Below are positions 1 through 64,000 of a stretch of DNA of 64,000 bases, in pieces (the first letter of the stretch is position 1; each line of letters begins with the position of its first letter). The notes below the pieces were generated by a model that had not been told where the DNA came from, searched no databases, and worked only from the letters and a program-made list of their open reading frames with translations. The stretch comes from an uncultured Akkermansia sp. (GTDB taxonomy: Bacteria > Verrucomicrobiota > Verrucomicrobiia > Verrucomicrobiales > Akkermansiaceae). Location of the stretch: positions 1 through 64,000 of the forward strand of contig CANQAC010000006.1 in assembly GCA_947589345.1 (NCBI GenBank). Direction: 5' to 3'. Position numbers and translations under genes: made by a program.

Positions 1-72
1 CACGGAATAAAACACGGAATAAAACACGGAATAAAACACGGAATAAAACACGGAATAAAACACGGAATAAAA
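1..72. repeat. 12-bp tandem repeat, six copies
   Basis: Six perfect copies of the unit CACGGAATAAAA run from the first base of the window, so the array probably continues to the left. The following bases (cacc) break the period. No ORF crosses it. It lies beyond the 3' end of the abiEii gene. Identical copies suggest a young array that could vary in copy number; its function is unknown. Confidence 0.95.
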
Positions 73-206
73 CACCAGGCGGCAAGGAGACGGGGCCGGG
101 CGCCGGGCTGCGCCTATTTACGATTCACGATTGACGATGTGGGATGCTAGCGCGCCGGAGCCGCGGGAAATGCGGCGTTCCGCCCAAGTTACTACCCTTT
201 TCGGCA

Positions 207-1043
207 TTATGCAATTGTATTCAACAACTTTTCCAGACAGGACATGAGATCTGCGTACTCGATGCTCTTCGCGTAGGAAAACTTTCTCCGATAATTCCTC
301 CAATATTCTTGTTGAACTTCGCTGGTTGACAGCGCCTTCAAAATTTCCCTCCATTGATCGATTGTGATGAGATACCCTCGGTGCCTAACTGTCGCCTGGA
401 TGGCTTGTTGCAAGAGAGTAAAGTTTATGGAGCGAGTGTGACTCAAAATATAAACATCATAAAAATCTCTTGGGCGTGTCGAGAGAATGCCTCGGCGTAA
501 AATGGTCTCAATTTTCTCGGCAAGTATTGTTTCCATGTTGTAGCACCAGATGGGAATGGGAGGCACCTCCTCAAAAAATGAAGGGAAATCCATTTCTACA
601 GGCTGAGGCGTTATCACATCACCTGTTGATATATCAATTTTAAACGGAACAACGATGCCCCCACTTTTTGCCTGCATGCTCAGGCGAAGTCCCCCATACT
701 CATCTTCCCGGCGTATGCTCTCAATTTTCAGCAGATCAAAATCCGTGTCATCCGCCTCATCAACTGAGCCTATCTCGACAATCGCTCGCGATATCCGATC
801 TTCGTCCAAAGGGAAATGCCGGAGTGTTGTATCAATGTCCATGGTGCTACGATGCTCCAATCCCACAATAGCTGCGACCAATACCCCGCCTTTGAGGACA
901 AAAAAATCCCGGTAGGCAGAGTCTGACAATCGGCGCAAAAATCGCTCAAACATGACATTTTGAAGCACTGCCTGCGGAGCTATGCCATGCTCTTGTGCAT
1001 AGCGGTTAAGACGTGCTTTCCAACTCATTTCATGGGAATTCAT
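207..1043 (-). CDS. abiEii: AbiEii/AbiGii-type nucleotidyltransferase toxin
   Basis: A 278-residue protein of the AbiEii family, the toxin half of type IV toxin-antitoxin systems. Family members are DNA-polymerase-beta-fold nucleotidyltransferases that modify nucleic acid targets in the cytoplasm and can abort phage infection. Visible signatures are the FVLKGG segment near residue 50, followed by a strand and the R-S-x-x-D-x-D motif (MDIDT, near residue 70) that supplies the metal-binding aspartates. Further on are FKIDIS and the conserved AEKIETI helix. The start codon overlaps the antitoxin stop by 4 bp (ATGA on the minus strand), so the two are translationally coupled. Length is ordinary for the family and no frame damage is seen. 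Confidence 0.9.
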   Translation of the reverse strand: MNSHEMSWKARLNRYAQEHGIAPQAVLQNVMFERFLRRLSDSAYRDFFVLKGGVLVAAIVGLEHRSTMDIDTTLRHFPLDEDRISRAIVEIGSVDEADDTDFDLLKIESIRREDEYGGLRLSMQAKSGGIVVPFKIDISTGDVITPQPVEMDFPSFFEEVPPIPIWCYNMETILAEKIETILRRGILSTRPRDFYDVYILSHTRSINFTLLQQAIQATVRHRGYLITIDQWREILKALSTSEVQQEYWRNYRRKFSYAKSIEYADLMSCLEKLLNTIA

Positions 1044-1633
1044 ACGAGGACTTCCAGGTAAGGGGTTAGTTTGTTCAGGACACCGAGTCGTGTGGCATAT
1101 TCAGCCAAGCGATTCAAACGAGGTTGCTTGCTCAGAAAATAGTTCTTGAGGGCGGCGGTCAACGTTTCCACGTCCATTCGGCTCCTGCTACGCAGAATAT
1201 CACAAATACAGCGCTCTGCATTATAGCACCGCACCGTATTCCCATGAGGCGTCTGTCTTTCGGAAAGTCCAAGCTTGTGTAGCTCCGATTTGATGTAGAA
1301 ACAAGTGCACAATTGCGACACACTCCGAGGAAGCGTGCAGCTCGATGGTATGGTGACCGCTTGCTTGAAGGGAGTGCGTTCTGAAAGACCATTCAGGTAG
1401 AGTGCGCTCTCGTGAGAATAGATGAGAAGAGGAAATTTGCGCTGCAAGTAGAACATATCATCCACCATAAAATGGGGGCGTACATAAACTCCGCAGCTGT
1501 ACCTCTCCAACAATCCCGCCCGCGCGTACACCTGCAGCATACCGCGACTGTAACCGAGCTGCCGCATATCGGCAGCGGTCAGCATACCCCCTTGCGCGTC
1601 CATGGCCCCCAAAATCGTGGAATCTAATTTCAC
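1040..1633 (-). CDS. abiEi: AbiEi-type antitoxin / transcriptional autoregulator
   Basis: A 197-residue AbiEi-family protein, the antitoxin of the neighbouring AbiEii. Family members carry an N-terminal winged helix-turn-helix that represses the operon, and a C-terminal domain needed to neutralise the toxin. Here the N-terminus (TILGAMDAQGGMLTAADM, then GYSRGMLQVYARAGLLERY) fits the helix-turn-helix, and a GVYV segment follows as in the family. The GTG at 1633 is chosen because an AAAGGAG Shine-Dalgarno lies about 10 nt upstream. The longer frame begins with a TTG at 1687 that is the -35 box of the promoter. A clear Shine-Dalgarno is unusual among the genes of this window, which would fit acquisition by transfer. 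Confidence 0.85.
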   Translation of the reverse strand: MKLDSTILGAMDAQGGMLTAADMRQLGYSRGMLQVYARAGLLERYSCGVYVRPHFMVDDMFYLQRKFPLLIYSHESALYLNGLSERTPFKQAVTIPSSCTLPRSVSQLCTCFYIKSELHKLGLSERQTPHGNTVRCYNAERCICDILRSRSRMDVETLTAALKNYFLSKQPRLNRLAEYATRLGVLNKLTPYLEVLV

Positions 1634-1658
1634 TTTATTCTCGCTCCTTTCTCCGACC

Positions 1659-1687
1659 TTTCTACCACAAACCAGCGACATGAGCAA
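1659..1687 (-). promoter_or_regulatory. Promoter of abiEi-abiEii
   Basis: On the minus strand TTGCTC (1687-1682) and TAGAAA (1664-1659) are 17 bp apart. This would give a leader of about 20 nt that contains the AAAGGAG site. Two further TTGACA hexamers lie upstream (1740-1735 and 1750-1745), 10 bp apart, and could be alternative -35 boxes or part of an AbiEi operator. Confidence 0.5.
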
Positions 1688-1896
1688 GAAAAATTATGCA
1701 AATCACAAGAAATACTTATTTATTTCATGCGTTTTGTCAAAACCTGTCAAGACGCCTATCTACGACAGACGATTTGGATGCTTGCGCGTGACGCGCGGGG
1801 AGGCGGGGTGACGGAAAATTTTCCGGAATCACAGATGGACATGCACATGGGCGGTGAAATTGGATGCAAGTACGCTCAGGAGGACAGCAATAGGAC

Positions 1897-1926
1897 TTGA
1901 CGCGAGGCGGGGATGCATGTTATAAC
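1897..1926 (+). promoter_or_regulatory. Promoter of the GTPase operon
   Basis: TTGACG (1897-1902), an 18-bp spacer and TATAAC (1921-1926) lie 12 nt before the ATG at 1939. The -35 box coincides with a possible in-frame TTG start, which argues against that longer start. An AGGAGG at 1878-1883 lies upstream of the promoter and would not be transcribed from it. Confidence 0.65.
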
Positions 1927-1938
1927 ATTTCGGAGCGC

Positions 1939-3705
1939 ATGGGTAACAGACTATACATATTCGACTGTTTGGACAAGAAATTGCGTGTGGCGGACGCCTC
2001 GTTCATGACGATTGGTCGTGGGCAAGGGAATGTTTTTCGCTGCAAAATGCGTGCTGAATCGGGGGGGAGCTTTGCTCTGCGCGGCGGAGTGTGCCGTTTT
2101 TTCCCCCATTCATCGGTAAGTCAATACTCATTCAACGGGGTGCAGGTGCAGACGGAGGTGCAGCTTCAGCCGGGAGTCCTCAATTTATTTGTGGTGGAGG
2201 GCGGATGCTTTTTGGGCTGGATGGGAGACGAGGACGCTCTCCCGGATTTTGGCGCGCTGAATCCGGACGAGTGGTATGTGTACGACAAAGCGACAGCTCA
2301 GTGGAGCAACCCCATGCGGCTGGAGGATATTCACGCTCTGCCCGAGACTCCCCGCGGGAAAATGCTGGTTGTTTTTAAGGGACTTACATCGTGCGCCTTT
2401 GAATTTTCTGACATACAGGAAGTCGCTCGTTTTGTCGTGAAAGGACAAGGTGAGCCTCACCGGGAGTCCCCGGCGCCGCACGCGGCGGCAAATGTCGCTT
2501 CCCAGGAGGCAGATGCCCAAAAAGAAGTCTGCTGTCCCCACTGCTGGCAGCGCTTCCCCATCTCGCACGCGCTGGCTATATCCGCCCACCCCAAATTGAT
2601 GGGTGATACGATTCTTGGAAAAGACGCCCGGCAACGCTTTACGCCGCTCAATGTGGACACGCAGGGCGTGCCGGTGGATGCCATGGGGATGAGCGTGCGC
2701 GAATACGCATGCCCGTGGTGTCACCAAAAGTTGCCATCCTTTTTCATGAGGACTCGCCAGATGATATTTTCGCTGGTCGGCATGCCCGGGGCCGGCAAAA
2801 CATATTACCTCACGACCATGCTGCACGAGCTGGAGTACGCATTGCCGCGCGAGTTCGGAATTGCCTTTCGCGATTCAGATTCCTCCGGCAATGCACCGCT
2901 CAATTCCATGCGCATCAAGTTATTTTCTGCGACCACTCCCCAGGAAGCCATCCTGGAGCAGACCTCGCCGGACAGCGAGCTCTACCACGAAGTGTGGCGC
3001 GATGGACAGCACATGCGCGCACCTCGTCCCTTTATCTACAACATGAGTCGCGAGAGCAAGGCGTACACGATGGTGCTGTACGACACAGCCGGGGCTAGCT
3101 ATGAGCTGGACGGCGTGTCGGACAAGAAGATTGCCGGTCACTTGGAGGCAGCTTCCGCCATCTTTTTCCTCTTTGATCCCACGGCTGATATTGCGTTCCG
3201 AAAAATTATCAAGACCGACGGCGCAGCTCCCATGGCCAATGGGCACCCCAAGCGCGAGCGGCAGGCGCTGATGCTCTCGGAAGTAGAGATGAGCGTGCGT
3301 GCCGCCTTGCACCTGCCGCCGGAGAAGAAGCTGGATGTTCCGTTAGCCGTCATCATTGGCAAGAGCGACATTTGGCAGGACTTGCTTGGCTCAGAGCCCT
3401 TGCTGCCCAGCGTACGAAACGGGCAATTTCAGCCCAAGTTTGTGGATGCCAACTCAACTCGCCTCCGCCAATTCCTCTTCAACATCTCCCCGAATATCTG
3501 CACCAATGCCGAAGCTATATCGAAGAATGTTCATTACTTCGCGGTGAGTTCCTTCGGCTCGGCAACGGTGAACACAACTGATGAGCATGGAAACTCCTAC
3601 ACCGTGCCGACGGATGGCAAAGTGCGCCCCAACCGAGTGAGCGACCCCGTACTCTGGGCCCTGTATTGTAAAGAACCCAGCCTATTGCGAAAGAATCGCA
3701 ACTGA
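1939..3705 (+). CDS. FHA-like / zinc-ribbon / P-loop GTPase, possible conflict-system NTPase
   Basis: 588 residues from ATG 1939. Residues 1-100 resemble a degenerate FHA domain (IGRGQGN near 25-31, FNG near 65-67). Residues 111-150 look like a GYF-type small domain (WYVY, then P and LEDI). Two CxxC knuckles, CPHC (199-202) and CPWC (258-261), would form a zinc ribbon. The P-loop domain follows, with GMPGAGKT (281-288), DTAG (382-385) as G3 and GKSD (474-477) as a likely G4. This architecture resembles the double-GTPase-type NTPases of predicted conflict systems. That is inference from motifs, and substrate and partner are unknown. It is the first gene of a tight operon; the next gene starts 16 nt after its stop. 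The C-terminus is soluble, so membrane attachment would come from the two following proteins. Confidence 0.6.
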   Translation: MGNRLYIFDCLDKKLRVADASFMTIGRGQGNVFRCKMRAESGGSFALRGGVCRFFPHSSVSQYSFNGVQVQTEVQLQPGVLNLFVVEGGCFLGWMGDEDALPDFGALNPDEWYVYDKATAQWSNPMRLEDIHALPETPRGKMLVVFKGLTSCAFEFSDIQEVARFVVKGQGEPHRESPAPHAAANVASQEADAQKEVCCPHCWQRFPISHALAISAHPKLMGDTILGKDARQRFTPLNVDTQGVPVDAMGMSVREYACPWCHQKLPSFFMRTRQMIFSLVGMPGAGKTYYLTTMLHELEYALPREFGIAFRDSDSSGNAPLNSMRIKLFSATTPQEAILEQTSPDSELYHEVWRDGQHMRAPRPFIYNMSRESKAYTMVLYDTAGASYELDGVSDKKIAGHLEAASAIFFLFDPTADIAFRKIIKTDGAAPMANGHPKRERQALMLSEVEMSVRAALHLPPEKKLDVPLAVIIGKSDIWQDLLGSEPLLPSVRNGQFQPKFVDANSTRLRQFLFNISPNICTNAEAISKNVHYFAVSSFGSATVNTTDEHGNSYTVPTDGKVRPNRVSDPVLWALYCKEPSLLRKNRN

Positions 3706-3721
3706 ACGCGACGATTCCGCT

Positions 3722-4858
3722 ATGTCCTACCAGTTCATCTATACCACGTCAAACTGCGAAGCGGACACAGACGTAACAGTTGTGGTACGCACCCAGGGCA
3801 TGGCGCCCGAGCTGGAGCAACTCGTCGTGGAACGCACCCGCGCAACGTCTTCCCGCGTCGGTCGCGAGCCCGCTTTCTCCTACTGCCCCATCTCGTATTC
3901 CGGCGAACGGTACCACCTGCTCGCCTCGGTGCGGCGGGGGGAAGCCGACCAATGCTCTGCGCACCACCTGATTTTACGTGAGTCCGAGTGTCGCCAGCTG
4001 ATGAACTCAGACGCCTTTGCCACACCTGCGGGCATCCTCCTCATGCTGGAGTTACAGCGATTTTGGGCGAAAGACTGGTCCGGGTCGCCCGTGGTGTTGG
4101 CCGAGGCAGAGGCTCGCTTTCCCGGCACATGCTCTGCCCCGCAGATGTGCGCCACATGGCAGGTGCTCACCGGTTCTTCCGAGGCGGCGGTTACGCTCCA
4201 GCGCCCACCGTACACTCATGGATGCGTCGTGACCCTGCCGACGGGCATTCGCGCGCGAGACATGTTGAGTCTGCTGCATGAGAGCGACGCGCAGAGCGCA
4301 GAGCGCGGATGGGGACGAGGGATGTGTGTGCCGGCTCTGGAAGTGCGGCTCCCGCAGGATGCAGAGCGTTTGCTTTGCGCGGTGGCATCACCACTTGAGC
4401 AACTCGCGAAAGAGGCTCGGGTCCCTCTGCTGAACTTGCATCCGGGACTCTCTGAAGTCCAACAGGTCGTTGCTCAAGTCCCGACAAAATCGCCAAACGC
4501 CGAGGAGAGTCCGACCAAGCCGCCGGCTTCTCCGTTGTCGGTGTTGCCCGTGATGCTGCCGTGCCGTTATGTAGAGTACGGCGCCGAGGGTTTGCAGGAG
4601 AGGCAAATCGACGAGGAATCCTCGCACAAATCGTATGCGCTGCTGGTTGCAGCGGGGAGCATCATCGTGCTGTGCGGGGCGGCGATTCTGCCCAATTTGA
4701 TAAACCGCAAGCCTCCTCGCGCGGCTGAGTCACAGCCCGCATCCCTGCGCCACAAGACTCGCCCCCTTCGTTCATCTTCCCCACGTCCGAAGGACGCCAG
4801 TTCACCCTCTGAACGCAGAAAAATTCGTACAGATGCCCCGGCACCCCACAGCAAATGA
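3722..4858 (+). CDS. GAP1-N-like protein with C-terminal membrane anchor
   Basis: 378 residues. The first 90 residues (YQFIYTTS start, a middle SYCPISYSGERYHLLASV stretch, then a G-x-x-D and AHHLIL) match the pattern I associate with the N-terminal domain of GTPase-associated protein 1, the usual neighbour of double-GTPase proteins in conflict operons. A middle region of about 200 residues has no recognised motif. One hydrophobic segment (roughly 306-326, ALLVAAGSIIVLCGAAIL) is followed by a 50-residue basic, Ser/Pro-rich tail. The position directly after the GTPase gene supports the assignment. The domain call is from memory of the family's sequence pattern, so confidence is moderate. Confidence 0.5.
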   Translation: MSYQFIYTTSNCEADTDVTVVVRTQGMAPELEQLVVERTRATSSRVGREPAFSYCPISYSGERYHLLASVRRGEADQCSAHHLILRESECRQLMNSDAFATPAGILLMLELQRFWAKDWSGSPVVLAEAEARFPGTCSAPQMCATWQVLTGSSEAAVTLQRPPYTHGCVVTLPTGIRARDMLSLLHESDAQSAERGWGRGMCVPALEVRLPQDAERLLCAVASPLEQLAKEARVPLLNLHPGLSEVQQVVAQVPTKSPNAEESPTKPPASPLSVLPVMLPCRYVEYGAEGLQERQIDEESSHKSYALLVAAGSIIVLCGAAILPNLINRKPPRAAESQPASLRHKTRPLRSSSPRPKDASSPSERRKIRTDAPAPHSK

Positions 4859-6983
4859 ATGGCGCTCCCTGCGGCGCACAGCCCTCTCCGGCCGTACGGA
4901 AGAGACTCTGCAGCAGCTTGAGCAGCTGCAGCGCCTGTATCCGGACGACGAGCAGGTGGCGGAGGAACTCAAGCGCCTGAAAGAGGGAAAGCCTTTGCTC
5001 GTCCTTGAAAACAAGCAGCAGCGAGCCGCGCGAAGCGTTCTGGAAGCGCAGCAGGATATTGAGAAGATACTTGAACGCTTTGGCAAACCTCAGACCATAT
5101 CTTGCGCTCATACGCATGATCTGCGTGCAGTGTTCTGCGAGTTGAAAGACCACATCAAAGTTCTGAAATCCGCCAAACAGCCCGCTCCTCAGGGTACGCG
5201 CGCCTTGCTGCGCAATTTCAAAAAAGAACTCTCGCGTCGCCGGAAAAAGAATACGCGCAGCCGAGTGATCCGCTTGGCGATAGCAGGCGGGGTCATCGTG
5301 GCGCTGGCTTGCCTTTTCGGAGTACTGCGCGGACGTGCCGGAAATCTCGTTCACCAGTTGAAGGACGCCGTGAATGCCGCTGATTGGGAGCGGACGGATG
5401 GATTGCTGAAGGCTGCAGACACCGGTATCAACCGACTCGTTCACGGCAAAGTGGCGCCCACGGTCGCGATTGCCCGCAAGTGGCAACAATTTGTACTCTC
5501 AGAGAGCACGGAGTTGACGCGACAGATGCAACTCTACGAAAAACTGGAGGCGGTGTCGTCGCTCAGTGTAGAGGAGCGAGCCCATTTCATCCGACGTATC
5601 CGTGCTTTGCCTACTCCGTATTCCACTCAATTGCTCTCGCAGTGGGATGAATTATGCCGCCCGGAGCGAGAAATCCTTGAACAGCAAAAACGCGAGTATG
5701 TCAAGCGATTCTCTGCGCCCTGCCCTGCCCCCGATTTAACAGGAAAGCCGGAGGACGACTTACCCCGGTTGCAAGAAGTCGCTCACCACCTTGCCCGTCT
5801 CATGAACGATTTTCAGGACGCCAAAGATATTTTCGCTTTGGACGATCAGCTGATTTCGCAACAAAGAGAAACTTTTCACAAAGTCCAAAATTATATTCAT
5901 GACATCGACCAGCTCTCACGTGCCACAGCCCTTATCGGCACCGCTCGCTCGTACGGAGAACATCGTCGAGCTCTGGCTGATCTGACGCCTCTGGCTTACC
6001 CGTTGGCCATGCAAATCGCGCGTGTTGCCAAAGCTTTTTGCAAGGATGAGGCAGACATTTTTGCGGCCATCCGAGGGATGAAGTATAAGCTCCCGATTTC
6101 AGGTCACGACCCCTATCCGCCTTACGTGATGAACGCCATTGTTCAGTCTGGTCCCACCTTTAGCGAGGGCGCTCCGGCTACGGCACAGCAGGTGGCGCTC
6201 ATGGAAGATATTTTCACGAGTCGTACTCTGACCCAAAAACTTTATGAACTGACTGCGCATGACGGACGCGTGAACTACTCTGAAACAACGCCGGAGCTCA
6301 CGGATCGGAACATGCTTCGATTTAAGATGTCCGCGCTGGACCCTGCGTATTCTTCAACGAACAACGTCTGCGAATGGGCATTCCCCCAAGCTGTACGCGT
6401 ACGAGTGGTGAATGCCGCCGCCTTGTTGAAAGCCACGGGCATTGAGCGTTCCTTATTTTTCCTTCGCGCCAACATCCCTGACTTGCTGGGACGCATCACG
6501 ACCGTGCACGATGAAACTTGCCCGGCCCTGGCCAAAGCGTACATGTACGACATCCTGCTTCAGCTTGCCATGGGACACAAGAAACAGCAAGTGCTCGGGC
6601 TGAGATTTGCTCCGACGCTGCGCCGCGACATGCAGTCTTTCCGGAAACTCGGAGAGAGTTTGAAGTACCCCCTGAGTGTGACGTGCTGGCTCAACCACGA
6701 CGCTGCCACCACGCGCGCTGAGCAGGCCTATGCCGCTTGGTTCAACGAGCATGCGGATCGCAATTACGCGCGGGAAATGAGTGCAAACTTGCGTCGGATG
6801 ATACATGATGTGCCGGACTATATCGGCTATGTCGACGGACAGGGAAACACCTGCTTCAAGAGTTTTCAGGCGCCTGCAGCGGATCGTACTCTCTATTATT
6901 TTTCCGGGGGTAAACTGAAGAGTTCTCCTGCGCAGAATCCCCTGTTGAACCCGGATATGTTCAGCCCCGTTTTTTCCTATTAG
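4833..6983 (+). CDS. Large single-pass membrane protein of the GTPase operon
   Basis: 716 residues, not recognised. Residues 12-140 are charged and helical, possibly coiled coil (ETLQQLEQLQRLYPDDEQVA resembles a TPR-like start). A single membrane helix lies at about 146-166, preceded by a very basic stretch (RRRKKNTRSR) that would face the cytoplasm. The remaining 550 residues would then be extracytoplasmic; they are mixed alpha/beta without a motif I can name. The ATG overlaps the upstream gene by 26 bp, so the cassette is translationally coupled. Its topology suggests a membrane-anchored effector or sensor of the GTPase module; this is inference. Confidence 0.6.
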   Translation: MPRHPTANEWRSLRRTALSGRTEETLQQLEQLQRLYPDDEQVAEELKRLKEGKPLLVLENKQQRAARSVLEAQQDIEKILERFGKPQTISCAHTHDLRAVFCELKDHIKVLKSAKQPAPQGTRALLRNFKKELSRRRKKNTRSRVIRLAIAGGVIVALACLFGVLRGRAGNLVHQLKDAVNAADWERTDGLLKAADTGINRLVHGKVAPTVAIARKWQQFVLSESTELTRQMQLYEKLEAVSSLSVEERAHFIRRIRALPTPYSTQLLSQWDELCRPEREILEQQKREYVKRFSAPCPAPDLTGKPEDDLPRLQEVAHHLARLMNDFQDAKDIFALDDQLISQQRETFHKVQNYIHDIDQLSRATALIGTARSYGEHRRALADLTPLAYPLAMQIARVAKAFCKDEADIFAAIRGMKYKLPISGHDPYPPYVMNAIVQSGPTFSEGAPATAQQVALMEDIFTSRTLTQKLYELTAHDGRVNYSETTPELTDRNMLRFKMSALDPAYSSTNNVCEWAFPQAVRVRVVNAAALLKATGIERSLFFLRANIPDLLGRITTVHDETCPALAKAYMYDILLQLAMGHKKQQVLGLRFAPTLRRDMQSFRKLGESLKYPLSVTCWLNHDAATTRAEQAYAAWFNEHADRNYAREMSANLRRMIHDVPDYIGYVDGQGNTCFKSFQAPAADRTLYYFSGGKLKSSPAQNPLLNPDMFSPVFSY

Positions 6984-6986
6984 ATC

Positions 6987-7481
6987 ATGTTAGCGGCCCT
7001 GATGTCAGATGCGCATGACGCACGGGAAAACCTGCTGGAAGCCGTGAGGAGAGCGGAGTCTGCGGGCTGTTGTCATTTGCTTTACATGGGCGATCTATCG
7101 ACGGTGGAGACTCTGCGTTTGCTGCGGCAGGAATGGAAAGGACAGATGGATCTGGTGCCCGGAAACAATGATTATCCTCGGGCGGCATTTTTGGAGTGCG
7201 TCCGCGATTGGGATGACACGCGGTACCATGCAGACACCGCCCACATTGAAGTGGGTGGTCGGCGCGTCCTCATGACTCATATACCGGGCGCTGCCCTGCA
7301 GCTGGCGGCTGAATCCGGTCAATACGACGCCATCTTTTTCGGTCACACCCACAAGCCGGTGTGTACGCGTGTGGGAGCGACTCTCGTGGCCAATCCCGGG
7401 GATATACAAGGACGCTTTGGCGCGCCTTCTTTCGGGCTATACGATACGGCGGAGAACACAGTCAAAATCATCTCTCTTTAG
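6987..7481 (+). CDS. YfcE/MJ0936-type metallophosphoesterase
   Basis: A 164-residue calcineurin-like phosphoesterase. The metal-binding motifs are all present and in order: SDAHD near residues 7-11 (D-x-H), GDLS near 35, GNND near 60, a lone His in MTHIP and GHTH near 117. YfcE-type enzymes hydrolyse phosphodiesters, and some members act on cyclic nucleotides; the physiological substrate here is unknown. The start lies 3 nt after the stop of the membrane-protein gene, so it is probably part of the same operon. A phosphodiesterase in a GTPase cassette could terminate a nucleotide signal, but the gene may simply be a co-transcribed housekeeping enzyme. Confidence 0.85.
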   Translation: MLAALMSDAHDARENLLEAVRRAESAGCCHLLYMGDLSTVETLRLLRQEWKGQMDLVPGNNDYPRAAFLECVRDWDDTRYHADTAHIEVGGRRVLMTHIPGAALQLAAESGQYDAIFFGHTHKPVCTRVGATLVANPGDIQGRFGAPSFGLYDTAENTVKIISL

Positions 7482-7491
7482 AGGACTTCCC

Positions 7492-8070
7492 ATGCAATAT
7501 CTCATCTATCACATGCCGGATGTTGCGGTGCAAATGCTCGATCCCGAAGAATTGGACGCCACGGAGCAGGCTGCATACAGGACGCGTGGGGAGCCGTTTC
7601 TGCGCGAGCGAAGCATCCTGCGCCGGGAACTCGGAACCCGCATCGGGGCGCCGGCCTCACAGGTGCAGCTCACTTATGGTCGGCACGGCAAGCCGGAGTG
7701 CGCACAGCAGCCTTTTAATTTGAGCCACAGCGGGGATTACCTCTGCATTGCCTTTCACCACCGGGACGTTGGGGTGGACATCGAACGCGTGCGTCCGCGG
7801 CGACATCTCGCGCAAATCGCCCGGCGCATCATGGAGGCAGAGCAGTTCGACGTCTGGAAGAACCGTGGCGAATCCATCGATGAATTTTATGCGTGCTGGT
7901 GCGCGGCTGAGGCTTTGACCAAATTGCGCGGCGGCAGCATTCTGCATGCGCAAGAGCAACCATTTTTATATTTGAACGGGCGCATCGAACTACCGGGAGA
8001 CCCGCAGCTCACGGTTGAGCTCTTCACTCCTGCAGTTGGGTACGCCGGCGCTGTCGCGTACTACCCGTGA
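7492..8070 (+). CDS. 4'-phosphopantetheinyl transferase, Sfp type
   Basis: A 192-residue Sfp/Gsp-type transferase, which moves the phosphopantetheine arm of coenzyme A onto carrier-protein serines. Diagnostic motifs are present: FNLSHSGDY near residue 75, VGVDIE near 93 and the FYACWCAAEALTKLRG block (the W/F-x-x-K-E-A-x-x-K signature) near 130-145. The ATG at 7492 is preceded by AGAGGA about 6 nt upstream; the longer frame runs into the phosphoesterase gene. It is the last gene of the rightward operon, ending 14 nt before the stop of a convergent gene. No polyketide or peptide synthetase lies in the window, so its carrier protein is encoded elsewhere. Confidence 0.85.
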   Translation: MQYLIYHMPDVAVQMLDPEELDATEQAAYRTRGEPFLRERSILRRELGTRIGAPASQVQLTYGRHGKPECAQQPFNLSHSGDYLCIAFHHRDVGVDIERVRPRRHLAQIARRIMEAEQFDVWKNRGESIDEFYACWCAAEALTKLRGGSILHAQEQPFLYLNGRIELPGDPQLTVELFTPAVGYAGAVAYYP

Positions 8071-8084
8071 ACTTTATGAAGGGC

Positions 8085-9212
8085 TCAACGCGTGAAAAAC
8101 CGCGCGCCCACATCCGTTCCGAAGCGTCTCCGGTGTTCATCCGCCACGGCGTTCCAACCGGCATCCACAGCTTCGCTGACGGTTATGCGGTCGCCTTTTT
8201 TGTCGGTACGGACGAAGAGTACCGCCGTTCGTTTGCCATCCGATACGGTGAAGAATCGAGTACGGCTTTCAAAAACATCATCTACGGAGGGGAGAGAAAG
8301 GTCCGATTCATCGCGGAGTTGAGCACGGTACGTTGCCGGCGCTCGGCTCAAGTGCAACCAAGTTTCCGCCTGGCGAAAGGTCATGCCTGCGAACAGCTCG
8401 CGGTCCGATACGTGGCGAAACACACGCAACGCTGCATGTACGGCGCGCGGCGTTGCGCGGTAGCCTCCACCGGGCGGCACGGTGTATTCGTACATAATCC
8501 GCAAATCTCGCTGCAGCGCTTCCTGTTCGGTCGGACGCGGGTACAGAATGAACCACGCGATGACGAAGGCCGCTGCCAGGCCGTACAGAAGGCCTTTTTT
8601 TCGGCGCACCAGAGAGAGGCGGCGCATCAGCTCCCAAAAGCGATCAATGAGCGATTGATCCGGGGAGCCAAAGAGAAAGCGGGGACGGACGCGCACGGGA
8701 TTGGCGGCAATTTCCCGCACAGTTTGCGCCTTGGAGGGTTCCAGTATATTGGCGTCCAGCGCAGCATCGTCCATCTCATCCTGTCGTGGTTCGTGGAACA
8801 AGTAAACAAACAATCCACAACGCAGCAAAAAGCTCACGGCCATGATAATGGCGTAATAGAACAACCCCATCCGCAGTTTGCCGTCTTCAAAGGGGAGAGT
8901 CGGCGTGACCCATTCCGGCGCGCGCGCTTGGAGAACAGGATACGCCAGAAGACTGCCGACAAATACGGTTCCCATGGCGATAAACCACACCTTATTGCGG
9001 CTTTTCCCCAAGCTGCTTGCCACTTCCATGAACAGCAGGGGGATAAGCCAGATGACCGGTTTTATATCGTACATCGTGTATCCCTGTACGTATGCTACAT
9101 CCGGCGTTGGCGGCAACAGGCTGTCGGGGTAAGAAAGTGTGTACAGCAAAGCCAGCGCCCCCGCCAGAGTGAGAACACAGCGCAGACAAAAGCTGATGCG
9201 CGTCACGAGCAT
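8085..9212 (-). CDS. Multi-pass membrane protein of unknown function
   Basis: 375 residues, not recognised. Hydrophobic segments near residues 7-25, 50-66, 77-95 and 115-137 form an N-terminal membrane domain. A cytoplasmic charged linker follows, then another helix (GLLYGLAAAFVIAWFILYP, about 208-226) and a C-terminal soluble domain of about 150 residues rich in Arg. The start ATG is only 5 nt from a good -10 box, so the mRNA should be leaderless. A 418-codon frame on the other strand spans the same DNA but has no promoter and a shadow-like composition; the promoter and the membrane segments favour the minus strand. Confidence 0.75.
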   Translation of the reverse strand: MLVTRISFCLRCVLTLAGALALLYTLSYPDSLLPPTPDVAYVQGYTMYDIKPVIWLIPLLFMEVASSLGKSRNKVWFIAMGTVFVGSLLAYPVLQARAPEWVTPTLPFEDGKLRMGLFYYAIIMAVSFLLRCGLFVYLFHEPRQDEMDDAALDANILEPSKAQTVREIAANPVRVRPRFLFGSPDQSLIDRFWELMRRLSLVRRKKGLLYGLAAAFVIAWFILYPRPTEQEALQRDLRIMYEYTVPPGGGYRATPRAVHAALRVFRHVSDRELFAGMTFRQAETWLHLSRAPATYRAQLRDESDLSLPSVDDVFESRTRFFTVSDGKRTAVLFVRTDKKGDRITVSEAVDAGWNAVADEHRRRFGTDVGARFFTR

Positions 9213-9217
9213 GTCGC

Positions 9218-9246
9218 ATTCTATGCCGCCCGCTTCAAACTGTCAA
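9218..9246 (-). promoter_or_regulatory. Leaderless-type promoter of the 8085-9212 gene
   Basis: On the minus strand TTGACA (9246-9241) and TAGAAT (9223-9218) have a 17-bp spacer. The -10 box ends 5 nt before the ATG at 9212. Confidence 0.8.
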
Positions 9247-9350
9247 GGGTAGAGAAAGGACGCCACTGCGGGAGAAAGTGTCCCGTGTTTGAAAGCGCGA
9301 CGCTCCCGGACCGGGGTTCGTGACGTTCGTCCTCGCGTGCAAGACATGGC

Positions 9351-11735
9351 TCAGTCCGGCATGGGATCCGCCTGACGCACACGCACATCAGTGACGCGAC
9401 CATTCTTCCATTCCATATCAACGGTGACATTACCGCGGGCGCGCAGACCGGTGACCCTGCCATTTTTCCATGCGGGGGGAAGGGCAGGCAAGAGCTTCAG
9501 TTGTTGTTGATCATGGCTCTGCAAAAGCATTTCGCAAATAGCAGCGGTGATGCCCAGGGAACCATCCAACTGCATCGGCGGATGCGTGGCGAGCAAATTA
9601 TCCAGCAGGTTGAAGCGGATGAGAGATTGGAGCATCTCATAGGCGTGAGGTCCATCACCCAACCGGGCGTAGAGGGCGGCGCGCCAGGGCCAGGTCCAGC
9701 TGCGGTGATTATCCTGCGTGTTGCCGCGCAGTTTCAAACTGCATGCGGCCGCTCGAAGCATATCGGCGGACCAGTGGACGCAATCATTCCCCGGGTAGAG
9801 AGAGAAGAGGTGCGAGGTGTGACGGTGGCCGCTCACCATGTTGGGACGGTCCACAATCCACTCCTGCAGGTAACCTCCGGGGCTGATTCGGTTGGGGAGA
9901 AGTCGCCCGGACAGATAGCGCAACCGAGCCGCAAAGGGAGCATCGGTATGCAGGATATCCGCCGCTTGAGCGGTAAAGTCAAACAGCTCTCGCACCAGCT
10001 GCTGGTTATGAGTGCAGCCGTCTTCTACCGGTCCCCATTCGTGTGACCAGCCATCGGGTACCACAAGGCAGGGTGTCGGCAATTCGGCCAGATCCGGGTA
10101 GTCAGCAACCGAGAGGGATTTACCGTCCGACATCATAACGCCCGATGCCGGATTTTCAACGAGTTTGAGCCGCGTTTGCCAGAAGGCGCACAAATCCTTC
10201 AAAATGGGGTAAGCAACGTGGCGCAGGAAGTGGGTGTCGCCGGTAAATCGGTAATGCTCCCAGAGGTGCAGAGCAAGCCAGGCATTAGCCGAGCAGTTCG
10301 TATATTTCCAGCCCGATCCACCCCACGGGTTGAGCGAAATGCGCAGCCCCCAACCCGGCGTATTTTCCCCAAACTCACGACGTGTGAAAGCTACCAACGG
10401 GTCTATCATGGCTCGCAAAAAATCCAACAAGGGCAAGTGGCATTCGCTCAGGTTTGCCGGTTCAGCCGGCCAGTAGCACATTTGCAGGTTGATGTTGGTG
10501 TGGTAGTCACTGGCCCACGCTGCGTGGACTTTGTTGTTCCAAATTCCCTGCAAATTCATGGGCAGGTTGCCCGGACGAGAAGCGCTTATCATGAGGTAGC
10601 GACCGTAGTGAAAGAGCAAAGCCTCCAACTGCACATCCCGTCCGTGTTCACGGTAACGAGCCAGCCGCTTATCCGTCGGTAGCTGCCGCAGTTGTTCCCC
10701 GCCCATGAGCTGCAAACGCGCCCGGTCGTACAGCGAAGCAAAGTCGCGCAGGTGGCGGCGATGCAGGGTCGCAGGGCTCAGCGAACTGACGGCCCGGAGA
10801 GTGCGCAGATTCCGCAGCCATGGCGATTCGCCTTTCCAATCTGCGGAGTAGTCCATTTTGTAGTCTGTGGCGAGAGCCACCAGCAGGGTAAACTCTCGAG
10901 CGCCACGAATGCTCAGGTAGGGAACCTCCTCCGCATTATACACGGGCTTTTGATCGATTCCGTTTCCCTCATATTGCACCCGCAGCGTCGCGTCCTTCCC
11001 GCCGTGGAGCCGCACCTGACCTCCCTGCGCCCTCACTTGCACGTGCGCTTCAAACGTTTCTCCGTTTTCCAGAGTGCCGAACATGCGGAAAGAGTGCGGC
11101 CCTGTCGCTTTGTAGCGCACGCTGTGAAAGGGCAGCAGCGCCACGTCGGCATTGACGGCTCCGTGGGCATCTGCTTGAGCACGGTAAACGAAAATATCAT
11201 CCGGTTTGCTCACAAAGGCCTCCCGCATGTGATGCACGGATTCGGCGCCGCGCAACTCATCAAAAGATGTGGTGGCCGTGGCGCGGCGCAGAGTCAGTGC
11301 ACGCCTGTAGTGCGCGAGATTTCCCGGCACATCATAGCGGATAAAAAGGTTGGCAAAGGGTTGGTAGCTGCCGAATTGAGAAGCATCCGCCAGCGGACCG
11401 TACTCGTAATGACTTCCGTTGTCGCGTGAGTTCGCTCCTCCACTCCACAGGCTCACCTCATTGAGGGTCACGCAATCCAGGCGTGCGCCGCCGAATACGG
11501 TGGCTCCGATGCGACCATTGCCCAGCGGCAAGGTACGGCTCTCCCATACATCCTCACGAGGCGGCGGAGTCGCCTTATCGCTTCCTCCTTTCGGATTCCA
11601 CGGCAAAGAATTGGCACGCACGTCCGCCGGTTCATCATACCACAGTTCATCCGCCGGTTCTTCGTGTTCCCCGCATGCCGCAAGAGTCAACAGACTCGCC
11701 ACCATCCAACACCATTTGAATACACGGCGAATCAT
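9351..11735 (-). CDS. GH95 alpha-L-fucosidase, lipoprotein
   Basis: A 794-residue glycoside hydrolase family 95 enzyme, expected to release alpha-1,2-linked L-fucose from host or plant glycans by inversion. The N-terminus is a lipoprotein signal (hydrophobic 8-19, lipobox LAAC with Cys21), so it should be anchored to a cell-envelope membrane, perhaps on the surface. The N-terminal beta domain has [15 protein letters not shown] and [10 protein letters not shown]. The catalytic (alpha/alpha)6 part keeps the Asn-Ile-Asn pair (414-416), the Glu in SHEWG and the Asp in MQLDG that correspond to known catalytic residues of family members. The Asn usually following NINLQM is Cys here. Its ATG overlaps the stop of the upstream FHA gene by 1 nt, an odd coupling. 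Confidence 0.92.
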
Positions 11736-12646
11736 CAGACAGGTACAAATGATGGCGCAGGCTGCTGGATCTCCACACGCAGTGTCACATCCCCCAGCGT
11801 CAATATTGAACCGTCCATCATCGTCACGCGCTGCTCGGTGGCGGGGGATATGCGGTGCCCGTTGACACTGGTGCCGTTGGTGGAACCCAGGTCTGTCACG
11901 ACAACGTCATTATTGACGCACTCCAGCAGAGCATGGCGGCGAGATATGGACCCCTCGGGCAACACGACATTGCAACAACTGCCATCACGGCCGAGGGCCA
12001 CGCCGTTCGTGCGGACTAAATCGGAGAGCGCGACGCTGTACTCCCATGGGCTACCGTTGGAGAGAATCCCCATGAGGCGCACATAACCGGCTGCTTGTTT
12101 GGACGAAGAGGGAGTGCGAGGTGAAGGCGAACTTAAAAACACGGGCACTGATTTTTGAGCGGCAGCCGGAGTCTGTCGAGATGCTTGCTTGCTCTCCTTG
12201 AGGCTTGGTGCGCTCATGCCCATGCCTATCCCCCACTTGATGCAGAGCGGGTCCAACACATGCAGCGGCTCGAGCAGAATCTGCGGCCCTGACGGTTCCG
12301 GGGCCTCTCCCTCTTCCTCCGTCCCCGTCGGCTCGTCATCAAACAGCACGGGTACCGATGGCACACGCGACGGACGTCCCGCATCCGCACGAGCCGAAGC
12401 CGACTCATAGCCCTTGGCTTGAGATTTGCGGGGCGCCGGTTTACTTACCTCGGGAATTCCTGTCCTCGGCGTGCCTGCAACAGGCACCGCCGGCGGCTGC
12501 AATACCACGGGCGGTGCAGGTGGATCAAACGCCGTTGGCAACGCATCTACATCGCCACGCACCCGTGGTACAACCGGGGGTGCAGGAGGCGGCGCTCCGG
12601 GTACCGGCGGCGGGGTCATCCCTTCTCTGGGCATTGCTCCTTCCAT
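11735..12646 (-). CDS. FHA-domain protein with proline-rich N-terminus
   Basis: 303 residues from ATG 12646. The first 200 residues are low-complexity and rich in Pro, Ala and Ser, with no signal peptide. Residues about 215-295 form a canonical forkhead-associated domain: [15 protein letters not shown], then [19 protein letters not shown] and a closing glycine-rich strand. The FHA motif residues Gly-Arg, Ser, Asn-Gly for phosphothreonine binding are all present. It is likely a cytoplasmic adaptor reading Ser/Thr kinase signals; no kinase is in the window. The start follows from a -10 box 7 nt upstream, and the longer frame begins in the -35 box. It is coupled to the GH95 gene by a TGATG junction. 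Confidence 0.88.
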
Positions 12647-12653
12647 GCCCCTC

Positions 12654-12682
12654 ATCCTACCATTGATGCATCCGGCTGACAA
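12654..12682 (-). promoter_or_regulatory. Leaderless-type promoter of FHA-GH95 operon
   Basis: On the minus strand TTGTCA (12682-12677), a 17-bp spacer and TAGGAT (12659-12654) end 7 nt before the ATG at 12646. Confidence 0.7.
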
Positions 12683-12746
12683 TAGTAAAAATCAACTCGC
12701 AGCCTTGAAACGAGTAATCTTGCGCGCGAAATTTTTGAAAAAATAG

Positions 12747-12774
12747 TTGACAAGACATGCAGGGGTGATATACT
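12747..12774 (+). promoter_or_regulatory. Promoter of tRNA-Arg (and probably tmRNA)
   Basis: TTGACA (12747-12752), a 16-bp spacer and TATACT (12769-12774) lie about 43 nt upstream of the tRNA. No equally good promoter precedes the tmRNA, so the two RNAs are probably co-transcribed. Confidence 0.75.
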
Positions 12775-12817
12775 TGCGGCGCTCGAGGCGGTAGCCGCCT
12801 TGGGCGGAATCTTTCAA

Positions 12818-12891
12818 GCGCCCGTAGCTCAATTGGATAGAGCATCTGACTACGGATCAGAAGGTTTGGGGTTCGAATCCCTACGGGCGTG
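12818..12891 (+). tRNA. tRNA-Arg(ACG)
   Basis: A full cloverleaf can be drawn. The acceptor GCGCCCG pairs with CGGGCGT, the D-stem is GCTC/GAGC, and the anticodon stem TCTGA/TCAGA encloses loop CTACGGA with anticodon ACG. The T-arm contains TTCGAAT. The 3' CCA is not encoded. Adenosine 34 would be deaminated to inosine to read CGU, CGC and CGA. Confidence 0.95.
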
Positions 12892-12942
12892 CGGTTGCGG
12901 TGGTTTTGTTCCTCAGGATCAGCCACCGTTTCCTATCTGTAT

Positions 12943-13299
12943 GGGGGCGTCCCGGAATCGACTGAACATTCGAGGCGTCAGCTGCATGTGGAGGTTGATC
13001 GGCTGGCCTCCTTAAAAAGCCGCTCAAACATTAAGTGCCTATTCTGAGAACGAATACGCCATGGCTGCGTAACATACGCGCCGGATCCCGCGCTTGACGC
13101 CCGCTAGGGTGCGTGGATCTTCCATTCAGCGAGCAGATATGCGGCGGGGGGAACCGCCCCGCATCATCTCACCACAGGTTCACAGCCGCGGGAAGGCCGG
13201 CGCAGAGCTGACCCAAGGCCCATGCTTCATCTGCGCCTGAACATGGAGATGCTTGCGTCAAAAGTGTCCAGGACAGGGGTTCAACTCCCCTCGCCTCCA
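12943..13299 (+). ncRNA. ssrA: tmRNA
   Basis: 357 nt. The 5' end GGGGGCG pairs with CGCCTCC at 13292-13298, and the third pair is G-U, the alanine identity element. The 5' side continues with the usual GGAATCGACTG, and the 3' side has a T-arm with GGGGTTCAACTCCCC. The tag frame begins at resume codon GCC (13037) and reads AYSENEYAMAA, ending at TAA 13070-13072. The peptide therefore ends in YAMAA rather than the common YALAA. The RNA rescues stalled ribosomes together with SmpB and marks products for proteolysis. CCA is not encoded. A terminator follows directly. Confidence 0.95.
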
Positions 13300-13303
13300 T
13301 GCG

Positions 13304-13341
13304 AGCCTGAACGAGTAAAAGCGTTCAGGCTTGATTTTTTT
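13304..13341 (+). terminator. Terminator of tmRNA
   Basis: A 10-bp perfect stem (AGCCTGAACG, 13304-13313, with CGTTCAGGCT, 13322-13331) is followed by a run of seven T. Confidence 0.9.
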
Positions 13342-13370
13342 GAGCAAGTTAATTCTGCAAGCGCCGCCCC

Positions 13371-13408
13371 AAAAAAGAAACCGGCTATGCTCAATCGAAC
13401 ATAGTCGG
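13371..13408 (-). terminator. Probable terminator of tRNA-Gly
   Basis: On the minus strand CCGACTATG (13408-13400) pairs with CATAGCCGG (13389-13381) with one mismatch, followed by a T-rich run (TTTCTTTTTT). Confidence 0.65.
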
Positions 13409-13411
13409 CGC

Positions 13412-13482
13412 TACGGGTGGCGGGAATCGAACCCGCGTTACATGCTTGGGAAGCACGTGTCCTGCCACTGAACGACACCCGC
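13412..13482 (-). tRNA. tRNA-Gly(CCC)
   Basis: The acceptor GCGGGTG pairs with CACCCGT. The anticodon stem CGTGC/GCATG encloses loop TTCCCAA, giving anticodon CCC. The T-arm GCGGG/CCCGC contains TTCGATT. CCA is not encoded. It lies between its own promoter and a terminator, so it is a single-gene transcript. Confidence 0.95.
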
Positions 13483-13497
13483 ATGGATGTGAGCGTT

Positions 13498-13526
13498 AGC
13501 GTAGCTCAGGATCGGGGGGATGTCAA
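13498..13526 (-). promoter_or_regulatory. Promoter of tRNA-Gly
   Basis: Minus strand TTGACA (13526-13521), a 17-bp spacer and TACGCT (13503-13498), about 15 nt upstream of the tRNA. Confidence 0.75.
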
Positions 13527-13536
13527 GCACAAAAGC

Positions 13537-15555
13537 TCAGCGGTTGAGCAGATTTTGCGCGTGCCCCACGATATTGGGTACATTCATGCCGAGGTCGTGC
13601 AACACTCGGTCGCCCGGGGCAGAAAAGCCGAAATGATCAATGCCGATGATATCCCCCTGCGAGCCGACATAGCGGAACCAAAGGTCGGATTTACCGGCTT
13701 CCACAGCCAATCGCCGGGTGCAGGAAGGAGGTAACACGCTATCGCGGTAGTCGGCGCTCTGCTGATTGAAACGCCACATGGAGGGCATGGAAACCACGCG
13801 CACTCCTTCGCCCAGTTCTGCCGCTGCCTGGAGGGCGAGCAACACCTCCGAACCGGCGGCGATGATGATAAGCCGGGGTTCGGCAGTTGTCTCGCGGCGC
13901 GCCACATACGCTCCGCGCAGCGTACCTTCGCGTCGCATTTGGGCGGTAAGTTCCGGCTGCGCTGCGGTGAGAGAGGGCACGTTTTGCCGCGTGAGGATAA
14001 GCGCCGTGGGACCGTCCGTACGCTGCATGGCACACATCCAGGCTCCCGCTGCTTCTTCCTCGTCAGCCGGGCGTACCACATCCAGATTGGGGATGATGCG
14101 CAGCCCTGTTACAGTCTCCACCGGTTGATGGGTGGGTCCGTCTTCACCCACAGCCACGGAGTCGTGCGTGAGCACATAGGTGACGGGCAGATGAGCCAGC
14201 GCGGCCACGCGAATGGCCGCTCGCATGTAGTCAACGAACACACAGAAAGTGCCCGCTGAAACGCGGAAGAGGCCATCGTAAGCAATGCCGTTGCAGATGG
14301 CCGCCATGGCATGTTCCCGAATGCCGAACCAGAAATTGCGACCCGCATAGTTTTGAGCGGAGAAGTCACCGGCGTCTTTCAGGTAATTTTTGTTCGAGGA
14401 GAAGAGGTCGGCGCTCGTGGAGAGGAAGCCGGGACAATGAGCAGCAATCGCGTTCTCCACCGTGGCCGCGGAGGCTCGTGTAGCCAGCTTGGTTCCGCTC
14501 TCAAAGACCGGTATCATGGCATCGGATTCTTTGGCGTCCAGCCCATGTACCGCCAGTTCCATGCCGCTCTCCAGCTCTGCAGCTTTTTCCGGGTTGGCCT
14601 GCTGCCAAGCGGCAAACATGTTGTGCCACTCCGCACAGTCTGCCACGCGTTGTGCTTTAAGCCGGGCCATGTACTCGCGCACCTCGGCGGACACGTAGTA
14701 GCGCTCGCCGGCGGGCAGTCCCCAACTGGCGTGCGCCGCCTCCCATGACTTGGCGCCGCCTTCGCCGTGGCCTTTGGTAGTTCCCTCAAATCCCGGCACT
14801 CCTTTGGCAATGACCGTGTGCGCAATGATAAGCTTCGGGCGTCCGTTACGCTCCAGCCTCGCCGTCCGCAGCGCTATTTCTACCGCCGCCAGATCGTGTC
14901 CGTCGATGGTGACGGCATCCCATCCCTGAGCCGTGAAGCACGCAGCCACGTCGTCCACCTGAGTTCTCTCCACGGGCGCGTCCAAAGTGATGCCGTTGGC
15001 ATCATAGATAAGGATCAAATTATCCAGGTGAAGGGCGCCGGCGACAGCCGCAGCTTCGCGCGAGATGCCTTCCTGAATGCAGCCATCCCCCGCGAGGCAA
15101 TAAATGGTTTGGTCAAAAATGGGGAAATCAGGCGTGTTGTAGCGCGCGGCGGCATGCTTGGCGGAGATGGCGAAGCCCACGGCATTTGCGATGCCCTGCC
15201 CCAATGGACCCGTGGTGCATTCCACGCCGGGGCAGCAGTTGAACTCCGGGTGTCCCGGTGTGCGGGAACCCTTGGAGCGAAAAGCGCGTATGTCATCCAT
15301 GGTCACATCATACCCGCTCAGGTGCAGCCAAGCGTACAAGAACATGGAGCCATGCCCGCCGGAGAGAATGAAGCGGTCCCGATTCAACCAACGCGGCTCG
15401 TCCGAATTCACCCGCATCAATTTTCCGTAGAGTACAGCTCCTATTTCTGCACACCCCAGCGGCAACCCCATGTGCCCGGATGCTTTGTCAAAAATGGCAT
15501 CTATTGCCAACCCTCTGGCTTCATGAGCCGCTCGCTGTAAAATATCCACCTTCAT
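13537..15555 (-). CDS. tkt: Transketolase
   Basis: 672 residues, the usual length. It moves two-carbon units between sugar phosphates in the non-oxidative pentose phosphate pathway, using thiamine diphosphate. The N-terminus has GHMGLPLG. The thiamine-binding GDGCIQEG-type motif near residues 155-162 is present, and the central part carries the GIREHAM and HDSVAVGEDGPTHQP segments typical of transketolase. ATG 15555 is preferred over an in-frame GTG at 15564 because a TATACT box lies 10 nt upstream of the ATG and only 1 nt from the GTG. It follows recQ on the same strand but has its own promoter in the gap. Confidence 0.95.
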   Translation of the reverse strand: MKVDILQRAAHEARGLAIDAIFDKASGHMGLPLGCAEIGAVLYGKLMRVNSDEPRWLNRDRFILSGGHGSMFLYAWLHLSGYDVTMDDIRAFRSKGSRTPGHPEFNCCPGVECTTGPLGQGIANAVGFAISAKHAAARYNTPDFPIFDQTIYCLAGDGCIQEGISREAAAVAGALHLDNLILIYDANGITLDAPVERTQVDDVAACFTAQGWDAVTIDGHDLAAVEIALRTARLERNGRPKLIIAHTVIAKGVPGFEGTTKGHGEGGAKSWEAAHASWGLPAGERYYVSAEVREYMARLKAQRVADCAEWHNMFAAWQQANPEKAAELESGMELAVHGLDAKESDAMIPVFESGTKLATRASAATVENAIAAHCPGFLSTSADLFSSNKNYLKDAGDFSAQNYAGRNFWFGIREHAMAAICNGIAYDGLFRVSAGTFCVFVDYMRAAIRVAALAHLPVTYVLTHDSVAVGEDGPTHQPVETVTGLRIIPNLDVVRPADEEEAAGAWMCAMQRTDGPTALILTRQNVPSLTAAQPELTAQMRREGTLRGAYVARRETTAEPRLIIIAAGSEVLLALQAAAELGEGVRVVSMPSMWRFNQQSADYRDSVLPPSCTRRLAVEAGKSDLWFRYVGSQGDIIGIDHFGFSAPGDRVLHDLGMNVPNIVGHAQNLLNR

Positions 15556-15565
15556 GCGCGCCACC

Positions 15566-15593
15566 AGTATACCAAATCATCCGCCCTTGTAAA
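15566..15593 (-). promoter_or_regulatory. Promoter of tkt
   Basis: Minus strand TTTACA (15593-15588), a 16-bp spacer and TATACT (15571-15566), 10 nt before the ATG; a near-leaderless transcript is expected. Confidence 0.65.
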
Positions 15594-15636
15594 GCAGAAA
15601 CAAGTATGGAAGCGCTCGTCAATTTTTCGGCGGAGA

Positions 15637-17778
15637 TTACTCGACGTGGTCCTGAATAATTTCCAAGATGGCTGGCAGAGTGTGCTGGCGCGTCCATTCT
15701 CCAATACCTTTGATGCGCATGGCGCCGGTCTCCGTGGTCGGACGAACGGTGGCCAGCGCTCGCAGCGTAGCATTGGAAAGTATGCGATAGGCGGGCACGC
15801 GGTACTCCTGCGCCAGGTCAGCACGCAGAGCCGCCAATTTGGTGTAGAGTGCCTTGTCGAGCATCCCGATTTGCAACGTATCCGGGATGCTGCGTCCCAC
15901 GCGTGCCTTGTCGGATGTGGTGCGAGGGCGGGCAACGGGTTGTTGCAACCAGCCGGTCGGGGAAATCAACACGGGAGCTTTGCCGCGCATGACTTGCTCG
16001 CCCAATGGCGAGAGGGAGAGCAGAGGAAGTTCTCCGCCCGTACTCTCCAGCATGCCGGCGTCTTGCATGGCGCGGAAGAGCGCTCGCATGCGCGCATCCG
16101 TGAAGGACGAGAGAAGACCGTAGGTGGAAAGCCCCATCAGATGTCCGTTGAGCAGAGCCGATTTAGCGCCGCGCAGCATGGCCATGATCTTGCTTCGTCC
16201 GTAAATGGCGCGTCGGGACCCATCCGGGTTTTTCCCGCATGCGCGGGCAATGCCGGAGAGAGCCTTGCGCACGGCATCAGCCGCATCGCCGGTGAGTTCC
16301 CGGGCATCTTCCGGCGGCCTGGCGAGACAGGCATCGCAGTGGCCGCAGGGTTCCGTATCTGTCTCCCCGAAATAATCCAAAATCCATTTTTGCCGGCAGC
16401 CGGTGCTGTAGGCGTAACGAGTTATGGCTTCAATTTTTTTATGGTCACGGCGCGCTTTTTCTTCAAGCCTCTCGCGGTCGATCCGCAAGTCTTTGAAAGG
16501 AACAGAGGAATCGACAAGGCGCGTGCTTTTTACATTCTTGCCCGGCACATCCGCACGGGTGATTGCCCCGGCGTGCAGCAGGATGGAAAGCGCAGAACCC
16601 ACGGCCATGGGGTTCACATCTCGCCCGAGCTGCTGAGCCATTTCGTCCACGCTCATTTCCAATTCGCCGCTTTTTTCATCGCTGCGCAACACCAACAGGT
16701 TGTAGAGAGAACGAATGAGGTTGATGCTCGGGTTGCTGCCTTCAAAGAAAAACTCCTGGGTTTTCAGGTCGGCGTGGTTGAAGAGCAGTTCGCAATACGC
16801 CGGCTCCCCATCCCGCCCGGCTCGACCCGCCTCCTGGTAATAAGCCTCCACGCTTCCGGGTATTTCGAAATGGATGACGAAGCGTACATCCGGTCGATCA
16901 ATTCCCATGCCAAAAGCATTCGTAGCCACTACCACATCCGCTCGCCCGGAGATAAAGGCGTTCTGCGAAAACTCGCGCTCCTCATCGGTCATGCCGGCGT
17001 GGTAGGCCACAGCATTTACCTGCGCCGAGCTCAGTCGCTCAAAAACGCTCATGACATTTTTGCGTGTGGAGCAATAGATAATGCCTTTTTTCCACTGTTG
17101 CACCGTGCGTTGAATGCGGGCAAACTTCTCGCGTTTGCCCTCGCATAGAGAGATGGCAAAGCGCAGGTTATCGCGCCCGAAGCCGCTGATGATGACTGCG
17201 GGTTCACGCAAGCGCAAGGCCTGGATGATATCTGCCCGCACGACATCTGTGGCCGTGGCGGTGAGCGCCACAACAGGAGGATTGCCCAACTCCTCGCGAA
17301 CGCGTCCCAGGCGCAGGTAATCAGGCCGGAAATCATGTCCCCACTGACTCAGGCAATGCGCCTCGTCAACTGCCAGCAAAGAAACGTGTTGGGCAGCGAG
17401 AGTACGCATAAATCCAGCCTGGGCAAAGCGCTCCGGCGCCACGTAGAGGATTTTCAGTTCACCTCGACACAAAGCATGTTGCACGTGTCGGTACTCCTCT
17501 GCTCCGAGGGATGAATTGACGGCCGCAGCAGGTATCCCCCGAGCTTGCAGGGAATCCACCTGGTCTTTCATCAGGGCAATGAGAGGCGAAACCACCACGG
17601 TGAGCCCCTCCCGACAGAGCGCCGGCAGCTGGTAGCAGAGCGATTTTCCACCCCCCGTAGGCATGATGGCTAGGGTGTCACAGCCCTGCATCACGGAATC
17701 CACCACAGCTTCTTGCCCCGGGCGCAACTGCTGGAAGCCGAAGCAGGAGTGCAGCACCTCCTCAATGTCCTTGCTCAT
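15637..17778 (-). CDS. recQ: ATP-dependent DNA helicase RecQ
   Basis: 713 residues. A 3'-5' superfamily 2 helicase of recombination and fork repair. Motif 0 ([10 protein letters not shown]) and motif I (MPTGGGKS) are followed by DEAH ([17 protein letters not shown]), TATAT and the motif V/VI block AGRAGRDG. The RecQ-C zinc site is present, with GCRQKWIL, then CGHCDAC. The C-terminus has an HRDC domain ([16 protein letters not shown]). The start is uncertain. ATG 17778 follows a GGGAG; ATG 17787 and GTG 17797-17799 are in frame but unsupported. It lies 83 nt downstream of infA and is probably co-transcribed with it. Confidence 0.95.
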
Positions 17779-17861
17779 GTCTCCCATGTGTGCGGTCACA
17801 CGGCGCCGCCAGCATCACCCCGCGTTCAGAAGAGGGCGGAGGCGTTTGCAACGTCTTTCTA

Positions 17862-18191
17862 TTAGTTGAGGCGGAATGTGATTCGCGCCTTGCTCATATC
17901 ATAAGGAGACACCTCGATACGTACTTTGTCGCCCACCACCAGACGAATGAAGCGCTTGCGCATCTTGCCGGAGATGTGTGCCAGAAACTCGTGCCCGCTG
18001 GCCACGCGCACGCGGAACATGGTGCCGGCCAACACAGCGGACACCACCCCTTCCATCTCAATCTCTCCCTCGCCGTCTTCCGCGGTCTTTTTTTGCTTTA
18101 CCGGCGTTGGCGTCGGGCGGTTATTGCCTTGGGGGGAATGAAATGAGCTGTTGCGCTGGAAATTAGGTTTGCGTCCGTTAGGGGTAGGCAT
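17862..18191 (-). CDS. infA: Translation initiation factor IF-1 with N-terminal extension
   Basis: 109 residues. The C-terminal 70 residues are a clear IF-1 S1/OB fold: MEGVVSAVLAGTMFRVRV, then FLAHISGKMRKRFIRLVVGDKV and SPYDMSKARITFR. IF-1 is normally about 72 residues. Here some 37 residues precede the domain, rich in Asn, Pro, Gln and Lys. The first ATG of the downstream set (18191) is chosen. A longer frame extends to 18287 but crosses the promoter, so it is not expected. If translation began at a later codon the extension would vanish, but no ATG lies close before the OB fold except within it. Transcribed leftward ahead of recQ. Confidence 0.9.
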   Translation of the reverse strand: MPTPNGRKPNFQRNSSFHSPQGNNRPTPTPVKQKKTAEDGEGEIEMEGVVSAVLAGTMFRVRVASGHEFLAHISGKMRKRFIRLVVGDKVRIEVSPYDMSKARITFRLN

Positions 18192-18244
18192 AGATGAGAA
18201 ATCAGGGTGAAGAACTGCGGGAATGCAGGCCACGCAGCGCGGAC

Positions 18245-18273
18245 AGTTTAGAGCGTCGGGGGGCATTTTGCAA
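18245..18273 (-). promoter_or_regulatory. Promoter of infA-recQ
   Basis: Minus strand TTGCAA (18273-18268), a 17-bp spacer and TAAACT (18250-18245), giving a leader of about 45 nt. Confidence 0.6.
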
Positions 18274-18333
18274 GTGCATTCTGCCAATTCTTGCCAAAAA
18301 ATCGAAAAAATCCCCCGAATTCAAAAAATACGG

Positions 18334-18362
18334 TTGACAAACGGGAAAATAAACAGTACATT
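18334..18362 (+). promoter_or_regulatory. Promoter of rplM-rpsI
   Basis: TTGACA (18334-18339), a 17-bp spacer and TACATT (18357-18362). The leader would be about 60 nt, longer than for most genes here, leaving room for ribosomal-protein feedback control. Confidence 0.8.
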
Positions 18363-18428
18363 CCTGTCCCGCACATCGCAAGGGGGTGTTCCTCTCGCGG
18401 TGTTGTGTGAACGGAATTAGTAACATCT

Positions 18429-18860
18429 ATGAAAACCTTTTCTGCCAAAGCTCAGGATATCGAGCGCAAGTGGTATGTGATTGATGCTGCCGATAAGGTA
18501 CTCGGTCAGGTGGCTGTGAAAGCCGCCAACATCCTGCGCGGGAAAAATAAGACCATCTTTACTCCGCATACCGACTGCGGGGACTACGTCGTGATTGTCA
18601 ATGCAGACAAGGTGCTGCTCACCGGCAACAAGGAGCAAGCTAAGATCTACACGCGTTATACCGGTTATGTGGGAAATCAGGTGGTACTCACCCCCGCAAA
18701 GGTTCGCCGTAAGAAGCCGACTTTCCTTTTGGAGCATGCCGTGTTGGGGATGGTGCCGCATACGCGCCAAGGTCGCGCCCAGGCCGTGCGTCTCAAGGTG
18801 TATGCCGGCAGTGAGCATCCGCACGCCGCTCAGAATCCTGCTCCTGTCACTCTTTCCTGA
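18429..18860 (+). CDS. rplM: 50S ribosomal protein L13
   Basis: 143 residues, standard for L13, an early-assembly protein of the large subunit. Recognised from MKTFSAKAQDIERKWYVIDA, then VLGQVAVKAANILRGKNK and GDYVVIVNADKV, with the GMVPHTRQGR segment near residue 100. It forms an operon with rpsI, whose ATG starts 11 nt after the L13 stop. No Shine-Dalgarno precedes the ATG. It is divergent from infA. Confidence 0.97.
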   Translation: MKTFSAKAQDIERKWYVIDAADKVLGQVAVKAANILRGKNKTIFTPHTDCGDYVVIVNADKVLLTGNKEQAKIYTRYTGYVGNQVVLTPAKVRRKKPTFLLEHAVLGMVPHTRQGRAQAVRLKVYAGSEHPHAAQNPAPVTLS

Positions 18861-18871
18861 TATATACTACC

Positions 18872-19276
18872 ATGGCTACTACACCTTACAATGCTACCGG
18901 ACGCCGCAAGGAAGCCATTGCTCACGCATGGCTCACCCCCGCAGCGGAGGGTAAATCCGGCAAGATTACGATTAACCGCCGAAGCATGGAGGAGTACCTC
19001 CCCACAGATGCCCTGCAGAATGTCGTGCTTCAGCCCTTCTATACGACCAACACCATGAAGAAGTACGATGTGCTTCTTGTCACCAAAGGCGGTGGCATTC
19101 ATGGTCAGACCGGCGCCATGAGCTTGGCTATCTCCCGCGCTCTTGTCATGATTGATGAGGCCTACCGGCCCTTGCTGCGCGAACAAAAGCTGCTCACGCG
19201 CGACTCTCGCATGAAGGAACGCAAGAAGGCCGGTCGCCCCGGTGCGCGCAAGCGTTTCCAATTCAGCAAACGCTGA
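18872..19276 (+). CDS. rpsI: 30S ribosomal protein S9
   Basis: 134 residues. The N-terminal GRRKEAIAHAWL, central GGGIHGQTGAMSLAISRAL and the C-terminal tail ending KAGRPGARKRFQFSKR are diagnostic. The tail with its final Lys-Arg reaches the P-site tRNA in the ribosome. It is the second gene of the rplM operon and is followed by a strong terminator. Confidence 0.97.
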   Translation: MATTPYNATGRRKEAIAHAWLTPAAEGKSGKITINRRSMEEYLPTDALQNVVLQPFYTTNTMKKYDVLLVTKGGGIHGQTGAMSLAISRALVMIDEAYRPLLREQKLLTRDSRMKERKKAGRPGARKRFQFSKR

Positions 19277-19312
19277 TGGTCCTTTCTCGCTCGATCGGCG
19301 AGTGTTTCGAAC

Positions 19313-19349
19313 AATCCCCCTCAACTGGCTCAGTGCGGGGGATTTTTTG
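19313..19349 (+). terminator. Terminator of rplM-rpsI
   Basis: AATCCCCC (19313-19320) pairs with GGGGGATT (19337-19344) and the stem ends in a run of six T. Confidence 0.88.
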
Positions 19350-19471
19350 TGTCTTGACGTCGGCCCGTCGGAGCTGCATCTTGCGCCCTTGCCCCCACGA
19401 GGCTCCCGCTTCGCCGGGTTCTGCTCATCTCCACCCGGCGCATTTTCTTGCACCCGCACGAATATTCGTGC

Positions 19472-19500
19472 TTGCACTTCCTGAAAACTTCGCGTATAAT
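19472..19500 (+). promoter_or_regulatory. Promoter of tRNA-Ala
   Basis: TTGCAC (19472-19477), a 17-bp spacer and a consensus TATAAT (19495-19500), 14 nt upstream of the tRNA. Confidence 0.85.
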
Positions 19501-19514
19501 GCGCCCGCTTCCGC

Positions 19515-19587
19515 GGGGCATTAGCTCAGTTGGTAGAGCGGTTGCATCGCACGCAACAGGTCAGGGGTTCGAATCCCCTATGCTCCA
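19515..19587 (+). tRNA. tRNA-Ala(CGC)
   Basis: The acceptor GGGGCAT pairs with ATGCTCC with the G3-U70 alanine identity pair. The anticodon stem GTTGC/GCAAC encloses loop ATCGCAC, anticodon CGC. The T-arm AGGGG/CCCCT contains TTCGAAT. CCA is not encoded. Confidence 0.95.
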
Positions 19588-19591
19588 GTTC

Positions 19592-19628
19592 GAGTCGGAT
19601 ACGTTTGATGAATGTATCCGACTCTTTT
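19592..19628 (+). terminator. Terminator of tRNA-Ala
   Basis: A perfect 11-bp stem, GAGTCGGATAC (19592-19602) with GTATCCGACTC (19614-19624), then TTTT. Confidence 0.85.
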
Positions 19629-19712
19629 CGCTCTTCGTATAATTTTGTGGAATGAAGCCACGAAGCAATTTGGGTTGACCCTCTCTTCAACTTCTAGGGC
19701 GGAGGTACACCG

Positions 19713-19761
19713 CGTACCCCCCATCGTATCCCCGAAGCGTACCCCCTCTCTATCATACCCC
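19713..19761. repeat. Four CGTACCCC-like repeats next to tRNA-Ala
   Basis: Imperfect repeats start at 19713 (CGTACCCC), 19725 (CGTATCCCC), 19738 (CGTACCCCC) and 19754 (CATACCCC), spaced 12, 13 and 16 bp. On the other strand they read GGGGTA-type heptamers, like the arm-site repeats upstream of P4-type integrase genes at tRNA attachment sites. No integrase is present here, so this may be a remnant. Apart from this and the flanking terminator, 19629-19840 holds no gene I can see. Confidence 0.5.
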
Positions 19762-19840
19762 ACCAAATCAAGGCAAGCAAAAAGCCCGCCGTCTCTAGGA
19801 CTCGCAGGCTAATCAAACTCAGTCAAACTATGAAATTTGC

Positions 19841-19912
19841 TACGAAGTATAAGATTCGAACTTATGACCCCATCCGTGTGAAGGATGTGCTCTACCACTG
19901 AGCTAACTTCGC
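19841..19912 (-). tRNA. tRNA-Val(CAC)
   Basis: The acceptor GCGAAGT pairs with ACTTCGT. The anticodon stem CATCC/GGATG encloses loop TTCACAC, anticodon CAC. The T-arm ATAAG/CTTAT contains TTCGAAT. CCA is not encoded. Confidence 0.94.
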
Positions 19913-19948
19913 ATGTGAACCGCACGCCCTGATCAACGTGCGGGGAGT

Positions 19949-19977
19949 ATTGTAGCGGAAAGCAAGTCGCATGGCAA
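19949..19977 (-). promoter_or_regulatory. Promoter of tRNA-Val
   Basis: Minus strand TTGCCA (19977-19972), a 17-bp spacer and TACAAT (19954-19949), about 36 nt upstream of the tRNA. Confidence 0.75.
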
Positions 19978-20009
19978 GACTTTTTTTGACTCGTCTGCAG
20001 AAATATCAC

Positions 20010-20065
20010 CGATTCACATCCCTCGCTAATCATCCGGAGCCGGCCCATGAACCGGATGTGAATCG
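20010..20065. repeat. Perfect 12-bp inverted repeat with competing inner stem
   Basis: CGATTCACATCC (20010-20021) pairs with GGATGTGAATCG (20054-20065) across a 32-nt loop. An inner pair, CATCCGG (20031-20037) with CCGGATG (20052-20058), overlaps the right arm, so the two hairpins exclude each other. No T-run follows on either strand. It lies between the rpsD terminator and the tRNA-Val promoter. Function unknown. Confidence 0.6.
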
Positions 20066-20100
20066 TGAGATTTACCAGTTCCTTTTAAGCCAATCACGAC

Positions 20101-20142
20101 AAAAAAATGCCGACAACCCGGTGAAGGGTTGTCGGCATTTTG
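20101..20142 (-). terminator. Terminator of rpsM-rpsK-rpsD
   Basis: On the minus strand a 13-bp stem (ATGCCGACAACCC, 20138-20126, with its complement at 20119-20107) is followed by a run of T (A-run at 20101-20107 on the plus strand). It closes the operon just after rpsD. Confidence 0.92.
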
Positions 20143-20150
20143 AGAGAGAA

Positions 20151-20762
20151 TTAACGGGAGTAGTACTCCACGATGAGCTGCACATTCACGATGGGAGCTA
20201 TTTCCTCCACAGTGGGTACGCGCAGCACCTTACCAGTCAACTTGGCGGTGTCCACCTCAACCCACTCGGGCGTGGAAGCCTCCGTATTGAGCTCCACAAA
20301 GCGGTTGGCGAGGGCTTGCGACCGCGCCTTAGCGGCGACACTGACCACATCGCCCGGCTTACAGTGATAGGAGGGGACATTGACCTTCTTGCCATTCACG
20401 CACACATGGCCATGATTCACCATCTGGCGAGCGGCGGCGCGAGTGTTGGCAAAGTTAAAACGGTAAATGACGTTGTCCAAGCGCTGCTCAAGCAACTGAA
20501 GCAAGATATCGCCGGTCACGCCACGGCGGCGCGAGGCCTCGTGGTAATACCGGCGGAACTGTCCCTCCAGTACACCGTACATGTAGCGCAATTTCTGCTT
20601 CTCAGCCAACATCACACCGTAGTCTGACTTCTTTTTACGACCGGCCCGCGCGCCGTGCTGTCCCGGCGGGAACGGTCGACGAGCGAATGATTTGCTATTG
20701 CCGAAGAGATCCACACCGTAGCGGCGGCTGATCTTGGCGGTAGGTCCTGTATAACGAGCCAT
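20151..20762 (-). CDS. rpsD: 30S ribosomal protein S4
   Basis: 203 residues, the normal length. It nucleates small-subunit assembly and in many bacteria represses its own operon. Seen: MARYTGPTAKISRRYG, the FARRPFPPGQHGARAGRKKK loop, YGVLEGQFRRYY and the S4 RNA-binding domain (RLDNVIYRF, then VNHGHVCVNGKKVNVPSY). The zinc-binding cysteines of some S4 paralogues are absent, so this is the Cys-free form. It is the last gene of a three-gene operon. The usual next genes, rpoA and rplQ, do not follow; a terminator does. Confidence 0.97.
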   Translation of the reverse strand: MARYTGPTAKISRRYGVDLFGNSKSFARRPFPPGQHGARAGRKKKSDYGVMLAEKQKLRYMYGVLEGQFRRYYHEASRRRGVTGDILLQLLEQRLDNVIYRFNFANTRAAARQMVNHGHVCVNGKKVNVPSYHCKPGDVVSVAAKARSQALANRFVELNTEASTPEWVEVDTAKLTGKVLRVPTVEEIAPIVNVQLIVEYYSR

Positions 20763-20799
20763 ATTATTCTATGTTTGTTCAGGGGTTGTTAAATGGTCA

Positions 20800-21351
20800 T
20801 CAGGCGCGACGAGCCTTCGGGGGGCGACATCCGTTGTGGGGGATGGGCGTAACGTCAGAGATCGTCGTGATCTCCAAACCGATAGCCTGCACAGCACGCA
20901 CGGCGGACTCACGACCGGAACCGGGTCCTTTCACTCGCACTTCCACCTCTTTCAGGCCATGGCCCATTGCCTGGCGGCAAGCATCCTGGCACACGACCTG
21001 ACCGGCGTATGCAGTACTCTTGCGGCTCCCTTTGAAATTAAGTTTTCCCGCGGAAGACCAGCCAATCACGTTGCCTTTCAAGTCGGTTACACTCACGACA
21101 GTATTGTTGAACGACGAGGAGATATGCACAATGCCGGTCGTCACGTTCTTGCTACCCTTTGCCTTGAGAATCTTCACCTTTTCCCCGTCATCCGCCAAGC
21201 CCAGCTCAGCAAAGATATCACGGCGCTGCTCAGGCTTACGTCCGCCCTGCTCAGAGGCTGCAACCTCGTCGGTCGAAGCCGGCTGCTCAACCGGAGTCTC
21301 CACCGGCGCCACTTCCTCTACCTTCGTCTCTTCAATGTTTTCTTCTGACAT
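20800..21351 (-). CDS. rpsK: 30S ribosomal protein S11 with acidic N-terminal extension
   Basis: 183 residues against the usual 120-130. The conserved S11 core begins at about residue 66 ([19 protein letters not shown]) and continues with [36 protein letters not shown] and the C-terminal [16 protein letters not shown]. The first 60 residues are very acidic and rich in Glu, Val and Pro ([14 protein letters not shown] and on), then a helical [10 protein letters not shown]. Such a tail on a protein that contacts rRNA is odd; it may be cleaved, regulatory or disordered. ATG 21351 is the only upstream ATG, with no Shine-Dalgarno. Confidence 0.95.
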
Positions 21352-21378
21352 AGTTTTAGATGGGTTTTGGGTTAGCTA

Positions 21379-21750
21379 TCAGGCCTTCTTTGCGCCCACA
21401 GTCTTCTTGCGTCCCTTACGAGTACGTGCATTCGTACGCGTACGCTGCCCACGCACCGGCAATCCCTTACGGTGGCGAATACCACGCAGGCAATTGATGC
21501 TTGTGAGGCGCTTGAGCGCCATCTGTTTCTCGCGGCGGAGGTCACCCTCAATCAGGATATTATTACTGCTGATCGCCTGCACTATCTTCGTGAGCTGTGC
21601 ATCCGTGAGCGTTCCCGTCCGTAGATCCGGGGAAACTCCGGCTTGCTCCAGCACCTTCTTCGCGGTGGACGGACCTATACCATAGATATAGCACAGGGAC
21701 GCCTCCACGCGCTTCTCGTTGGGTATCTCTATACCGAAAAGTCGAGCCAT
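21379..21750 (-). CDS. rpsM: 30S ribosomal protein S13
   Basis: 123 residues. S13 sits in the head of the small subunit and contacts the P-site tRNA and the large subunit. Seen: [19 protein letters not shown], the helix-hairpin-helix [19 protein letters not shown] and the C-terminal [21 protein letters not shown]. First gene of the rpsM-rpsK-rpsD transcript. rpmJ, often found directly upstream, is not seen between its start and the promoter. Confidence 0.97.
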
Positions 21751-21822
21751 ACGTTCTTATTGCTTGTTTTTTCTTGCTCTCATCCTTCTCCTGAAGGGTG
21801 AGCCGCCAAGGCACTATACACT

Positions 21823-21850
21823 ATTTTGCCTCCATTGCAAGCCCAATTTT
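21823..21850 (-). promoter_or_regulatory. Promoter of rpsM-rpsK-rpsD
   Basis: Minus strand TTGCAA (21850-21845), a 16-bp spacer and TATAGT (21828-21823), with a leader of about 65 nt. Confidence 0.75.
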
Positions 21851-21909
21851 TCTATTTTTTAAACTTTGGATAAATTTGGGATTAAGCGGAAAAAGGGGAA
21901 AGATTTGCC

Positions 21910-21939
21910 TTGACTGGTGGGGGAGGAGGAAGCTAAGAT
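21910..21939 (+). promoter_or_regulatory. Promoter of the GT10-like gene
   Basis: TTGACT (21910-21915), an 18-bp spacer and TAAGAT (21934-21939). Transcription should begin near 21946, just before the coding start at 21948 or 21954. An AGGAGG in the spacer is therefore unlikely to act as a ribosome-binding site. Confidence 0.65.
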
Positions 21940-21953
21940 GCGCACGCGTGGAT

Positions 21954-22961
21954 ATGCGAGTCAAGTTAGTGCGAGCGTGCATGAAGGGCGGGCACTTCAA
22001 GCTGGAGCGTGAGTTTGAACATTCCGGAGTCACTTTTATTTCAGATGCGGCATGCAGGGATTATGACTGGCTGGTCGTCTATGATGATTTGCCGCGTCCG
22101 GGAGATCAGGGCGTCGTCCGGGAAGAGGAAGAATTGGCATGCCCGCCTGAGCAGACGATTTTGATCACGGCGGAGCCGCCGACAATCAAGCTGTATCCGG
22201 AGTGTTACACAAGGCAGTTCGGATATGTTCTGACAACGCATGACAGGCGATATTTGCCGCACAAAAACTGGCGGAGAAGTGAGGGAAGCATGGAATGGAT
22301 CGTCGATTACACGCCGGAAGAAACATTCGGCATGCCCGAATGGCCAAAGAGCAAGTTGATATCGACTTGTCTGTCGGCGAAAAGAATGAAACACACTCGC
22401 CACTATGAACGCTACAGACTCATCGACTATCTTTCGCAACGAATGCCGGAATTGGATTGGTTCGGCTACGGGAAAAATCCCGTAACATCGAAACAGACAG
22501 CTCTTAACGCCTATAAATACCACGTGGCGGTGGAAAACTATATCCACCCGTATCACTGGACAGATAAGATATCTGACCCGATATTGGCTCTTTGCCTCAC
22601 CTTTTATGCCGGGGATGAGAAATTAGGGGAGATGCTGCCGGAGGAGAGTTTCGTGCCGATACCCATTGATGATCACGAAGCCGTTTTGGAGATTATCCAA
22701 AGGACCATACGCAATGGGGAATATGAGAAAAGGTTGCCGGCAATTCGAGAAGCAAGGCGACGGATTGTAACGCAATACAACACGTACGACCGCGTGGCAC
22801 AAATTATTCGGGAACACAACGAGACCCATCCCCACCCCGCCGTTGCACCATCAAAGCCGATTGTGCTGCGCGGACGGCATCTTTTGCGAAGGAACCCTTG
22901 GAACGCACTCGGTGAATTCGTGAAACTGGTGAGATTTCGCATTATTCACCGGGCTAAATAA
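21954..22961 (+). CDS. GT10-like glycosyltransferase (fucosyltransferase family)
   Basis: 335 residues. The C-terminal half has the GT10 nucleotide-binding signature in recognisable form: YKYHVAVENYIHPYHWTDKI, then DPILALCLTFYAG, as in alpha-1,3/1,4-fucosyltransferases that use GDP-fucose. A DWFGYGKN segment before it also fits. The N-terminal acceptor domain is divergent. The protein has no membrane segment and ends with a basic tail (HLLRRNP, RFRIIHRAK) that could bind the membrane surface, as in some bacterial members. Start ATG 21954 or GTG 21948; both are close to the predicted transcript start. It stands alone, divergent from the S13 operon. Sugar specificity cannot be stated. Confidence 0.7.
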   Translation: MRVKLVRACMKGGHFKLEREFEHSGVTFISDAACRDYDWLVVYDDLPRPGDQGVVREEEELACPPEQTILITAEPPTIKLYPECYTRQFGYVLTTHDRRYLPHKNWRRSEGSMEWIVDYTPEETFGMPEWPKSKLISTCLSAKRMKHTRHYERYRLIDYLSQRMPELDWFGYGKNPVTSKQTALNAYKYHVAVENYIHPYHWTDKISDPILALCLTFYAGDEKLGEMLPEESFVPIPIDDHEAVLEIIQRTIRNGEYEKRLPAIREARRRIVTQYNTYDRVAQIIREHNETHPHPAVAPSKPIVLRGRHLLRRNPWNALGEFVKLVRFRIIHRAK

Positions 22962-22997
22962 AGGCCGCGCGAGCACCTGCTTTCCTTGTTCAAGCGC

Positions 22998-25169
22998 TCA
23001 GTGCATGCCCAACGCTTCCCGGGCAAGCATATTGCAACCGCGAAGATCCAACTTGCCAGTGGGGAGTACGGGGATAGATTCCACCGGGATAATCTCGCGC
23101 GGGCACCAAAGCCTCGGAATGCCCATGGAAACCAAATGTGTACGGATTTCGTCCAACCCTTGCAGTAAGTTACCGAAATGCACGCACGACAGCAAGACGA
23201 GCGCTTCTCCCTTCTGTACATCCGGAACACCTACGATGCAAACCGCCCGTTCCTCCTGAGAAAAATTCAATGGCCTCTGGACAAAACGCTCAATGGCCGC
23301 CTCCACCACTTCATGAGGCACCATTTCGCCACCTATTTTGGAGAATCGGGAGCGGCGCCCACCCAGGGAGATGAAAGCATTGAGGTCCACGCTGCCCAAG
23401 TCTCCTGTTTTGAACCAACCATCGCGGAAAAGGCCCTCGTTGAGAGAATCCGCGCCGATATATCCGGTGAAGACACTCGCCCCCCTCAACCAGATCATCC
23501 CCTGCTCTGTCAACGGCAACACGCGATTATCATCATCGGGATCCGTGATGCGCACGGCGAGTCCCGGCAAGACTTGTCCCACGGAGCCATCGCAGTCCCC
23601 GGGCACGTAATACGGACTCGTGGGGGAAGGCGGTGCATCCGGCAGGTTCACGCAGCACACCGGGGAAGTTTCCGTCAGGCCGTACCCCTCCAACAAGCGC
23701 ACCTTGCACTTTGCCTGAAACTCGGCAGCCAAATCACGGGGTAACTTCTCCGCCCCCACAATAAAGTAACGCACACTGCGGTACGAATCCGGATTAGCGC
23801 GGCGCAGCATGGCGCGCGCGAAGGTGGGAGTCGTGAGGACTAACACACAGCTGTACTTCTCGATGAGATCGTTAAGCGTCTTGGCCTCCAGGGGTGAAGG
23901 ATAAGTAACCATGCTGAAGCCGTACACCGCCGGCAACATCGTGCAGACAGTAAGCCCGAAGCTATGAAAAATGGGTAAACTGCACAGGAAACGACTGCCC
24001 GGAGGCAAGTACACCTTGCTGAGCAGCTGGCACATATTTGCAATAATCATGCGGTGAGTGTACGAGACCCCCTTAGGATCTCCGGACGAACCCGATGTAA
24101 AGATAAGCGACGCCTCATCATGACCATGTCGGGAATCTAAATGCAAGGAACGCACGAGCAAGGCCGTGGGCGTCACCCGGGCAAAGGCCACCCACGCGGC
24201 AATGCGCGCCAAACCAATGCTCTTGAGCAACACATCCAGATGCAGCAGCAATTCTTCCGCCGGCCAGGGAAATTGCGGCAACTTGTTCATGAAAGCACGC
24301 GCGGTAATGAAGTGTTTGATACCGCTCTGTCGAACAATACTGCGCAGAGCCGCCTCCGATGAAGTATAATTAATGTTCACCGGGGAAATGCCCGCTATGA
24401 TGCAGGCGTAATTAGCAATCATACCTCCCTTCCCGGGGGGGAGGATAATGCCCAGGCGAGGCTCTTTCACGCTGCGGCGCAACTCCTTGGCCAGAGCAAT
24501 GGCAACCCCGAGCAGCTTGATGTAGCTGAGTTCAGAACCATCCATCCCGTCGATCAGCTTGGAATGAGGGTTGCGCTTGAAACCTTCCACCAACAAGCGC
24601 CCCAGCGACATATCCAGCATGGGATGGCGCTCAAACTCTGTGGCCGATGCTTGCAGCCACGCTTCCAACGTGCGCTCCCCACTCTGCGGACCGGGCGTCA
24701 GCTTGGGCATGATATGGATAACAGACCAATCGCTGGGGGGCGTCGTCGTGCATGCCGACCAAATATTCATGCGATAAAAACCGACGTACACCGGCACGGG
24801 GGAAATATGCAAGGCCCCCAACTGCATCAAAAAAGGTTTCGGCACGTCCGACAGACAGCCCATAACCTGCGCCGGTCTGCCGGGTACAAAGACAACATGC
24901 CGTCCCGCCTGCAAGTGCGACATGAGGCGTTCGCGCAACTCACGGCTTTGGGTTGCACGGAATTTAAAGGTTACGAGACGCTGGTCACCGATTCGGGACA
25001 AAATTTCAGGTTCGGGAGGCAACTCATCCTCCACCAGATAGACCACCTTGTCGGTTCCTCCTAACTCGCGTTCCAAAGCACAAAGCGTGGTCTTATCCAA
25101 CCTGTTTGGAAGAAACAATGAGGGCTGGTGCGGTAGTTTCTCCTTGCCGTACACGCGTACTTGTCCCAT
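22998..25169 (-). CDS. Aas-like acyl-activating enzyme with degenerate acyltransferase domain
   Basis: 723 residues. Residues about 200-720 are an AMP-dependent synthetase of the acyl-ACP/acyl-CoA ligase type: SLIFTSGSSGDPKGVSYTH (P-loop), LLEGYGLTETSP, GWFKTGDLG and the terminal PTGKLDLRG. The N-terminal 180 residues resemble the PlsC-type acyltransferase domain of Aas, but the H-x4-D motif is not seen; the corresponding place reads LPNRLDKTTL. The acyltransferase part is thus probably inactive or divergent. The enzyme likely recycles free fatty acids onto carrier or CoA at the inner membrane. The ATG is 6 nt from the -10 box, so a leaderless mRNA is expected. Confidence 0.8.
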   Translation of the reverse strand: MGQVRVYGKEKLPHQPSLFLPNRLDKTTLCALERELGGTDKVVYLVEDELPPEPEILSRIGDQRLVTFKFRATQSRELRERLMSHLQAGRHVVFVPGRPAQVMGCLSDVPKPFLMQLGALHISPVPVYVGFYRMNIWSACTTTPPSDWSVIHIMPKLTPGPQSGERTLEAWLQASATEFERHPMLDMSLGRLLVEGFKRNPHSKLIDGMDGSELSYIKLLGVAIALAKELRRSVKEPRLGIILPPGKGGMIANYACIIAGISPVNINYTSSEAALRSIVRQSGIKHFITARAFMNKLPQFPWPAEELLLHLDVLLKSIGLARIAAWVAFARVTPTALLVRSLHLDSRHGHDEASLIFTSGSSGDPKGVSYTHRMIIANMCQLLSKVYLPPGSRFLCSLPIFHSFGLTVCTMLPAVYGFSMVTYPSPLEAKTLNDLIEKYSCVLVLTTPTFARAMLRRANPDSYRSVRYFIVGAEKLPRDLAAEFQAKCKVRLLEGYGLTETSPVCCVNLPDAPPSPTSPYYVPGDCDGSVGQVLPGLAVRITDPDDDNRVLPLTEQGMIWLRGASVFTGYIGADSLNEGLFRDGWFKTGDLGSVDLNAFISLGGRRSRFSKIGGEMVPHEVVEAAIERFVQRPLNFSQEERAVCIVGVPDVQKGEALVLLSCVHFGNLLQGLDEIRTHLVSMGIPRLWCPREIIPVESIPVLPTGKLDLRGCNMLAREALGMH

Positions 25170-25175
25170 GTGTCC

Positions 25176-25203
25176 AGCTTACCACATGTTTTCCAGATTG
25201 CAA
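25176..25203 (-). promoter_or_regulatory. Leaderless-type promoter of the Aas-like gene
   Basis: Minus strand TTGCAA (25203-25198), a 16-bp spacer and TAAGCT (25181-25176), 6 nt before the ATG at 25169. Confidence 0.65.
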
Positions 25204-25424
25204 GTTGTATTATTGGCAAACCAGGGCAGTGTGGAGAAAACTGATCGAGGATGAGCTGCTCAAGGAAATTGCGAGCCGTCTTTCGGGTTGGGGTCCCGGC
25301 GCTGAGCCGGCGCCCGGGAATCGGTCGAACTCTGCCACACGATTTAGGATGAGTATCGCATGACCTTCCCTTCGTCGCATTTGTTTTTGCGATTCGCAAA
25401 GTTCAAAAAAATTACAAAAAAAGC
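25204..25424. other. Intergenic stretch without recognised gene
   Basis: Between the Aas-like promoter and the tRNA-Asp promoter. A GC-rich self-complementary patch lies around 25295-25320. No ORF with gene-like features is seen. Confidence 0.6.
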
Positions 25425-25453
25425 TTGCCAAGTGGGAATGATACCTATACAAT
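25425..25453 (+). promoter_or_regulatory. Promoter of tRNA-Asp
   Basis: TTGCCA (25425-25430), a 17-bp spacer and TACAAT (25448-25453), about 31 nt upstream of the tRNA. Confidence 0.8.
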
Positions 25454-25484
25454 GCCCCCGCACCTGCGGCAACGCGGTGTGGAT

Positions 25485-25559
25485 GGAGCGGTAGCTCAGT
25501 TTGGTTAGAGCGCAGCCCTGTCACGGCTGAGGTCGCGAGTTCAAGCCTCGTCCGCTTCG
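25485..25559 (+). tRNA. tRNA-Asp(GTC)
   Basis: The acceptor GGAGCGG pairs with CCGCTTC. The anticodon stem CAGCC/GGCTG encloses loop CTGTCAC, anticodon GTC. The T-arm is GCGAG/CTCGT with TTCAAGC. CCA is not encoded. Confidence 0.94.
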
Positions 25560-25565
25560 TCACTT

Positions 25566-25599
25566 AGGCGCGATCGCCCGTTTGGCGGTCGCGCCTTTT
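25566..25599 (+). terminator. Terminator of tRNA-Asp
   Basis: AGGCGCGATCGCC pairs with GGCGGTCGCGCCT around a 5-nt loop, followed by TTT. It also abuts the 3' end of the convergent gene. Confidence 0.82.
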
Positions 25600-25607
25600 G
25601 TTTGTAG

Positions 25608-26891
25608 CTATTCCATAAGGCGGTGGTAAACGGGAAAAGGTTCCGGCCATTTGTGGAGCCTGAGAATTCGCGGGACAATGTGTGAACCGGCGCGCTGAGC
25701 AGCCCGGTACATCATGCGGGTGAGAGTGCGCAATTCTCCCTCGTCCACGTGCGATCCCACAGAAATTTCGGCAGGACTTCGATTCTCATCCACGAGGGAT
25801 CGCAAGGCTCTCTCCTGAGAAGACACATGGATGGCGGGGGGCGTGGAACAAGGAGACGACCAAACCAGTTGAGCAAGCGAAACAATCTCACTATCGTGCA
25901 AGTCCCCAAAGGGAGCGAGACTCCCGGCCGCATAGACATGGTCTCTGCCCAGCAGGAAATCATCACGTGAAGCTCCATTTAACAAAAGTAAGCACTGCTC
26001 ATCAGCAGCATCCTGCATGGCAGCTGCCTGCATGCGCAGTGAGCCGACCCTGTCTCCTGCTTGCAACACCCGGACTGAGCGTTTGCTGCAGCTCCGGAGC
26101 GCAATAGCGAGAAGCAACTCAGCATGAGGAAAAGATGCCGGCACGGCAATTCCCGAATACCCACCCTGCTCCACGGCATTTCGAAGCGCGTACTGTATAG
26201 CGCGTAAAGTACGAGCAGCAGCGAACTTGGGTGACACGTGTTCCCACGCTGCCGACTCCTCTTTCCATAAAACAGCGGTTGCGGCAAACTCGGGTAAAAA
26301 CCGCAACAATTTGCCGCCGTGCGCACACAAGAGCGATCCCCCGCCCATCAGACAGCCATCGGCATACGCCACAGCCTGCAATATGCCCACTGCGGCACCT
26401 GATTCATCCGATTCGCGCCTCGCGTGTGCAGCCCATTCCGTACACAGATCCGCATGCCAGGTCTGGGATGGAAGGTGCAGCAATAAATCAACCGGCTTCG
26501 TGCAGTAAATTGGCGATTCCATGGTATCAATCCATACACGCATTCCGCACACCCGCGTTGTTCGATGAACCGGCAGTCTGCGCACTTCCCCTCTACCGAC
26601 AAGATAGGGGGACGGAAACTCGGTCGCTTCGCCCAGTTCGCCCGCATAACTGGCCAACAGCATTGGAACAGGCAGCTCATCTGCCAATGCCTGCAGCGCC
26701 GCCTTACCCTGCAACATGAATGAACTTCGCGAACGTAACGCACCCGGCCAGGCGCCATCCAATCCCTGAGCTGGTGCGAACAAGAACTCCGCGCCCCTAT
26801 CCATACACAGGCGCGCCCCCTGCACAAGACGGCGCAAATGCGCTGAAAAGTCTCCAATTTCCACTTCTGTCTGCACGATACCGATACGCAT
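25608..26891 (-). CDS. Degenerate NAD synthetase (NadE-like) pseudoenzyme
   Basis: 427 residues with the two-domain layout of glutamine-dependent NAD synthetase. The N-terminal nitrilase-like domain begins MRIGIVQTEVEIGDF. Its catalytic Glu is replaced (FAPAQGLDG where F-P-E is expected) and the Cys position of the GxxxCED-type motif is Trp120 (GMRVWID). In the synthetase domain the SGGxDS loop is replaced by ASFPHA (252-257). A later block, AAGSLAPFGDLHDSEIVSLA (321-340), still matches the NadE consensus well. The open frame is intact, so the protein is probably made and may have a structural or regulatory role. ATG 26891 is used; the longer frame starts in the -35 box. I know of no named family for it. 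Confidence 0.65.
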   Translation of the reverse strand: MRIGIVQTEVEIGDFSAHLRRLVQGARLCMDRGAEFLFAPAQGLDGAWPGALRSRSSFMLQGKAALQALADELPVPMLLASYAGELGEATEFPSPYLVGRGEVRRLPVHRTTRVCGMRVWIDTMESPIYCTKPVDLLLHLPSQTWHADLCTEWAAHARRESDESGAAVGILQAVAYADGCLMGGGSLLCAHGGKLLRFLPEFAATAVLWKEESAAWEHVSPKFAAARTLRAIQYALRNAVEQGGYSGIAVPASFPHAELLLAIALRSCSKRSVRVLQAGDRVGSLRMQAAAMQDAADEQCLLLLNGASRDDFLLGRDHVYAAGSLAPFGDLHDSEIVSLAQLVWSSPCSTPPAIHVSSQERALRSLVDENRSPAEISVGSHVDEGELRTLTRMMYRAAQRAGSHIVPRILRLHKWPEPFPVYHRLME

Positions 26892-26913
26892 TTGATCGCT
26901 AAGCTCGCAAAGA

Positions 26914-26942
26914 AGTATAGCACGCACAGCACTCCATCGCAA
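26914..26942 (-). promoter_or_regulatory. Promoter of the NadE-like gene
   Basis: Minus strand TTGCGA (26942-26937), a 17-bp spacer and TATACT (26919-26914), leaving a leader of about 15 nt. Confidence 0.7.
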
Positions 26943-27175
26943 GACGCATGCTCCTGCGAGACATGCAACGCTATTTCACACGACACGGTTTTTTGAAGGA
27001 TTTTCATGTCAAACGCCAATAAAAATTACGGGGATCCAGCTTTTCAAAAACACCGCCAGGCAACTCCGCCCCTCAATAACCATTTTAAGCGCGACAACAA
27101 CCCGTGACACGGTCTTTCGTCCCACATCTCGCGTCCGATTGCACGCCTTTGCCTTGGGTTTTGAGTTTGTTTAGC
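26943..27175. other. Intergenic stretch without recognised gene
   Basis: Between two divergent promoters. I see no gene, RNA or strong hairpin here. Confidence 0.6.
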
Positions 27176-27204
27176 TTGCTATACCGCTGCGGCGATGGTA
27201 AAAT
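27176..27204 (+). promoter_or_regulatory. Leaderless-type promoter of the 27.2-kb lipoprotein gene
   Basis: TTGCTA (27176-27181), a 17-bp spacer and TAAAAT (27199-27204), 6 nt before the ATG at 27211. Confidence 0.75.
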
Positions 27205-27210
27205 GGCGGC

Positions 27211-28014
27211 ATGAAGATTTGGGTATCTGTGACCGTCACCCTGACAATGGCAATAGTTGGTTGCCAGCAGGCGCCTCCGGTCGATGCCCCGATTCCTGAA
27301 GGAGGAACGGCAGAAAAACCCCAAGGTTATCAAGCTCTGCCAGGTGTGGCTGCCACTTCCTCCACGCCGTCGGAAACAGCCACCGCCTTTGAGTTTGCGG
27401 CGGCGGCTCTCGCGACCAACTCAAATAGCGCATCACAAGCTCCCTCTCCGGGTTCTGAGGGGAGCGCCATGCCCGCCACGCCACGTGTAGCACCGCCTGC
27501 ATTACCTCGTCAACTCAGCATCCCCAGCGATATGCCGGCGGCGCCGCCCATACCGGATCCGCGTCCGGTGGATGATGATGAACAACCCACCTCGACCGAT
27601 TCCTCCCTGTCAGGCGGCTCAGCCACAATATCCGCCGGCTCATCACGACAGATCGGTAGTGGATCGGGGTATGCCGTGCAAGTGACCAACGGTACCAGCG
27701 GGCGTCTTTACGTGGAAGCGAAAGATGATTCCGGAAACATCTTCCCCTTTGGGTTTATGTACGCCGGGCAGCGCATTGCCTCGCAGCCTCAGGATAATCG
27801 ACCCATTCAAGGCCACCTGCAGGTCATCATCCGTGACCCTGATCAACCCGGCGCACCCGAATTGCGACGCTACAACGTGGCTCCCCCTGCAAACTATGAC
27901 GGCAAGACGGTAGGGGTGACGATACTGCCCGGCGGACGCTACCGCGCCTCGGTGGACGGCAACGTGTACTACAAATCCCCGGAACCCCTCCCCTCGCTCC
28001 CGCCGGTTGAATAA
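27211..28014 (+). CDS. Lipoprotein of unknown function
   Basis: 267 residues, not recognised. It has a lipoprotein signal peptide with a hydrophobic core (WVSVTVTLTMAIVG) and Cys18 in the lipobox IVGC. Residues 20-150 are low-complexity (Pro, Ala, Ser, Thr) and probably disordered, as expected for a spacer across the envelope. A folded beta-rich C-terminal domain of about 110 residues starts near GYAVQVTNGTSGRLYVEAKD and includes PFGFMYAGQRI and GVTILPGGRYRASVDGNVYY. It stands alone with its own promoter, upstream of pyrF. Confidence 0.75.
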   Translation: MKIWVSVTVTLTMAIVGCQQAPPVDAPIPEGGTAEKPQGYQALPGVAATSSTPSETATAFEFAAAALATNSNSASQAPSPGSEGSAMPATPRVAPPALPRQLSIPSDMPAAPPIPDPRPVDDDEQPTSTDSSLSGGSATISAGSSRQIGSGSGYAVQVTNGTSGRLYVEAKDDSGNIFPFGFMYAGQRIASQPQDNRPIQGHLQVIIRDPDQPGAPELRRYNVAPPANYDGKTVGVTILPGGRYRASVDGNVYYKSPEPLPSLPPVE

Positions 28015-28131
28015 ACCGGTTCGTGGGCATGCCCTCCCGCGGCGAGCCGGACGTAAGATCCGCCGCCTGACTCATTCAACTGCTGGCTTGGCATGGGCGC
28101 GAGCATCGGCAACGTTGAAAACAGCGGAGTC

Positions 28132-28160
28132 TTGCTTTGCAGCAGATTTTGTGCTATGCT
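28132..28160 (+). promoter_or_regulatory. Leaderless-type promoter of pyrF
   Basis: TTGCTT (28132-28137), a 17-bp spacer and TATGCT (28155-28160), 7 nt before ATG 28168. Confidence 0.72.
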
Positions 28161-28167
28161 CTCGCCC

Positions 28168-28947
28168 ATGAAGTACACGGAAAAACTGGCAGCGCGCATC
28201 AGCGCCACTCACTCGGCTCTCTGTGTTGGATTGGATCCTCGCCCTGAGGGCGAAAGCTTGAGCCGCATGGCCGCATGGCTCCGCCAAGTTGTGCAAGAAA
28301 CAACTCCCTACGCCGCCGCCTTCAAGCCCAATATAGCCTATTTTGAAGCCATGGGACCGGATGGTCTGAAACTTCTGACCGACCTTCTTCCCGAAATTCC
28401 GCGCGACATCCCGGTGATTCTCGATGTGAAGCGGGGTGACATCGGAGAAACCCAGAAGTATTACGCCAAGGCATACTTCGAGCAAATGCAGGTAGATGCC
28501 GTTACGCTAAACCCGTTTATGGGGTACGATATCCTCGCTCCCTTTCTGAACACGCCGGGGAAAGGTCTCTACCTGCTCGCCGTCACTTCCAACGGCGGCG
28601 CCGCCGACATTGAGCGTCAGCGTCTGGCAGATGGCCGAAAAGTGTACCAGCTGGTGGGGGACATGGTGAAGCGCGCACGCCGTGAGGGCGCGATGAGCGA
28701 GGTGGGTCTCGTCGTGGGACTGACAAACGCCGATGATCGCCTGTTTGCGGAATTGCCGGATGCCCCCTTGCTCATCCCCGGTTTGGGAGCGCAAGGCGGG
28801 GAGTTAAGTGTGCTGAACGGAACAACGCGCACCGAACCGTCGCTCATCAATGTTTCGCGTGGCATTCTCTACAAGAACCCGGAACTGAGCTACGCTCAAA
28901 AAGCTGAAATGTACGCCCGGCAAATCCGCCAAGCCCTCTCTCTGTAG
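28168..28947 (+). CDS. pyrF: Orotidine 5'-phosphate decarboxylase
   Basis: 259 residues, of the longer PyrF subfamily. It makes UMP from OMP in pyrimidine synthesis. The catalytic Lys/Asp motif is VILDVKRGDIGET (near residue 90). Also seen are CVGLDPRPE, FKPNIAYFEA and the phosphate-binding GLGAQGGE near the C-terminus. ATG 28168 is chosen over a longer frame from 28093 since a -10 box lies 7 nt upstream. thyA starts 12 nt after the stop, so pyrF, thyA and folA form a nucleotide-synthesis operon. Confidence 0.95.
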   Translation: MKYTEKLAARISATHSALCVGLDPRPEGESLSRMAAWLRQVVQETTPYAAAFKPNIAYFEAMGPDGLKLLTDLLPEIPRDIPVILDVKRGDIGETQKYYAKAYFEQMQVDAVTLNPFMGYDILAPFLNTPGKGLYLLAVTSNGGAADIERQRLADGRKVYQLVGDMVKRARREGAMSEVGLVVGLTNADDRLFAELPDAPLLIPGLGAQGGELSVLNGTTRTEPSLINVSRGILYKNPELSYAQKAEMYARQIRQALSL

Positions 28948-28959
28948 TCTCCATCAGGC

Positions 28960-29775
28960 ATGAAGCAATATCTCAACCTCCTTGAAGATGTCCTCACCCA
29001 TGGTGTGGAGCGACGCGATCGCACAGGCACGGGAACTATCGGCGTTTTTGGCCGACAGGCTCGCTTTAATCTGCAGGAGGGATTCCCCTGCCTCACCACC
29101 AAAAAGTTGCACCTGCGTTCCATTATTCACGAGCTGCTCTGGTTTTTGATGGGCAGCACCAATATACGCTACCTTCATGAGAACGGAGTGACGATTTGGG
29201 ATGAATGGGCCGATGAGAACGGTGATTTAGGTCCGGTGTACGGGTCTCAATGGCGTAAATGGCCGGATGGTCACGGTGGTTCGATCGACCAAATTGAAAA
29301 GCTCATCCGCGGGCTGAAGGAAAACCCGTGGAGCCGTCGCCACATTGTGAGTGCGTGGAATGTGGCTGAGGTTGATGATATGGCGCTTCCCCCGTGCCAC
29401 TGCCTCTTCCAGTTCTGCGTCATTCCTTCCTCCCAACCGGGGAAACCGCACGGTCTGAGTCTTCAACTCTACCAGCGCAGTTGCGATCTTTTTTTGGGCG
29501 TTCCTTTTAATATCGCCAGTTATGCGCTTCTGCTGATGATGACTGCCCAAGTGTGCGGCTATGAAGCTCGTGAGTTTATCCACACGTACGGCGACCTGCA
29601 TCTTTATCTCAACCACATCGACCAGGCTCGTCTGCAGCTCTCGCGAGAGCCTCGTCCTCTGCCCACGATGCGCATCAATCCGACCGTTTCAGCCATCGAT
29701 GCTTTCCATTACGACGATTTCTCTCTCGAAAATTACAACCCTCACCCGCACATCAAGGCCTCCATTTCCGTATGA
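28960..29775 (+). CDS. thyA: Thymidylate synthase
   Basis: 271 residues, near the usual 264. It methylates dUMP to dTMP using methylene-tetrahydrofolate and yields dihydrofolate. Seen: [14 protein letters not shown], the [11 protein letters not shown] helix, [16 protein letters not shown], the catalytic Cys in PPCHCLFQF and the [17 protein letters not shown] substrate-binding motif. The stop overlaps the folA start (ATGA), which couples the enzyme to the reductase that regenerates its cofactor. Confidence 0.97.
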
Positions 29776-30263
29776 CCCCCTCCTTCACCGGCATTGTAGC
29801 CATGGATCATTCCCGAGCCATCGGTCTGGATGGCTCCATTCCCTGGCACCTTCCGGAGGATTTACGCCTCTTCAAACGCCTGACTATGGGACACCCCATT
29901 CTCATGGGACGTAAAACCCATGACAGCTTGGGACGAACGCTTCCCGGGCGGCAAAATATCATCCTCACACGCGGCCCTGATTACCGCGCCGCGGATGGCG
30001 CCCTTGTGATCCATTCCCTCGCCGACCTGCAACGACTTCCTCTCATCCACCCGGAAATCATGGTCATCGGGGGAGCGCAGATTTACACCTTGCTTTTGCC
30101 TCTTCTCAGTAAATTGCACGTCTCTCTCGTGCATGGCACCCACCGGGCCGACACCTTTTTCCCTCCATTCGAATCGCTTTTCTCCTCGGCGTCGTCACCG
30201 GAGGAATACGAAGGATTTTCCTGCCGCACGTATTATCGCACCGAATCTGCTCCGGAATTGTGA
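29772..30263 (+). CDS. folA: Dihydrofolate reductase
   Basis: 163 residues. It reduces dihydrofolate with NADPH. Seen: [28 protein letters not shown] with the active-site Asp in PEDL, then [26 protein letters not shown] and the cofactor loop [13 protein letters not shown]. It starts inside the last codon of thyA by a 4-bp overlap and ends the operon. No terminator hairpin is evident before the convergent glycosyltransferase gene. Confidence 0.96.
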
Positions 30264-30291
30264 ACGGGGATAGATGACGCCGACAGGGGGA

Positions 30292-31413
30292 CTAAGCGTC
30301 TTTGGCGGCATACGAAGGCAAGAAGTCCGCAGCTAACGGGGTGGAAATCTTGACCAGACCGCAGAGGATGAACCAAACTCTGTGACCACCAGATATCCGA
30401 TATTTTATCAACACACGGGATAATCTTGATACCCCGTAGCAGAGCATCACCCAGGCATGGCGCAATGGGGAAGAGGCGCTCAAGATGAGTTGCAGACGCC
30501 ACCAACGTATGTGGGACACCCACGCTCGACGAATCAGACCCTCTTTCACGCTGTTGCGGAACTCCGCCGCTATTACCTTTTCAAAGGCTGCGCGGGCCTC
30601 TCCCGAAAGCCGGTTGCGATTCCAGATGTAGGAATCCAATTTAACACAAGCCCGCAAGCTGCGGGAGGATTTTTCCTCCTCCGGAAACTGACTCACGAAC
30701 TCTTCAATGGATCTCCATTCGTCGGACACACAAAAAACCTTAGAGGAGGAATGCACCGATGACGACGGGTTATCACACCTGTAATGGTAAACACATTGCG
30801 GCGAGAACCACACGGCATTTGCTTTGGCCCACACTTTGAAATTGAAGGCAACGTCTTGGTAAGAGGCCCCCGGTGATTCTGTGAAGAAAATACCGTTGTC
30901 CGCCAAGAAACTCCTTTTGTATATCGCCGACCAAATGGATGGGTGAATGTAAAAGACAGCGCTGTCAATGCGCGGATTTACCACACGCCCTGCTTGATTG
31001 TTCGGGATGAGACTGCTCGCCCGGTCTCCGCCCTTCACGGAATAATAAAAACAGCTTGCTTTGACAATCTGTACCTTTTCCCTCTCTGCGACGCTCCACA
31101 AGTTGCTGTACATATCCGATTCCACCCAATCATCGCTCTCCACAATGCCGATGTAGTCTCCTGCAGCCTCGCGAAGCCCCACATTCATCGTCGCCCCATA
31201 GCCGGAGTTAGGCTTGTGGATGACACGCACGCGCGGGTCCTTGGCTGCATACTCATCACATATAGCCGGGGAGGCATCGTTGCTCCCGTCATCCAGCAAC
31301 AACACTTCAATCTCTTGCAATGTCTGCCCTAATATGCTGTCAATGCAACGACGCAGATAACGCTCCACATTGTATATAGGTACAAGCACCGAAACTTTAG
31401 GAGCCTTATTCAT
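30292..31413 (-). CDS. GT2 family glycosyltransferase
   Basis: 373 residues from ATG 31413. The GT-A domain is clear: VSVLVPIYNVERYLRRC, then LLDDGSNDAS, the IVESDDW metal-binding DxD-type motif near residue 92, and an acceptor-side region to about residue 250. It resembles capsule or O-antigen transferases. The C-terminus has a weakly hydrophobic stretch (LLRHAWVMLCYGVSRL-like region) and may touch the membrane. The start overlaps the end of glf by 8 bp, so the transferase probably uses the UDP-galactofuranose made by Glf or acts in the same glycan. Donor and acceptor are not determined. Confidence 0.82.
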   Translation of the reverse strand: MNKAPKVSVLVPIYNVERYLRRCIDSILGQTLQEIEVLLLDDGSNDASPAICDEYAAKDPRVRVIHKPNSGYGATMNVGLREAAGDYIGIVESDDWVESDMYSNLWSVAEREKVQIVKASCFYYSVKGGDRASSLIPNNQAGRVVNPRIDSAVFYIHPSIWSAIYKRSFLADNGIFFTESPGASYQDVAFNFKVWAKANAVWFSPQCVYHYRCDNPSSSVHSSSKVFCVSDEWRSIEEFVSQFPEEEKSSRSLRACVKLDSYIWNRNRLSGEARAAFEKVIAAEFRNSVKEGLIRRAWVSHIRWWRLQLILSASSPLRHAWVMLCYGVSRLSRVLIKYRISGGHRVWFILCGLVKISTPLAADFLPSYAAKDA

Positions 31414-32536
31414 CGGGAAGAGTGGCCACCAGCTGCAGAGCGCGCAAAACAGCCTTATCCATGTCGTAGTATTTATAATCCCCCAAGCGTCCCAGGAAAT
31501 GCACCTGTGGGTACTGCTCTGCGAGACGACGATAATTTTCGTACAGGCGCGCGTTCGTTTCTCCGGGTATCGGATAGAAACGCTCATTGCTACCGCGCTT
31601 AAAAGCTTCCGGATACTCTTTGGCTATCACCGTGCGCGCGGAGGAATCCCCCAAGTAATGCTTGTACTCATGGATGCGAGTAAAATCATAATTGGAGGGG
31701 TAATTCACTACTGCCATCGATTGATAGAAAGGGCGCTCGTGAACTTCCTCATCCAGACGAACGCTTCGGTAAGGAAGTTCCCCCAGGCTGTAATCAAAAA
31801 ACTCATCAATCGCTCCTGTGTAAAAGATGTGGGCGTATTGAGTCAATGCTTCGGGGATGTCTGCATAACGCGTCGATAAAAGCACCTCGATATTCGGATG
31901 ATCCAGCATGCGGCGCACCGTTTCCGTGTACCCCGCCGAGGGGATCCCCTGGTAGGTATCCTGAAAGTAGCGGGGATCGCGGCTGATAAGCACCGGGACG
32001 CGAGCCGTCACCGCAGCATCCACTTGATCCGGCGGAACACCCCACTGCTTGCAGGTGTACCCCAAAAACACTTTCTCATACACGTAATCTGCCAGAAACT
32101 GCAAATCAGCATCCTCCTGCTTTCTGAACTCCAAAATAGGGACGCGACTGTTATAGGGAAAACGGTCCAACAGTTTCTTTTCCAGTCGCTCAGCCAGACT
32201 GTGCGGCAGCACCTCATGCAGGCTGCGCAGGCTGAAAGGCAAGCTCATCTCCACTCCATCCACCAACGCAGTCACCCGGTGCATGTAGGTGTTAAAACCA
32301 GTGAACCTCGTAATAAAATTCCACACCTCCCGGGAGTTTGTGTGGAATATATGCGAGCCGTACTTATGGATCATGATGCCATTGGCATCCCTGTAATCAT
32401 GCGCGTTGCCGCCGAGGCACTCTCTTTCATCAATGGCCAGCACCCTCTCTCCCGTCGTCTCCGCCAGTACACGCGCCACAGTAGCGCCGGAAAATCCGCA
32501 GCCAACGACCAAAAACTTTGCCCGATTTGATTGCAT
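31406..32536 (-). CDS. glf: UDP-galactopyranose mutase
   Basis: 376 residues. The flavoenzyme converts UDP-galactopyranose to UDP-galactofuranose for surface polysaccharides. Seen: the FAD dinucleotide motif VVGCGFSGATVA, IDERECLGGNAHD, KYGSHIFHTN, FPFSLRSL-type loop (LPFSLRSL), the YTCKQWG motif and the C-terminal GRLGDYKYYDMD that closes over substrate. Length is normal. First gene of a two-gene operon with the GT2 gene; its promoter sits about 60 bp upstream. The presence of Glf implies galactofuranose in the cell-surface glycan. Confidence 0.95.
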   Translation of the reverse strand: MQSNRAKFLVVGCGFSGATVARVLAETTGERVLAIDERECLGGNAHDYRDANGIMIHKYGSHIFHTNSREVWNFITRFTGFNTYMHRVTALVDGVEMSLPFSLRSLHEVLPHSLAERLEKKLLDRFPYNSRVPILEFRKQEDADLQFLADYVYEKVFLGYTCKQWGVPPDQVDAAVTARVPVLISRDPRYFQDTYQGIPSAGYTETVRRMLDHPNIEVLLSTRYADIPEALTQYAHIFYTGAIDEFFDYSLGELPYRSVRLDEEVHERPFYQSMAVVNYPSNYDFTRIHEYKHYLGDSSARTVIAKEYPEAFKRGSNERFYPIPGETNARLYENYRRLAEQYPQVHFLGRLGDYKYYDMDKAVLRALQLVATLPDE

Positions 32537-32595
32537 ATATCTCTGGGTACAACGAGCCGTACCATCCCATGGCTTCCTCGGGCGGCGGCCATTTC

Positions 32596-32624
32596 AGCAT
32601 ACGCACGAGCCCATCAACTGTCAA
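32596..32624 (-). promoter_or_regulatory. Promoter of glf-GT2 operon
   Basis: Minus strand TTGACA (32624-32619), a 17-bp spacer and TATGCT (32601-32596), leader about 53 nt. It begins directly next to the terminator of the upstream gene. Confidence 0.75.
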
Positions 32625-32625
32625 G

Positions 32626-32658
32626 AAAAAACCGCCCGCAAAGCGACATGCGGGCGGT
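32626..32658 (-). terminator. Terminator of the alpha/beta hydrolase gene
   Basis: On the minus strand ACCGCCCGCA (32658-32649) pairs with TGCGGGCGGT (32640-32631), then a run of T. Confidence 0.88.
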
Positions 32659-32689
32659 GGTGACGCAATCCAGTAATCAGAGGGATAGT

Positions 32690-33727
32690 TTAATGAAGAT
32701 ACGTGTGAAAGAAAGAATCGATGGCATCAAAAGGAATGATATCTGTCCGGTCGTACAAATCGGTATGGGAGGCGCCCGGAACGATGAGGAGCTTCTTATT
32801 GTCGCCCTTAAGTAAAGAATACGCTGTTTCGCCAAAATAACGCGAATGCGCCTTTTCTCCATGGATGATGAGGACAGCGTTGTGGATTTCCCCGGCGTAA
32901 GCCAGCAGGGGAGTGTTGAGGAAGGAAATTGAAGACGTGATATTCCAGCCGGCATTTGAATTCAACGAACGGGGATGGTAACCCCGTTTGGTTTTGTAGT
33001 ACGCATGGTAATCCTTCACGAACTGAGGGGCCTCCTCCGGCAAGACATCCGGCACACCACCGGCAGTCTGGGGTTCCGGGAGATTGGCATCCTTGAGTCG
33101 TTGCGCGGCGAGTTGCTTACGCATCGCATCACGCGCCCCTGCATTGTCTGCGCCATCGAAATATCCGTTGGCGGTCACACGGTGCATATCGTACATGGTG
33201 CTGGCCACGGTAGCGCGAATACGTGGATCTGCCGCAGCGGCGTTAATGGCTATGCCTCCCCAACCGCAAATGCCGACAATGCCGATTTTTTCCGCGTCTA
33301 CATAGGCGAGGCGTGATAAAAAATCCACGGCAGCGCAAAAATCATCCGTGTTGATATCCGGTGAAGCGACATAGCGAGGCTTGCCGGAACTTTCTCCCGT
33401 GTACGAAGGGTCAAACGCCACAGCTACATAACCACGCCGCGCCAATTCCTGAGCGTACAGTCCCGAGGCCTGTTCTTTCACGGCGCCAAAGGGTCCGCAG
33501 ACGGCAATGGCTGCATATTTCTTCGTGTTGTCAAAATCTTTCGGCTTATACAGATGCCCCGCTAATTCTATGCCAAAGCGATTCGTAAAACGTACGTCGC
33601 AAGCGGAAATGGCCGGGTCAATCTGAAAAATACGTGTATCTTGGGCAATGCTGTTCATAGCGGGTTGATGGGCGTTGGTTGGCAACATGAAACACGCTGC
33701 CAGAAAAATTAGTAAGCGGCTTCTCAT
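32690..33727 (-). CDS. Secreted alpha/beta hydrolase, YcjY-like
   Basis: 345 residues with an N-terminal signal peptide (LLIFLAACFMLPTNAHQ). The hydrolase domain resembles YcjY and other dienelactone-hydrolase relatives: AAIAVCGPFGAVKEQASG, FDPSYTGESSG and the nucleophile elbow GICGWGG, in which Cys replaces the usual Ser. The C-terminal His is probably in PGASHTDLYD. The substrate is unknown. A GAGGGGAG about 10 nt before the ATG is one of the few good ribosome-binding sites here. It is divergent from a LysR regulator, its probable controller, and is closed by a strong terminator. Confidence 0.82.
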   Translation of the reverse strand: MRSRLLIFLAACFMLPTNAHQPAMNSIAQDTRIFQIDPAISACDVRFTNRFGIELAGHLYKPKDFDNTKKYAAIAVCGPFGAVKEQASGLYAQELARRGYVAVAFDPSYTGESSGKPRYVASPDINTDDFCAAVDFLSRLAYVDAEKIGIVGICGWGGIAINAAAADPRIRATVASTMYDMHRVTANGYFDGADNAGARDAMRKQLAAQRLKDANLPEPQTAGGVPDVLPEEAPQFVKDYHAYYKTKRGYHPRSLNSNAGWNITSSISFLNTPLLAYAGEIHNAVLIIHGEKAHSRYFGETAYSLLKGDNKKLLIVPGASHTDLYDRTDIIPFDAIDSFFHTYLH

Positions 33728-33750
33728 ATCTTTCGCTCCCCTCTCTTTTC

Positions 33751-33779
33751 ATTGTAACCCATCTCACATTATATAGCAA
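33751..33779 (-). promoter_or_regulatory. Promoter of the alpha/beta hydrolase gene
   Basis: Minus strand TTGCTA (33779-33774), a 17-bp spacer and TACAAT (33756-33751). Its -35 box is only 16 bp from the -35 box of the divergent LysR promoter, so a LysR dimer between them could control both. Confidence 0.7.
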
Positions 33780-33795
33780 ATACTTTTATTTTATA

Positions 33796-33825
33796 TTGCG
33801 TTATGCTTTATAAGCATGATAAGAT
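33796..33825 (+). promoter_or_regulatory. Leaderless-type promoter of the LysR gene
   Basis: TTGCGT (33796-33801), an 18-bp spacer and TAAGAT (33820-33825), 7 nt before ATG 33833. The spacer contains TGCTT-N3-AAGCA, an inverted repeat that may be an operator. Confidence 0.68.
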
Positions 33826-33832
33826 GCTGCTC

Positions 33833-34852
33833 ATGGAACTGCGCGTCTTACGATATTTTTTAGCTGTGGCCAAAGAGGGCTCGGTGAGCCGGGCTGCCAC
33901 GGCACTACACGTCACACAGCCGACACTTTCCCGACAGATCATGAACTTGGAAGACGAGTTGGGGACGCAACTCTTTCGCCGGTCGACGCGGGCCACGACA
34001 CTCACGGAAGACGGCGTGTACTTTCGTCGACGGGCGGAGGAAATTATGGCACTGGCAGATGCGACAGCACACGAATTTCGGGGTGAGGATAATGAACTTG
34101 CAGGAACGATAGCCGTGGGTGGCGCAGAAACACCATGTTTTTCGCTGTTGGCGAAAGCTGCAAAATATGTACGAGAAAATCATCCGGGTGTAAACTTTCG
34201 TCTGTACAGTGGGAATGCAAATGATGCGGCTGAACGTATGGAGAGCGGAGTGCTTGATTTCGCTCTATTTATTGACCCGGTAGATGTAAGTCGTTACGAG
34301 ACGCTGATGCTTCCACTGAAGGATACGTGGGGAGTTCTCATGCGCAAAGATTCTCCACTTGCCGAACACGCGCGCATCACACCTGCCATGCTCCACGGCA
34401 AACCGCTGCTTCTATCCTCGCAATCGCAGGTAGAAGCGCTGCTCTCCAACTGGATGGGAAGCGATATTACCAGGCAAACCATCGTAGCGTGCGGCAATCT
34501 CCTCTATCACCTTGCCCTCATGGTGCAGCAAAACCTTGGATACGCCGTCACGCTGGACGGCATTGCTCCCACAGGTCCGCGTGGGCCTCTCCTATTTCGC
34601 CCGCTTTCCCCGAAACTTGAAGCGTCTCTCCACCTCGCATGGCTCAAATCGCGTCCCATGTCACGCGCAGCGGCAGAATGGCTCGCTTGCTTGAAAAGCA
34701 TGATACCACATGGCGCTCGGAATGAGAAAAGCTCACGGATTGCACAGAACTCAATCCCTCGAAAAACGACAGACTCTGCGGCAAGGGAAAATGTTCCAGG
34801 TACAACCACCGCAACGTCACACCGGCGACACGCTCCCCGCTACAAGGGGTGA
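33833..34852 (+). CDS. LysR-family transcriptional regulator
   Basis: 339 residues. The N-terminal winged helix-turn-helix is typical: MELRVLRYFLAVAKEGSVSR, then AATALHVTQPTLSRQIMNLE and GTQLFRRSTR. The C-terminal effector-binding domain follows (LAGTIAVGGAE, then FRLYSGN and LDFALFIDPVD). About 40 residues beyond the usual end are Ser/Thr/Arg-rich. ATG 33833 is chosen because the -10 box is 7 nt away; two upstream ATG codons lie inside the promoter. It is divergent from the hydrolase gene and convergent with a flavin-binding protein gene; both, and the aldo/keto reductase beyond, are candidate targets. Confidence 0.9.
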   Translation: MELRVLRYFLAVAKEGSVSRAATALHVTQPTLSRQIMNLEDELGTQLFRRSTRATTLTEDGVYFRRRAEEIMALADATAHEFRGEDNELAGTIAVGGAETPCFSLLAKAAKYVRENHPGVNFRLYSGNANDAAERMESGVLDFALFIDPVDVSRYETLMLPLKDTWGVLMRKDSPLAEHARITPAMLHGKPLLLSSQSQVEALLSNWMGSDITRQTIVACGNLLYHLALMVQQNLGYAVTLDGIAPTGPRGPLLFRPLSPKLEASLHLAWLKSRPMSRAAAEWLACLKSMIPHGARNEKSSRIAQNSIPRKTTDSAARENVPGTTTATSHRRHAPRYKG

Positions 34853-34871
34853 GAAGTGAAAGGAAGTTACC

Positions 34872-35387
34872 TCATTCGCTGCGGAGTCCGCGCGAGGCAA
34901 AACGAGGTGCATGTCGTTTGGCGGAAAGACGGTGGGCCGTGAGGCGAAGAACGACAGTTTTATTGAGAACCTCAGAATCAAAGTGTGAAGACAGCGAAGG
35001 GGCGTCCGTGTAATGACGCATCAGGCAACGCAGCGCGGCGAGTTTCTCATCACCGTCTACATACTCCAGAATTCCTTCCCCCATGACCGATTCATAGAAC
35101 ATGGAACAGCCGCAAGCCCGACCATCAGCGGCTGTGTGAATCCCCTGCGCGTTTTCCATCACGAAAGCCACATGAGGGTTCTGACGCAAGAGCTCGTGTT
35201 TTCGACCAACAGCTGCTCCGTGAAAATACAGACAAAGCTGTTGCTCACCCCTCACAGCCGCCCCAAAGTTGAGTGGCACAACGTAAGGGTATTGCTCCCC
35301 GTGGAAAGCCACGTGGCACACCTTACACCGCCGGATAATACCAACGATATCCTCCCAATCGGTCACCTCGCGTTCCTTTCGTCTCAT
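34872..35387 (-). CDS. Pyridoxamine-phosphate-oxidase-like FMN-binding protein (NimA-type)
   Basis: 171 residues from ATG 35387. The split-barrel fold is recognised from MRRKEREVTDWEDIVGIIRR, then VCHVAFHGEQYPYVVPLNFG, YFHGAAVGRKHELLRQNPHV and FMENA, the pattern of the 5-nitroimidazole-resistance and Pyridox_ox_2 group. Members bind FMN or related flavins and reduce small molecules or act in unknown redox steps. Longer frames start at 35402 or 35426 without a ribosome-binding site; the chosen start follows a GGAA. The gene lies 48 bp downstream of the aldo/keto reductase on the same strand, so the two are likely one transcript. Confidence 0.82.
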   Translation of the reverse strand: MRRKEREVTDWEDIVGIIRRCKVCHVAFHGEQYPYVVPLNFGAAVRGEQQLCLYFHGAAVGRKHELLRQNPHVAFVMENAQGIHTAADGRACGCSMFYESVMGEGILEYVDGDEKLAALRCLMRHYTDAPSLSSHFDSEVLNKTVVLRLTAHRLSAKRHAPRFASRGLRSE

Positions 35388-35434
35388 GCTTCCGTCAATC
35401 ATGTCACAAACACAGCCGGTGAGCAAGCCCTGAG

Positions 35435-36226
35435 TTAATCGTACCAGCCGAAGAGACCGTGTCCGAGATCCAAAGCCCGGATGGCAGCAAGCTCTTCCCC
35501 ACTGAGAAGGAAGTCAAAAATATCGATATTTTCGGTCATACGCTCCTTGTGTACACTCTTGGGTATGGGACAAATACCGGACTGGACAAGAAATCTCAGG
35601 GCCACCTGGGCAGCTGTTTTATGGTGTGCCTTTCCGATACGAGTCAGTACGGGATTGGAGAAGATATTTTGCCTTCCGCAAGCAAGCGGCGACCAAGCTT
35701 GGGGCACAATATGCATCTGCCGGTAACGCATCACGAGTTCGTTTTGTTGACGAAACGGATGAAGTTCCTGCTGAATAACATGGGGCATCACCTCCGCCTG
35801 ACGGAGAACTTTCTCCAAGTCATCGCCGTAAAAATTGCTCAAACCAATGGCCCGTACTTTACCACAACCGTACGCAGACTCCATGCTGTGCCATGTGGCA
35901 GCGTCGTTTCCCATGGGCCAGTGAATGAGCAGCAAATCAACGTAATCCACCCGAAGCCGCCTCAACGACTCGTCTATACGATCCGCCACCCGAAGCCCAC
36001 TTTGCAACTTGGTCGTGATAAACAACTCTGACCTCGGCACATGGCATTCTGCCACGACTTTTCCGACTCCCTCTTCGTTATCGTACCACTGAGCCGTGTC
36101 GATGAGACGGTATCCGCATTCAAGAGCCTCCCTCAAACAACGAGGCATCTCTCCATTACTGATCTTGTACACACCATAGCCTATAGCCGGCATCTGCACG
36201 CCATTACTCAGGGTAATTGTTTGCAT
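35435..36226 (-). CDS. Aldo/keto reductase
   Basis: 263 residues, of the 2,5-diketogluconate/prostaglandin-type AKR family. It reduces aldehydes or ketones with NADPH. The tetrad is visible: Asp in LIDTAQWYDNE with the catalytic Tyr, Lys in FITTKL and His in LLIHWP. GLSNFY and the cofactor motif PIPKSVHKERMTENI are also present. The substrate is unknown. First gene of a two-gene operon with the flavin protein, and together with the nearby hydrolase and LysR it suggests a small detoxification region. Confidence 0.93.
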   Translation of the reverse strand: MQTITLSNGVQMPAIGYGVYKISNGEMPRCLREALECGYRLIDTAQWYDNEEGVGKVVAECHVPRSELFITTKLQSGLRVADRIDESLRRLRVDYVDLLLIHWPMGNDAATWHSMESAYGCGKVRAIGLSNFYGDDLEKVLRQAEVMPHVIQQELHPFRQQNELVMRYRQMHIVPQAWSPLACGRQNIFSNPVLTRIGKAHHKTAAQVALRFLVQSGICPIPKSVHKERMTENIDIFDFLLSGEELAAIRALDLGHGLFGWYD

Positions 36227-36248
36227 ACGGGAAAGAGACGTCGCCCCG

Positions 36249-36278
36249 ATTTTAGCACGTTGCCTTCAAAAATTTCAA
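36249..36278 (-). promoter_or_regulatory. Promoter of the aldo/keto reductase operon
   Basis: Minus strand TTGAAA (36278-36273), an 18-bp spacer and TAAAAT (36254-36249), leader about 16 nt without a Shine-Dalgarno. Confidence 0.65.
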
Positions 36279-36357
36279 CACAAAAGCCGCTTCGACGAAT
36301 TCCTGGGCATTTTCACCCACGGAACTACCACACATTAACAAAATACCATCCGCAGAC

Positions 36358-36386
36358 TTGACGACATGGCAGATATGGTGTAGTCT
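36358..36386 (+). promoter_or_regulatory. Leaderless-type promoter of the 36.4-kb lipoprotein gene
   Basis: TTGACG (36358-36363), a 17-bp spacer and TAGTCT (36381-36386), 7 nt before ATG 36394. Confidence 0.7.
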
Positions 36387-36393
36387 GACGGTT

Positions 36394-37056
36394 ATGCATG
36401 GGATAGGGCAAATTGCACTGGTGGCCGCACTGGGGACGCTGTGTGTGAGCTGCTCGTCGTGGTGGACGCAAAATACGAGTCAGCAGGAGGAAGCGAAGAA
36501 AAAAACACCGCCGCCCTTGCATTTGGGTGCGGTCCATCAGGTGTACCCGGCGCAAAAATTTGCTTTGCTGCGCATCATCGGTCCGATACCTTCTCCGGGT
36601 ACCACCCTCATCACCCACCCTGCAGATGGTTCCACCACGCGTATCGGCAATCTCGAAGTATCGGAGAACAGTAAGCCACGTCAAGGGATGGTGGTGGCTG
36701 ACATACGCTCCGGTGTGGTGGTGAGCGGGGATCGCGTGTTCCTGTACCGAAATATAGCGCCCCCGGAAGAAGGGGAGCAGCATTCCACCTCAACAACGCA
36801 GCAGAGTGATGCTCTGCCCAAACCTCCGCCGCTGCACATACGCACCACCGGCACGACAGATATATCACCTCAAGCGGATACTCAAGACACGACGCAATCG
36901 GAAGCGCCGCCTGTCCCGATCGCTGAACCTTCTCCGATACAGACTAATCCCGAAGTAATTGACGGTCCCGATACACTCCCGGCTTCGTCTTCACCCTCCC
37001 ATGCAAAACCCGATTATCTGAACGACATACCTGATGATATCAACGAGTGGAATTAA
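36394..37056 (+). CDS. Lipoprotein of unknown function
   Basis: 220 residues, not recognised. The lipoprotein signal (IGQIALVAALGTLCVSC) gives Cys20 as the acylated residue. A small beta-rich domain of about 80 residues follows (HQVYPAQKFALLRIIGP, then TRIGNLEVSE and VVVSGDRVFLYR), reminiscent of a barrel-like module found in proteins that bind ligands outside the membrane. The last 100 residues are Pro/Thr/Ser-rich and probably disordered, with an acidic end. It is probably followed by the AT-hook gene in the same direction, 39 nt downstream. Confidence 0.72.
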   Translation: MHGIGQIALVAALGTLCVSCSSWWTQNTSQQEEAKKKTPPPLHLGAVHQVYPAQKFALLRIIGPIPSPGTTLITHPADGSTTRIGNLEVSENSKPRQGMVVADIRSGVVVSGDRVFLYRNIAPPEEGEQHSTSTTQQSDALPKPPPLHIRTTGTTDISPQADTQDTTQSEAPPVPIAEPSPIQTNPEVIDGPDTLPASSSPSHAKPDYLNDIPDDINEWN

Positions 37057-37095
37057 TGCCCTGAATCCTCCCCTCACCAATCACAAACGACACTT

Positions 37096-37959
37096 ATGAA
37101 AAGAAAACAAACAAAGATCACAGACGACACGAAGACTCCTCCCCGAAAAGTCGGTCGTCCACGCAAACAATCCTCCCTGCCAGCCAAACGTACTCGCGGT
37201 CGCAAATCGGCGGTACAGGCCGATTTGCCGCAGGCAGAAATGGAAGTATTGGGGGCTGTTACCCGGAGAATCAGTACTACCTACGGACCTCTTGCCATCA
37301 TGGCAATGACCCAACTCTTCAAGTGGTTTGAAAAGGTTCACCACAAGCTCGCCTCGGTGATATCGGCTCAAATGGGCAAGACAACCACTCCAGTCGCTCC
37401 GGCAACGCGTAAGTTGATCCACGACCTGGTGGCGCTGCGTGGGCTGGTAGACGGTTCTGCACCGGCGCCTCGAGCCACAAACGCCGCCGGCAAAAAGCGC
37501 AAAGTGACGCGCCGAAGAAGAAAGGCGAAGCAAAACAAAACGACCCTGACTATTGAAGCTCCCGCCCCCAAGCGCCGGGGACGCCCACGCAAGGTGGACA
37601 GCTTGGCGGCAAGCGCGTCAACTCAAACCAAAGCGGCAAAGCGAACGAGGGCTCGCAGAAAGGCTACTGCTGAACAATCCGGAGCTGAATCGGCGACTCC
37701 CGCCCCCAAGCGCCGGGGACGCCCACGCAAGGCGGACAGCTTGGCGGCAAGCGCGTCAACTCAAACCAAAGCGGCAAAGCGAACGAGGGCTCGCAGAAAG
37801 GCCACTGCTGAACAATCCGGAGCTGAATCGGCGACTCCCGCCCCCAAGCGCCGGGGACGCCCACGCAAAACGCCCGTTCCGGTGCAAACGGTCCAACCTC
37901 AACCCTCCGTACAACCAACACTCGACACACCTTCATCAGAGAGCGGCTCGCAAGCCTGA
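37096..37959 (+). CDS. AT-hook, histone-H1-like basic DNA-binding protein
   Basis: 287 residues, very basic. Four AT-hook cores of the form R/K-G-R-P-R-K occur: one near residue 19 (VGRPRK) and three in the repeat region (each KRRGRPRK). Residues about 45-120 form a helical, less charged segment (MEVLGAVTRRISTTYGPLAI, then KWFEKVHHKLASV) that may self-associate. The C-terminal half is Lys/Arg/Ala-rich, like bacterial H1-type nucleoid proteins. It presumably binds the minor groove of AT-rich DNA and compacts the nucleoid. Two near-identical 46-residue units are encoded by a 138-bp tandem duplication. Confidence 0.85.
   Translation: MKRKQTKITDDTKTPPRKVGRPRKQSSLPAKRTRGRKSAVQADLPQAEMEVLGAVTRRISTTYGPLAIMAMTQLFKWFEKVHHKLASVISAQMGKTTTPVAPATRKLIHDLVALRGLVDGSAPAPRATNAAGKKRKVTRRRRKAKQNKTTLTIEAPAPKRRGRPRKVDSLAASASTQTKAAKRTRARRKATAEQSGAESATPAPKRRGRPRKADSLAASASTQTKAAKRTRARRKATAEQSGAESATPAPKRRGRPRKTPVPVQTVQPQPSVQPTLDTPSSESGSQA
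37561..37868 (+). repeat. 138-bp in-frame tandem duplication in the AT-hook gene
   Basis: Two copies (37561-37698 and 37699-37836) and the first 32 bp of a third (from 37837) keep a period of 138 bp, or 46 codons. The copies differ at only a few positions (for example AAGGTGGAC against AAGGCGGAC), which points to recent unequal exchange or slippage. Each unit carries one AT-hook. Confidence 0.93.
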
Positions 37960-37998
37960 TGCACGCATGCAGGCAATTTGAGCGAATCAGAGCACTCC

Positions 37999-39714
37999 AT
38001 GGCAGGTTCAAAAAATAACGGCGTTCAGGTCACATGGAATACCCAGCTGGGTACTATGTTGGCTGTCGCCAGCAGCGCAGTAGGTTTTGGAAACTTCCTG
38101 CGTTTTCCCGGTCTGGCAGCGCAGTACGGCGGAGGGGCTTTCATGATCGCGTACTTTTGCGCTTTTCTTCTGCTTGGGGTGCCACTCTGCTGGGTGGAAT
38201 GGACCATTGGACGCCGCGGTGGCATCCTTGGCGGACATAGCTGCGCATCGGCGTTTATGCTCATTTCCCACTCCTCAGTATGGAAATACCTGGGAATCGC
38301 CGGGGTGCTCGCCCCGCTCGGTGTGGGCATGTATTACATGTACCTGGAGGGATGGACGCTCGGATATTGCTGGAATACGGCCGTCGGCAACCTGAGCCTT
38401 CATCATAGCTCTCAATATGCTGAATTTTTTGCCCTTTTCACGGGCAGTGCATCGGATGGCGCCGCCTACACCAGCAAGAGCAGTCTGCCCTATTTCTTTG
38501 CCCTTGCTATTGTGGCGAATCTCTACCTGCTGTACCGCGGCATCACACGGGGGATTGAATGGTTTTGCAAATGGAGCATGCCCATTCTCCTGCTCACGGC
38601 ACTCGTCATCCTCGTGCGTGTACTCACGCTTGGCACGCCGGATCCTGCTCAGCCGTACCACAATGTTGATCAGGGCTTGGGCTACATGTGGAATCCTTCC
38701 AAAACCGTGCTGAAGGTGGACGATATAACCGTGGAGATGATCCCGGCCGAGGCCACCGAGCAACAGGCAGAGCAGATGACGCAGCATGTGCAGTTGACCA
38801 ATCCGGGAAAACGCGTGCAGCGTGAACATATTTCACTCATCCGTGGTCTACTCAACCCCGACCTCTGGATCACAGCGGCCGGTCAAATCTTCTTCTCTCT
38901 TTCCATCGGATTCGGCACTGTACTCACCTACGCCAGCTACGTTCCGCGCCGCAAAGACATAGCCTTGGTTGCTCTCACCGCCAACGCAGCTAATGAAGCA
39001 GTGGAAGTGGGCATCGCCGGCATGATGATTGTACCAGCGGCAGTATCCTTATTAGGTGTTGCAGCGGCGGCAAGCGCCAGCACTTTTGGTCTGGGGTTTA
39101 CCGTGCTGCCGGAGGTCTTTGCCGCTATGCCCGGCGGGCGCTTATTTGGCACGCTCTTTTTCGGGTTGCTCTTTCTGGCATCTGTCACTAGTTCCATATC
39201 CATTTTGCAGCCCACCATGGCTTTTCTGGAAGAATTTTGGCGACTTACCCGCGCACAAAGCGTCGTTGTTGCGGGGCTTCTCATCGTGGTAGGAGCATTC
39301 GCCGTATCGTGGTATACCGGGGATGGGATGATGGCCCTGAGTACGCTGGATTTCTGGATGGGCACGATGTGTCTGTACCTCATCTCCTCTCTCTATCTGT
39401 TTTTGTTCCGTTGGGTGTGGGGGACGCGCAATGGATTGCGAGAACTGGGGCGCGGTGCACGCATTCCCCTGCCGCATGGATTGGGATTCGTCATTAATTG
39501 GATCACTCCGGCGATCCTACTCGTTATATTCAGCTCCTGGCTGTACAAAAATATCTTCCAATCCACCAGTGAACACATCCATAACCTCATTGACGGAAAA
39601 CCGGGCGCTATACTTCCCATGCTCTGGATGCTCGTGATCTATATCTTTATGGCCTTTGTTACTCATACGTCCCGCAGGTTCCACAAACGACCAGTCCCAC
39701 CTCAGAAATCATGA
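37999..39714 (+). CDS. Sodium-dependent NSS/SNF-family transporter
   Basis: 571 residues with about 11-12 membrane helices. It belongs to the neurotransmitter:sodium symporter family, which imports amino acids with Na+. The first helix has the unwound AVGFGNFLRFPGLAAQYGG segment that forms the Na+ and substrate sites. Later helices include GFGTVLTYASYV, which provides the second Na+ site. An insertion of about 60 charged residues (KTVLKVDDITVEMIP onwards) lies between helices 5 and 6. ATG 37999 is preferred; a TTG at 37978 is in frame. The stop overlaps the start of a 43-residue partner (ATGA). The pairing suggests a methionine/alanine-type importer. Confidence 0.92.
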   Translation: MAGSKNNGVQVTWNTQLGTMLAVASSAVGFGNFLRFPGLAAQYGGGAFMIAYFCAFLLLGVPLCWVEWTIGRRGGILGGHSCASAFMLISHSSVWKYLGIAGVLAPLGVGMYYMYLEGWTLGYCWNTAVGNLSLHHSSQYAEFFALFTGSASDGAAYTSKSSLPYFFALAIVANLYLLYRGITRGIEWFCKWSMPILLLTALVILVRVLTLGTPDPAQPYHNVDQGLGYMWNPSKTVLKVDDITVEMIPAEATEQQAEQMTQHVQLTNPGKRVQREHISLIRGLLNPDLWITAAGQIFFSLSIGFGTVLTYASYVPRRKDIALVALTANAANEAVEVGIAGMMIVPAAVSLLGVAAAASASTFGLGFTVLPEVFAAMPGGRLFGTLFFGLLFLASVTSSISILQPTMAFLEEFWRLTRAQSVVVAGLLIVVGAFAVSWYTGDGMMALSTLDFWMGTMCLYLISSLYLFLFRWVWGTRNGLRELGRGARIPLPHGLGFVINWITPAILLVIFSSWLYKNIFQSTSEHIHNLIDGKPGAILPMLWMLVIYIFMAFVTHTSRRFHKRPVPPQKS

Positions 39715-39842
39715 CACTCCCCGGCATCATCACGATGATCCTATCCATCGGTTTCGTGTGGATTCTTCTCTCTGTGTGCGTCTATCGCCTTCTCCACGAG
39801 CCTGCCTCCTCGCGTACCCCCAAAAAAGACAGGCAAAATTAA
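39711..39842 (+). CDS. Small subunit of NSS transporter (MetS-like)
   Basis: A 43-residue protein. It begins MTLPGIITMILSIGFVWI, is one membrane helix (about residues 5-28, ending in Tyr-Arg) and has a short polar tail (HEPASSRTPKKDRQN). Small subunits of this kind follow NSS methionine/alanine transporter genes in other bacteria and are needed for uptake. The ATG overlaps the transporter stop by 4 bp, so translation is coupled. The overlap and the fixed size make it convincing despite the low information of one helix. Confidence 0.82.
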   Translation: MTLPGIITMILSIGFVWILLSVCVYRLLHEPASSRTPKKDRQN

Positions 39843-39859
39843 GACGCCTCTCGAGTGTC

Positions 39860-40789
39860 CTACACCTCAAAAAGGTGGGTCACAGAGTCATCATTGTGGA
39901 TGTTGGCAATCGCCTGGGCAAACAATGGGGCAATGCTCACAGTATCCACGTGTTGCCCGTATGCCATCGGCACGGAATCGGACGTGAGCAGGCGTTCAAT
40001 AGGACTTGCGAGCAAGCGCTCCCGAGCCTTGTCATTCAAGACGGCATGCGATACCCCTGCAAAGATGCGCGCGGCTCCATGTTCCTTGAGGATAGCCGAT
40101 GCTGCGCAAAGTGTGCCTCCGGACTCAGTCATATCATCCACCAGCAGTACATCCTTGCCCTCCACATCACCAATCACGGCATGGGCATCAACCTCGGTGG
40201 CAGAGATGCGCTGCTTGGCCACAATAGCCAGCTGTGTGCCAAGTATATTGGCGTAATTTTTTGCCGTTTTCACGCCGCCGATATCCGGGGAAACAACCAC
40301 CAAATTTTTAAGATCTTTCACGTAGTGTTCCTTGAGGTGCTTGATCAGCACGGGGAGGGAATAGAGATGATCCACCGGGATTTCAAAAAAGCCCTGAATT
40401 TGCGCGGCGTGCAGATCCATGGTCAGAACGCGGTTCACGCCAGCGGCGGTGAGCAAGTTCGCCACCAGTTTTGAAGTGATGGGAACTCTCGGTTTATCCT
40501 TGCGGTCCTGCCTCGCGTACCCGTAGAAAGGCATCACAGCCGTAATGCGGCTCGCACTTGCGCGACGCACGGCATCCACCATCACCAGGAGTTCCATCAT
40601 GTTGTGATTAGTCGGCGGACACGTCGGCTGAATGATGAATACATCCGCCCCACGTATGCTCTCTTTGATCTGCACGAAACTCTCGCCATCCGGGAAGGTA
40701 TTGACGGCGGCATCGCAGAGAGGAAGTCCCATCACGTTTGCTATATCTTGTGCCAAATGGGGGTGTGCGGTTCCGCTGATCAGTTTCAT
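39860..40789 (-). CDS. prs: Ribose-phosphate pyrophosphokinase
   Basis: 309 residues, standard. It makes PRPP from ribose 5-phosphate and ATP for nucleotide, His, Trp and NAD synthesis. Seen: MKLISGTAHPHLAQDIANVM, FPDGESFVQIKESIRGADVF, the FYGYARQDRKD flexible loop, DLHAAQIQGFF and the PRPP-binding motif VLLVDDMTESGGTLCAA. It uses its own promoter and faces the NSS transporter genes. nadC in this window (58.5 kb) consumes PRPP. Confidence 0.97.
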   Translation of the reverse strand: MKLISGTAHPHLAQDIANVMGLPLCDAAVNTFPDGESFVQIKESIRGADVFIIQPTCPPTNHNMMELLVMVDAVRRASASRITAVMPFYGYARQDRKDKPRVPITSKLVANLLTAAGVNRVLTMDLHAAQIQGFFEIPVDHLYSLPVLIKHLKEHYVKDLKNLVVVSPDIGGVKTAKNYANILGTQLAIVAKQRISATEVDAHAVIGDVEGKDVLLVDDMTESGGTLCAASAILKEHGAARIFAGVSHAVLNDKARERLLASPIERLLTSDSVPMAYGQHVDTVSIAPLFAQAIANIHNDDSVTHLFEV

Positions 40790-40818
40790 AGTTGTGGGTT
40801 GGAGTAAGTACGTGTTTC

Positions 40819-40846
40819 ATCGTAACACTTTATGCAGAAAAAGCAA
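40819..40846 (-). promoter_or_regulatory. Promoter of prs
   Basis: Minus strand TTGCTT (40846-40841), a 16-bp spacer and TACGAT (40824-40819), leader about 23 nt. Confidence 0.6.
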
Positions 40847-41023
40847 GTCCTGAGTCGCCTCCGACCGCGAAAGTTGTATCCTTTTGACAGGCAGATGACA
40901 AACGAGAGACTTTCCTTCCATCTTTCGTCCTGTTCACGGTAAAAAAGAGCGTCGGGGCAGGAAATCCTCCTTCGCGCCATCTGTTTGCGGCGCAGATAAC
41001 CCCATCGCACAGCAACGCTTTTC

Positions 41024-41053
41024 TTGACATGGCAGACGCCACTGTGGTATCAT
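41024..41053 (+). promoter_or_regulatory. Leaderless-type promoter of the Bax-inhibitor-like operon
   Basis: TTGACA (41024-41029), an 18-bp spacer and TATCAT (41048-41053), 6 nt before ATG 41060. Confidence 0.78.
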
Positions 41054-41059
41054 GACGAC

Positions 41060-41767
41060 ATGCACGAAGAGGAACTTATTGAACTCAGAAAAAGTGAAAC
41101 AGAGGCGCTCTACAAGCATCCTCTCGCCCGGGCGTACCTTAACAAAGTGTACGGGTGGATGTCGCTCACGATGCTTGTCACTACTGTGGTAGCGGTATAC
41201 AGCACCCACAACGACACACTCAACCTCTTTACCTCCTCGCACCCGTTGTTGATCCTGTTTGCAGGCTTGGGCATTGTGGTTGCCATGAGTCTTGGGCGCC
41301 ACCGGCTGGGAGTCGGGACCCTCACCGTGTTGCTTGTATTATTTTCCGCGCTGGAAGGGTTACTTTTCGGGCCGGTGCTGCAGTTTTACACCCAAGAGTC
41401 GCTTGCGCTCACGTTTGCCTGTACGGCGGGCACCTTCGGCGTCACCGCCATCTACGGCGCCTGCACCAAACGGAATCTCAGCGTCATGGGGCGCACGCTC
41501 TTCATGATCCTTTTGGGCTTGATCATCTGCATGATCCTCAACGCATTCTGGGGCAATGGCACCTTTGATATGATTCTTTCGGCGGTTGGCGTCGTACTCT
41601 TCTCGCTACTCACGGCCTACGACACCCAAATGTTGCTGCAAGAGGGACTGGCGCTGCACGAAGAGGAGAGTCGGGCCAAGGGCGCTATACTCGGAGCGTT
41701 GAGTCTGTATCTGGACTTTATCAACTTATTCCTCTATCTGCTGCGCTTTCTCGGAGATCGCCGTTGA
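41060..41767 (+). CDS. Bax inhibitor-1/YccA-family membrane protein
   Basis: 235 residues with about seven membrane helices. Family members are inner-membrane proteins linked to Ca2+ leak or to regulation of the FtsH protease. A cytoplasmic N-terminal stretch (MHEEELIELRKSETEAL) precedes helix 1 (LNKVYGWMSLTMLVTTVVAVYS). The conserved TAYDTQMLLQEG motif near residue 190, with the family's Asp, and the ending LYLDFINLFLYLLRFLGDRR are clear. ATG 41060 is fixed by the -10 box 6 nt upstream. The following Jag-like gene begins at or just after the stop. Confidence 0.88.
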   Translation: MHEEELIELRKSETEALYKHPLARAYLNKVYGWMSLTMLVTTVVAVYSTHNDTLNLFTSSHPLLILFAGLGIVVAMSLGRHRLGVGTLTVLLVLFSALEGLLFGPVLQFYTQESLALTFACTAGTFGVTAIYGACTKRNLSVMGRTLFMILLGLIICMILNAFWGNGTFDMILSAVGVVLFSLLTAYDTQMLLQEGLALHEEESRAKGAILGALSLYLDFINLFLYLLRFLGDRR

Positions 41768-41793
41768 GCTTACCCCTATCCCCATTTATCGCT

Positions 41794-42264
41794 ATGGACA
41801 AAACACCTGAGCAAATCAACGAAATCGTCACTGAGTTTGCCGGCAGCGTACTGCATTCTCTGGGCTTCGAATACGAAATTGCCACCCAAAAATGCAGTGC
41901 CGAAGAGATCTCGCTCATGATCGCCGGACCGGATTCTCGTTACATCATCGGTGACGGCGGTTCGCGTCTGGATGATCTGCAATACCTCCTGAACCGCATT
42001 GCTGTGATGCATGCCCAAGACGCCCCGCGCATCCGCGTCGATTGCGATCATTACCGGGAACAACTTGAACAGCGTATCATCTCCACCGCCCGCCAGAAGG
42101 CGGAACAAGTTCTTTCCACCGGACGCTCACACACTCTTAAACCCCTTAATGCCTACTTCCGGAGGCTCGTCCACTCAGCATTGGCCGACATGCCGGACAT
42201 TGCCACCTGCTCCGAGGAAGGGGACGCGCGCTACAAGCGCATCACCATCTCTCGTCGCGCATGA
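41794..42264 (+). CDS. Jag/KhpB-like KH-R3H RNA-binding protein
   Basis: 156 residues from ATG 41794; an in-frame TTG at 41764 overlaps the upstream stop. A KH-type segment (SRYIIGDGGSRLDDLQYLLNRIA) carries a glycine-rich loop in the place of GxxG. An R3H-like part follows (RQKAEQVLSTGRSHTLKPLNAYFRRLVHSAL, ending near the Arg-rich TISRR), as in Jag proteins, which bind RNA and affect cell division in other bacteria. It lies within an operon between a Bax-inhibitor-like gene and a secreted protein gene; its stop overlaps the next start (ATGA). Usually Jag lies with yidC, so the context here is unusual. Confidence 0.8.
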   Translation: MDKTPEQINEIVTEFAGSVLHSLGFEYEIATQKCSAEEISLMIAGPDSRYIIGDGGSRLDDLQYLLNRIAVMHAQDAPRIRVDCDHYREQLEQRIISTARQKAEQVLSTGRSHTLKPLNAYFRRLVHSALADMPDIATCSEEGDARYKRITISRRA

Positions 42265-42980
42265 AGCGCCTCTTTATCGCCGCACTTTTCCTGGCTGTGT
42301 GCTGTTCCTTTGGTGAGGACACATGGCTTATTTATCACGCTCCCGGAGCGGATATCAAAGCGATACAAGAGGCGGCGAACAAGGTCGTACCGGCCGACAT
42401 TTCCGTTGCACTGCAAGCGCTGCCGACCACCTGTGAAACGGCTCAAGATTTGGAGATATGTCGTGCAGCGATCAGCGCGGGCGTCCACGTATTGCCAAGT
42501 CTCGTGCTGCAAGACGCCGGCGGGACCTATGCTGCTCTTCCTCTACGCGGCCTCTCAAGCAAAGGCGTGCAAGCAGCTCGTACTCTGTCCAGCAACCCGC
42601 AACGCGGCGAACATGCCAAGCAACGGCAACTCGCAGGAGATCTGTACTATGACACGTCTTGCATCAAGCTTCCTGGCATCCCCCTGCATGAAAAATTGGC
42701 GGCTGTCAACCGTCTGCGCATTCTCTCCCAATCGGAGCATTTACCCACCGAAACGCGCCAACTGATTGCCCTGCGCTGCGTGTATAGCTCGCTTCTGCGT
42801 CTCTGTGCAGAGGTCTATGATCGTGCCCACACTCCGGTTTCCGAGCAACTATTTCTCCAAGCCGTCGCGGCGCTTGAACTTGCACGAGACTTAGATCCTC
42901 TTTCCAAGCTAGGTCGTCTCGCACACGACGAACGTGAGAAACTGCGTGCCGAACGCCTCCGTTTCAAAAAATTGGATTAA
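42261..42980 (+). CDS. Secreted protein with possible thioredoxin-like part
   Basis: 239 residues with a cleavable signal peptide (MKRLFIAALFLAVCCSFGE). Residues 20-110 may be a thioredoxin-like fold without a CxxC: an early beta strand (TWLIYHAPG), a helix, a Cys pair (CETAQDLEIC) and a LPSLVLQDAGGTYAAL segment like the cis-Pro region. The rest is helical (about 130 residues). I do not recognise a family. Translationally coupled to the Jag-like gene by a 4-bp overlap; last gene of the operon. Confidence 0.65.
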   Translation: MKRLFIAALFLAVCCSFGEDTWLIYHAPGADIKAIQEAANKVVPADISVALQALPTTCETAQDLEICRAAISAGVHVLPSLVLQDAGGTYAALPLRGLSSKGVQAARTLSSNPQRGEHAKQRQLAGDLYYDTSCIKLPGIPLHEKLAAVNRLRILSQSEHLPTETRQLIALRCVYSSLLRLCAEVYDRAHTPVSEQLFLQAVAALELARDLDPLSKLGRLAHDEREKLRAERLRFKKLD

Positions 42981-43070
42981 CTTTTCCACTCCTCCTTTCC
43001 GCTTTGTTCGCCGTTTGAAGAGTCGCGGAAGCGCACATCGGGTCATGACCGAGCCTCCGGTATTGAAAAC

Positions 43071-43102
43071 AATAAAGCGCCACCCGAATAAGATGGCACT
43101 TC
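43071..43102 (-). terminator. Probable terminator of tRNA-His
   Basis: On the minus strand AAGTGCCATC (43101-43092) pairs with GGGTGGCGCTT (43085-43075) with wobble pairs, followed by TATTGTTTT. Confidence 0.55.
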
Positions 43103-43108
43103 GCGAAG

Positions 43109-43181
43109 GGTACTCAGTGGGATTCGAACCCACGACTCTCAGAACCACAATCTGATGCTCTACCGCTGAACTATGAGTACC
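43109..43181 (-). tRNA. tRNA-His(GTG)
   Basis: The acceptor GTACTCA pairs with TGAGTAC, with the encoded extra G(-1) at 43181 opposite C73, the His identity pair. The anticodon stem TCAGA/TCTGA encloses loop TTGTGGT, anticodon GTG. The T-arm is GTGGG/CCCAC with TTCGAAT. CCA is not encoded. Confidence 0.95.
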
Positions 43182-43213
43182 GTGTAGGTTGGCGCAGACG
43201 GACTGCGGGGCAG

Positions 43214-43242
43214 AGTTTACAAGGAAAAAAGGAAATTGACAA
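43214..43242 (-). promoter_or_regulatory. Promoter of tRNA-His
   Basis: Minus strand TTGTCA (43242-43237), a 17-bp spacer and TAAACT (43219-43214), about 32 nt upstream of the tRNA. Confidence 0.7.
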
Positions 43243-43296
43243 GCCAAAAATGGCGAAATTTCCTAAAAGCGAGCCAAAAGGGGTGCAAATGAAGGG

Positions 43297-43524
43297 CTAA
43301 GATTTATTTTTGGCTCCGCAGTGGGGGCATAAAAAAACAGGTTGATTTTCTGACCGCAAGAAACGAAAACCGCAAATGCGGCATACAATGCGAGTACGCT
43401 TGCGGCGCATGCGGCGTATTTTTGAGACAACTTGCACGGGAATCATGACGGCCACGAGGACCAGGAAACCTCCGCCGAGCAGGTAGTAAAAATACTCGTT
43501 GAGGGTGATATCAATCGCGTTCAC
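43297..43524 (-). CDS. Small membrane protein with C-terminal zinc ribbon
   Basis: 75 residues. One membrane helix (YYLLGGGFLVLVAVMIPVQV, about 13-32) is followed by a highly basic stretch (KIRRMRRKRTRIV) and a zinc ribbon (CRICGFRF, then CPHCGAKNKS). The helix-basic-ribbon layout puts the ribbon in the cytoplasm. It is the last gene of the serS-exbB-exbD group and overlaps the preceding gene by 4 bp. It may be an accessory of the ExbB/ExbD motor; function unknown. Confidence 0.75.
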   Translation of the reverse strand: MNAIDITLNEYFYYLLGGGFLVLVAVMIPVQVVSKIRRMRRKRTRIVCRICGFRFLRSENQPVFLCPHCGAKNKS

Positions 43525-43961
43525 GGGGAAGCCTCCTTTTGTTGACCGGCGGTCGGAGTCGTCTCCTCCGGGGGAAATTCCAGTAAATAAGCATCATCCA
43601 GCACGAAAGAATCCTGGGCATATACAGGCCGCAATTGGGAGGGCGGCGGCAGCAAGGTCGGCAGGGGATGAAGGGGAAGAATATGCTCCGGGATGGGAAG
43701 GCGGGCGGCAGGGTCAACGGATGACGGCAACCGCAGCGGGAGTGCACTGTGCTGACGAACCCGAAAACGCGTCAATTCGTCCTGCCGGTACAAAATTTCG
43801 CCCTCACCACGCGGTGGAATCGGCTTGGGCAAGTTCACCTTAAAAAGAATCATCGTTCCGACGACTGCCCCAAGAGCCAGTATAAAAAACAAGGGCAAAC
43901 ACCCCGACATGGACCGCGGGTGCACGCTGTGGTAGATGAGATGGATGGGGGCGCGCTTCAT
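43521..43961 (-). CDS. Single-pass membrane protein, proline-rich, of ExbB/ExbD operon
   Basis: 146 residues from ATG 43961. A membrane helix (LPLFFILALGAVVGTMIL, near residues 22-39) is followed by a long Pro-rich extracytoplasmic region (LPKPIPPRGEGE, then LPLHPLPTLLPPPSQL) and an acidic end. The layout recalls TonB/TolA-like periplasmic linkers, but the typical C-terminal TonB domain is missing, so this is only a topological analogy. The start overlaps the stop of the ExbD-like gene by 4 bp. Not recognised as a family. Confidence 0.7.
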   Translation of the reverse strand: MKRAPIHLIYHSVHPRSMSGCLPLFFILALGAVVGTMILFKVNLPKPIPPRGEGEILYRQDELTRFRVRQHSALPLRLPSSVDPAARLPIPEHILPLHPLPTLLPPPSQLRPVYAQDSFVLDDAYLLEFPPEETTPTAGQQKEASP

Positions 43962-44389
43962 TCGTCGGATGCTGGTCGGCCAAAAAAGGCGCAAGTGAAG
44001 CCATGTGACAGGATTTTGTCCACGAGCTGCTGAATGGAGCCAACAGCAACCGCTTCATCACAAACGATGATCACAGTGACATGAGCCGGAGTAGGAGAAT
44101 CCCATTCGGAAAGCAAATTTTCGACTCCGTCCATACCGCCCGAGATTTCCGTATCCTCGAGAAAGAAGCGGGGAGTCTCCCCGGGAGCAACCGTAATAAT
44201 ATGGGAGAGGGAGCGATCGTAGTTGGGTATGATAAAATGCGATGAGGCCGGAGAAATCACAACGCCGTGCCTGAGTGGACGGTAACTGGTGAGCAGAACG
44301 CACATACAAAGCAGCAAAAACAGATTCACCCCGGTTACGATGAGAATGGCAAAACCGGATCCGGTGAGACTGGAGCGTATGCGGCGCAT
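43958..44389 (-). CDS. ExbD/TolR-like protein
   Basis: 143 residues. A short basic cytoplasmic N-terminus (MRRIRSSLTG) precedes one membrane helix (FAILIVTGVNLFLLLCMCVLL) and an alpha/beta periplasmic domain with VTVIIVCDEAVAVGSIQQLVDKILSHG, matching the ExbD/TolR pattern. The conserved membrane Asp of ExbD, used for proton flow, is not seen: the helix has Asn near its middle (GVNLF). That raises the question whether the motor is energised in the usual way. It follows the ExbB-like gene at 8 nt spacing. Confidence 0.78.
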   Translation of the reverse strand: MRRIRSSLTGSGFAILIVTGVNLFLLLCMCVLLTSYRPLRHGVVISPASSHFIIPNYDRSLSHIITVAPGETPRFFLEDTEISGGMDGVENLLSEWDSPTPAHVTVIIVCDEAVAVGSIQQLVDKILSHGFTCAFFGRPASDE

Positions 44390-44397
44390 GGATCAAG

Positions 44398-45111
44398 TCA
44401 GGGATTATCAGGGAGAGAAGAGGACTCATCATCCGATGCATGGGATAAATCCTCCGCAGGAGACTTCATACGATTGAGTCGGGCATCGCAGATAATGTGG
44501 ACACATTCCAGACCGGCGCGTTCTATACTGTTGATAATTTTACGAGCGCGGGAGGCGAGGTACATGTAGAAGATGTAGGTAGGGATCGCCAGAATAATGC
44601 CCGTGGCTGAGACAAGCAAGGCACGGCGCAGAGCAAAAGCGATCTGCGGCATGGAGGCCCCGCCATCCACAATACCCGGCTGTTCATAAAAATCCACCAG
44701 AGCAAGAATCGTACCGAGCATGCCAAGAAGAGGCATCACCGTAGCACACACCAACAAGGTGCGAATGTTACGATCCACGCGAAACACTTCCAGCTCTGCG
44801 GCCTCCAATGCAATCTCCCGCAGCTCGCTGCGAGCCAATTTCGGACGGGTCAACACCGCTTCCACCACACGAGCCATGGGCCCGGGCAATTGGCGCGCCT
44901 CATGCAACGCTTCATTGTACTGCCCGCTGCGTAACAAAGCTGACAAACCACGTAGGAAATCACCGGAGTTGATATTAACGCGGTGGAAATAGAAAAGGCG
45001 TTCTGCAATAACCGTGACAGCAAGCACCGCAAATACGATGATAAACCAGAAAACCGGCCCCATCGCTACGATGATGCCATCACTCATAGCTAGTGGTAAG
45101 TAGGCTGACAT
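44398..45111 (-). CDS. MotA/TolQ/ExbB-family proton channel protein
   Basis: 237 residues. Three membrane segments: near 14-38 (GPVFWFIIVFAVLAVTVIAERL), near 120-142 (TLLVCATVMPLLGMLGTILALVDFY) and near 165-190 (ALLVSATGIILAIPTYIFYMYLASRA). The MLGTILAL and ATGIILAIP motifs are those of ExbB/TolQ. The protein presumably forms a proton-motive complex with the ExbD-like partner next to it. ATG 45111 is used, 20 nt after the serS stop; an in-frame ATG at 45087 is an alternative. Confidence 0.88.
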   Translation of the reverse strand: MSAYLPLAMSDGIIVAMGPVFWFIIVFAVLAVTVIAERLFYFHRVNINSGDFLRGLSALLRSGQYNEALHEARQLPGPMARVVEAVLTRPKLARSELREIALEAAELEVFRVDRNIRTLLVCATVMPLLGMLGTILALVDFYEQPGIVDGGASMPQIAFALRRALLVSATGIILAIPTYIFYMYLASRARKIINSIERAGLECVHIICDARLNRMKSPAEDLSHASDDESSSLPDNP

Positions 45112-45131
45112 AATAACGGAAAATGGACAAT

Positions 45132-46418
45132 TTACTGAGCGAGGGGTGTGAGAAGCTCATGACCAAAGTACGGGACCAAAGCATCCGGAATGCGTACAGA
45201 GCCGTCCGGCTGCTGACATTGCTCAAGGAGAGCCACGTAGAGGCGCGGCAGTGCAGTCCCCGAGCCGTTGAGCGTGTATGGTACGCGCATGCGACCTTCA
45301 GCATCTTTATACCGCAGCTTCATGCGGCGCGCCTGGTAATCGGTAAAGCAAGAACAGCTGGACACCTCCAGGTACTTGCCTTGTCCGGGAGCCCAAACCT
45401 CAATATCATAGGTTTTGGCAGACGAGAAGCCCACATCTCCGGTACACAACTCAATGACGCGGTAATGCAGGCCGAGCTTTTGCAAGATACTCTCGGCATG
45501 ACCCGTGAGTTCCTCCAACATGCTAAAACCATCCTCCGGACGGCATATGGTGACCAGCTCAACCTTGTCAAACTGGTGAACGCGAATCATGCCTTTGTTA
45601 TCGCGTCCGGCAGACCCGGCTTCCCGGCGGAAGCAGGGTGTGTAGGCCGTCATCTTGATGGGCAAATCGCTCTCACGCAAAATCTGCTCGCGGTAGAGAT
45701 TGGTAACGGGAACCTCGGCGGTAGGGACATTGAACATGCTGTTGCATTCGAGTCCGTACATATCCTCCTCGAACTTGGGAAGCTGTCCGGTACCCACCAT
45801 ACAATCTCGTTTCACCATGAAAGGAACTCCCACCTCCTGGTAACCGTTTTGCAGGGTCTGGGTATCGAGCAAAAAGTTTATCAGGGCGCGCTCCAACCGC
45901 GCTCCTAACCCGCGGTAAACGATAAAGCCCGATCCGGAAATGCGGGCCGCGCCTTCAAAATCCAGCAAACCGAGCATGGTTCCGAGTTGCACGTGGTCAC
46001 GCGGCGCCACTATTTGAGGAGGATCTCCCCACGTACGAAGCACGGGGTTAGCCGACTCATCTGCACCCACGGGTGCGGCATCATGCGGCATGTTGGGGAT
46101 GGCGAGCAAGAGCTGCTCTTGCTCCTCAGTGGCGGCGGCGGCGGCGGATTCCAACTCACGCAAACGCTCACCCACTTCTCCCATTCGAGCCTTAAGCTGT
46201 TGCGCCGCCTCCGTGTTACCCTCCTTCATGAGCGAGCCGATCTTTTTAGATGAGCTATTGCGTTCCTGAGACAGGGCCTGTTTCTCGGTTTCAATTTTGC
46301 GACGTCTTTCATCGCACTCGATCACACGATCCACCAACTTCCAATGCTCGCCACCGCGCAATCGAACCCGCTCCTTCACGTACTCCGGGTTCTCTCGAAT
46401 AACTCGAATATCCAACAT
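45132..46418 (-). CDS. serS: Serine-tRNA ligase
   Basis: 428 residues, standard. It charges tRNA-Ser and tRNA-Sec. The N-terminal coiled-coil arm runs from about residue 25 to 100 (ECDERRRKIETEKQALSQER onwards). Class II motifs 2 (CFRREAGSAGRDNKGMIRVHQFDKVE) and 3 (NGSGTALPRLYVALLEQCQQPDGS) are seen in part, plus the SCSCFTDYQARRMKLRY segment. First gene of a transcript that continues into exbB and exbD; a tRNA-ligase leading a membrane-motor operon is unusual. ATG is 9 nt from the -10 box. Confidence 0.97.
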   Translation of the reverse strand: MLDIRVIRENPEYVKERVRLRGGEHWKLVDRVIECDERRRKIETEKQALSQERNSSSKKIGSLMKEGNTEAAQQLKARMGEVGERLRELESAAAAATEEQEQLLLAIPNMPHDAAPVGADESANPVLRTWGDPPQIVAPRDHVQLGTMLGLLDFEGAARISGSGFIVYRGLGARLERALINFLLDTQTLQNGYQEVGVPFMVKRDCMVGTGQLPKFEEDMYGLECNSMFNVPTAEVPVTNLYREQILRESDLPIKMTAYTPCFRREAGSAGRDNKGMIRVHQFDKVELVTICRPEDGFSMLEELTGHAESILQKLGLHYRVIELCTGDVGFSSAKTYDIEVWAPGQGKYLEVSSCSCFTDYQARRMKLRYKDAEGRMRVPYTLNGSGTALPRLYVALLEQCQQPDGSVRIPDALVPYFGHELLTPLAQ

Positions 46419-46427
46419 AACGCGGTC

Positions 46428-46456
46428 ATTCTACGACATGGTCGTCGATTTTTCAA
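46428..46456 (-). promoter_or_regulatory. Near-leaderless promoter of serS operon
   Basis: Minus strand TTGAAA (46456-46451), a 17-bp spacer and TAGAAT (46433-46428), 9 nt before ATG 46418. Confidence 0.75.
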
Positions 46457-46731
46457 GCTCTAGTTTCGGACGAGTCTGTTTTTCGAACGGCTACGCGGCT
46501 TCAAAAGATTCGCTTCAACATCATCCACCCCCCCAAAAATTTCTTGCGCAGGCAATGCCCCGCCCCGTTTCATCCATCCCTGTTCCTGGTCTGTCCGTGA
46601 CTCCACATTCAAATCAATAAGAACCTGCCCGCCTCAGCGGACCGAGCGGGAATGGGTCACGCGCATTCCCCGGCGCACGGGAGAAGGAAAATGGCAGCGG
46701 CATCTCTCACCGTACACTCCCGCAAAAAACC
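46457..46731. other. Intergenic stretch without recognised gene
   Basis: Between the serS promoter and the thioesterase promoter. No ORF with gene-like features, RNA gene or clear hairpin is seen. Confidence 0.6.
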
Positions 46732-46761
46732 TTGACGGGATGGGACGCGGTGGGGTAACAT
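46732..46761 (+). promoter_or_regulatory. Promoter of the thioesterase gene
   Basis: TTGACG (46732-46737), an 18-bp spacer and TAACAT (46756-46761), 14 nt before ATG 46776. Confidence 0.7.
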
Positions 46762-46775
46762 GAGCGCCATCAATT

Positions 46776-47483
46776 ATGTATAGCATTCACCGCACAATAG
46801 CGACCAGTGATGTGGGAGCGGACGGATTGATGAAGCCCGGAACGGCGGCTTTACTCATGCAGGACTGCAGCAGTTTTCAATTTCAACGAGAAAAAAAGTT
46901 CAACGATTTTCTCATCACGCACCAGATGGGTGTGTTTCTTGTATCTCGCCAGGTGGATTTTCTGCGCATGCCCGGCTATGGTGAGGAGGTGGAAGTGTGG
47001 ACCGGCATCCATGGGTGCAAAGGATTTTACGGCCTGCGTAATACGACAATCCGCGACGCTTCCGGGGCGTTATGCGCCGTCAGTTTTGCCGTGGGAGCGT
47101 TCGTAAAACGCGATACCGGGCGACCCTTTGTCATGCCCCCTGAAACCTATGATGGCATCGTGGATTGTCAGCCGCTGGACATGGAATACTTACCCCGCAA
47201 GATCACCCTGCCCGCCGGGTTGACATTCACGGAGCAGTGGAGAGATTTTGTGCGCCCGGGGTACTTGGACGCCAACAACCATTTGAACGCCGGACGAGCA
47301 ATGGACATGGCGGCTGCATGCATCGAGTACCCGCTCAAACGCATGCGCGTGGAGTACAAAAAGCAGGCAAAATCCGGCGCCGGCTTGATTCTTGAGCGAG
47401 CAGATGTGGAAGAGTTGCACAGCTTCCTTCGCCTGTGCGACCCCGAGGGAGACGTGTACTCCGTGTATGAATTTTCAGGATGA
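46776..47483 (+). CDS. Acyl-ACP thioesterase, hotdog fold
   Basis: 235 residues with two hotdog halves, as in FatA/FatB-type acyl-ACP thioesterases. The first half has the long helix start MKPGTAALLMQDCSSFQF and strands VFLVSRQVDFLRMPGYGEEV and VEVWTGI. The second half begins near FVRPGYLDANNHLNAGRAMD, which includes the D-x-N-x-H motif of the catalytic site. The enzyme hydrolyses acyl-ACP to free fatty acid in the cytoplasm, which an Aas-like ligase (25 kb) could reactivate. It stands alone, 87 nt upstream of a UvrA paralogue in the same direction. Confidence 0.88.
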   Translation: MYSIHRTIATSDVGADGLMKPGTAALLMQDCSSFQFQREKKFNDFLITHQMGVFLVSRQVDFLRMPGYGEEVEVWTGIHGCKGFYGLRNTTIRDASGALCAVSFAVGAFVKRDTGRPFVMPPETYDGIVDCQPLDMEYLPRKITLPAGLTFTEQWRDFVRPGYLDANNHLNAGRAMDMAAACIEYPLKRMRVEYKKQAKSGAGLILERADVEELHSFLRLCDPEGDVYSVYEFSG

Positions 47484-47569
47484 AATCAGTATCCGAGGTG
47501 CGCCTGACTCGACTTAAGCTACCGAGTCGGACGACGTAGAAGCGACGCCATGTCAACAAAAATTGCAGC

Positions 47570-50074
47570 ATGAAAAACCCGACAAAGTTCAGTGAACCGG
47601 AATGGATTCAAGTGCGCGGCGGGCGTGTTCACAACTTGAAAAACATCGATGTGGACGTGCCGCTGCACAAGGTGGTCGGCATTGCCGGTGTATCCGGTTC
47701 CGGCAAATCATCACTCGCACTGGGCATTTTGTATGCCGAGGGCTCGAGAAGATACCTGGAATCACTTTCGACATACACACGCCGACGCATGACGCAAGCG
47801 GAAAAAGCCCAGGTCGATGAGGTCCTGTACGTTCCGGCGGCGCTCGCCCTGCGTCAGCGACCGGGCGTACCGGGCATTCGCAGCACCTTCGGCACGGGCA
47901 CCGAGCTCCTCAATATCCTGCGCTTGATGTTCTCCCGCTTGGCGAGCCACCGCTGCCCCAACGGTCACTACGCTCCACCTTCACTGAATGTAGCGGCGGA
48001 TCAGGAAATCATCTGTCCGGAATGCGGCGTTCACTTCCTTGCCCCGGGAGCTGAGGAACTTGCTTTCAATAGCCAGGGCGCTTGCAAACGCTGCGATGGC
48101 ACGGGAATCGTACTCACCGTGGACGAAAGCACGCTTGTGCCGGACGAATCGCTCTCCATTGACGAAGGAGCGGTGGCTCCCTGGCAAACTCTGATGTGGT
48201 CGCTCATGAAAGACATCGCTCGTGAGATGGGCGTGCGTACGAATGTTCCATTCTGTAAACTCACTAAGAAGGAGCGAGATATTGTTTTTCACGGTCCTGC
48301 CGTCAAAAAGAATATCATTTACCAGAATATGACCAGCGGCGCAGCAGGCGACATGGATTTCACCTACTTCAACGCCACCTATACCGTGGAAAACGCCCTT
48401 TCAAAAGTAAAGGATGAAAAAGGGATGAAACGCGTGGAAAAGTTCCTGCGGCGCGAGGTATGCCCGGACTGCGGAGGAACGCGCCTGAGCGACCGGGCGC
48501 GCGCACCGAGATTACGCTCCATCTCATTGGCGGAAGCCTGCACGTACACCTTGGCGGATCTGGAACAGTGGGTGGACGGAGTGCCGGCATCTCTCCCGCG
48601 CGAGATGCGTCCCATGGCACATAGCATCTGCACCTCATTCCACAGCGCGTCAAAACGACTCATTGACCTGGGGCTCTCATACCTCACGCTGGATCGCGCA
48701 GCCTCCACTCTTTCCACCGGTGAACGACAGCGCATGCAGCTGGCTCGTGCCGTGCGCAACAGGACGACAGGAGTGCTTTATGTATTGGACGAGCCATCAA
48801 TCGGTCTGCATCCGGCCAACATGGAAGGACTGACCGGAGTGATGCATGACTTGATCAAGGATGGCAACACCGTGGTACTCGTGGATCACGATACTCAAAT
48901 TCTGAAGGAAGCTGACTGGCTGATTGAACTGGGACCGGAAGCGGGGGCTGAAGGCGGAACCATCATCGCACAAGGATCGCTCCAGCAGGTGATGCGCGAC
49001 AACCATTCGAAAATCGCTCCCTTCCTGGCCGGCAAAAAGATAGCTCGCACAGGGGCAGCCGTCTCCATGAAGGACATGTTTAACCTGGGACGCATTCACC
49101 TTCGCACCGACGCTATTCACACCGTCAAGCCGTTGGAGGTTGATTTTCCCAAAGGGCGTCTCACTGTCATTACCGGCGTATCCGGGTCCGGAAAGACAAC
49201 CATGATACTTGAGAGTTTAATTCCGGCGCTGGAAGCGCAACTGAAAGGAGGAAAACTTCCGAATCATGTTCGCTGCGCGGAGGCGGAGGGCATCCGTCAA
49301 ATCAAACTCATTGATGCAACTCCCATCGGCATCAACGTACGCTCCACGGTGGCGACCTATGCCGGTGTACACGACGAATTGCGCAAAACTTTTGCCCGCA
49401 CTCCAAGCGCCAGGAAAAAGGGGTATAAAGCCGGCGATTTTTCCTACAACACCGGCAGATTGCGGTGTCCCACCTGCGACGGCACCGGCATCATCAACCT
49501 GGATGTGCAATTCCTCCCGGATGTTGAAATCCCCTGCCCCGACTGCAATGGGTCTCGTTACGCCAGGGAGGCGGGGTGCATCCGGCGTTCGCCCAAGAAT
49601 GGAGGAACGGCAAGCACCTTGCCGGAATTGATGGACATGAGTATTGACGAGGCATTAGCGGCATGCGGGGACCTGCCTCTGGTCAAACGTCGTTTGCAGG
49701 TGTTGCATGATTTGGGATTGGGATATCTGACACTGGGGGAAGAAACGCCGGGGTTATCAGGCGGCGAGGCTCAGCGGCTCAAATTGACCGGGGAAATGGG
49801 ACGAGGGCAGACCGACACGATCTTCGTATTTGACGAGCCGACGATTGGCCTACATCCGCTCGACGTAGAATCCCTGCTGCAAGTGTTTCGCTCGCTGATC
49901 AACAACGGAGCCACCGTCATTATCATCGAGCATGATTTGGACATCATACGCCATGCGGACTACATTCTCGATATGGGACCGGGTGGCGGTGACATGGGCG
50001 GCAAAATCATTGCTCGCGGCACGCCCGCCGATATACGCAAGAACAAGGCGAGCGTCACCGGTCAATTCCTGTAG
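47570..50074 (+). CDS. UvrA-like ABC ATPase paralogue
   Basis: 834 residues, about 100 shorter than standard UvrA (near 940). Two ABC halves are present, with Walker A GVSGSGKS (40-47) and a second GVSGSGKT. Signatures are LSTGERQRMQLARA, with Thr instead of the usual second-Gly form, and LSGGEAQRLKL. Zinc knuckles CPNGH, CPECG, CKRCDGTG and CPTCDGTG/CPDCNGS are present. The shorter length and divergent first signature fit the UvrA-paralogue group found in gut and soil bacteria, some linked to drug or DNA-intercalator resistance, rather than the main excision-repair subunit. No uvrB is nearby. It converges with the metal-ABC genes. Confidence 0.82.
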   Translation: MKNPTKFSEPEWIQVRGGRVHNLKNIDVDVPLHKVVGIAGVSGSGKSSLALGILYAEGSRRYLESLSTYTRRRMTQAEKAQVDEVLYVPAALALRQRPGVPGIRSTFGTGTELLNILRLMFSRLASHRCPNGHYAPPSLNVAADQEIICPECGVHFLAPGAEELAFNSQGACKRCDGTGIVLTVDESTLVPDESLSIDEGAVAPWQTLMWSLMKDIAREMGVRTNVPFCKLTKKERDIVFHGPAVKKNIIYQNMTSGAAGDMDFTYFNATYTVENALSKVKDEKGMKRVEKFLRREVCPDCGGTRLSDRARAPRLRSISLAEACTYTLADLEQWVDGVPASLPREMRPMAHSICTSFHSASKRLIDLGLSYLTLDRAASTLSTGERQRMQLARAVRNRTTGVLYVLDEPSIGLHPANMEGLTGVMHDLIKDGNTVVLVDHDTQILKEADWLIELGPEAGAEGGTIIAQGSLQQVMRDNHSKIAPFLAGKKIARTGAAVSMKDMFNLGRIHLRTDAIHTVKPLEVDFPKGRLTVITGVSGSGKTTMILESLIPALEAQLKGGKLPNHVRCAEAEGIRQIKLIDATPIGINVRSTVATYAGVHDELRKTFARTPSARKKGYKAGDFSYNTGRLRCPTCDGTGIINLDVQFLPDVEIPCPDCNGSRYAREAGCIRRSPKNGGTASTLPELMDMSIDEALAACGDLPLVKRRLQVLHDLGLGYLTLGEETPGLSGGEAQRLKLTGEMGRGQTDTIFVFDEPTIGLHPLDVESLLQVFRSLINNGATVIIIEHDLDIIRHADYILDMGPGGGDMGGKIIARGTPADIRKNKASVTGQFL

Positions 50075-50095
50075 CACGCGAATTGCCGGGAGACG

Positions 50096-50917
50096 TCAGC
50101 GCACCGACAAACGGAATCTCCACGCGACAGCAAACGCAAGCCCCAGCAGAAGGATGATTGTCGCACCGAGGTGCAACCCCAGCGGGTACGATACGAAGAA
50201 AGCCGCCACACTGCAGCCGCCGCCTATCGCCCCCGCCCCCCAGAACATCAATTCCGCCCGATTGGTGAGCAGGCGCATGATGCCTGCCGGCGCCACCAAC
50301 AAACCAAGTGTGAGCAAAGCCCCCACAGCTTGCAGCGATGAAACAAGGGCCAGGATAATAAGAGCGTACACAGCATAGCTGATCGTGCGCGTGGGAAGTC
50401 CCATGCTCGTGGCTGTGTTCGGATCGAAGAGCCAGATAAGTAAGGGACGTTTGAAGGCCGTGACGGCGAGCAACGCCACTGCGCCGATGCCATAAGCGAG
50501 GCAAAGGTCAACGTAGCTCATGCTCATGATATTGCCGAAGAGCCAGTCATCCACCTTTTGTTGCAAGCCCAAACTCACAAGGATCACGTAGCCCAAGGCA
50601 AATGCTGCCGAGTGAATGATGGAAAGAGCCGCGTCGTGATGCAAACGGGAAGTGCGAGCAACGAAGAGAGAACTGAGGCCCACCAGCAACCCGGCCACCA
50701 CCGCTCCGACCAACGCACTCCACTGTCCCAACCCGAAAAGCAATATACCGATGGCAATGCCCGGAAGAAGTGCACAAGAAACAGCCCCAAGTTGCAGCGA
50801 AGATCTCCGTAGCACCACTAACGCGCTCACATAGCCATCCACAAAACCCACAACGGCACAAGTCCACAGGGTTCTCAGCGCGATCGGTTCGGCTAAATAG
50901 CTCAGAAAGTCATTCAT
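50096..50917 (-). CDS. Zn/Mn ABC transporter permease (ZnuB/MntB type)
   Basis: 273 residues with about 8-9 membrane helices and the ABC-3 permease pattern: FVDGYVSALVVLRRSSLQLGAVSCALLPGIAIG near the N-terminus, with the usual coupling-helix region, and ALLTLGLLVAPAGIMRLLTNR near residue 210. It forms the channel for a divalent metal, Zn or Mn. The start overlaps the ATP-binding protein gene by 1 nt. Last gene of the four-gene metal-importer operon. Confidence 0.9.
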   Translation of the reverse strand: MNDFLSYLAEPIALRTLWTCAVVGFVDGYVSALVVLRRSSLQLGAVSCALLPGIAIGILLFGLGQWSALVGAVVAGLLVGLSSLFVARTSRLHHDAALSIIHSAAFALGYVILVSLGLQQKVDDWLFGNIMSMSYVDLCLAYGIGAVALLAVTAFKRPLLIWLFDPNTATSMGLPTRTISYAVYALIILALVSSLQAVGALLTLGLLVAPAGIMRLLTNRAELMFWGAGAIGGGCSVAAFFVSYPLGLHLGATIILLLGLAFAVAWRFRLSVR

Positions 50918-51687
50918 CAGTGCACGGCGCCGTACGCACGGTTAAGGTTATGGGATGAAAGGACTTCGGCGCTTTTCCCGAAGGCCAGTTGCTCCCGATT
51001 CAACAGCAAAGTGTCGTCAAAATATTCCGACGCGCTTTTCACATCGTGATAGCTCGCTACCACCAAACGTCCCTCGCGAGCGAGTTCCCCAAGCAGGATT
51101 CCCAACGCGCGCACCCCCGGATCATCCAGTCCGGTGAACGGTTCATCAAGCAGCAGGATATGCGCCTCCTGCGCCAACGCACGAGCGAGGAATGCGCGCT
51201 GCAGTTGGCCTCCCGAGAGCTCGGCGATCTGACGATGCTGCAAGGCCTCAATCTGGAGAGTGCGCAGGGCTTTATCCACGATGGATACATCGTGCTCGCC
51301 GATGCTGCGCCAGCAACCGAGTGCGGGGTATCTTCCCATCTCTACCAGACGACGAACCGTGATCGGGAAAGAGTGATCAACCATGCTGCGCTGGGGGAGC
51401 CACGCAACCTCCCTGCGCGTATCATGCAGCGGACGACCATCCCACAGCACTTGCCCGTCAGCGATGGGCATCATACCGGCCAACACATTCAGCAAGGTTG
51501 ATTTTCCGGCGCCATTTGGTCCCATGACGGCCAGGGTGTGACCGCAATGGATGCTGAAAGATATGCCGGTGATGGCCGGACGCTGAGAGCGCGGGTAGGC
51601 GGCAGAAAGTCGGCACACCTGCAGTTCATGCGGATGATGGTTGGGATCAGCTTTTCCCCAGCATATATGGTCCTGGTGACTTACCAT
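50917..51687 (-). CDS. Zn/Mn ABC transporter ATP-binding protein (ZnuC type)
   Basis: 256 residues. Walker A GPNGAGKST (near 56-64), Q-loop VAWLPQRS, signature LSGGQLQRAFLARALAQ and Walker B ILLLDEPFTGLD are complete. It energises the permease encoded next to it; both lie with a metal-binding lipid-free solute receptor. ATG 51687 overlaps the preceding small gene by 7 bp; no Shine-Dalgarno is seen. Confidence 0.92.
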   Translation of the reverse strand: MVSHQDHICWGKADPNHHPHELQVCRLSAAYPRSQRPAITGISFSIHCGHTLAVMGPNGAGKSTLLNVLAGMMPIADGQVLWDGRPLHDTRREVAWLPQRSMVDHSFPITVRRLVEMGRYPALGCWRSIGEHDVSIVDKALRTLQIEALQHRQIAELSGGQLQRAFLARALAQEAHILLLDEPFTGLDDPGVRALGILLGELAREGRLVVASYHDVKSASEYFDDTLLLNREQLAFGKSAEVLSSHNLNRAYGAVH

Positions 51688-52124
51688 CGGAAGAGAAAGG
51701 TAGCGTGTAACTCACCGACTCCGGTGTCAGTCCACTGAGTATCGGAAGACGCGGGCAAACCGGGCGGGAGTAGTTGTACAGTGATAGCTTGATTGGAGAG
51801 GAGGGGGTCCGGCCACATCGCCCGAACCTCCAGCTCCAACACGCTGCCGCGGCGGACGGACGGCAACGCCAATGCGCCGTACCATTTTCCACTGCGATCC
51901 GGCTTCAGACTGAGGATCTCTTTCCCCAAGTAGAGAAGTTTCACTTCCACGGGTTCATCGGTGTAGCGAATCAGCACGGGAATCACATTTGTCGTCGCTT
52001 CTGTCGCAACAGTTGCGGGCTCTTGGCGAAGTTTCGTCGGCGCGGCAAAAAAGGCCAACGGCAAACCGGCTGCCACAATGCCAAGCAGGCAATATATCAA
52101 CGCTTTAATGGGCTTGTTCATCAT
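51681..52124 (-). CDS. Conserved-position membrane-anchored protein of the metal-importer operon
   Basis: 147 residues, not recognised. An N-terminal hydrophobic helix (ALIYCLLGIVAAGLPLAFFA, about 8-27) acts as anchor or uncleaved signal. The remainder is a beta-rich domain (VIPVLIRYTDEPVEVKLLYLGKE, then VLELEVRAMWPDP) resembling an immunoglobulin-like fold. It lies between the receptor and ATP-binding genes and overlaps both (4 bp and 7 bp), so it is coupled to the transporter. It may help hand metal to the receptor or stabilise the complex; inference only. Confidence 0.65.
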   Translation of the reverse strand: MMNKPIKALIYCLLGIVAAGLPLAFFAAPTKLRQEPATVATEATTNVIPVLIRYTDEPVEVKLLYLGKEILSLKPDRSGKWYGALALPSVRRGSVLELEVRAMWPDPLLSNQAITVQLLPPGLPASSDTQWTDTGVGELHATFLFRW

Positions 52125-52996
52125 CGGGAATCCCCGGGTACAGGGAGCAAACTTTTACACACGGCACACAGATTGGAACGAAAAATAGTCTCATACGATG
52201 GTTGCTCGGGAGCGACACCATCCATGATCAGCACGCCTAGTTCAGCTCCGGCGGATTCCGCTACGTTCTGCAGAAAACGCGGAGCCTCCCGCATCTCGGA
52301 ATACACGCAACGAACCCCTCGGCTCCTTAAATCACGAATAAGCTTCGCCACGCTACGAAGGTCGCCTTCGCTCTCTGCAGCGACTCCCTGCACAACGAGG
52401 GGCTGCAGTCGGAATGCTGCGCAGAAGTGACACATGGCAGCGTGAGCCGTCGCCAAGGCTCGCTGCTCTTGCGGCACAGTCGCCAGGGCAAGATGTGCCT
52501 CACGCGTCAAGGCGTCCATACTCTGGGCATATTGGGCGAGACGCGACCAGATCGCCTCCGCCCTCTGCGGCATCGCTTGAACCAACGCCAGCGTCAGCGA
52601 TATAGCAGCGCGCTTCATATTTTCCGGGGCATTCCACCAATGAGGGTCAACGGCAGAACCATCCGGCGTCATGACATCCGGGACAGCGTCACCCAGCTCA
52701 AGCACCTGAGAAGGCGTCGAGGCTAGGGACTCACGCAGGGCGGTCAAATAAGGCTCCACCCCCTTGCCACAGGCAAGAACAAAGCGACAATTCACAGCGG
52801 AGGCGAGTTCATGAACGGTCGGTTCGAAACGGTGCAGTTCACCGTTGCGCGGGAACAGATCCACAACCTCCACATGCTCACCTCCCACGCGTCGAGCCAT
52901 CTCACTGAGCAACGGGTGCAGACTGGCGACGCGCAGCTCCGCACCGGCACTCGTCAGCGGCATTAGCAGCACCAGCATGAGCATGAGGCAGCGCAT
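52121..52996 (-). CDS. Zn/Mn ABC transporter substrate-binding protein (ZnuA type)
   Basis: 291 residues with a signal peptide (MRCLMLMLVLLMPLTSAGA). Cluster A-I/ZnuA features: HPLLSEMARRVGG, then the first metal His in FPRNGELHRFEP, DPHWWNAPENMKR with the second, and AHAAMCHFCAAF with the third. A fourth acidic ligand near the end is likely. The His-rich loop of many ZnuA proteins is missing, so Mn is also possible. ATG 52996 is chosen since a -10 box lies 6 nt upstream; the longer frame crosses the promoter. First gene of the operon. Confidence 0.88.
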   Translation of the reverse strand: MRCLMLMLVLLMPLTSAGAELRVASLHPLLSEMARRVGGEHVEVVDLFPRNGELHRFEPTVHELASAVNCRFVLACGKGVEPYLTALRESLASTPSQVLELGDAVPDVMTPDGSAVDPHWWNAPENMKRAAISLTLALVQAMPQRAEAIWSRLAQYAQSMDALTREAHLALATVPQEQRALATAHAAMCHFCAAFRLQPLVVQGVAAESEGDLRSVAKLIRDLRSRGVRCVYSEMREAPRFLQNVAESAGAELGVLIMDGVAPEQPSYETIFRSNLCAVCKSLLPVPGDSR

Positions 52997-53002
52997 GCCG
53001 TC

Positions 53003-53031
53003 AGCATAATAGCTGAAGCCAAAAAAGTCAA
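53003..53031 (-). promoter_or_regulatory. Leaderless-type promoter of the metal-importer operon
   Basis: Minus strand TTGACT (53031-53026), a 17-bp spacer and TATGCT (53008-53003), 6 nt before ATG 52996. No obvious Zur or MntR palindrome is seen. Confidence 0.72.
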
Positions 53032-53084
53032 GCCGGGCAAACGCATGAGAAAATTCGCGATCCCTGCGCATCCTTTTCGAACGC

Positions 53085-53114
53085 TTGACGCTCAGGCGTT
53101 GCATGTGATACAAT
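53085..53114 (+). promoter_or_regulatory. Leaderless-type promoter of psd
   Basis: TTGACG (53085-53090), an 18-bp spacer and TACAAT (53109-53114), 8 nt before ATG 53123. Confidence 0.75.
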
Positions 53115-53122
53115 CCGGAGTC

Positions 53123-54037
53123 ATGAGAGACACGTCACCGGTTATTTACTATAACCGATACACCCAGCGGGAAGAGGAGGAAAAGATTCTCGGAGAGCGT
53201 TCATTGCGGTGGATTTATGGCACCTGCACCGGGCAGTTGGCCTTGCACGTGCTCATCAAGAGGGGCTTCTTCTCACGACTCATGGGGATATGGCAAGATA
53301 CTCGCCGCAGTGCGCGAAGAATCCCTGCATTCATCCGCAACTACGGCATCAACGTGGAGGAAATGCTGCGCCCAGCAGATTCCTACGCCAGTTTCAACGA
53401 CTTTTTTACCCGGGAACTGAAACCGGAAGCGCGCCCCCTTTGTTCCGCCGACTATGTGGCTATGCCGGCAGATGCACGCCACCGCGGCTGGCAGGACGCA
53501 TCGACAATCCGCGGGGTCTATGTGAAGGGGCAGAACTTCGACCTTCCCGCCCTGCTGGGCAGCGCTGAACTGGCAGACCGCTTTGGACACGGCCCCCTGC
53601 TGCTGTCGCGTCTCTGCCCGGTGGATTATCACCGCTTTCATTTCCCGGCGTCCGGGGTGCCGGATGCCGCCGTTCGCATACCCGGTCCGCTGGCGAGTGT
53701 GGCGCCTTATTGCCTGCGGAATCGCCTTTCATGGCTATGGACAAATCGGCGGGAGGTCACCCTGCTGCACACGCCGGATATCGGGGATGTGGCGGTGATC
53801 GCCGTCGGCGCAACGGGCGTTGGAGCCATCCATCAGACGTACACTCCAGGGCGATTCGTGAACATGGGCGAGGAACAAGGGTATTTCAGCTTCGGGGGGT
53901 CTACGGTGATTTGCCTCTTTGAACCGGGGAGAATTCAGTTGGCAAGCGACTTGCTGGAGCAAACAGCGAACGGACGCGAGCTTTACGCCCACATGGGGGA
54001 TATTCTCGGGCAGCGCGTCACTCCCCCGGCTCCATGA
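53123..54037 (+). CDS. psd: Phosphatidylserine decarboxylase proenzyme
   Basis: 304 residues. It makes phosphatidylethanolamine at the inner membrane. The proenzyme self-cleaves at FGGST, where the Ser becomes the pyruvoyl group; the motif is near the C-terminus. YASFNDFFTRELKPEARPL, MPADARHRG and LCPVDYHRFHFP, with the catalytic His, are all family features. The enzyme is of the longer type with an N-terminal region of about 100 residues. Start ATG 53123 is fixed by the -10 box. Its last 20 bp overlap the 3' end of the convergent xseA gene. Confidence 0.93.
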   Translation: MRDTSPVIYYNRYTQREEEEKILGERSLRWIYGTCTGQLALHVLIKRGFFSRLMGIWQDTRRSARRIPAFIRNYGINVEEMLRPADSYASFNDFFTRELKPEARPLCSADYVAMPADARHRGWQDASTIRGVYVKGQNFDLPALLGSAELADRFGHGPLLLSRLCPVDYHRFHFPASGVPDAAVRIPGPLASVAPYCLRNRLSWLWTNRREVTLLHTPDIGDVAVIAVGATGVGAIHQTYTPGRFVNMGEEQGYFSFGGSTVICLFEPGRIQLASDLLEQTANGRELYAHMGDILGQRVTPPAP

Positions 54038-55364
54038 CTTCGGCGGCCAGTTCTCCTTCGCTCAGCCGCACGCACAAATGAGTGCCGGCCGGAGCATCCT
54101 GAGCGCGGCGCAGCAATGTTCCATCTTTCTTATGCACAAGCGCAAAGCCTCGTTTCAAGGCATTCTGTGGACTCGCTGCGGCCAGTCTTTCCTCGCGCAA
54201 GCGCACTGCGGCCGACAACTGATCCACCTTAGCTCGCGAACTGAGGAGCAAGGCGCGTTGAGCCGCATTCAGGCGCTCGCTTGCCCGAGTCATCTCGGCG
54301 CGTAAGCGGCCGGAACCGAGCCGCGCCGCCAGCATCTCCAGGTTGTGGTGCGCGTGCTGTAAGCGGTTGTGACTGCCATGGAGCATCTCCTCCTCAAGCA
54401 CATCTACGCGCTGGGCGTAGGCGGCAAGCAGCTCCAGCGGACGGCTCAGTTTTCCGCGTTCGGCAGCAAGCAGGCGCAACCGTGCATTCTCCACGACACG
54501 TTCCATGTGCCGGCGCATGGCCAGGGCCGATTGGTCCAGCCTGGCATCCAGCGTGGCGGCGTCGGGCGTACTCAGCTCGATGGCCGCCGTGGGCGTGGGA
54601 GCGCGCATATCCGCCACAAAATCGGCAATGGTAAAATCGGTCTCATGGCCCACTGCTGAAATCACCGGGACACGGCATGCTGCTATGGCACGCGCCAACA
54701 CTTCTTCGTTAAAGCACCACAAATCCTCCAGCGAACCGCCGCCACGGGCAATGATGATGAAATCCACCTCCGGCAAACCGAAGCGCTCAGCCTCGCTCCA
54801 CATCTGCAGGGCGCGCGCCAATCCCAACTCAGCGCCCTTCCCTTGCACTTGCACCGGCAGCAGATACGCCTGCACCCAAGGCGCACGCTGTTCAAGGCGG
54901 TGTCGCATATCCTGAATCACCGCGCCCGTGGGGGATGTCACCAACCCTATGCTCACCGGATAGCGCGGCAGTGGACGCTTACGAGCGGCGGAGAACAAGC
55001 CCTCGGACTCCAACTTACGCTTGAGAGCTTCAAATTGCTGCTGCAGGGAACCGACTCCTGCCTCACGCACGTGATCGACAATGAATTGAAGCGCCCCACG
55101 TCCTTCCCAGACAGTGGCGCGACCGGACAGTTCAACGCGCACGCCTTCCCGGAGCTGCACGCGACAGGACGCGGCCTGATAACGATACAGAACGCAGGCG
55201 AGCTGGGCCGTTTCATCCTTGAGCGTGAAGTACACGTGTCCGCTACCGGCTACTTTGCATGACCCAATTTCGCCGACCGCTCGAGCCTCGCCCACCTCAC
55301 TCTCTACGGCGAACTTAAGGCGCGACAGCAACTGCGTCACGCTCCATGGCTCACGATCGCTCAT
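54018..55364 (-). CDS. xseA: Exodeoxyribonuclease VII large subunit
   Basis: 448 residues. It degrades single-stranded DNA from both ends together with XseB, which is not seen here. The N-terminal OB fold begins SVTQLLSRLKFAVESEV and includes GSGHVYFTLKDETAQLACVLYR. The catalytic core has RYPVSIGLVTSPTGAVIQDM and IIARGGGSLEDLWCFNEE, and the C-terminal coiled coil runs from about residue 265 to 400. ATG overlaps the preceding gene by 4 bp, so NlpC-like, helix-turn-helix and xseA genes form an operon. Confidence 0.95.
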   Translation of the reverse strand: MSDREPWSVTQLLSRLKFAVESEVGEARAVGEIGSCKVAGSGHVYFTLKDETAQLACVLYRYQAASCRVQLREGVRVELSGRATVWEGRGALQFIVDHVREAGVGSLQQQFEALKRKLESEGLFSAARKRPLPRYPVSIGLVTSPTGAVIQDMRHRLEQRAPWVQAYLLPVQVQGKGAELGLARALQMWSEAERFGLPEVDFIIIARGGGSLEDLWCFNEEVLARAIAACRVPVISAVGHETDFTIADFVADMRAPTPTAAIELSTPDAATLDARLDQSALAMRRHMERVVENARLRLLAAERGKLSRPLELLAAYAQRVDVLEEEMLHGSHNRLQHAHHNLEMLAARLGSGRLRAEMTRASERLNAAQRALLLSSRAKVDQLSAAVRLREERLAAASPQNALKRGFALVHKKDGTLLRRAQDAPAGTHLCVRLSEGELAAEVMEPGE

Positions 55365-55702
55365 GACTGCGAGTAGAGATGAGCGTTAGGATCCTGCCAT
55401 GCCGGGTCATACCCCTTGGCATAGGAGAAAAGATCGCGGTGGATATACAGGTGGAGCTGCACGTCACCCTGTTCCCGAGGAACGCGCTGCGAAACCGCCG
55501 CATTCAAGGCGTGAGCCACCTTCTGCATCATATTGAGCGTGAGCTTGCGACCGGATCGGGCGCGCTGCACTTGCTTGTGGGTGAGCTGGGCCGCAGCGCC
55601 GGCGGCTACCACGAGATCGTGATTATCAATTCCCCAGCGCTGCATCAAGCTGTCCAGCCGTTGCACACCGAACTCTCTTTCACTGGAACTCAGTTCACTC
55701 AT
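55361..55702 (-). CDS. Small helix-turn-helix-like protein
   Basis: 113 residues, not assigned to a named family. The central region (RWGIDNHDLVVAAG, then LTHKQVQRARSGRKLTLNMM and KVAHALNAAV) resembles an XRE-type helix-turn-helix. The last 35 residues are polar and Tyr/His-rich (HLYIHRDLFSYAKGYDPAWQ). It lies 4 nt after an NlpC/P60 lipoprotein gene and overlaps xseA. Could be a DNA-binding regulator; evidence is limited to the helical pattern. Confidence 0.6.
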   Translation of the reverse strand: MSELSSSEREFGVQRLDSLMQRWGIDNHDLVVAAGAAAQLTHKQVQRARSGRKLTLNMMQKVAHALNAAVSQRVPREQGDVQLHLYIHRDLFSYAKGYDPAWQDPNAHLYSQS

Positions 55703-55706
55703 GCTG

Positions 55707-56234
55707 CTAAAAGCCGGGGATGTGGCGCACCTTAAACCCTGTGCATCGGCGAGAAGTCGTGTACCAACGAGGTCCCACGCCGCGACCACTGCCGGTGGTA
55801 TCGAAACGTGCGCCTGCAATAATCAGGAAAACGTGTCCCTGTTTCGTGTACACCGTGAGCCATTTACCATAACCGGGACGACCCCAGCGCAAAAAATCGC
55901 CGGATGTGGGGTGAGCGCCTTTCTTGAGCATCCCTGCCTCGCGCAGCACAAAAGCCACCGAACCGGAACAATCATACGCGCTGTCGTGGTGCCTCCCGTG
56001 TCCTCCGCCACGACGGTACGGTTTCCCCACAATTTTATTGGCTGCTGCAATAGCGCGCTTAATGCGCTTGGGAGCCTCCTTGGGAGCCACCGCCATTCCC
56101 TTCACCAACCGAACGCTGTACCCCTTGTGGTACACATAGTTGGGGGTGTACACGTCCGGCTCATACGTCTGGCAACTCGTCAGCACCAGCGTGAGAAGCA
56201 ACAGCGCGGCTAGTATCTCCCTCATCACGACCAT
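55707..56234 (-). CDS. NlpC/P60-like lipoprotein
   Basis: 175 residues. The lipoprotein signal (LAALLLLTLVLTSC) gives Cys21 as the lipid-bearing residue. A short linker leads to an NlpC/P60-type domain with IVGKPYRRGGG, the likely nucleophile in YDCSGSVAFVL and a His in KQGHVFLIIAG, the usual Cys-His order of peptidoglycan endopeptidases. The domain is short. GTG/ATG choice: ATG 56234 is 7 nt from the -10 box. Presumably trims the cell wall near the outer membrane. First gene of the xseA operon. Confidence 0.83.
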   Translation of the reverse strand: MVVMREILAALLLLTLVLTSCQTYEPDVYTPNYVYHKGYSVRLVKGMAVAPKEAPKRIKRAIAAANKIVGKPYRRGGGHGRHHDSAYDCSGSVAFVLREAGMLKKGAHPTSGDFLRWGRPGYGKWLTVYTKQGHVFLIIAGARFDTTGSGRGVGPRWYTTSRRCTGFKVRHIPGF

Positions 56235-56241
56235 CGGGACG

Positions 56242-56270
56242 ATTCTACCATATTGACCGTATTACCGCAA
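56242..56270 (-). promoter_or_regulatory. Leaderless-type promoter of NlpC-like/xseA operon
   Basis: Minus strand TTGCGG (56270-56265), a 17-bp spacer and TAGAAT (56247-56242), 7 nt before ATG 56234. Confidence 0.72.
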
Positions 56271-56491
56271 GCCAATTCAAGCTCGAAAAGGAGCGATGTG
56301 GTCTCGGTCATGGCGCTGCCACACCCGATCCATGCCGCTCAAAATGAACGAACAGGCAAAACGCTCTGCAGCCGTTCATCGGGAAGCGGGGCAGAGCGCA
56401 ACGCCGGGGCCCGAGATATCGAGCCGCACGAACCCCGTCAAGAGATCTGTCGAATCAGCTCAGAACACCCGGAGAGCGTCCGACGCCCCGG

Positions 56492-57259
56492 TCATTTCTT
56501 GTTATAGCGCGTGGGTTTGACCTTCTTTTTACCGGGAGCAAAAAACTCCGGATGTCTGGCTGCCCACGCTTCATAGAGTTCCGGCCGATTAGCGCGAGTG
56601 CGCTCGACCGCCTGCTCCGTCTTCCACTCTCGGATAGCCCGGTGGTTGCCGGACAGTAAGACGTCCGGCACTTTCAGGCCACGGAACTCAACGGGTCGTG
56701 TGTACGCCGGAGCCTCCAAAAGTCCGTCAGCAAACGATTCGTCCTCGCTGCTGCGTTCATCGCCCAAGGCGCCGGGAATGAGCCGCGATATGGCGTCAAT
56801 GAGCACCACGGCGGCAATGGCTCCGTTGGTCAGTATGTAGTCGCCGATGGATATTTCCATATCCACCAATTTATCGACGACGCGCTGATCGACTCCTTCG
56901 TAGTGACCGCAGAGGATGATGTAGTGAGCGTCGTTCCCCGGAATCAGGCTGGAAGCAGCAAGTTCCCGGACAACCTGCTGAGTCAACACGCGACCTTGCG
57001 GGGTCATCAGAATGACTCGCGAATTTTCCCGCCGCAATTCTTCCACAGCCGCAAAAATCGGCTCGCACTTCATCAGCATGCCCTGCCCTCCTCCGCACAA
57101 ATAATCGTCCGTGCGGTGGTGTTTGTCGCGCGTCCAATCACGGATGTTGTGGGAACGCACCGTGAGCAGCCCGTTGTCAGCCGCACGCCCGATGATGCTC
57201 TGTGAGAGCGGAGCGCTCACGATCTCCGGAAACAGGGAGAGGACATCAAACTCAAGCAT
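56492..57259 (-). CDS. trmD: tRNA (guanine-N1)-methyltransferase
   Basis: 255 residues. It methylates G37 of tRNAs and prevents frameshifting; the protein has a trefoil knot. Seen: MLEFDVLSLFPEIVSAPLSQ, DDYLCGGGQGMLMKCEPI, the S-adenosylmethionine-binding IILCGHYEGVDQRV and EISIGDYILTNGAIAAVVLIDA, and the later LLEAPAYTRPVEFRG. Lies 17 nt after prfB in the same direction, so the pair may be co-transcribed. Usually trmD sits with rpsP and rplS; neither is here. Confidence 0.97.
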   Translation of the reverse strand: MLEFDVLSLFPEIVSAPLSQSIIGRAADNGLLTVRSHNIRDWTRDKHHRTDDYLCGGGQGMLMKCEPIFAAVEELRRENSRVILMTPQGRVLTQQVVRELAASSLIPGNDAHYIILCGHYEGVDQRVVDKLVDMEISIGDYILTNGAIAAVVLIDAISRLIPGALGDERSSEDESFADGLLEAPAYTRPVEFRGLKVPDVLLSGNHRAIREWKTEQAVERTRANRPELYEAWAARHPEFFAPGKKKVKPTRYNKK

Positions 57260-57276
57260 GGTCGTGCGGGAAAAGA

Positions 57277-58393
57277 TTACGCGTTGGCATTGCGGCGCAA
57301 CATGGCTTCCACATACGCATCAAGATTGCCATCCATCACATCTTGGATATTGCCGCTTTCCACGCCGGTACGCAGGTCCTTCACCATCTGATACGGCTGG
57401 AAAACGTACGATCGGATCTGGTTGCCCCATGCAATATCTCCTTTTTCGGAGTACTGGCGATCGGCCTCGGCCCGTTTGCGATCTTCCTCAAGTTGAATGA
57501 GGCGGGCCTTGAGCATCCGCATGGCCTCTTCGCGGTTGCGCAGCTGGGAGCGCTGTGTCTGGCATGCCACGATAATGCCGGTCGGTATGTGGGTGAGGCG
57601 CACGGCCGTTTCAACCTTATTGACGTTCTGACCGCCCTTGCCACCGGATCGATAGGTATCCATCTTTACATCGGCCTCCTTCACCTCGATCTCCACATCA
57701 TCAGAAATATCCGGCGTTGCATCCAAGGAGCAAAACGACGTATGCCGCTTGCCCGCAGCATCGAACGGACTCATGCGCACCAGACGATGAATGCCACGCT
57801 CATTCTTCAGGTAACCGTAGGCGTATTCCCCGCTGATCTTCACGGTCACCGAGCGCAGTCCCGCCTCATCGCCGTCCGTACTCTCCATGATTTCCGTGGT
57901 AAAATGATGCCGCTCACAGTAGCGCAGATACATGCGCAGCAACATGCTCGCCCAATCGCAGGCCTCGGTGCCGCCGGCTCCGGAATGGATGGTTATGTAG
58001 CAGCCGGACGCATCGTGCGGACCGTTGAGCAAGGTCAACAGCTCAAAATCCTGCAGCTTCTTCTCCCACGCGTCGTACTCCGCTTTGGCCTCCTCGGCCA
58101 ACTCAGCCTCCTCGCGTCCCAGCTCAATGGCCGCTTCCACGTCGTTGAGTCCGTTCTCCAGCTCGCGATACTGCTCCAAACGGCGCTTGAGCGGATTCAC
58201 TTCGGCCATGAGAGACCGGGCGGCTTCGGGGTTGTCCCAGAAATCCGGCGCACTCATACGCTGTTCCAAAAGGCCGACCTGTTGCTCCATGTGAGCGAGG
58301 TCAAAGATAGCTCCCGAGCTCGGAAAGACGGCTGCGCATGGCTGCCGTGTCGAGCGTCGAGAGATCAGTCTGAGAAGTCGGGTTCTCCGTCAT
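57277..58393 (-). CDS. prfB: Peptide chain release factor 2, programmed +1 frameshift
   Basis: RF2 recognises UAA and UGA. The gene is in two frames. Zero frame runs from ATG 58393 ([20 protein letters not shown] and on) to CTT 58306-58304 and an in-frame TGA at 58303-58301. Reading shifts by +1 (skipping T 58303) to GAC 58302-58300 and continues as [16 protein letters not shown] to the end, 371 residues in total. The slippery context CTT-TGA-C preceded by GGGAGCTAT is the classic RF2 autoregulatory site. Downstream, the GGQ hydrolysis motif is in [14 protein letters not shown]. The ATG is 9 nt from a -10 box. Confidence 0.94.
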
Positions 58394-58402
58394 GGCGGGC
58401 GC

Positions 58403-58431
58403 AGTGTAGCAAGTTGTCAACGTCGTGTCAA
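58403..58431 (-). promoter_or_regulatory. Near-leaderless promoter of prfB
   Basis: Minus strand TTGACA (58431-58426), a 17-bp spacer and TACACT (58408-58403), 9 nt before ATG 58393. Confidence 0.78.
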
Positions 58432-58480
58432 GGCAAATCAACGGATGCAACTCACGGCGCAACGGTGGCGTGTCGTATCC

Positions 58481-58508
58481 TTGACAAGCATGTCCGATCA
58501 GGTAAAAT
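58481..58508 (+). promoter_or_regulatory. Leaderless-type promoter of nadC
   Basis: TTGACA (58481-58486), a 16-bp spacer and TAAAAT (58503-58508), 7 nt before ATG 58516. Confidence 0.78.
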
Positions 58509-58515
58509 GAGACCC

Positions 58516-59385
58516 ATGCAAACCTTGCATGTTACAGATAACCGGGATGAGTTGATACGCCTTGCCCTGCAGGAGGACTTTGGCAATGGCGATGTGACTT
58601 CACTGTACTTTGTGCCGGAGGCGCTGCAAGCTCAGGCGCTCATGAGGCCGCGCGTGCGGGGAGTGCTCTCCGGGGTGGAAGTGGCGGCACAAGTGTTTCG
58701 CACGCTGGATCCCACGCTCAAGGTTGAGGTGCAACTGGAGAACGGAGACGAAGTATCGCCGGAAGCGATTATCATGATGATACGCGGCTCAGCCCGTTCT
58801 ATTCTCGGGGCGGAGCGAACTGCGCTCAACTTCATTCAACGGCTCTCCGGCATCGCCACCATGACCCGAAAATACGTGCAGGCCATCTCCCACACCTCAT
58901 GCAAGTTGCTTGACACCCGTAAAACAACCCCCGGCTACCGCCTCCTTGAAAAGGCCGCCGTCGTTCACGGAGGAGGCGCCAATCACCGCCTCGGTCTCTA
59001 CGACCGCGCCATGGTCAAGGACAACCATTTGATGACGAACGGCAATACCGAACACTTGCAGGCCTGCATCCGCCGCCTCAAAGAGGAACGCCCGTCTGTC
59101 GAGGTGGAACTGGAAGCCGACAGTTTGGAGCAAGTGGAGGCTTTTCTCAAGCTGGAGGGCGTGGACTACATTCTGCTCGACAACATGAGTCCCGACCAGA
59201 TGCGCAAGGCGGTGGAGATGCGCGGTGTGCAGGCCAAACCTTTTTACGAAGCGAGCGGCGGGTTGACCTTGCAGACTGCGCCGGCCGCGGCGGAGAGCGG
59301 GGTGGACTTCATGAGCTTCGGGTGTCTCACGCACTCGGCTCCCTCGCTGGACATCGGTTTAGACTTCACCACGCTGGCCCGGTAA
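58516..59385 (+). CDS. nadC: Nicotinate-nucleotide pyrophosphorylase (quinolinate phosphoribosyltransferase)
   Basis: 289 residues. It converts quinolinate and PRPP to nicotinate mononucleotide in NAD synthesis. Seen: ALQEDFGNGDVTSLYF, RTALNFIQRLSGIATMTR, LLDTRKTTPGYRLLEKAAVV, GGGANHRLGLYDRAMVKDNH and VELEADSLEQVEAFLKL; the C-terminal EASGGL phosphate site is present. A longer frame on the same strand begins at 57202 but crosses the prfB gene and its promoter, so it is rejected. The dprA ATG follows the stop without a gap. Confidence 0.96.
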   Translation: MQTLHVTDNRDELIRLALQEDFGNGDVTSLYFVPEALQAQALMRPRVRGVLSGVEVAAQVFRTLDPTLKVEVQLENGDEVSPEAIIMMIRGSARSILGAERTALNFIQRLSGIATMTRKYVQAISHTSCKLLDTRKTTPGYRLLEKAAVVHGGGANHRLGLYDRAMVKDNHLMTNGNTEHLQACIRRLKEERPSVEVELEADSLEQVEAFLKLEGVDYILLDNMSPDQMRKAVEMRGVQAKPFYEASGGLTLQTAPAAAESGVDFMSFGCLTHSAPSLDIGLDFTTLAR

Positions 59386-60507
59386 ATGGAGTTATCCGCG
59401 AGAGAGGCCCTCATCACGCTCAACCTCATACCGGGATTGGGTTCGGTGCGTATCCGCAGTCTGTTGGAGCATTTCGGTTCAGCCGACCTCGTGCTGGCCG
59501 CACCGAAGAATCTGCTCTGTCAGGTGCCGCTTTTGGGAGACAAACTGGCGACAGCCATTGCCGACTGGAGGCACTGCACGCATGTTCACGCCGAGATGGA
59601 CTGCGCCCAACGGGCCGGCGTCCGCATCACCACCTTGCTGGACCGGGAGTATCCGGATGCTCTGCGCGTCATGAGTGATCCGCCTGTTGTGCTGTACTCC
59701 CTCGGCGAATGGGAGCAGACGGATGCCGACCATGCCGTAGCTGTGGTAGGCACCCGACTAGCCTCTCCCTACGGTCTCAACTGCGCGCGAGGCATCAGCC
59801 GGGAGTTGGCGGATGCCGGCTGCTGCATTCTCTCCGGGATGGCGCGCGGGATTGACACCGCAGCGCACTTGGGCGCACTGGACGCCGGCGGGCGCACCAT
59901 TGCCATACTCGGCGGGGGACTCTCTTCCATCTTCCCGCCCGAAAATGTGACGCTGGCGGAGCGCATTGCGGACGGACACGGAGCCGTGGTCAGCGAATTT
60001 CCCATGAACATGCGTCCCTCGCGCAACAGCTTCCCGCAGCGGAATCGTCTCGTTGCAGCGTGGAGCTGCGCCACGCTCGTGGTGGAAGCGGGCGGTCGCA
60101 GCGGGGCTCTGCATACGGCCGGACTCGCAGGCGACCTCGGCAAAACTGTTTTTGCCGTGCCGGGATCCGTCAGCACAACATCCTCCCTGGGCTGCCACCG
60201 TCTCATTCGCGATGGAGCCATCCTCTGTACCTGTGCGGCTGATCTTATCGGCGATATGGGATGGGAAGCGGACCATCAAAAACAGCTCCCGCTGTTTTCG
60301 CCATCATCAGCGCCCCCGCAACGCGACCCCATTTTAGCGGCCCTAGCCGCCGGGCACCGTACGCTGGACGCCCTGTGCAGCGCGCTCGGCATGAAAGCCG
60401 CCGAGATCACACCGCAACTGATGCGCCTGCAAATTGAGCGACGCATCACACCCGCCCCGGGAGGCGCTTTTGAACTCTGTCCCTCCTCCCCCACCGCCGC
60501 TAAGTGA
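59386..60507 (+). CDS. dprA: DNA-processing protein DprA
   Basis: 373 residues. DprA loads RecA on single-stranded DNA during natural transformation. The N-terminal SAM-like helical region (LITLNLIPGLGSVRIRSLLE) leads to the Rossmann fold with VAVVGTRLASPYG, CILSGMARGIDTAAHLGAL, ILGGGLSSIFPPEN, EFPMNMRPSRNSFPQRNRLV and VVEAGGRSGALHTAGLAG. The C-terminal 70 residues contain a winged-helix-like part (GHRTLDALCSALGMKAAEI). The last 8 bp overlap a convergent recombinase gene. With recJ nearby it hints at competence or recombination functions. Confidence 0.96.
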   Translation: MELSAREALITLNLIPGLGSVRIRSLLEHFGSADLVLAAPKNLLCQVPLLGDKLATAIADWRHCTHVHAEMDCAQRAGVRITTLLDREYPDALRVMSDPPVVLYSLGEWEQTDADHAVAVVGTRLASPYGLNCARGISRELADAGCCILSGMARGIDTAAHLGALDAGGRTIAILGGGLSSIFPPENVTLAERIADGHGAVVSEFPMNMRPSRNSFPQRNRLVAAWSCATLVVEAGGRSGALHTAGLAGDLGKTVFAVPGSVSTTSSLGCHRLIRDGAILCTCAADLIGDMGWEADHQKQLPLFSPSSAPPQRDPILAALAAGHRTLDALCSALGMKAAEITPQLMRLQIERRITPAPGGAFELCPSSPTAAK

Positions 60508-61501
60508 AGAAACGCCGCGCGGTGGATGATGAAACGTGCCGCACGTTGAGATACCGGGTGCGCAACAAATTGCAATCGCGATGTCCCATCTCTTCCTGCA
60601 ACTGGATCAAGTTGTGGAATCGTTTCAGATGCAGCGAGGCAAACGTGTGCCGCATCACATCCCGTTGCCAGCGCTTAATGCCCGCCCGCAGCCGAAGGCG
60701 ACGCCACAGCCGAGTCCAATTCCGCGGGGCGATGTGATCATTCGGCGGGCAGCGATAATCCAGCAGCTCTTTGGCCCCGCCGCGCAACGGCACAGCACGG
60801 GGACCGCCTGTCTTACTCGCTCGTCCCTCGATGTACACAACCTTTTCGCGGCGGTCGATGTCCCGCCAACGCAAGCGTCGGACCTCCCCCGGTCGCACCC
60901 CGCAGAAGAGCAGCAGCTGGGTGGCGGGCAGCATCGAGCGCAAATCAGCATCCCGACAAGTACGCATGATCGAGCGTATCTGCGCCCCGGTCAGCGGCTG
61001 GATGCGCTCCTCAAAGACCGGCGGACTCTCGAGCGCCTTGACCGGATTGGTCTGGCACCATCCGCGCCTCATCCCGTACGAAAACACGCTGTGCAGCACC
61101 GCTTTCGCCTTGCGGAACACATGCGGGCTGTAGCCGAAGTGATTATGCAAGAGATCAAAGCAATGATCACTCGTCATGCTGCGCAAAGGCAGTGAGCAAA
61201 ATTGCACACAGCGCAACATCCGATTTGTGTACGAGCGCAAATCGGCCATCGTACTTGGTCGGCGGTGGCGGCGCGCAAGCAAGCTTTCCTTCACAGCATG
61301 CTCGAAGGATACGCTTCGGTCTTGCTCGGCCACACCGCTCACACCCGTCCGAACGACCCGACGGAATGCGTTGATGATTTCATCCTTGTCGGATTGAGTC
61401 ACGCTGGCCTCCTCGGTAAACTCGACAAAAAGCCGCATGATATCCATAGGACTCACGGGGAGTTTGCCGACCAATTCATGGTGTAGAATTTGTTCTATCA
61501 T
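60500..61501 (-). CDS. Tyrosine recombinase / integrase
   Basis: 333 residues from ATG 61501. The C-terminal catalytic domain has LLFCGVRPGEVRRLRW (first Arg), a Lys in SKTGGPRAV, the DVMRHTFASLHL box (second Arg; the leading His of HxxR is Asp) and EMGHRDCNLLRTRYLNV with GH and the nucleophile Tyr. The N-terminal part includes a SAM-like core-binding domain (VSFEHAVKESLLARRHRRPSTMADLRSY). No flanking att repeats or phage genes are seen, so it could be a chromosomal XerC/D-type enzyme or a remnant. Start fixed by a -10 box 6 nt upstream; a longer frame from 61636 lacks support. Confidence 0.85.
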   Translation of the reverse strand: MIEQILHHELVGKLPVSPMDIMRLFVEFTEEASVTQSDKDEIINAFRRVVRTGVSGVAEQDRSVSFEHAVKESLLARRHRRPSTMADLRSYTNRMLRCVQFCSLPLRSMTSDHCFDLLHNHFGYSPHVFRKAKAVLHSVFSYGMRRGWCQTNPVKALESPPVFEERIQPLTGAQIRSIMRTCRDADLRSMLPATQLLLFCGVRPGEVRRLRWRDIDRREKVVYIEGRASKTGGPRAVPLRGGAKELLDYRCPPNDHIAPRNWTRLWRRLRLRAGIKRWQRDVMRHTFASLHLKRFHNLIQLQEEMGHRDCNLLRTRYLNVRHVSSSTARRFFT

Positions 61502-61507
61502 CAGACG

Positions 61508-61536
61508 AATATGCCCCAAGCCCTCTGTTTTGGCAA
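61508..61536 (-). promoter_or_regulatory. Leaderless-type promoter of the recombinase gene
   Basis: Minus strand TTGCCA (61536-61531), a 17-bp spacer and CATATT (61513-61508), 6 nt before ATG 61501. Confidence 0.65.
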
Positions 61537-61699
61537 GCATTGCAGGGGGCGCCGGGCGGCTACCCATCGTGGGCTGCAAGCGGGGGAGAATCCGGGGAAA
61601 ATTCCCCCTTGGACGCAACTCAAAAACACGCTGCACGGACGGGATGAAAACTCATGGGGGAATTTTTGTCGGGACGGGCGTACCCCCATTTGCTAAAGC

Positions 61700-61728
61700 T
61701 TGCCAAAATGATCATCGTGTGGTAGAGT
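61700..61728 (+). promoter_or_regulatory. Leaderless-type promoter of recJ
   Basis: TTGCCA (61700-61705), a 17-bp spacer and TAGAGT (61723-61728), 6 nt before ATG 61735. Confidence 0.72.
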
Positions 61729-61734
61729 CAGCTC

Positions 61735-63447
61735 ATGAGAGCTAAGTTCCATTGGGCTCTGCGCCCGATGAACGGGAGTGTTGACTTCGGCGAGAAGCTG
61801 AATGAGGAGCTTCCGCTATTGATTCGGAAGCTGATGGCGCAGCGCGGCATCAGCGGGCAGTCCATGGCGGAGCGCTACCTGCGACCGCGCCTGACTGATT
61901 TGGGCGACCCTTTTATCATGCAGGGCATGCGGGAAGCCGTGGAGCGCATTCTGCGCGCGGCTGACAGCGGGGAGTACGTGTGCATCTACGGCGACTACGA
62001 TGTCGATGGAGTAAGCGCCGTCACCTTGCTGCACGAGGTGCTGAATGCGTACGGGGTGGAACACTCATACTTCATACCGACGCGCACTCGGGAGGGATAT
62101 GGCCTGAGTCACCGCGGCATCCTCAACGCCATGAAGCTCTGCAACCGCCGCCCGACCTTGCTCATCACGGTGGACTGCGGCACGTCGTCTGTGGAGGAAG
62201 TCGACGAGTTGGCCCGTCTGGGAGTGGACGTCATCATCCTCGACCACCACGAAGGAGGCACGCATGGAAAACCGCGTGCCGTGGCTATCGTGAACGCCAA
62301 ATTGGAGGAAGAAAGCGAGTTCACCTACCTGTGCAGCGCGGGGGTTGTCTTCAAGTTGGCCCACGCGCTGATGAAACAGCGGCGGTTGACGGACTTCGAC
62401 CTGAAAAAGTATCTGGATGTCGTCGCCGTCGCCACCGTGGCCGACATCGTGCCGCTCGTCAAAGAAAACCGCCTGCTCACGCGCACCGGGTTGAAGTTTG
62501 TGGGAGACGCCGGCGGAAACATCGGGCTGCGCATCCTGGCCGAAGTCGCCGGGCTGAAGCTGCCCGCCACATCCAGTCACATCTCCTTCCGCATCGGCCC
62601 GCGCCTCAATGCCGCCGGTCGCATGGGTTCCCCGCAGGACGCGCTGGAACTGCTCACCACGCACAATGAACGGCGAGCTCGCGAGCTGGCCGCCTGTTTG
62701 GAAGAACACAACCTTCAGCGCCAGGCGGAGGAAGAACGCATCCGGAGCGAGGCCATGCAAATGATCGCGGAACATCCCGAAATGCAAAACAGCCGCGTCA
62801 TCGTACTCGGCTCGCGCAATTGGCACCCCGGCGTGGTCGGCATCGTGGCTTCGTCGCTCATGCGCCGGTACTACAAACCCGCCTTCATCATCTCATTCGA
62901 CGAGCAGGGGAATGGGAAGGGATCCGGCAGATCCGTACCGGGCATCTCTCTGGTGGACGCGCTGCACGCCTGCGCCGATTGCATCGTAGCCGGCGGCGGC
63001 CACGACATGGCGGCCGGTCTGGAGCTGCGTGAAGATCAAATCGATGCCTTCCGACAGGCCTTCGATGCCTACGTGAGGAACCACAGCGCGGAGGAGCAGC
63101 TCGACCCGGTGTTGAATATTGACGCCGAGGTTTCCTTTGATGAAATATCCGTCGATCTCCTGGAGAGCTACGCGTTGTTGGAGCCGTTCGGCAATTCAAA
63201 CCCTCAGCCCGTCTTTATGAGCCGCAACGTGATGCCGTCCTGCGCGCCGCGCCGCGTTTCCGGCAATCACTTGCGCTTTTCGCTCCACCAGGGCAATTTT
63301 GAGCAGGAAGCCGTTTTCTTTAACGCCGCGGACGTGCCTTTGCCGGACCCCCCGTGGGACATCGTCTTCAGCTTGGAGCGCAATCATTGGAAAGGACGCA
63401 CCTTCCTTTCCATCATCCTGCAGGACATACGCGCGAGTGAACCATGA
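61735..63447 (+). CDS. recJ: Single-stranded-DNA-specific exonuclease RecJ
   Basis: 570 residues, standard. A 5'-3' exonuclease of the DHH phosphoesterase family, acting in recombination and mismatch repair. Seen: CIYGDYDVDGVSAVTLL (motif I), LLITVDCGTSS, IILDHHEGG (DHH motif), IGPRLNAAGRMGSPQDALELL and the DHHA1 segment NWHPGVVGIVASSL with GKGSGRSVPG and AGGGHDMAAGLEL. The C-terminal OB-like part (ALLEPFGNSNPQPVFMSR) is complete. The stop overlaps the start of the next gene (ATGA). Confidence 0.97.
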   Translation: MRAKFHWALRPMNGSVDFGEKLNEELPLLIRKLMAQRGISGQSMAERYLRPRLTDLGDPFIMQGMREAVERILRAADSGEYVCIYGDYDVDGVSAVTLLHEVLNAYGVEHSYFIPTRTREGYGLSHRGILNAMKLCNRRPTLLITVDCGTSSVEEVDELARLGVDVIILDHHEGGTHGKPRAVAIVNAKLEEESEFTYLCSAGVVFKLAHALMKQRRLTDFDLKKYLDVVAVATVADIVPLVKENRLLTRTGLKFVGDAGGNIGLRILAEVAGLKLPATSSHISFRIGPRLNAAGRMGSPQDALELLTTHNERRARELAACLEEHNLQRQAEEERIRSEAMQMIAEHPEMQNSRVIVLGSRNWHPGVVGIVASSLMRRYYKPAFIISFDEQGNGKGSGRSVPGISLVDALHACADCIVAGGGHDMAAGLELREDQIDAFRQAFDAYVRNHSAEEQLDPVLNIDAEVSFDEISVDLLESYALLEPFGNSNPQPVFMSRNVMPSCAPRRVSGNHLRFSLHQGNFEQEAVFFNAADVPLPDPPWDIVFSLERNHWKGRTFLSIILQDIRASEP

Positions 63448-64000
63448 TGCTTCGCCGTACCAGAACCCCGTCCTCCCCCGTCGAACACGGGGACTGGCGC
63501 ATCCCGCTCGACAAGCCGGAGGATGCGGAGCATCTGCCCCCGCAGGACATGGGCGTGTGGCGCAAGCTCAAGCTGCGCGTCGCCTATTGGCAAGCCGCCC
63601 CGGCAGCCAGTCATACCGCGTCGGTTCAGGACGACGAGCCGCCCGTCGTACCGGTAGCCGGCTGGACGCGTGCGCTGCGCCTGCTGTTGGCGTGGGGCGT
63701 TCTGCTTCCGCTCTCGATCCTCATGGTCTATGCCTTGCTGCTGCACCTCTACCACCACGCCGGCGCGACCGTGGGGCACAAAAGCTTCTGGCTGAGCGTG
63801 CCGGTGTGGTACAGTCTGCTGGGGGCCGGGGCTTTTATCTCGCTGGTGATCTCCCGCGTGGCGCTGCCGGTCATGGTGTACGTTTACGTCGTGGGGCATG
63901 AGCTCACGCACGCCATCGCCGCCAAACTCTGCCTCGGCAAGGTTCAGACGCTCAGCATCGACCTGAATGGCGGCTACGTTGAAACCGACACCGACAACCT
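63444..64000 (+). CDS. Membrane zinc metalloprotease-like protein (5' part)
   Basis: Read through to the window edge without a stop, so only the first 185 residues are visible. A polar N-terminus of about 75 residues precedes two membrane segments (LLLAWGVLLPLSILMVYALL and LLGAGAFISLVISRVALPVMVYVYVV). The second runs directly into HELTH, an HExxH zinc motif within the helix (VVGHELTHAIAAKLCLG), as in membrane-embedded metalloproteases of the site-2 type. The rest of the active site lies beyond the window. Coupled to recJ by a 4-bp overlap. Function inferred from the motif only. Confidence 0.7.
   Translation, partial: MMLRRTRTPSSPVEHGDWRIPLDKPEDAEHLPPQDMGVWRKLKLRVAYWQAAPAASHTASVQDDEPPVVPVAGWTRALRLLLAWGVLLPLSILMVYALLLHLYHHAGATVGHKSFWLSVPVWYSLLGAGAFISLVISRVALPVMVYVYVVGHELTHAIAAKLCLGKVQTLSIDLNGGYVETDTDN

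Follow-up and report, generated by a model that had tools for sequence, protein, structure and literature searches.

The gene at positions 25608-26891 (minus strand) of the DNA analysed here very probably encodes a pseudoenzyme under selection, which we call pseudo-NadE. The whole stretch, hereafter the window, comprises 64,000 nucleotides of contig CANQAC010000006.1 of an uncultured Akkermansia sp. (genome G000). By alignment and tree, the ancestor of pseudo-NadE is the short (dimeric-class) glutamine-dependent NAD synthetase found in Akkermansia's family. The short NadE was probably displaced by a long NadE.

The pseudo-NadE gene and its surroundings

The gene and the features flanking it in the window are as follows.

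25608..26891, minus strand: pseudo-NadE gene, 427 aa (ATG at 26891, stop codon at 25610-25608; no stop inside the frame)
26914..26942, minus strand: promoter-like site TTGCGA-17-TATACT with TG ahead of the -10, upstream of the ATG (consensus scan only)
25484..25561, plus strand: tRNA-Asp (gtc), a neighbour convergent to pseudo-NadE
25566..25596, plus strand: strong terminator-like hairpin between the end of pseudo-NadE and the tRNA (the plus-strand orientation fits tRNA-Asp)

The open frame is thus undamaged, in agreement with a preliminary description of this DNA. The same description had given the gene its own promoter; a sigma-70-like site is indeed present at 26942-26914, as a consensus-based identification, and four such sites occurred in a 2-kb stretch compared with 0.7 expected from shuffles. 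nadC was located elsewhere in the window as described, at about 58555-59385 (plus strand). Its frame (57202-59385, plus strand) extends without a stop for some 440 codons ahead of the probable start of nadC, and this long extension is possibly antisense to a gene on the opposite strand. The window also carries a tmRNA gene at 12943-13299 (plus strand) with the tag AYSENEYAMAA.

The adjacency of pseudo-NadE and tRNA-Asp seen in the window is common to G016 and G092. Among the Akkermansia loci compared, neither a neighbour common to the whole genus nor a universal operon partner of pseudo-NadE was found. The upstream gene is LptD-like in many species and CoA-ligase-like, ArgH-like, or NtrC-like in others, and an MlaE-like gene lies downstream in the A. 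muciniphila clade; these neighbour names are readings of the sequences.

Predicted fold of pseudo-NadE

A Pfam search of the window protein gave no match. NCBIfam gave an NAD+ synthase match with an E value of 1.4e-6, and the score for NF010588 (27 bits) was below its cut-off of 479. The AlphaFold model of the protein reached a pLDDT of 89.7 and a pTM of 0.90, values to be read with caution as to the fold because the alignments behind the structure models included intact NadEs. Short glutamine-dependent NadEs took the top rank in Foldseek (3n05, E 1e-22), and VIA-align matched the model to 3n05 with a Z of 29.7 and an rmsd of 2.9 over 414 of the 427 residues. The predicted model of the A. muciniphila group orthologue (pLDDT 88.1) gave a Z of 29.6 over 452 residues. 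Single-domain nitrilases aligned to model residues 1-212/213 with a Z of about 20-23. The parts of the protein were assigned as follows.

26256..26891, minus strand: nitrilase-like (dead glutaminase) domain, residues 1-212 (VIA-align to single-domain nitrilases)
25611..26255, minus strand: NAD-synthetase-like (dead) domain, residues 213-427 (the 3n05 match reaches residue 427)
26769..26771, minus strand: codon of Ala41, which aligns with the nitrilase catalytic Glu of intact NadEs
26124..26141, minus strand: ASFPHA, residues 251-256, in place of the SGGxDS PP-loop (alignment)
25872..25922, minus strand: SLAPFGDLHDSEIVSLA block, residues 324-340 (alignment to intact NadEs)

Pro327, which lies in the SLAPFGDLHDSEIVSLA block, was conserved in all dead copies compared, whereas the intact enzymes have Val. 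The two-domain order of NadE reported in the preliminary description is kept, and structure prediction returns the NadE fold at full length. Chance resemblance to NadE is ruled out by the fold, the alignments, and the orthologues, and the predicted two-domain NadE fold of the window protein is well supported.

Loss of both active sites

NAD synthetase is essential and nearly universal. Its glutamine-dependent form combines nitrilase-type Cys-Glu-Lys chemistry with adenylation at a PP-loop. To compare the active sites, the window protein was aligned to five intact NadEs of the same order. Ala41 occupies the position of the nitrilase Glu and ASFPHA replaces the SGGxDS loop, both as first read from the sequence. 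The catalytic Lys loop of the nitrilase is deleted. The nitrilase Cys is also lost, although Trp120, to which this loss had been assigned, is probably not at the Cys position, since alignment on VGITICEDIW places Met124 or a gap there. Hence no member of the Glu-Lys-Cys triad that a working NadE requires is left. In addition, TGNKSE and QKDQDSLP are absent from the window protein, which has NGASRDD and a deletion instead. Because the triad and the PP-loop motifs are lost, established NadE chemistry predicts that neither half-reaction would be able to run in the usual way.

The short NadE2Gln enzymes (NF010588; 3n05, 3ilv, 4f4h, and 5kha) thus share domain order, full-length predicted fold, and descent with pseudo-NadE, but they are about 550 aa long and have the Glu, Cys, Lys loop, SGGxDS, TGNKSE, and QKDQDSLP that the 427-aa window protein lacks.

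Distribution of pseudo-NadE in Akkermansia

Pseudo-NadE was found in 67 of 76 Akkermansia genomes, including the A. muciniphila group. We examined 64 copies, G013 included. All 63 copies besides G013 lack both the nitrilase Glu and SGGxDS; stray residues occur in the Lys or the Cys alignment column of single copies, namely K in G082 and G088 and C in G066. The sequences replacing the PP-loop differ from clade to clade. Fourteen derived residues mark the dead family and are kept in 85-100% of copies. The frame was open and near full-length in 63 of the 64 copies, which span dozens of species and include pairs of only 23-30% identity. A frameshifted orthologue, the sign of decay named in the preliminary description, was seen only in G036, whose fragmented assembly consists of about 140 contigs; almost all of the genus has intact orthologues. 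The G066 orthologue is extremely diverged, with a branch of about 4 changes per column.

The gene is missing from nine of the 76 genomes, four of them 80-88% complete and five 94-99% complete. G094, which appears to be the closest relative of the window genome (two flanking loci, 78-80% DNA identity), is among the genomes without pseudo-NadE, and no relic of the gene was found at the tRNA-Asp locus of gene-lacking species including G094.

An evolutionary intermediate in G013

In the G013 homologue, the nitrilase triad is gone while SGGVDS, TGNKSE, and QKDQDSLP are kept. On invariant columns defined with 16 intact enzymes, G013 keeps 14 of 50 in the nitrilase part, which resembles that of the dead copies, and 88 of 123 in the synthetase part. 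A maximum-likelihood tree, in which the very long branch G066 could not be placed with certainty, split G013 and the intact enzymes from all dead copies with 100/100 support. From these columns, motifs, and the tree position of the early-branching G013, the glutaminase most likely died first and the synthetase second.

Twelve of the 14 dead-family residues are already present in G013, indicating at the sequence level that the protein was changing before it ceased to be an enzyme. The G013 homologue also shares the locus family and the HRLND tail with pseudo-NadE; it differs in the retained synthetase site and in having no long NadE beside it, as none was found in G013. Most likely, the synthetase site was kept where the genome relies on its short copy.

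A working NadE in the window genome

A search for an active nadE elsewhere in the window genome found a catalytically intact-looking long-type NadE (G000:C23, L061), in which PELS, PKSVLP, EICEDLW, and SGGLDS are all present. This enzyme, of the type found in M. tuberculosis and human, has the same two domains as pseudo-NadE but belongs to another NadE class, is about 640 aa long, and carries all catalytic motifs. Judged by these motifs, L061 is the working NadE of G000, and an enzyme of its type probably replaced the short NadE. A long NadE query matched 73 of 76 Akkermansia genomes; G013 matched via its short NadE only and G095 via an end fragment.

Several side observations concern the NadE inventory. 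L061 is 96% identical to the long NadE of G092 (L154, G092:C78), and loci around the window show about 75% DNA identity; the sequences suggest that the long NadE was probably exchanged recently between the lineages of G000 and G092. A further stand-alone NAD synthetase (PF02540) of 261-272 aa occurs in G018, G023, G011, G007, and G005 (L037-L041). In G094 (97% complete), neither a short nor a long NadE was found, which is probably due to an assembly gap.

Selection on pseudo-NadE

We calculated omega by the Nei-Gojobori method with bootstrap bounds for 21 species pairs. The omega of pseudo-NadE was 0.09-0.42 in all 21 pairs, and every upper bound was below 1 (at most 0.68), so that each pair shows purifying selection. 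For G000 and G092, it was 0.235 (0.16-0.38) at near-saturated dS, the window lineage being measurable only against relatives at such distances. A dN/dS well below 1 in every pair agrees with the earlier proposal that the gene is probably under selection, and the window gene has neither the disrupted frame nor the neutral dN/dS of a pseudogene. The proposal needs some qualification, however, since the working NadE is usually under stronger constraint (long NadE omega in the same genomes was 0.04-0.17, below that of pseudo-NadE in nearly all pairs) and since the gene is lost in some species, including G094.

The pseudo-NadEs of G000 and G092 are only 48% identical, compared with 96% for their long NadEs. 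Faster decay of the window copy is nevertheless not supported, because other loci of the two genomes are only about 75% identical and the G000 path in the gene tree is no longer than those of its relatives.

Short NadEs in other genera of the family

Outside Akkermansia, the majority of the short NadEs read in this family were intact. Dead or dying short NadEs occur in G183, G194, and G277, and a long NadE is present in all three. A quick tree placed them outside the Akkermansia dead family, G277 among intact enzymes and G183 and G194 on long branches with unsure placement. Inactivation of NadE thus appears to recur in other genera. G162 has both an intact short NadE and a long one, indicating that a long NadE allows the short copy to be lost without making its loss inevitable. 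Among near-complete genomes, none was found in which a synthetase-dead short NadE lacks a long NadE beside it; G034 and G072, which have no long NadE, are only 76-79% complete.

Possible roles of pseudo-NadE

We propose that the glutaminase site died first in the Akkermansia ancestor, a state that G013 would retain, and that a long NadE would then have rendered the short synthetase redundant, so that its active site was lost as well and the folded protein alone retained. Without catalysis, what remains would be a folded protein, probably a dimer, serving to bind a ligand or a partner. The ligand would most plausibly be a dinucleotide, NAD(H) or NaAD, bound at the old allosteric or interface sites, and the ligand state would be passed on by protein-protein contact. 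Taken as a whole, the combination of pseudoenzyme, displacement, and binding role is the best explanation, with a probability that we place slightly above even. A role specifically as a sensor or scaffold is a tentative suggestion that we consider possible but doubtful. Dimeric NadE2 enzymes undergo feedback inhibition via an allosteric NAD+ site, which is relieved by PII (PMC7196632). In Akkermansia, where no PII was found, pseudo-NadE might be a stand-alone NAD(H)/NaAD sensor in which the old allosteric NAD+ site senses and the output is given by touching either the long NadE or a transcription activator; in this precise form the proposal is improbable.

The main rival is that pseudo-NadE is a slowly decaying relic without a role, its frame kept by slow deletion or by selection against misfolding. 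Such a relic would fit the constraint weaker than on the long NadE, the loss of the gene in several species that show no trace of it at the tRNA-Asp locus, the frameshift in G036, and the extreme divergence of G066. It fits poorly with near full-length frames that stay open in all but one copy at such low identities, with omega below 1 in all pairs (0.09 in the lowest), with shared derived residues retained at 85-100%, and with a confident prediction of the complete fold, so that we regard it as rather unlikely. Some remaining enzyme activity, whether through an altered mechanism or with a different substrate in remodelled pockets, could account for the retained fold, for some pocket-forming segments that are kept, and for the conserved derived residues. 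However, essentially no copy has kept Glu or Cys, the loop with the catalytic Lys is missing, and the variation of the PP-loop replacements among clades is unlike a new conserved active site, making this reading highly improbable.

A part in nitrogen signalling, as a PII adaptor or as the partner of an NtrC-like sigma-54 activator encoded upstream in early-branching species, is suggested by the binding of dimeric NadE2 to PII in other bacteria (PMC7196632) and by an NtrC-like gene 1-6 nt upstream of the gene in G013, G015, and G027 and nearby in four more genomes. Against it, PII (PF00543) had no match in any of 76 Akkermansia genomes while 13 of 14 control genomes matched, which disfavours the adaptor role; and the NtrC-like linkage is missing in most species, the window included, and at the outgroup nadE loci, where no tie of such a gene to active nadE was seen. 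We therefore consider this part very unlikely. The NtrC-like gene upstream may be an old gene context within Akkermansia, and the loss of PII might have been one reason for the replacement of the short NadE by the long one. Compared with these alternatives, a selected, non-catalytic binding protein remains the reading that we prefer.

Relation to known systems and implications

Dead relatives of metabolic enzymes kept for structural or regulatory roles are known, such as the pseudo-dihydroorotase in ATCase complexes and HisZ with HisG. Pseudo-NadE resembles them in this respect and differs in that its working enzyme is only a distant relative. A partial literature search turned up no description of a dead NadE in Akkermansia and none of a NadE pseudoenzyme. 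NadE forms have been gained, transferred, and lost (PMC3376133), and the text of that study contains no mention of "inactive", "non-functional", or "degenerat". Pseudo-NadE is thus a family of pseudoenzymes whose source the searched literature does not describe, accompanied by an evolutionary intermediate.

These results mean that the order in which the two NadE sites were lost can be read from living species, and that inactivation of the short NadE goes together with a second NadE of the other class. Annotations and metabolic models may wrongly list dead copies as NAD+ synthases. A non-catalytic role is testable, because the gene occurs in the A. muciniphila group, a gut commensal that can be cultured. 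If the sensor reading were true, pseudo-NadE would represent an enzyme turned regulator, with a living intermediate in G013 and parallel cases in sister genera.
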